14,407 nucleotides of DNA from an uncultured Ruminococcus sp. (GTDB taxonomy: Bacteria > Bacillota > Clostridia > Oscillospirales > Ruminococcaceae): contig CAMNFW010000027.1 in assembly GCA_946537565.1 (NCBI GenBank), positions 1-14,407 of the forward strand, written 5' to 3'. Positions 1 through 14,407 of this stretch are shown piece by piece. Below the pieces are notes generated by a model. That model was not told the origin of the DNA. It did no database searches and saw only the letters and a list, made by a program, of their open reading frames with translations. The translations under genes and the position numbers were made by a program. The stretch's first letter is position 1. Every line of letters starts with the position of its first letter.

Positions 1-705
1 AAGATAAGGACGGGGAATTTCTGTTCTTCCCCGGATAATTCTGTTGCAGATGTATTTCTCACCGTTCCACGCTTTCAGAAGCAGATCAAGGCTCGGAACA
101 CCGTTGCTGTACTTTCCGTTGAAATTACTGAGCATTCCGGCTTCGTCGGAGATCATCAGCAAAGAATCATTCTCACTCAGCTCCAATGAAAGAGATTCAG
201 GGGTAATGTCATCAACGGCTATTCTTATCGGGGCAGTATTGCGGATATTTTCAGCCTGAACACGGAGCTTTGCGATTGCGGCGGTGTCAGGCTCGTCCTC
301 TTTTTCCATAGCTTTTACACGGGCTTCGATAGCTTTAACTTCCTGCTGAGCCTTGTAAATTTCCTCACGGTGGTCATTGTTGTACTTACTCTCAAAGCTA
401 TCAAAGGGAGCTTTGATGAAGTGCATGACAGGGCTTTTTCTTTCAGAGGGCTGAGCTATGATAATAGAATACAGCACAGGCGGTTCGGTGTGGTCTGGCT
501 TTCCGGCAAGCCGATACAGACCTGTAAAACAGTAACCCACGGCTGAGAGCATTGCTGTTCCTGCCATTCCCACATCGGTGAAAGTCGTGACCGAGATCGC
601 CTTCGCCATATCCCGCAAAACAGGCGGCAGATCATTTACAGGAAAGGGTATAACATCTGCCTTCTGACGGAGCGGTCGGGGGTCTTCCCATTGAATATTA
701 GTCAT
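1..705 (-). CDS. DUF3987-type protein, N-terminal 235 codons (runs off the left edge)
   Basis: This reading frame is open from an ATG at 703-705 to the window edge, so the C-terminal part is missing. The N-terminus (WEDPRPL, then FPVNDLPPVLRDM at residues 21-33) matches what I know of DUF3987 proteins, which are P-loop, helicase- or primase-like proteins often carried by phages and integrated elements. Residues 83-92 (IAQPSERKSP) lie where the family has its Walker A-like loop, and LLMISDEAG (182-190) resembles a Walker B strand. Residues 110-155 are rich in Lys, Glu and Ala and probably form a helical insertion. An AAAGGAAG ribosome binding site sits about 7 bases before the ATG. The upstream in-frame alternatives are closed by stops. 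Function in DNA replication of a mobile element is an inference from the family. The short forward ORFs inside this span are shadows. I am confident of the frame and fairly confident of the family. Confidence 0.82.
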   Translation of the reverse strand, partial: MTNIQWEDPRPLRQKADVIPFPVNDLPPVLRDMAKAISVTTFTDVGMAGTAMLSAVGYCFTGLYRLAGKPDHTEPPVLYSIIIAQPSERKSPVMHFIKAPFDSFESKYNNDHREEIYKAQQEVKAIEARVKAMEKEDEPDTAAIAKLRVQAENIRNTAPIRIAVDDITPESLSLELSENDSLLMISDEAGMLSNFNGKYSNGVPSLDLLLKAWNGEKYICNRIIRGRTEIPRPYL

Positions 706-771
706 TTTTCATCTTCCTTTCAGCAAGCAAATTTTTTTATGCTTCTATAAAGGGGCAGAAAAAAACGGCTT

Positions 772-791
772 TTCAACTGTTATCCGTTGAA
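772..791. repeat. Inverted repeat TTCAAC-N8-GTTGAA
   Basis: A perfect 6-bp inverted repeat with an 8-base spacer lies about 67-86 bp upstream of the DUF3987 start. It has the shape of an operator for a dimeric repressor and would fall near the promoter of that leftward gene. It could also be chance in AT-rich DNA; no regulator for it is in the window. Confidence 0.4.
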
Positions 792-871
792 TAACGAAAT
801 TATTTTTTTTATTTTCATAAACTGCGGCAAAAAAACATTTTACTGGATTTTGTGGATTTTGTGTATGTTGA

Positions 872-903
872 CCTGTAAAAGGCTGTATTTCGGCATTTAC
901 AGG
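872..903. repeat. Perfect 8-bp inverted repeat CCTGTAAA...TTTACAGG with a second inner stem
   Basis: CCTGTAAA at 872-879 is matched exactly by TTTACAGG at 896-903. Inside it, GCTG (882-885) can pair with CGGC (891-894), giving an extended hairpin of about 12 pairs around a TATTT loop. There is no T-tract on either strand, so it is not a usual intrinsic terminator. It could be an operator, a structured RNA element or part of an element end. The match is direct; the role is unknown. Confidence 0.55.
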
Positions 904-1035
904 CACCAGAGCATAGTGTATGTTGTGTGGTGGTTGAAGTCTTTTGGACGGGCAAGGGCGGCGGTAAATCTCATAAACAAAAAATTGTACAATACTATGA
1001 AAATAATGATTATATATAAAAAATATATATAACTC

Positions 1036-1064
1036 TTGACATTTCTTTTATAATTAGATATAAT
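1036..1064 (+). promoter_or_regulatory. Consensus sigma-A promoter of the YGPP/radical SAM operon
   Basis: The -35 box TTGACA (1036-1041) and -10 box TATAAT (1059-1064) both match consensus perfectly and are separated by exactly 17 bp. Transcription should start near 1071, giving a leader of roughly 33 bases before the TTG start at 1104. No other promoter is visible before the second or third gene, so this one probably drives all three. A perfect promoter suggests strong expression unless a repressor acts here. Confidence 0.85.
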
Positions 1065-1103
1065 AAAATAAATAGCTGTATTATATGATCGAAGGTGTTG
1101 ATT

Positions 1104-1472
1104 TTGAAGAAAACTCAGAAAACTAAGCTGACTGCTGCTATCCTTGCAGCCGCTGTTAATTTTTCATCATGTACCTCCGGCGGTGAAGTGCAGAACGTCT
1201 ACGGTCCGCCTGTGGATTATACCGACACTTCTGCTTCCCAGACTGTGACCACTGCCGCTGAAACTACACAAACTACTGCCGCTGTTACTACTATTTCAAC
1301 TACAACTGTTTCCGTTACCGAAGTTACAGAACCAACTACCACCGAATCCAGCACCGAGGTCACAGAACCAACTACAGCTGAATCCGTCACCGATGCTGTT
1401 GAAACTGAACCTTATACCCCCGGAAAAGAACCATTTGCTGCCGTATATGGCCCTCCGGATTTTCTGGATTAA
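1104..1472 (+). CDS. Small exported Thr-rich protein with two VYGPP motifs (candidate radical SAM substrate)
   Basis: I do not recognise a named family. The product is 122 residues. A signal peptide (MKKTQKTKLTAAILAAAVNFSSC) has a weak lipobox-like end at Cys23, so it may be a lipoprotein or simply secreted. The mature part begins with VYGPP (residues 32-36), continues as a Thr/Glu/Val-rich stalk (about 40-105), and ends with VYGPPDFLD (114-122). I chose TTG 1104 because GAAGG (1091-1095) lies 8 bases before it and the product then aligns with the next gene's MKKSDKTALTAAI; GTG 1095 and TTG 1098 overlap or abut the ribosome binding site. It is the first gene of a three-gene operon ending in a radical SAM/SPASM enzyme. 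That context and the repeated motif suggest it is a substrate of that enzyme (inference). It has no dockerin, unlike its paralogue. Confidence 0.8.
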   Translation: MKKTQKTKLTAAILAAAVNFSSCTSGGEVQNVYGPPVDYTDTSASQTVTTAAETTQTTAAVTTISTTTVSVTEVTEPTTTESSTEVTEPTTAESVTDAVETEPYTPGKEPFAAVYGPPDFLD

Positions 1473-1538
1473 AGTTCTGATGTTTCAATATTCACAAAAT
1501 CATATCTTTAACTATCGACAATGAAAGGAATGATGAGC

Positions 1539-2132
1539 ATGAAAAAATCTGACAAAACTGCTCTTACAGCTGCTATTTTTGCTGCTGCTCTGAATATTGT
1601 TCCAATCGCAGCAAACGCTGAGAGCAATAATAACGAGCCCAGCGATATCCCCACTGAATATTACTCGCCGGAAGATGAGGATATCCAGGATGTTTACGGT
1701 CCCCCTGAGTACTTCACAACTGAAACTACCCAGACCACTTCTGCCATGGATACGAACTACTATGACATAATTAATACTACCACTGAGCCGGTTTACGGTC
1801 CGCCCTGGATGTTTACTACTACTACTACTGAGACAACCCCCGTTCCTGTTTACGGTCCGCCCCCGATTACCGGCGATATCGACTATAACGGAGTCGTTGA
1901 TGTCTTCGATCTCATTGCTGCAAGAAAAATACTCGCCAGCAATGGAGCTGATAACTCCTGGGGTTATTCTGCTGATATTAATCACGACACCAGATTCACT
2001 ATTGCTGACGTTGTTTCTCTTTCCCGTATTCTTCTGAACAGAGGCGATTACTTCGTTTCAGACAGCGACCTCACCGACGATACTCCTCAGCCTGAATATG
2101 GTGCGCCTATTTATTTCGATGACCAGGAGTAA
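1539..2132 (+). CDS. Exported dockerin protein with three VYGPP motifs and a terminal EYGAP (candidate radical SAM substrate)
   Basis: The 197-residue product has a Sec signal peptide (MKKSDKTALTAAIFAAALN...ANA, cleavage near residue 27) almost identical in pattern to the gene before it. VYGPP occurs at residues 52-56, 85-89 and 104-108, separated by Thr-rich linkers, and EYGAP at 186-190 near the C-terminus. Between them, residues 112-170 form a type I dockerin with two calcium loops: Asp113, Asp115, Asn117, Asp121, Asp124 and Asp146, Asn148, Asp150, Thr154, Asp157. Dockerins dock proteins onto cohesins of cellulosomes or the cell surface. I chose ATG 1539 over 1521, 1530 and 1533 because AGGA (1526-1529) precedes it by 9 bases and it matches the paralogue. 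The gene for the radical SAM enzyme starts 5 bases after the stop. That the YGPP motifs are modified is inference. Confidence 0.87.
   Translation: MKKSDKTALTAAIFAAALNIVPIAANAESNNNEPSDIPTEYYSPEDEDIQDVYGPPEYFTTETTQTTSAMDTNYYDIINTTTEPVYGPPWMFTTTTTETTPVPVYGPPPITGDIDYNGVVDVFDLIAARKILASNGADNSWGYSADINHDTRFTIADVVSLSRILLNRGDYFVSDSDLTDDTPQPEYGAPIYFDDQE
1697..1699 (+). other. First Tyr-Gly junction region of the YGPP motif set
   Basis: This marks the first of the motif copies in the dockerin protein. All six copies lie at 1197-1211, 1443-1457, 1692-1706, 1791-1805, 1848-1862 and 2094-2108. They read VYGPPVDY, VYGPPDFL, VYGPPEYF, VYGPPWMF, VYGPPPIT and EYGAPIYF. Tyr, Gly and the second Pro never vary. 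Confidence 0.6.
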
Positions 2133-2137
2133 AAAAT

Positions 2138-3211
2138 ATGCTGGACGTTAATATCAAAAAGAAACATCTCGATGCCCTCGCTGACTATAGAAACAGCCTT
2201 AAAACTGCCCCTCAGCTCAGAAACCTCTTCCTTGAACTCACCCTCCGCTGCAACGAAAGATGCCTCCACTGCGGAAGCTGGTGCGGCGACGTAAAATCAG
2301 AAGAGCTTACTGCTGCTCAGTATGGCAAATTCTTAGCAGAAATTAAGGGCGATTTCGGTACTGATAAAAAAATGCTCTGCATTACCGGCGGTGAACCCCT
2401 GCTTAGAAAAGATTTTTTCGATATTATGGCTGAGGCTGACCGTCTCGGTTTCCGTTGGGGTATGACCAGCAATGCCACCTTAATTGATGACAGCGTTGCC
2501 CGTGAACTGAAAAGAGTTGGTATGGGGACAATCTCCGTCAGCATAGACGGTCTTGAGGAAACTCATGATGCCTTTCGCCGTACTCCCGGCGGTTGGAAAA
2601 AAGCTATGAACGGTATCGAAAGTCTCCTGAGAGTCGGCGGTTTCCATGCTGTTCAGGCAACTACTGTTGTAACTCATCAGAATATCGGTCAGCTGGACGA
2701 GCTTTACAAAATATTCAATGATATGGATATCGACTCCTGGCGAATTATCAATATGGAGCCTATGGGTCGTGCCAACGATCACCCTGAGCTTCTTCTGACT
2801 AAAGAAGACTATAAGTATATGTTCGAGTATATTAGAAATATGCGTATCAAAGGTGAGCCTGTTACTTATGGCTGCAGCCATTACCTCGGTATGGAGTATG
2901 AACGTGAAGTCCGTGACTGGTACTACCACTGCACTGCCGGTACTTATATCGCAAGTATTACCGCCAGCGGTGATATTATCGCCTGCCTCGACATCGAACG
3001 CAGACCTGAGTTTATTCAGGGAAATATACTCCGTGACCGTTTCTACGATGTATGGACTAATAAATTCCAGATTTTCAGAAGAGATCTGGCAGACAGCTGC
3101 GAAAAATGCTCATCTTGCTCTGAGAAAAATTACTGCCACGGTGATTCCTTCCATAGCTGGGATCATGATAAAAATGAGCCTCTGCTTTGCTTCAAGGATA
3201 TTCTCTTCTGA
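2138..3211 (+). CDS. Radical SAM/SPASM peptide-modifying enzyme
   Basis: The 357-residue product carries the radical SAM motif CNERCLHC (Cys38, Cys42, Cys45) that binds a 4Fe-4S cluster and S-adenosylmethionine, an extra Cys49, and the GGEP motif at 84-87. A C-terminal SPASM-type domain supplies Cys246, Cys265, Cys283, Cys321, Cys324, Cys327, Cys333 and Cys351, enough for two auxiliary clusters. SPASM enzymes typically modify ribosomally made peptides or proteins (PqqE, AlbA, spliceases, sulfatase maturases). The start ATG has AGGAG (2125-2129) within the end of the upstream gene, so translation is probably coupled to the dockerin-YGPP protein. No PqqD-like recognition domain is fused at the N-terminus, which has only about 30 residues before the barrel. 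The likely substrates are the two YGPP proteins (inference from operon structure). Isoleucine codons avoid ATA (about 3 of 24), unlike the kinase gene at 8298. Confidence 0.92.
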   Translation: MLDVNIKKKHLDALADYRNSLKTAPQLRNLFLELTLRCNERCLHCGSWCGDVKSEELTAAQYGKFLAEIKGDFGTDKKMLCITGGEPLLRKDFFDIMAEADRLGFRWGMTSNATLIDDSVARELKRVGMGTISVSIDGLEETHDAFRRTPGGWKKAMNGIESLLRVGGFHAVQATTVVTHQNIGQLDELYKIFNDMDIDSWRIINMEPMGRANDHPELLLTKEDYKYMFEYIRNMRIKGEPVTYGCSHYLGMEYEREVRDWYYHCTAGTYIASITASGDIIACLDIERRPEFIQGNILRDRFYDVWTNKFQIFRRDLADSCEKCSSCSEKNYCHGDSFHSWDHDKNEPLLCFKDILF

Positions 3212-3275
3212 TAAATGTTTTAAGCTAATAATAAAAACCTCTTCATTCACAAGGGTTTCCGCCCATCAAAAAAAA

Positions 3276-3299
3276 GTCCAGCTAAGTGCTGGGCTTTTT
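3276..3299. terminator. Bidirectional intrinsic terminator between convergent genes
   Basis: The stem GTCCAGC/GCTGGGC (7 pairs, one G-T) encloses the loop TAAGT and is flanked by eight A on the left (3268-3275) and CTTTTT on the right. It can therefore stop the radical SAM operon on the plus strand and the nuclease transcript on the minus strand. Confidence 0.87.
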
Positions 3300-3377
3300 C
3301 ATTTTGAAGTAATTTGTTAAAAGAAATGCAGTGAAGATGATGAATGACGGCATATCAAGCGTTTTAACTACATTATT

Positions 3378-4457
3378 CTATGTCGTTTCTTCCGCAAGAT
3401 CCGGACGGCATCTGCCGCATGGAGAATAACCCTGCTCAAGAAGCTCATCAAGGCTGCCGCTATAATACAGCCGATTCTTTTCAAGTATAGTCGGGACACT
3501 TGGGCAGTCAGGACAGTGTATCTTATGTGTGTTCATATTCAGAACATAGTCACAAGCCAGAACAGTATATTCAGCGGTCGTTTCAGGTTCAGTTTCAGGT
3601 TCAGTTTCAGTTTTAGTAATATCCTGGGTCTGCTGATCGTTTTTGTCTATCAGCCAGTTGTCGCCGTTGGAATAGTCAATACCAATTCCAGGATATGCGT
3701 TGTAGCAGAATACATTGAAACATATCGCCTTGCCTTCATCTTCTACAGAATATGCCTCCATTAACACTCCTCTTGCCAGAAGTTCACTGCCCTCAAAAAC
3801 CGGCGTGACACGGTAAAGAACGTGCTGACCTGTAGTGTGAACAAAATCAGCAATTGAATTTTCAAAGGGAAGCATTCCCTGAGTGTTCATGTATCTTGTG
3901 CCGGTTATAAGATTGCAGACATTGGCATTTTCACCGGTCAGCTGATAGCCCAGAAGATGACAGCGGTTGTAGAGGTATTTTCCGTCAATGAAATCATATT
4001 TATCAAGATGCCAGCCAGTTGGCTTTACAGCGCCGATCTTTCCACGCTTTTCTGTGGGCATTATATCCTGACCGACACAAGCCATTGTAACACCGCATCT
4101 CCCAAGACTGTCCAGTTCAGAGTAATATTCATATGAAGTTTCAGTCAGGTCTGAACTGGTGAAAAATGGGATATTTCCATTGACAACAGTATACGGACTA
4201 TCAGTAAACGCCGGAATATCGCTGAGTTTGAAAGCGTTAGGATTTTCAGTTGTAATTGCAGCAGTAACTGTGGTAGAATTTGTTACCTCAGTCTGGATCA
4301 CAGTTGAGGGATTTGTTCCTGAATCAGTAAACTGCTGGACGACTATAGTTTCAGGCTGCGAAACAGAAATATTTTCAGAAGGAGTACAGCTCAGCTGTAT
4401 CATCGCAGCGAGAACAGTGATAATAAAAGCAAAAAATGTCTTAAGTTTCATATTCAT
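3378..4457 (-). CDS. Exported EndA-like DNA/RNA non-specific endonuclease with C-terminal Cys4 module
   Basis: The 359-residue product starts with a signal peptide ending near Cys24 (weak lipobox IQLSC), then a Ser/Thr-rich spacer to about residue 75. The nuclease core spans about 85-255. NRCHLLGYQL (164-173) corresponds to the DRGH-type active-site motif of this beta-beta-alpha metal nuclease family, with His167 as the likely general base; ENANVCNLITGTRYMN (176-191) supplies the metal-binding Asn, probably Asn191. A TEPETEPET linker (284-293) leads to a C-terminal module (about 297-352) with Cys315, Cys318, Cys347 and Cys350, resembling the Ada-type Cys4 zinc module seen at the end of some secreted nucleases. 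Roles could be nutrient DNA degradation, DNA uptake or biofilm turnover. The start is ATG 4457, or ATG 4451 two codons later; neither has a clear ribosome binding site. An upstream hairpin stem lies just 13 bases before the start. Confidence 0.88.
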   Translation of the reverse strand: MNMKLKTFFAFIITVLAAMIQLSCTPSENISVSQPETIVVQQFTDSGTNPSTVIQTEVTNSTTVTAAITTENPNAFKLSDIPAFTDSPYTVVNGNIPFFTSSDLTETSYEYYSELDSLGRCGVTMACVGQDIMPTEKRGKIGAVKPTGWHLDKYDFIDGKYLYNRCHLLGYQLTGENANVCNLITGTRYMNTQGMLPFENSIADFVHTTGQHVLYRVTPVFEGSELLARGVLMEAYSVEDEGKAICFNVFCYNAYPGIGIDYSNGDNWLIDKNDQQTQDITKTETEPETEPETTAEYTVLACDYVLNMNTHKIHCPDCPSVPTILEKNRLYYSGSLDELLEQGYSPCGRCRPDLAEETT

Positions 4458-4470
4458 TAGTTAGGAAAAC

Positions 4471-4498
4471 AGCAGCGTGATCATAAGGTCACGCTGCT
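4471..4498 (-). terminator. Strong 10-bp hairpin between the pectate lyase and nuclease genes
   Basis: AGCAGCGTGA and TCACGCTGCT form a perfect 10-pair stem with an 8-base loop. On the minus strand it follows the lyase stop by 7 bases and precedes a short TTTT, so it probably terminates lyase transcription, though the T-tract is weak. It also lies only 13 bases before the nuclease ATG, so it may instead act as a partial terminator or processing stem in a lyase-nuclease transcript. Confidence 0.75.
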
Positions 4499-4505
4499 TT
4501 GTAGT

Positions 4506-7415
4506 TTACTGTGCTTTGGTGATAAGAATCTGGCGGAAGGCTATGAGGTCGTAAACATCAACAGACTGGTCTTTGTTGAGATCAGCTATGATGAACTGTT
4601 CAGGAGTGAATTTTTCAGCGCCGAGAAGATACTTGTGCAGCAGCAGCAGGTCAGCTACATTTACCAGCTTATCGTTATTGAGGTCGCCGCTGAGATCGTC
4701 TGGAACAGTTGTAGTAGTAGTTTCCTCAGTAGTTGTGGTGACAGCAGTTGCAGTGGTGGTTGTGGTGATGGTTGTGGTGGTGGTGGTAGTTGTGGTGGTA
4801 GTAGTTGTTTCAGTTTCAAGCTGCCAGCGCTGGCATTCGCTGGCTGTAGGCTCCCACTGCTGAACATTAGCTCCGCTGTCTTTTGAAGCGTAGCCTACTT
4901 CAACAAGGCAAGCGTCCTTTGAAGCATGAGTGATTATGCTGTATGAGCCGTCAAGATTTTTAGTGAAACGGAAAAGCTGTGCGCTGTCCTTTGAAGAATA
5001 TGCTGCAATATCAATGTTGCTGCCGTTTTCGCTGCCTTCAGCTTTAAGAGCAAAATTCTCGTCCTGGAGTGAACGTATCCAGTAGTAGTTTCCGGAATTA
5101 AAGGGTTTGAGAGTCCATTTCTGGCAGTCAAAGCCATTTGAACCCCACTGCTGAACGTTGGTATTGTCAGCCATGTTTGCAGAGTCAATATCCATAACCA
5201 TGCCGGAGTTGACATTTTTAAAAGTATAGATAACGCTTGTATCCATAGCAGTTCCGGGATCGGCTGCTGCTTCAAGTATCCAGTCCTGGCAGTTAGCTCC
5301 ATTTACTTCCCACTGCTGGATATTAGCACCGGAAGCAGTGCTTGCATCTGCAACCTCAACACATGAAGCCTCTCCGGATACTCTTGTGCGTATCTTATAG
5401 CTTCCGTCGGAATTCTTGGTGAACATAAACTGCTGATTAGTACCGCTGTTGAAGCTATAAATATCAGCATTTGTGCCGTTGTCAGATTTTCTGCCGGCAA
5501 TATCCAGCACATAGGTGCCGCCGTCGCCTACGCATGAAGCAATGTAGTAGTAGCCGTCACCAGCACTGTAAAGCTTCCATATATCGTGAACAGATGAACC
5601 GTCACTGCCCCACTGCTGGATATTAGCACCGTTTTCAGCAGCTGCACCTTCTACCTGCATATAAAGTCCGGAGTTAACATTTTTAAAGCGGAATGCAGCA
5701 CCCTCACTGAATGATGCAGCTACAGGACCGCTGGGAAGCTCTGTATAGCCTGCGCTTGGGATTCCCTTATTGGCATATCTGAGATACATCCAGTTGCCTT
5801 TGCTGGTCTGACAGCCGCTGTAGTTATTGCAGTAAGTCTTTGCATTGTCAGCAGTGAGCTTTACATAGTTATAGTTGGAAGCTGCTGTCCAGGTGCCGAC
5901 CTTTGCATAGGAAGGATTTGAAGATGTGCCTGCTCCAGCGGTAAGACGGTTAACCTTTCCAGAAGACTTTGAACCGGAATCAAGGAAGTAGCCAAGATTC
6001 TGATCAGTGGAGCTGGGAGCGTTCCAGTCACAGCAGACATTTCCGCTGGTGGAATTATTTTCATAGAAGCAATTTTCAGCAAAGATGCTTGTATTAGCCT
6101 GTACGGTGTAAGCCATTGAGAACTCGCTTACATAGTTATTAAGGCTGTGGAAATAACCCCAGCGCATAAGTCCGGGCGCTCTTGTAAGGGTTTTATAGAA
6201 CTTATTTGAAGCAAGTGTCATTCTTGGATAGCCGTTATACTGTGCATAATTGCTGGCGCTGCTGTCCGGATAACCGAGAATAAGTCCATACTCATGAAGT
6301 CCAAAGGAATTGTCGGAAACTGTGCAGTAATCAGCATAATAGCAGCAGGCAAGGAATTTATCCTTATCACTGACGGAATTATCTGTACCGTAGGGATTGT
6401 AGCCGCTGTGTCCGGTAAAGGTAACATGATCGACCCAAAGATTCTGACCGCCTCTGAAATAGATCATGATATTATCATTTCCATTGGCTTCTGCTGAATG
6501 CTGGATATCAAAATTCTTGATGATAACATTGCTGCCGTTGCCTTTATTTGACTGTTCTGTAGTAAAAGCAACGTTATTCAGCGTGTGAGCATCGAAGCTG
6601 CCGATAATGGTCTTATTTGAAGCGATCTGTATTCTGCCGGGAGCAGTATATTTCTGACCAAGACCGTCATTGGAGAAGCTGTTGATAGAAATATTCTTTT
6701 TTACGATAATAGTGTAGGGAGTCGTAGATTCGGCATATTTTTTCAGTTCATCGAAAGTGGATACTTCAACGATCTCACCAAAGAGACCGCCGATATCTCC
6801 TGCCTTGATATTTCCTGTGTTATCATTTTTACAGTAGCCTGCAAAACCCTGGAGACCGTCACAGTTCAGCAGCCAGAGCTGTGAGTCTGCGCCGGTATAA
6901 TTAGCCAGTGTCATACCTGAGCTGCCCTGTGTGAGAGCAAGAGAAGTGTCAGAGTAGTTTACGATCTTGTAGTAAAGATTATTTCCCAGATGATCTGTTT
7001 TAACAGGAATAACATACCAATGCTGGGACTTTGCGGATTCACTGCCGAATACAACAACACTTGCACCGGCTGTAACATTGTAATTGAGGGGGGTGAGAAG
7101 TCTGCCTGACTGAGCATTTACCAGTTTGAAGAAAGTGCCGTTGGAGTCAGAGCCTACACGATCGAATCTCCATGAAGGAGAAAGGTCATTGCCGAGAGCT
7201 TTGACTGAGAGGGAAGAACCGTCTGTTGTGCCGTTTTCGGTAAGAACTTTAGAATTGTCTTTGACGGCGATGTTGATAAGCTGAGCCGGATAGTCCACTG
7301 ATGCAGCAAAGGAACTGAGAGAGAGACTTCCTGTGCCGAATAGCGGAAGGATCCATGCTGTCAGCAGAAACAGCGACAAGACTGCTGCCAGCCGCATATG
7401 GGTTTGTTTTTTCAT
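4506..7415 (-). CDS. Modular secreted pectate lyase (PL1-like) with ricin-type lectin modules and dockerin
   Basis: The 969-residue product has a signal peptide (cleavage near 38), an N-terminal beta-trefoil-like region (about 41-185), and a parallel beta-helix lyase core (about 210-480). WVDH (327-330) matches the family-1 pectate lyase WiDH motif, and TRAPGLMRWGYFHSLNNY (411-428) matches its RxPxxRxGxxHxxNN catalytic and calcium-site segment. Two ricin-type lectin (CBM13-like) units follow (about 572-716 and 728-866), each with repeated N(I/V)QQW motifs. A Thr-rich linker (867-903) leads to a type I dockerin (about 909-966; ligand series Asp911, Asn913, Asp915 and Asp945, Asn947, Asp949). 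It probably cleaves homogalacturonan by beta-elimination while attached to a cellulosome or the cell surface. The start is ATG 7413-7415, with AAGGAGGT 7 bases upstream; a longer frame to 7682 would read through the promoter and is not real. Confidence 0.93.
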   Translation of the reverse strand: MKKQTHMRLAAVLSLFLLTAWILPLFGTGSLSLSSFAASVDYPAQLINIAVKDNSKVLTENGTTDGSSLSVKALGNDLSPSWRFDRVGSDSNGTFFKLVNAQSGRLLTPLNYNVTAGASVVVFGSESAKSQHWYVIPVKTDHLGNNLYYKIVNYSDTSLALTQGSSGMTLANYTGADSQLWLLNCDGLQGFAGYCKNDNTGNIKAGDIGGLFGEIVEVSTFDELKKYAESTTPYTIIVKKNISINSFSNDGLGQKYTAPGRIQIASNKTIIGSFDAHTLNNVAFTTEQSNKGNGSNVIIKNFDIQHSAEANGNDNIMIYFRGGQNLWVDHVTFTGHSGYNPYGTDNSVSDKDKFLACCYYADYCTVSDNSFGLHEYGLILGYPDSSASNYAQYNGYPRMTLASNKFYKTLTRAPGLMRWGYFHSLNNYVSEFSMAYTVQANTSIFAENCFYENNSTSGNVCCDWNAPSSTDQNLGYFLDSGSKSSGKVNRLTAGAGTSSNPSYAKVGTWTAASNYNYVKLTADNAKTYCNNYSGCQTSKGNWMYLRYANKGIPSAGYTELPSGPVAASFSEGAAFRFKNVNSGLYMQVEGAAAENGANIQQWGSDGSSVHDIWKLYSAGDGYYYIASCVGDGGTYVLDIAGRKSDNGTNADIYSFNSGTNQQFMFTKNSDGSYKIRTRVSGEASCVEVADASTASGANIQQWEVNGANCQDWILEAAADPGTAMDTSVIYTFKNVNSGMVMDIDSANMADNTNVQQWGSNGFDCQKWTLKPFNSGNYYWIRSLQDENFALKAEGSENGSNIDIAAYSSKDSAQLFRFTKNLDGSYSIITHASKDACLVEVGYASKDSGANVQQWEPTASECQRWQLETETTTTTTTTTTTTTITTTTTATAVTTTTEETTTTTVPDDLSGDLNNDKLVNVADLLLLHKYLLGAEKFTPEQFIIADLNKDQSVDVYDLIAFRQILITKAQ

Positions 7416-7466
7416 TGTTAATACCTCCTTAGACTTTGAAAAAAATGAACATATTATTGCATCATT

Positions 7467-7495
7467 ATTATACCACAAAATGTGAATAATGTCAA
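7467..7495 (-). promoter_or_regulatory. Consensus sigma-A promoter of the pectate lyase gene
   Basis: Read on the minus strand, TTGACA (7490-7495) and TATAAT (7467-7472) are both perfect and 17 bp apart. Transcription should begin near 7460, leaving a leader of about 45 bases before the lyase ATG. Imperfect TGTG-AAAT-like repeats lie on and upstream of the -35 box and could bind a regulator. Confidence 0.85.
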
Positions 7496-7541
7496 TGTGT
7501 AAATCAGTGAATATAGAGTACATAATTTTAAACGACAGGTA

Positions 7542-7570
7542 TTGATTTAACTGAACAGATATGATACAAT
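7542..7570 (+). promoter_or_regulatory. Promoter of the two-component system
   Basis: TTGATT (7542-7547) and TACAAT (7565-7570) are 17 bp apart, with a TG one base before the -10 box (extended -10). The promoter diverges from the lyase promoter, with about 46 bp between the two -35 boxes. Confidence 0.7.
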
Positions 7571-7626
7571 AGTATACATAAGTCAGGATTTGAAATGTAT
7601 AAAATAATCTTCTTTGGAGGCGTATA

Positions 7627-8301
7627 ATGCTAAAGGTGTTATTAGTTGAAGATGACGAGCAGCTTTCACGAAATCTATCCAAATTTCTGATAATGGAAGG
7701 CTATAATGTTGTTTGTGCAGGCGGACAGACAGAGGCGCTTAAGGTTTTCGAGGAAAGCAAGTATGACTGTGTGCTGCTGGACGTATCGCTCAGGGACGGA
7801 AACGGTTTTGCAGTTTGTTCAGTAATAAAAGCTCAGTCCGATGTCCCTGTGATATTTCTGACTGCATCAGCAGATGAAGCTTGTACTGTCGCAGGATTTG
7901 AAGTGGGCGGAGATGATTATATCGCAAAGCCTTTCAGACCAAGAGAATTGCTGGCAAGAATGAAAAATGCAATGCGAAAAAATACCAGAAATGTAAAATT
8001 TCTTTCATGCGGAGATGTAACGATCGACCCGGCTAAAGGCATAGTAACTAAAAATGGAACCGAGATTTTTCTTTCTGCTTTGGAGTATCGTCTGCTGCTG
8101 GTTTTTTTCTCTAATAAAGGGCAGCTTCTGTCAAGAGACAGGCTGGCAGAAGAGCTGTGGTCAGTATCCGGAGAGTATGTTTCTGACAATACTATCAATG
8201 TGTACATGAAACGGCTGAGAGAAAAAATAGAAGCCGATCCCCAACACCCGGAAATCATTCTCACAGTAAGAGGAATGGGTTATAAGGCGGTGGAAAAATG
8301 A
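7627..8301 (+). CDS. OmpR/PhoB-family response regulator
   Basis: The 224-residue product has a receiver domain (1-120) with acidic residues Asp9 and Asp10, the phosphorylation site Asp52 in VLLDVSL, Thr79 and Lys101, all standard positions. A winged-helix DNA-binding domain (about 128-222) ends in VRGMGYKAVEK, typical of the OmpR/PhoB family. GGAGG (7616-7620) lies 6 bases before the ATG. Its stop overlaps the kinase start in an ATGA arrangement, so the two are translationally coupled. It diverges from the pectate lyase gene, making that gene and its own operon plausible targets (inference). Length and domain order are normal for the family. Confidence 0.96.
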   Translation: MLKVLLVEDDEQLSRNLSKFLIMEGYNVVCAGGQTEALKVFEESKYDCVLLDVSLRDGNGFAVCSVIKAQSDVPVIFLTASADEACTVAGFEVGGDDYIAKPFRPRELLARMKNAMRKNTRNVKFLSCGDVTIDPAKGIVTKNGTEIFLSALEYRLLLVFFSNKGQLLSRDRLAEELWSVSGEYVSDNTINVYMKRLREKIEADPQHPEIILTVRGMGYKAVEK

Positions 8302-9293
8302 ATAAGAGCAGCAGGCTGAAATATATGCTTCAGGCAGCAGCGGCAGCAGCCGGAGCCGGAGTGAGTTTTGCTTTCAGTCATATTTCTTCATTGATACTTC
8401 TGGCAGTATCGGCAGTTATAATCGCCGCTGAATATATATCTGATATCCGCCGCAATAAAGAACTGCTCAGACTTTGCGATAATATAGACCGTATTCTCCA
8501 CGGTGAAGATAATATTGATTTTAACGATTATCAGGAAGGCGTGACCGGAATTCTAAAAGCTGAAATTCATAAAATGACGGTCAAGCTTCGTGAGCAGAAC
8601 GCTGGACTTAAAAAAGAAAAGATGTATCTCAAAGAATCTCTGGAGGATATATCCCATCAGCTCAGAACTCCCCTGACCTCAATGATACTGATAAATGAGA
8701 TGCTGACTCAGCCAGGACTGAACGAACGTCAGAAAATGGAATGTCTCAGAGAACAGTATACACTGATAGATCAGATGAAATGGCTGATAGAAACTATGCT
8801 CAATTTATCAAGAATAGATGCAGGAGCGGTTACTATGCGAAAAGACACAATAGACTGCGGCGAACTTATAAAACGATCGTTAGAGCCTTTAGCTGTATCC
8901 CTTGACCTTAAGGGTGTGGATACGGAAATCTGCTGTGCCGACAATACCACGATCGAAGGCGATATACACTATCTGTCAGAGGCACTGCTGAATCTGCTAA
9001 AAAACTGTGTCGAACATACTCCGCCGGGCGGCAATATAAAAATATCTGCCGAAAATAATCCCTTGTACACCGGCATAAAGATCACTGATACCGGTGAGGG
9101 TATAAAAAAAGAAGATTCAGCAAGAATCTTCGACAGGTTTTACCGCTCGTCCGAGTTTAATAAAAGCGGATACGGCATCGGATTGTCATTTGCAAAAAAA
9201 GTGATAGTCAGCCATAACGGCAGCATAACTGTATCAAACGCAAACCCCAAAGGCGCTTGCTTTGATATACGCTTTTACAAATCAAGCATATAA
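8298..9293 (+). CDS. Membrane sensor histidine kinase with a very short external loop
   Basis: The 331-residue product has two predicted membrane helices at about 11-27 and 29-46 with almost no extracellular segment, then a cytoplasmic linker, a DHp domain with phospho-acceptor His120 in DISHQLRTPLTS, and a HATPase domain: N box NLLKNCVEH (Asn236), G1 box DTGEGI (264-269), F box FDRFYRSSE (278-286) and G2 box GYGIGL (291-296). All catalytic motifs are intact. It phosphorylates the regulator encoded just upstream, with which it overlaps by 4 bases. The minimal loop resembles intramembrane-sensing kinases such as BceS-like proteins, but no ABC transporter is next to it, so the signal is unknown. 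Ile codons are mainly ATA (about 21 of 33). Confidence 0.95.
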   Translation: MNKSSRLKYMLQAAAAAAGAGVSFAFSHISSLILLAVSAVIIAAEYISDIRRNKELLRLCDNIDRILHGEDNIDFNDYQEGVTGILKAEIHKMTVKLREQNAGLKKEKMYLKESLEDISHQLRTPLTSMILINEMLTQPGLNERQKMECLREQYTLIDQMKWLIETMLNLSRIDAGAVTMRKDTIDCGELIKRSLEPLAVSLDLKGVDTEICCADNTTIEGDIHYLSEALLNLLKNCVEHTPPGGNIKISAENNPLYTGIKITDTGEGIKKEDSARIFDRFYRSSEFNKSGYGIGLSFAKKVIVSHNGSITVSNANPKGACFDIRFYKSSI

Positions 9294-9296
9294 AAT

Positions 9297-9322
9297 AAGC
9301 TCCGGAATTAAAACCGGAGCTT
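9297..9322. terminator. Intrinsic terminator after the two-component system
   Basis: AAGCTCCGG and CCGGAGCTT form a perfect 9-pair stem with an 8-base loop, starting 4 bases after the kinase stop and followed by TTATGTTTTT on the plus strand. On the minus strand ATTTTAT follows, so it may also serve the convergent hydrolase gene. Confidence 0.88.
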
Positions 9323-9346
9323 TATGTTTTTGCATGATTATCTCAA

Positions 9347-10288
9347 TTATGAGAAATAGTTACGGTAACCATCGCCATAGAAGCTGAAATAGCCGTGATT
9401 GAAGGATTCAGGCTCTGTGAAATAAAGGGTAACAGCATCCTTGACTGACTGTGTAACATAGCTGGTGTATGTACCTAAGTATACATAGCTTGAAGAACCG
9501 CTGAACTGATAAGGCTGAGTGAGCACGCCTGTGATAGTGTTTGGATAAAGAGGACTGTTGACTCTGTTCATGATTACTTCAACGACCTTAGCCTTGTCGT
9601 ATTCATCTATCCAGTTGCAGCCTGCTTCGTGTGCTACGGCATTGCACAGGATAATATAATCACTGTCTGAGATTGGAAGAGTGCTTGTAGGTGTTGGAGC
9701 CGGAGCAGCAGGTGCTGTAGTTGTTGTAGTAACTGTTTCAACAGCAACAGTCTCAGTAACAGGAGCTGTCATCGGCTCATAGGTATTGTAATCATCTTCG
9801 CTGACGGGTTCGTTATAGCAGTAGAACTGATCAACGGCAGTGGTCGTAACGTCTACAACATAGACTACTTCTTCTGCTGTGGTTGTCTCGGTGTTTGCGG
9901 CTGCTGTGAAGACGGCAGCAGTAGCATGGTCGCTGTAATCAAAAGTAACTGTATCCGCAGTGGTTGTGGCTGCTGTTGAAGTAGCGGCAGCTGGTGCCGT
10001 ATAATAAGCAATATTAGCAGTTGTGGTGACAGCAGCGGTGGTTGTATAAGCCTTGGTTGTGGTGGTAACGGGGGATTTGCTTGTAGTGGTAACGGCTGTG
10101 GTGCTGATAGAAGTTACTGCAGCTATGTTTGATAATTCTTCGTTTTTAACTTCGCAGATATTTTCAACATCCTTCTTTGGAGTGACAGAACTTACAACTG
10201 GTGATGTTGCATAAACACCAAAAAGTCCGCCGAATAATGTAGTGGTAACGCTTCCAAAGATAATTGCTGCAACTTTAGCTTTTCTCAT
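9347..10288 (-). CDS. Exported SleB-like cell wall hydrolase with a long Thr-rich stalk
   Basis: The 313-residue product begins with a signal peptide or anchor (about 1-29, ending VYATS). A low-complexity Thr/Ala/Val stalk (about 56-205) with scattered Tyr follows. The C-terminal catalytic domain (about 206-313) has the SleB/CwlJ (hydrolase_2) hallmarks: NAVAHEAG with the likely catalytic Glu221, KVVEVIMNRVNS, PNTITGVLTQPYQFS and a GY-rich end. Such enzymes cleave peptidoglycan as lytic transglycosylases or amidases; the best known act in spore germination, but many are vegetative. The stalk suggests the domain is held away from the membrane or works through the cell wall. I chose ATG 10288, with AAGGA 7 bases upstream, over the TTG one codon earlier. 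There is no dockerin. It has its own promoter and is convergent with the kinase gene. Confidence 0.87.
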   Translation of the reverse strand: MRKAKVAAIIFGSVTTTLFGGLFGVYATSPVVSSVTPKKDVENICEVKNEELSNIAAVTSISTTAVTTTSKSPVTTTTKAYTTTAAVTTTANIAYYTAPAAATSTAATTTADTVTFDYSDHATAAVFTAAANTETTTAEEVVYVVDVTTTAVDQFYCYNEPVSEDDYNTYEPMTAPVTETVAVETVTTTTTAPAAPAPTPTSTLPISDSDYIILCNAVAHEAGCNWIDEYDKAKVVEVIMNRVNSPLYPNTITGVLTQPYQFSGSSSYVYLGTYTSYVTQSVKDAVTLYFTEPESFNHGYFSFYGDGYRNYFS

Positions 10289-10328
10289 CAACTCATCCTT
10301 TCCTCGAAAAGCATTTCGTTATTATTTT

Positions 10329-10343
10329 GCCCTGTTTCAGGGC
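10329..10343 (-). other. Stem-loop at the predicted 5' end of the cell wall hydrolase mRNA
   Basis: GCCCTG and CAGGGC form a perfect 6-pair stem around a 3-base loop. The predicted transcription start is at about 10344, so the RNA would begin with this hairpin. Such 5'-terminal stems are known to protect mRNAs from decay; that role here is inference. Confidence 0.6.
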
Positions 10344-10350
10344 TGAGGAT

Positions 10351-10379
10351 ATATTACCATATTTAGCTGAAAATAGCAA
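10351..10379 (-). promoter_or_regulatory. Promoter of the SleB-like hydrolase gene
   Basis: On the minus strand, TTGCTA (10374-10379) and TAATAT (10351-10356) are 17 bp apart, with TGG directly before the -10 box giving an extended -10. The leader to the ATG is about 55 bases. Confidence 0.7.
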
Positions 10380-10808
10380 TAGTTTTGAGAGAACTTCCAT
10401 TTAACCACCAAAAAAACTTGTCGCATTAAGTGATAATTAGTGAAAATGCTACATATTAAATGAATAAAAAATGAATGAAATATTATGAAATATTATATAA
10501 ATTACAATAAATATCAAGTAAAAATTACAGAATTATTACAACAGATACAAAACGATTAATTTACTATCTGTATATTTTATAACCAGCCTAAGCATAAAAC
10601 ACAAAAAATGATTTGTCAGATTGTTAACAGTGTCAGTTTTTCCAGTTCGACAGAATACGAATAGTACAAACTGCAATTATGACAAAAAAATCAAATCGTT
10701 ACAATTTGTATCCTTTAAACCTGTCCAAAGCTCATTTTTCTTCGTCAAAATCAATAAAAGCTGCAAAAGCCTGTTTTTCGGGAAAAGTAAAAAATTAGCC
10801 TCAAACTA
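10380..10808. other. AT-rich intergenic region upstream of the TIR/TPR gene
   Basis: No gene is supported. A forward 94-codon frame at 10621-10905 begins with TTG without a ribosome binding site and overlaps the promoter of the next gene, so I reject it. The stretch contains a short duplicated TGAAATATTA (around 10477-10500) and A/T runs, and otherwise nothing I recognise. Confidence 0.6.
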
Positions 10809-10837
10809 TTGCAAAAAATATGAAAATGTGCTAAAAT
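10809..10837 (+). promoter_or_regulatory. Promoter of the TIR/TPR operon
   Basis: TTGCAA (10809-10814) and TAAAAT (10832-10837) are 17 bp apart, and TG one base before the -10 box makes an extended -10. The predicted leader is about 68 bases and includes GGCTG...CAGCC, which could form a weak stem. Confidence 0.65.
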
Positions 10838-10911
10838 ATAAAGGGTGTACTGCGGCTGAAAATAAAATGTTTTTTGCCTTGCAGCCAATTGATGCTATGA
10901 GGTAAACTCTT

Positions 10912-13815
10912 ATGGAATATGAACGAGAATCTGACGTTGTTGAGTATAAGACAAAAGGCGGTGTTTCGCCCAGCGGCAAGCCAATGGTTTATATTACCGC
11001 CCACAGCTGTGATATGCCGCTTTACTTTAATACAGTATCAGAAATGATACTCAATTCCTTTGACTGTACGATCTGCTATAACAATGATCCGGAAGAACCA
11101 TACAGGATCAAGGATATTGACGTTTTTTTGATGCAGTGCAGACTTGTTGTGATAATTGTTACATCTAAATTTACCGATGAGGACAGCTGTGCCTACAGAA
11201 AGATCTTCCAAATGGCAATGGATATGAAAAAGCCAGTCCTTCCCATTATGATGGAAAACGGCATAGAACAGCGTTTTAACGAAAAATGCGGAAATCTTCA
11301 GATTCTTGACCCGTTTTCTGCTGACGTTACTGCCCTGAGTTTTGAAAGTAAACTTAAAAAGTATCTGGATACGGTTTTGTATGACCAGAATACTGCAAAA
11401 AAAGTCAAACGAGCTTTCTCAGCTTATATTTTCGTCAGCTACCGCAAAAAGGACAGAGCTTATGCAAGAAAAATGATGAAGCTTATTCATAACTTTGATT
11501 TTTGCCGTGATATAGCTTTGTGGTATGATGAATTTCTTACTCCCGGCAAGGATTTTGAAAAATCTATACGCTCAGCTTTGAAAAAAAGTCAGGTCTTTGC
11601 ACTTGCAATAACTCCAAACCTGGTTTGTGAACCAAATTATGTGCAGCAGATCGAATACCCTATGGCTGTAAACCTTTATAAAAAAGTGCTTCCGGTCGAA
11701 ATGAAAAAAACAGACAGAAATGCTCTTAGTATCCAGTATCCGAATATCTCAGAACCCCTATCACCCGATAATAAAGTGCAGCTTGAAAAGGCTTTAAGGC
11801 AGTATCTTTCACTTTATATCCGAAAATCCGATGATTCCCCTGAACATATCTATCTCATCGGTCTTGCAAATCTTATGGGCATTGATATGGAAATAAATAC
11901 TGAAAATGCTGTAAAAATGATATCTTCAGCTGCCGATCAGCTTTACAAACCTGCTGTTAAAAAGCTGGCTGAAATGTTTTCTTCGGGCGACGGCGTGAAG
12001 CCGGATTACATCAGAGCAGCAGATTATTATCAGCGGCTTGCCTGTATTACTGAGGACGAATTCAACACAAACGGTGAAGAATTATCTGCTGTGGAGTATC
12101 TCGATCAGCTTACATTAGCAGCAGAATTCATGTACAGAGCCGGAAAATATACCGATGCTATGGTGATATATGACAGGGTAAGAATGAAAAGCAAAAGGTT
12201 TATGCGTTTTTTTGAAAGCGGTCTTATCATTGTTATGTATATCAGATCACTGGTTCTGATCTCTGAGTATTATGATCTTTTTTCAAATCATATCAAGGCT
12301 GAGAAATATGCCCTTGAAGCTCTGGATAATGTGGAGCTTCTGAGCAGATATCCTTCTCTGGATAAGAGAAATATCACAATAGCAAAATTCAGGATATTTA
12401 TTTCTCTTTCACATATCTCGGACAATCTGGGTAAAATTGAGAAGGCAATTGAATATAATAAATGTTTACTGGAGCTTGCTCATGAGCTTAAAGAAAAAAA
12501 TATGGCTGACAGCTATGTTCTTTATGAGGAAACAGCAGCAAGATCAGCCCTGTCTTTGCTGTATGCCCGGCTCGGCAAAATGGAGGAAGCAGAAAATTAT
12601 TCACCTGCCGGAAGCTTTGAAGCTTCTGTGGGCGATGAGTTTTCCAGCCTGGCTTTGAAGGCTAATTCCCACTATAACGCCGGAATGAGATTTATGGAAA
12701 TGAGAGAGTTTAAAAAGGCTGAGGAGGAATTGTACAAGAGCCTGGAAATATATGAAAAGAACTATGATAACAGTTCTGCTGATACAATGCTTTACGCTTC
12801 CTGCGGAGCATATATCGCTCTTGCCAAGCTGTATTCCGATACTGGAGATCTGCAAAGAGCTATGGAACTGACAGATAAAGCTTATGCTATAGCTCTTAAG
12901 GAATCCTCTGAAAGAAAATTAAATATGTGGTACGGTGTTCTCGGAAAAACAATGTTTATTTACGGAGACATTTATTCAAAGAAGGGCGAGGAACTTAAAA
13001 TGCTCCAATGCCTGCTGAGATGTATTGATATTCTTTCTCCTATTATCAACTCTACCGCTTCCCATAGTCTGAAGATAGATCTCCTGACAGCTTACGCAAA
13101 TGCAATATTATTTTATTTACAGCAAAACGATTATGATAATGCAGAAAATCTCGCCTTAAAAGCAGATAAGCTTATTGATTCTGAAATGACTGATGACCAG
13201 GATCCTTTTGTCAAAAGACTGAGAATGAATGTATATAACAGCTTCGATATTATCTACGGAAATAAAAACGATATAGTCCGGAGAGAATATTACGCTGAAA
13301 AACGCAGAAAAATATATGGCGATGAACAAGAAGCGAATATTTCGTTTTCGGATTTTGTTATGATGACCAATCAGGCTATAATGCTGATGAATGAACAGCA
13401 TCTTGATGATGCCCTGGAACACCTGAAAAATGCTGAGAATATGGTGAAAACCTCGCCGCATCTGTTCAGAAACGCAGAAGAGCTTATATCCGTCGCCCAT
13501 ATGTATTATTACATAGGTCTTGTTTATTTTAACAAAGATGATTACGGCAATTCAGAATCTTATTTTTATAAGAGTCTGGATTTTCTCAGCAGCGATCCCA
13601 GATTCAGGGAAATCTCCCAGAGACTGGAAATTTCAAGTCTCTGCCACGGATATATGTGTCAGATCTGTTTATTCCAGAAGAATATTATAAAAGCCAGAGA
13701 TCATTATAATGAAGCCGGAAGGTTTCTTGAAGAAATGGAAAGAAAATATCCCGGAACTGATCAGATTCAGAGGGTCAGGGATTTTTTAAACAGCATAGGT
13801 AAAATGATAAGATAA
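10912..13815 (+). CDS. TIR-domain protein with degenerate TIR-like N-domain and Sel1/TPR array
   Basis: The 967-residue, apparently cytoplasmic product has three parts. Residues 24-157 look like a degenerate TIR-like domain (VYITAHS at 26-32; VVIIVTSKF at 79-87; KKPVLPIMM at 106-114) without the usual catalytic Glu. Residues 170-265 form a clearer TIR domain: YIFVSYRKKD (172-181), LWYDEFLTPGKDF (203-215) and NYVQQIEYPMA (242-252), where Glu248 fits the catalytic Glu of NAD-cleaving TIRs. A Sel1-like repeat (about 341-377, GDGVKPDYIRAADYY) and a long helical TPR array (about 385-960) follow. TIR enzymes signal by consuming NAD or making cyclic ADP-ribose derivatives; TPRs usually bind protein partners. 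GAGGT (10899-10903) is 8 bases before the ATG. The next gene begins 21 bases downstream and shares the degenerate domain. A defence or signalling role is inference. Confidence 0.87.
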   Translation: MEYERESDVVEYKTKGGVSPSGKPMVYITAHSCDMPLYFNTVSEMILNSFDCTICYNNDPEEPYRIKDIDVFLMQCRLVVIIVTSKFTDEDSCAYRKIFQMAMDMKKPVLPIMMENGIEQRFNEKCGNLQILDPFSADVTALSFESKLKKYLDTVLYDQNTAKKVKRAFSAYIFVSYRKKDRAYARKMMKLIHNFDFCRDIALWYDEFLTPGKDFEKSIRSALKKSQVFALAITPNLVCEPNYVQQIEYPMAVNLYKKVLPVEMKKTDRNALSIQYPNISEPLSPDNKVQLEKALRQYLSLYIRKSDDSPEHIYLIGLANLMGIDMEINTENAVKMISSAADQLYKPAVKKLAEMFSSGDGVKPDYIRAADYYQRLACITEDEFNTNGEELSAVEYLDQLTLAAEFMYRAGKYTDAMVIYDRVRMKSKRFMRFFESGLIIVMYIRSLVLISEYYDLFSNHIKAEKYALEALDNVELLSRYPSLDKRNITIAKFRIFISLSHISDNLGKIEKAIEYNKCLLELAHELKEKNMADSYVLYEETAARSALSLLYARLGKMEEAENYSPAGSFEASVGDEFSSLALKANSHYNAGMRFMEMREFKKAEEELYKSLEIYEKNYDNSSADTMLYASCGAYIALAKLYSDTGDLQRAMELTDKAYAIALKESSERKLNMWYGVLGKTMFIYGDIYSKKGEELKMLQCLLRCIDILSPIINSTASHSLKIDLLTAYANAILFYLQQNDYDNAENLALKADKLIDSEMTDDQDPFVKRLRMNVYNSFDIIYGNKNDIVRREYYAEKRRKIYGDEQEANISFSDFVMMTNQAIMLMNEQHLDDALEHLKNAENMVKTSPHLFRNAEELISVAHMYYYIGLVYFNKDDYGNSESYFYKSLDFLSSDPRFREISQRLEISSLCHGYMCQICLFQKNIIKARDHYNEAGRFLEEMERKYPGTDQIQRVRDFLNSIGKMIR

Positions 13816-13836
13816 TAATAAGGAGAATGAAGGAAA

Positions 13837-14407
13837 ATGAATGAATCAATTAACAAGGTTTACATAGCCGGACATCCTGAGGACTGTGAGCAGTACAAAG
13901 CCGTTCTGACTAATATGATCACTGGAAAATATGACTGTGAGACAGTATTTATCAGTGAAAAGCCGGAAGATGAAAATGAACTGTGGAACAGCATCAAATC
14001 TGCAAAGCTGACGGTATTTATTATATCCGAAAAAATGTTAAGCGGAACGACTTATGCAGGTTCAGTTCTTTTTATGAAGGTTTTAGACGAGGAGCTTCCG
14101 GTTATAACTATAGCTTTGTCAGAAGAAGTTGCCGAAGAAATACAGGACGAAGTGGAAGAAATAAGCTGTATAGTTTCTGAGCTTGACGATGAAGACAGCA
14201 AGGTTGCAGAAAAGTTGGCTGAGTATCTCAGCGGCTGTGAGAAGCAGAGTGAACCTTTGACTGTTGAGGAAGCTCCTGTACCGGCTGTGGAAGAAGCTGC
14301 TGTTGAGGAAGCTCCTGCACCGGTTGTTGAAGAAGCTGCTGTTGAAGATTCCCCTGCACCGGCTGTAGAAGAAGCTGTTGTTGAGGAAGCTCCTGCACCA
14401 GCTGCGG
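13837..14407 (+). CDS. Degenerate TIR-like protein with 13-residue acidic Ala/Pro repeats (runs off the right edge)
   Basis: The visible 190 residues start with a fold-like region (about 6-130) clearly similar to the first domain of the upstream protein: VYIAGHPEDCEQY against VYITAHSCDMPLY, then LTVFIISEKM against LVVIIVTSKF, then ELPVITIAL against KKPVLPIMM. No catalytic Glu is seen at the expected position. From residue 143 it enters tandem 13-residue repeats of the type VEEAPAPVVEEAA that continue past the window end. AAGGAG (13820-13825) is 11 bases before the ATG; an earlier ATG at 13827 gives only five codons. It lies 21 bases after the upstream stop, so it is co-transcribed. It may be a partner or adaptor of the TIR/TPR protein (inference); the missing C-terminus could hold another domain. 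Confidence 0.8.
   Translation, partial: MNESINKVYIAGHPEDCEQYKAVLTNMITGKYDCETVFISEKPEDENELWNSIKSAKLTVFIISEKMLSGTTYAGSVLFMKVLDEELPVITIALSEEVAEEIQDEVEEISCIVSELDDEDSKVAEKLAEYLSGCEKQSEPLTVEEAPVPAVEEAAVEEAPAPVVEEAAVEDSPAPAVEEAVVEEAPAPAA
14263..14407 (+). repeat. Tandem 39-bp coding repeats (3.7 copies visible)
   Basis: Units begin at 14263, 14302, 14341 and 14380, each starting GTTGA and encoding 13 residues of Val-Glu-Glu-Ala-Pro type. The first two differ at only a few positions. Because 39 is a multiple of 3, copy-number change would keep the frame. The array continues beyond the window. Confidence 0.9.

Follow-up and report, generated by a model that had tools for sequence, protein, structure and literature searches.

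Radical SAM enzymes with a SPASM domain carry out many reactions. PlpX excises tyramine at X-Tyr-Gly sites, with a loss of C8H9NO (about 135 Da), and its partner PlpY is a truncated RRE protein. We take TIGR04103 (nif11-class peptide radical SAM maturase 3) to be the PlpX family. In triceptide and cyclophane systems, which we set aside as candidates, the third residue is seldom proline. According to excerpts of the cited papers, PlpX (IPR026482) has precursors with a Nif11 or nitrile-hydratase leader (PMC11002830), and the target of PlpXY is X-Y-G, with no leader required (PMC10533398). The latter excerpts give PIRPLYGLPI or PIRPGYGLPI as splice tags tested with PlpXY. Another tag, GYGVV, has no proline at +3, and PlpXY accepted 2 of the 16 FtsZ insertions listed. 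So, motif likeness alone proves little. For 27 further characterised splicease systems and 939 predicted ones, the same paper refers to Scott et al. 2022 (Chem 8:2659). This survey of 939 systems may already include the family described here.

Two other systems are close to this locus. The first is the pair TIGR04133/TIGR04134, named by NCBI. The second is the GDL (DUF1843) radical SAM system, TIGR03913. In addition, Ruminococcus flavefaciens has serpins and peptidases borne on dockerins (excerpts of PMC2930009 and PMC5301203), and the serpins were suggested to protect the cellulosome against proteolysis (PMC5301203). Our literature search found no paper on the TIGR04133 radical SAM, none linking YGPP to radical SAM, and none combining R. 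flavefaciens, dockerin and radical SAM. On radical SAM-associated lipoproteins, it returned one paper, which deals with graspetides.

The window, meaning the whole stretch of 14,407 nt that was analysed, holds one transcription unit of interest on its + strand. Its order is promoter, gene 1 (YGPP lipoprotein-like), gene 2 (secreted YGPP), gene 3 (radical SAM/SPASM) and terminator, and the ORF list has no additional gene in it. The sigma-70-type promoter TTGACA-17-TATAAT (1036..1064, +) is assigned by consensus match only, at 12/12 positions. It is one of two such 12/12 -35/-10 matches in the window. The intrinsic terminator hairpin (3266..3307, +) comes from RNA folding. More precisely, the folding energy of the plus-strand RNA 3262-3310 is -19.4 kcal/mol (z -5.1), and equally good folds appeared in 0/200 shuffles. 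A pattern scan reports the stem 3278-3292 on the minus strand only. No Rfam family matched in the window. The preliminary description had read this unit as one consensus promoter, a radical SAM/SPASM gene 5 bases downstream of the secreted-protein gene, and a single terminator. The promoter match, the ORF positions and the folding agree with that reading.

Gene 1 (1104..1472, +) encodes a small lipoprotein-like protein. It probably starts at TTG 1104 (MKKTQKT..., matching relatives), with GTG 1095 as the alternative. The start and the lipobox were both judged by eye against relatives. The lipoprotein signal reads ..NFSSC (..LTGC and ..LSAC in relatives), with the lipobox Cys codon at 1170-1172. 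Translation and motif scan place its two VYGPP sites, with Y-G-P-P at 1200..1211 and 1446..1457 (+). Gene 2 (1539..2132, +) encodes a secreted, Thr-rich protein. Its ORF opens at ATG 1521, and the probable start is ATG 1539, followed by an ordinary signal peptide as judged by eye. The same scan gives three Y-G-P-P sites (1695..1706, 1794..1805 and 1851..1862, all +) and a fourth site, Y-G-A-P (2097..2108, +). The gene also encodes a type I dockerin domain (1872..2036, +; PF00404, residues 118-172, 23.8 bits against a cut-off of 22.9). This cellulosome anchor is absent from the preliminary description, and the starts TTG 1104 and ATG 1539 are corrections of GTG 1095 and ATG 1521. The earlier count of six Y-G-[P/A]-P motifs in two exported proteins was correct (two and four). 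The observed number was reached in 0/20,000 shuffles of each of the two proteins. The proteins had also been called paralogous; the signal-peptide region and the motifs support this, and nothing beyond those does.

Gene 3 (2138..3211, +) encodes a radical SAM/SPASM enzyme with CNERCLHCGSWC, GGE and the SPASM cysteines. This assignment, proposed earlier, holds by Pfam (PF04055, 79.8 bits; PF13186, 33.0 bits), NCBIfam and a structure model. The radical SAM domain begins at residue 33. The model (pLDDT 85.4) has a single helix ahead of the barrel, and its fold matches are SPASM peptide maturases. A padloc match to the viperin model pVip (69.5 bits) was rejected on the SPASM domain and these nearest folds; the match arises because the radical SAM barrel is common to both. 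The SPASM motif CX2CX5CX3C is incomplete in the enzyme, its fourth Cys being absent. Two additional conserved cysteines (49 and 246) occur in this enzyme and are missing from nif11 and GDL enzymes. The closest NCBIfam family is TIGR04133, at 276 bits. Next come AhbD (143), MftC (132), NirJ2 (132), TIGR04053 (122), NirJ (120) and, in seventh place, TIGR04103 (117 bits, cut-off 725). A comparison with the maturase group of Fibrobacter and Ruminococcus had been suggested. The FibroRumin maturase model is not among the best 25 of the 76 NCBIfam families matching gene 3 (the 25th has 66.5 bits).

The TIGR04133 enzymes form the sister clade of the gene 3 enzyme (99/98 in two trees). Both share C49, C246 and the loss of the fourth SPASM Cys. 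The three loci sampled (Parabacteroides L114, Phocaeicola L115, Treponema L116) all have an adjacent Y-G-x-P lipoprotein, like gene 1, with the motifs EYGSP, EYGTP and CYGMP. However, gene 3 scores under the family cut-off (276 against 425 bits). The TIGR04133 partners have one Y-G-x-P before an ordinary-looking domain, whereas the gene 1 and gene 2 proteins have several in low-complexity chains. Unlike gene 2, no dockerin was seen in these loci. The gene 1 and gene 2 products gave no TIGR04134 match at E 1; this family was found neither in the own genome nor in the control genomes. The viral contigs scanned with the TIGR04133 alignment gave no relative. So, the YGPP/enzyme pair is real, but the novelty first attributed to it is reduced by a sister pair that already has a name.

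We kept the closest 80 of the 374 relatives found. A YG[PA]P ORF lies upstream of the enzyme in 79 of them, and in 75 of these 79 loci no more than 60 bases separate the proximal gene from the enzyme. The 80th relative has just 188 bases of upstream sequence. At the 70 loci with at least 1 kb on each side, the ORF was present upstream in sense in 70/70, and in 0/70 in each of three control regions. The AhbD-like or NirJ2 enzymes, taken as controls, had a YG[PA]P neighbour in 0/8 loci. The preliminary description had proposed this neighbourhood analysis, and had held that enzyme homologues regularly lacking a nearby YGPP protein would speak against it. This did not occur. Since most relatives keep the enzyme and the motif proteins together, the enzyme probably rewrites the YGPP motif. 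The Tyr-Gly core had been named as the modified site; the conserved pairing speaks for it, and the modification itself we infer.

The partner scaffolds change and the motif is kept. They include lipoproteins, dockerin proteins (PF00404 at E 0.001 in 64/79 proximal partners) and zinc-ribbon-like proteins (L113, L139, L140, L144). In L143, the partners are lipoprotein-like ORFs with YYGCP. A further set comprised 37 loci of two families. In 32 of them the enzyme has a neighbour with YGxP or YGP, and the scaffolds of these neighbours vary. The other five (L134, L159, L160, L141, L142) have no adjacent gene of this kind. The L142 enzyme is split, and its neighbour carries YAPP. The genes might also be co-regulated neighbours with no enzyme-substrate relation. 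This is very improbable, given the 70/70 against 0/70, the swapped scaffolds with a retained motif, and L141, a single case in which the enzyme has lost the cluster-binding radical-SAM cysteines and has no YGxP neighbour.

The motif statistics cover 489 YG sites in 141 candidate ORFs, which were picked for containing the motif. Proline is present at +2 in 387/489, at +3 in 346/489 and at both in 328/489. Val or Leu occupies -1 in 308 of the 405 sites with Pro at +2 or +3. Related loci also show EYGSP, EYGTP, CYGMP, YGSP and YGCP. A rough alignment of the 79 proximal proteins, whose sequences are repetitive, has no invariant column. The columns that come closest hold signal-peptide residues and a single Tyr. 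This bears on a reading of YGxP as a recognition or docking motif, with the changed residue elsewhere, for instance in the Thr-rich linkers or beside the lipid Cys. The motifs of both proteins do sit inside long Thr/Glu-rich linkers, and in several relatives the motif comes immediately after the lipid Cys. Nevertheless, the alignment offers no invariant column as a target, and up to 17 motifs per locus exceed docking needs. We consider docking improbable.

The GDL system shares CNxxCxHCGS with gene 3, and its small partner genes also lie upstream of the enzyme. Four of the eight GDL partners have YGPA, YGGA, YGVA or YGAG, and the other four have YA or YM. These partners are small with no signal peptide seen, whereas the gene 1 and gene 2 products are exported. 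The GDL enzyme has a long C-terminal extension, unlike gene 3. Near a relative on a viral contig (L178) we observed MYGVA.

The PlpX-type family and gene 3 have CNxxCxHCGS and SPASM in common. HCGS occurs in 19/19 enzymes grouped with gene 3 and nif11 maturase 3, against 0/12 other enzymes. A Nostoc TIGR04103 enzyme (853 bits, cut-off 725) adjoins a Nif11 precursor ending in LYGLPPELF; its LYGLP parallels the X-Tyr-Gly sites of the gene 3 partners. The joint clade of gene 3 and the PlpX-type enzymes had supports of 98/94, 82/80 and 72/45 in three trees, which have few outgroups and do not contain PlpX itself. The last value comes from the tree to which MoaA and two radical SAM fragments of the own genome had been added. 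In a tblastn search of plasmids, the best matches after TIGR04133 were Agathobacter (130 bits), Aureibacter (112), Nostoc (111) and Tropicibacter (105), all belonging to the HCGS group. No YGxP ORF occurs at the Agathobacter locus. With the nif11 enzyme as query, the phage records searched gave no relative, and the PDB sequence matches at E 1e-5 included no splicease. On the other hand, the gene 3 unit has no PlpY/RRE, its partners have signal peptides instead of a Nif11 leader, its SPASM cysteine set differs, and its TIGR04103 score is far under the cut-off. The likeness to PlpX first put forward thus stands on HCGS, two of the three trees and Y-G-x-P in a PlpX-type precursor and some tags; the missing PlpY, the NCBIfam scores and the 72/45 tree weaken it. 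Kinship is supported but not proved.

YGxP could be modified by another reaction: a cross-link from the Tyr ring to the +3 Pro or a neighbour, oxidation of Tyr or Pro, or cleavage of Tyr Calpha-Cbeta. The strong retention of proline, the cysteine pattern unlike nif11 and GDL enzymes, profile scores that do not favour PlpX and the many reactions of SPASM enzymes agree with it. Besides, splicing does not obviously require proline, judging by the GYGVV tag in the excerpts of PMC10533398. Against it, X-Y-G is the known splicease site, present in the Nostoc precursor and in 4/8 GDL partners. This is the main rival to splicing, and we hold it to be possible, though somewhat doubtful.

By analogy, splicing of the YGPP sites into surface alpha-keto-amides is the most likely chemistry, with a probability of roughly 50%. 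The gene 3 enzyme would be the maturase of the exported YGPP proteins of its own unit, cutting the tyramine part of Tyr out of the Y-G motif and needing neither leader nor RRE. The gene 1 lipoprotein would display alpha-keto-amides on the membrane, and the gene 2 dockerin protein would present them on the cellulosome or the surface of the cell. These groups would probably serve to trap nucleophiles covalently, for instance serine or cysteine proteases. Protease inhibition has been stated for spliceotides (excerpts of PMC11117315). Gene 2 and the R. flavefaciens serpins are both dockerin-borne; however, serpins are folded inhibitors, and an inhibitor role for the YGPP proteins is only presumed.

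If the motif is spliced, rumen bacteria would routinely carry electrophilic proteins with an edited backbone on their surface, and the enzyme could be used to place keto-amides in proteins with the motif as its sole requirement. The TIGR04133/TIGR04134 pair would also gain a function, because both systems read Y-G-x-P. We propose only tentatively that Firmicutes of the rumen and gut produce surface proteins with alpha-keto-amides at several positions (up to 17 candidate sites in a locus), some of these proteins being cellulosome-docked, through a leader- and RRE-independent splicease reading only X-Y-G-x-P. Across Bacillota, Bacteroidota and Spirochaetota, the substrates of the same motif-reading enzymes would range from lipoproteins to dockerin and zinc-ribbon proteins. 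With such varied scaffolds in three phyla, this would therefore be a general protein-modification system and not a peptide natural-product pathway. For each YGPP, splicing predicts a mass lower by about 135 Da.

The genus also speaks for the pairing: YGPP-coding DNA words average 11.0 in the 11 genomes with the enzyme vs 5.0 in the 13 without (p 0.0004), or 4.1 vs 2.2 per Mb (p 0.001), some genomes being incomplete. The own genome has 16 YG[PA]P matches, 6 of them within the unit. The ten unlinked matches comprise three in no motif-reading ORF of at least 60 aa and seven inside one. By eye, these ORFs include RuvB-like, flavodoxin-like and one zinc-ribbon-like (L097) proteins.

The enzyme is encoded last in a three-gene unit on the forward strand. 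A promoter matching the consensus perfectly (TTGACA-17-TATAAT, 1036-1064) precedes gene 1 (probably 1104..1472), whose small product resembles a lipoprotein and has two VYGPP motifs. The product of gene 2 (probably 1539..2132) is secreted and rich in Thr, and its Dockerin_1 domain, found by domain search, lies among three YGPP and one YGAP. Gene 3 (2138..3211) starts 5 bases past the gene 2 stop and encodes the 357-aa radical SAM/SPASM enzyme. RNA folding gives a strong hairpin 3' of gene 3, and the next gene (3378-4457) is convergent with the unit. The promoter, the two YG[P/A]P proteins, the radical SAM/SPASM gene 5 bases on and the terminator of the preliminary description are all present in the window sequence. 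The YG[PA]P count of each partner was never equalled in 20,000 shuffles per protein. From the closest matches of the enzyme, we infer that the source Ruminococcus lies near R. flavefaciens.

The enzyme had been proposed to modify the Tyr-Gly core of its exported neighbours, and the neighbourhoods of its homologues bear out the pairing. We scanned the genome collection, obtained 374 relatives and kept the best 80 (identity 69-83%). A YG[PA]P ORF lies upstream, on the same strand and within 4 kb, in 79 of these best 80, a count that admits ORFs with a single motif. The weakest positive locus (L059) has one motif, 262 bases from the enzyme; the 80th locus has just 188 bases of upstream sequence. 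As a flank control, we took the 70 of the best-80 loci whose flanks each extend for at least 1 kb, and ORFs of at least 40 aa. A motif ORF occurs within 1.5 kb upstream in sense at 70/70 loci, with at least two motifs in one ORF at 63. None occurs in these 70 loci upstream in antisense, or downstream on either strand. Likewise, AhbD-like or NirJ2 enzymes had no motif ORF nearby (0/8 loci).

The enzyme is encoded in 11 of the 24 genomes of the genus and in none of 16 taken from the order's other families. In ten of these 11, the enzyme adjoins one or more ORFs with at least two YGxP each; the eleventh locus (L005) has a single ORF with three YGTIP and one YGPP. YGPP-coding words number 11.0 in enzyme-bearing genomes of the genus (n = 11) versus 5.0 in the others (n = 13; p 0.0004). 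Per Mb, the values are 4.1 versus 2.2 (p 0.001), some genomes being incomplete.

At E 1e-70, the enzyme is present in 20/297 genomes of the window's own family and 17/299 of another family. These 37 loci include two repeats of loci already sampled (L131 and L145). A same-strand YGxP or YGP neighbour lies within about 1.5 kb at 32/37. Among the exceptions, the enzyme of L141 has lost CxxxCxxC, and L142 has a split enzyme and YAPP in the neighbour. L134, L159 and L160 have no such neighbour and no explanation. At L159 and L160, the gene downstream of the enzyme looks papain-like by eye, which is relevant to the inhibitor idea discussed below.

The partner scaffolds change. Dockerin occurs in 64/79 proximal Ruminococcus proteins. 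Lipoprotein scaffolds carry 1-7 motifs, some directly after the lipid Cys (NACMYGPP, SACAYGPP), and two small YYGCP lipoprotein-like ORFs flank L143. Partners that look zinc-ribbon-like by eye have IYGPMPEER-like sites (L139, L140, L144) or YGSP twice (L113). Y-G-x-P is common to all scaffolds, which suggests that the enzyme reads the motif and not the fold. On contig 9 of the source genome, a zinc-ribbon-like protein with CVYGPPPVN (L097) is unlinked to the enzyme. The enzyme may act on it in trans, because the similar L113, L139, L140 and L144 proteins adjoin the enzyme. Two enzyme relatives (P0181, P0186) have additional matches to the acetyltransferase families PF13302 and PF00583. They are therefore probably fusions.

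In the profile search, the nearest NCBIfam was TIGR04133 'rSAM_w_lipo' (276 bits, under the cut-off of 425). Three plasmid-record members of this family (608, 618 and 451 bits) each adjoin a Y-G-x-P lipoprotein. The partner motifs are CEYGSP in Parabacteroides, CEYGTP in Phocaeicola (downstream gene) and SCYGMP in Treponema. The first two lipoproteins match TIGR04134. The Treponema partner, which its record annotates as a radical SAM-associated lipoprotein, did not match this family at E 1e-20, the sole limit used. The enzyme and TIGR04133 groups are sister clades in three trees (92/97, 99/98, 99/98). They have in common two extra cysteines and lack the fourth SPASM cysteine.

The motif CNxxCxHCGS occurs in 19/19 compared enzymes of the YGxP, TIGR04133, nif11 and GDL groups (one with CD for CN) and in 0/12 other enzymes compared. 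The joint clade has support of 98/94 in a 24-row tree, 82/80 with 29 rows including AhbD-like, NirJ2, TIGR04053 and AcgM, and just 72/45 once MoaA and own-genome fragments are included. The locus of the Agathobacter enzyme in this clade lacks a YGxP ORF. A Nostoc plasmid enzyme, a clear TIGR04103 member (853 bits), adjoins a Nif11 precursor with C-terminal GGRGSIALYGLPPELF. The small upstream partners of GDL-type enzymes (TIGR03913 or similar) carry YGPA, YGGA, YGVA or YGAG in 4/8 and YA or YM in the other four. MYGVA and LYGVP occur in ORFs close to two relatives on viral contigs. On these sequences, the case for a relationship to the splicease groups is good but not decisive. On a Tropicibacter plasmid (L121), a GDL-like radical SAM enzyme adjoins a trypsin-like protease and an M23 peptidase. 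An upstream phosphotransferase-like gene there has FYGLPPG near its start, perhaps by chance.

PlpXY excises a tyramine unit from X-Tyr-Gly (excerpts of PMC10533398; also PMC11002830). Splice tags tried with PlpXY were PIRPLYGLPI, PIRPGYGLPI or AVAAGYGVVFPG, and 2/16 listed FtsZ insertions were accepted, both PIRPGYGLPI (PMC10533398). Most likely, the enzyme would likewise excise tyramine from each X-Y-G-x-P ahead of export, and keto-amides would remain at the spliced sites. The main rival is a cross-link or other Tyr/Pro change at the motif. Against splicing, the motif Pro is conserved, though splicing does not obviously need it, and the SPASM cysteines differ from the PlpX-type pattern. The NCBIfam ranking does not favour the PlpX family either, since TIGR04103 (117 bits) follows AhbD (143), MftC (132), NirJ2 (132), TIGR04053 (122) and NirJ (120). 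PlpX has a PlpY/RRE partner, whereas the three-gene unit has none, which also counts against splicing. The AlphaFold model (pLDDT 85.4) has a SPASM peptide-maturase fold, nearest to SkfB, 5why (CteB) and SuiB. This predicted fold is neutral between splicing and the rival chemistries.

Spliceotides are protease inhibitors, according to portions of PMC11117315. R. flavefaciens FD-1 has dockerin-borne serpins and relatively many dockerin-borne putative proteases (portions of PMC2930009 and PMC5301203). A dockerin-anchored protein bearing keto-amides would be a plausible chemical analogue of these serpins. We did not find the enzyme/YGPP pairing described in the open-licence literature searched; the survey of Scott et al. 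2022 falls outside that scope.

Domain search also characterized other genes of the window. On the minus strand, 3378-4457 encodes a lipoprotein-like DNA/RNA non-specific endonuclease, whose C-terminal stretch is weakly Ada zinc-binding-like (19.5 bits, cut-off 23). Next comes a pectate lyase (4506-7682, minus), a secreted protein that also carries a dockerin and ricin-type lectin repeats; the ORF as listed begins upstream of the probable Met start. The product of 9347-10291 (minus) is a Thr-rich secreted protein with the cell-wall hydrolase domain PF07486. Finally, the 967-aa product of 10912-13815 combines a TIR domain (43 bits) with many TPRs and gives a weak padloc match to ThsB (21 bits); a role in signalling or defence is possible.
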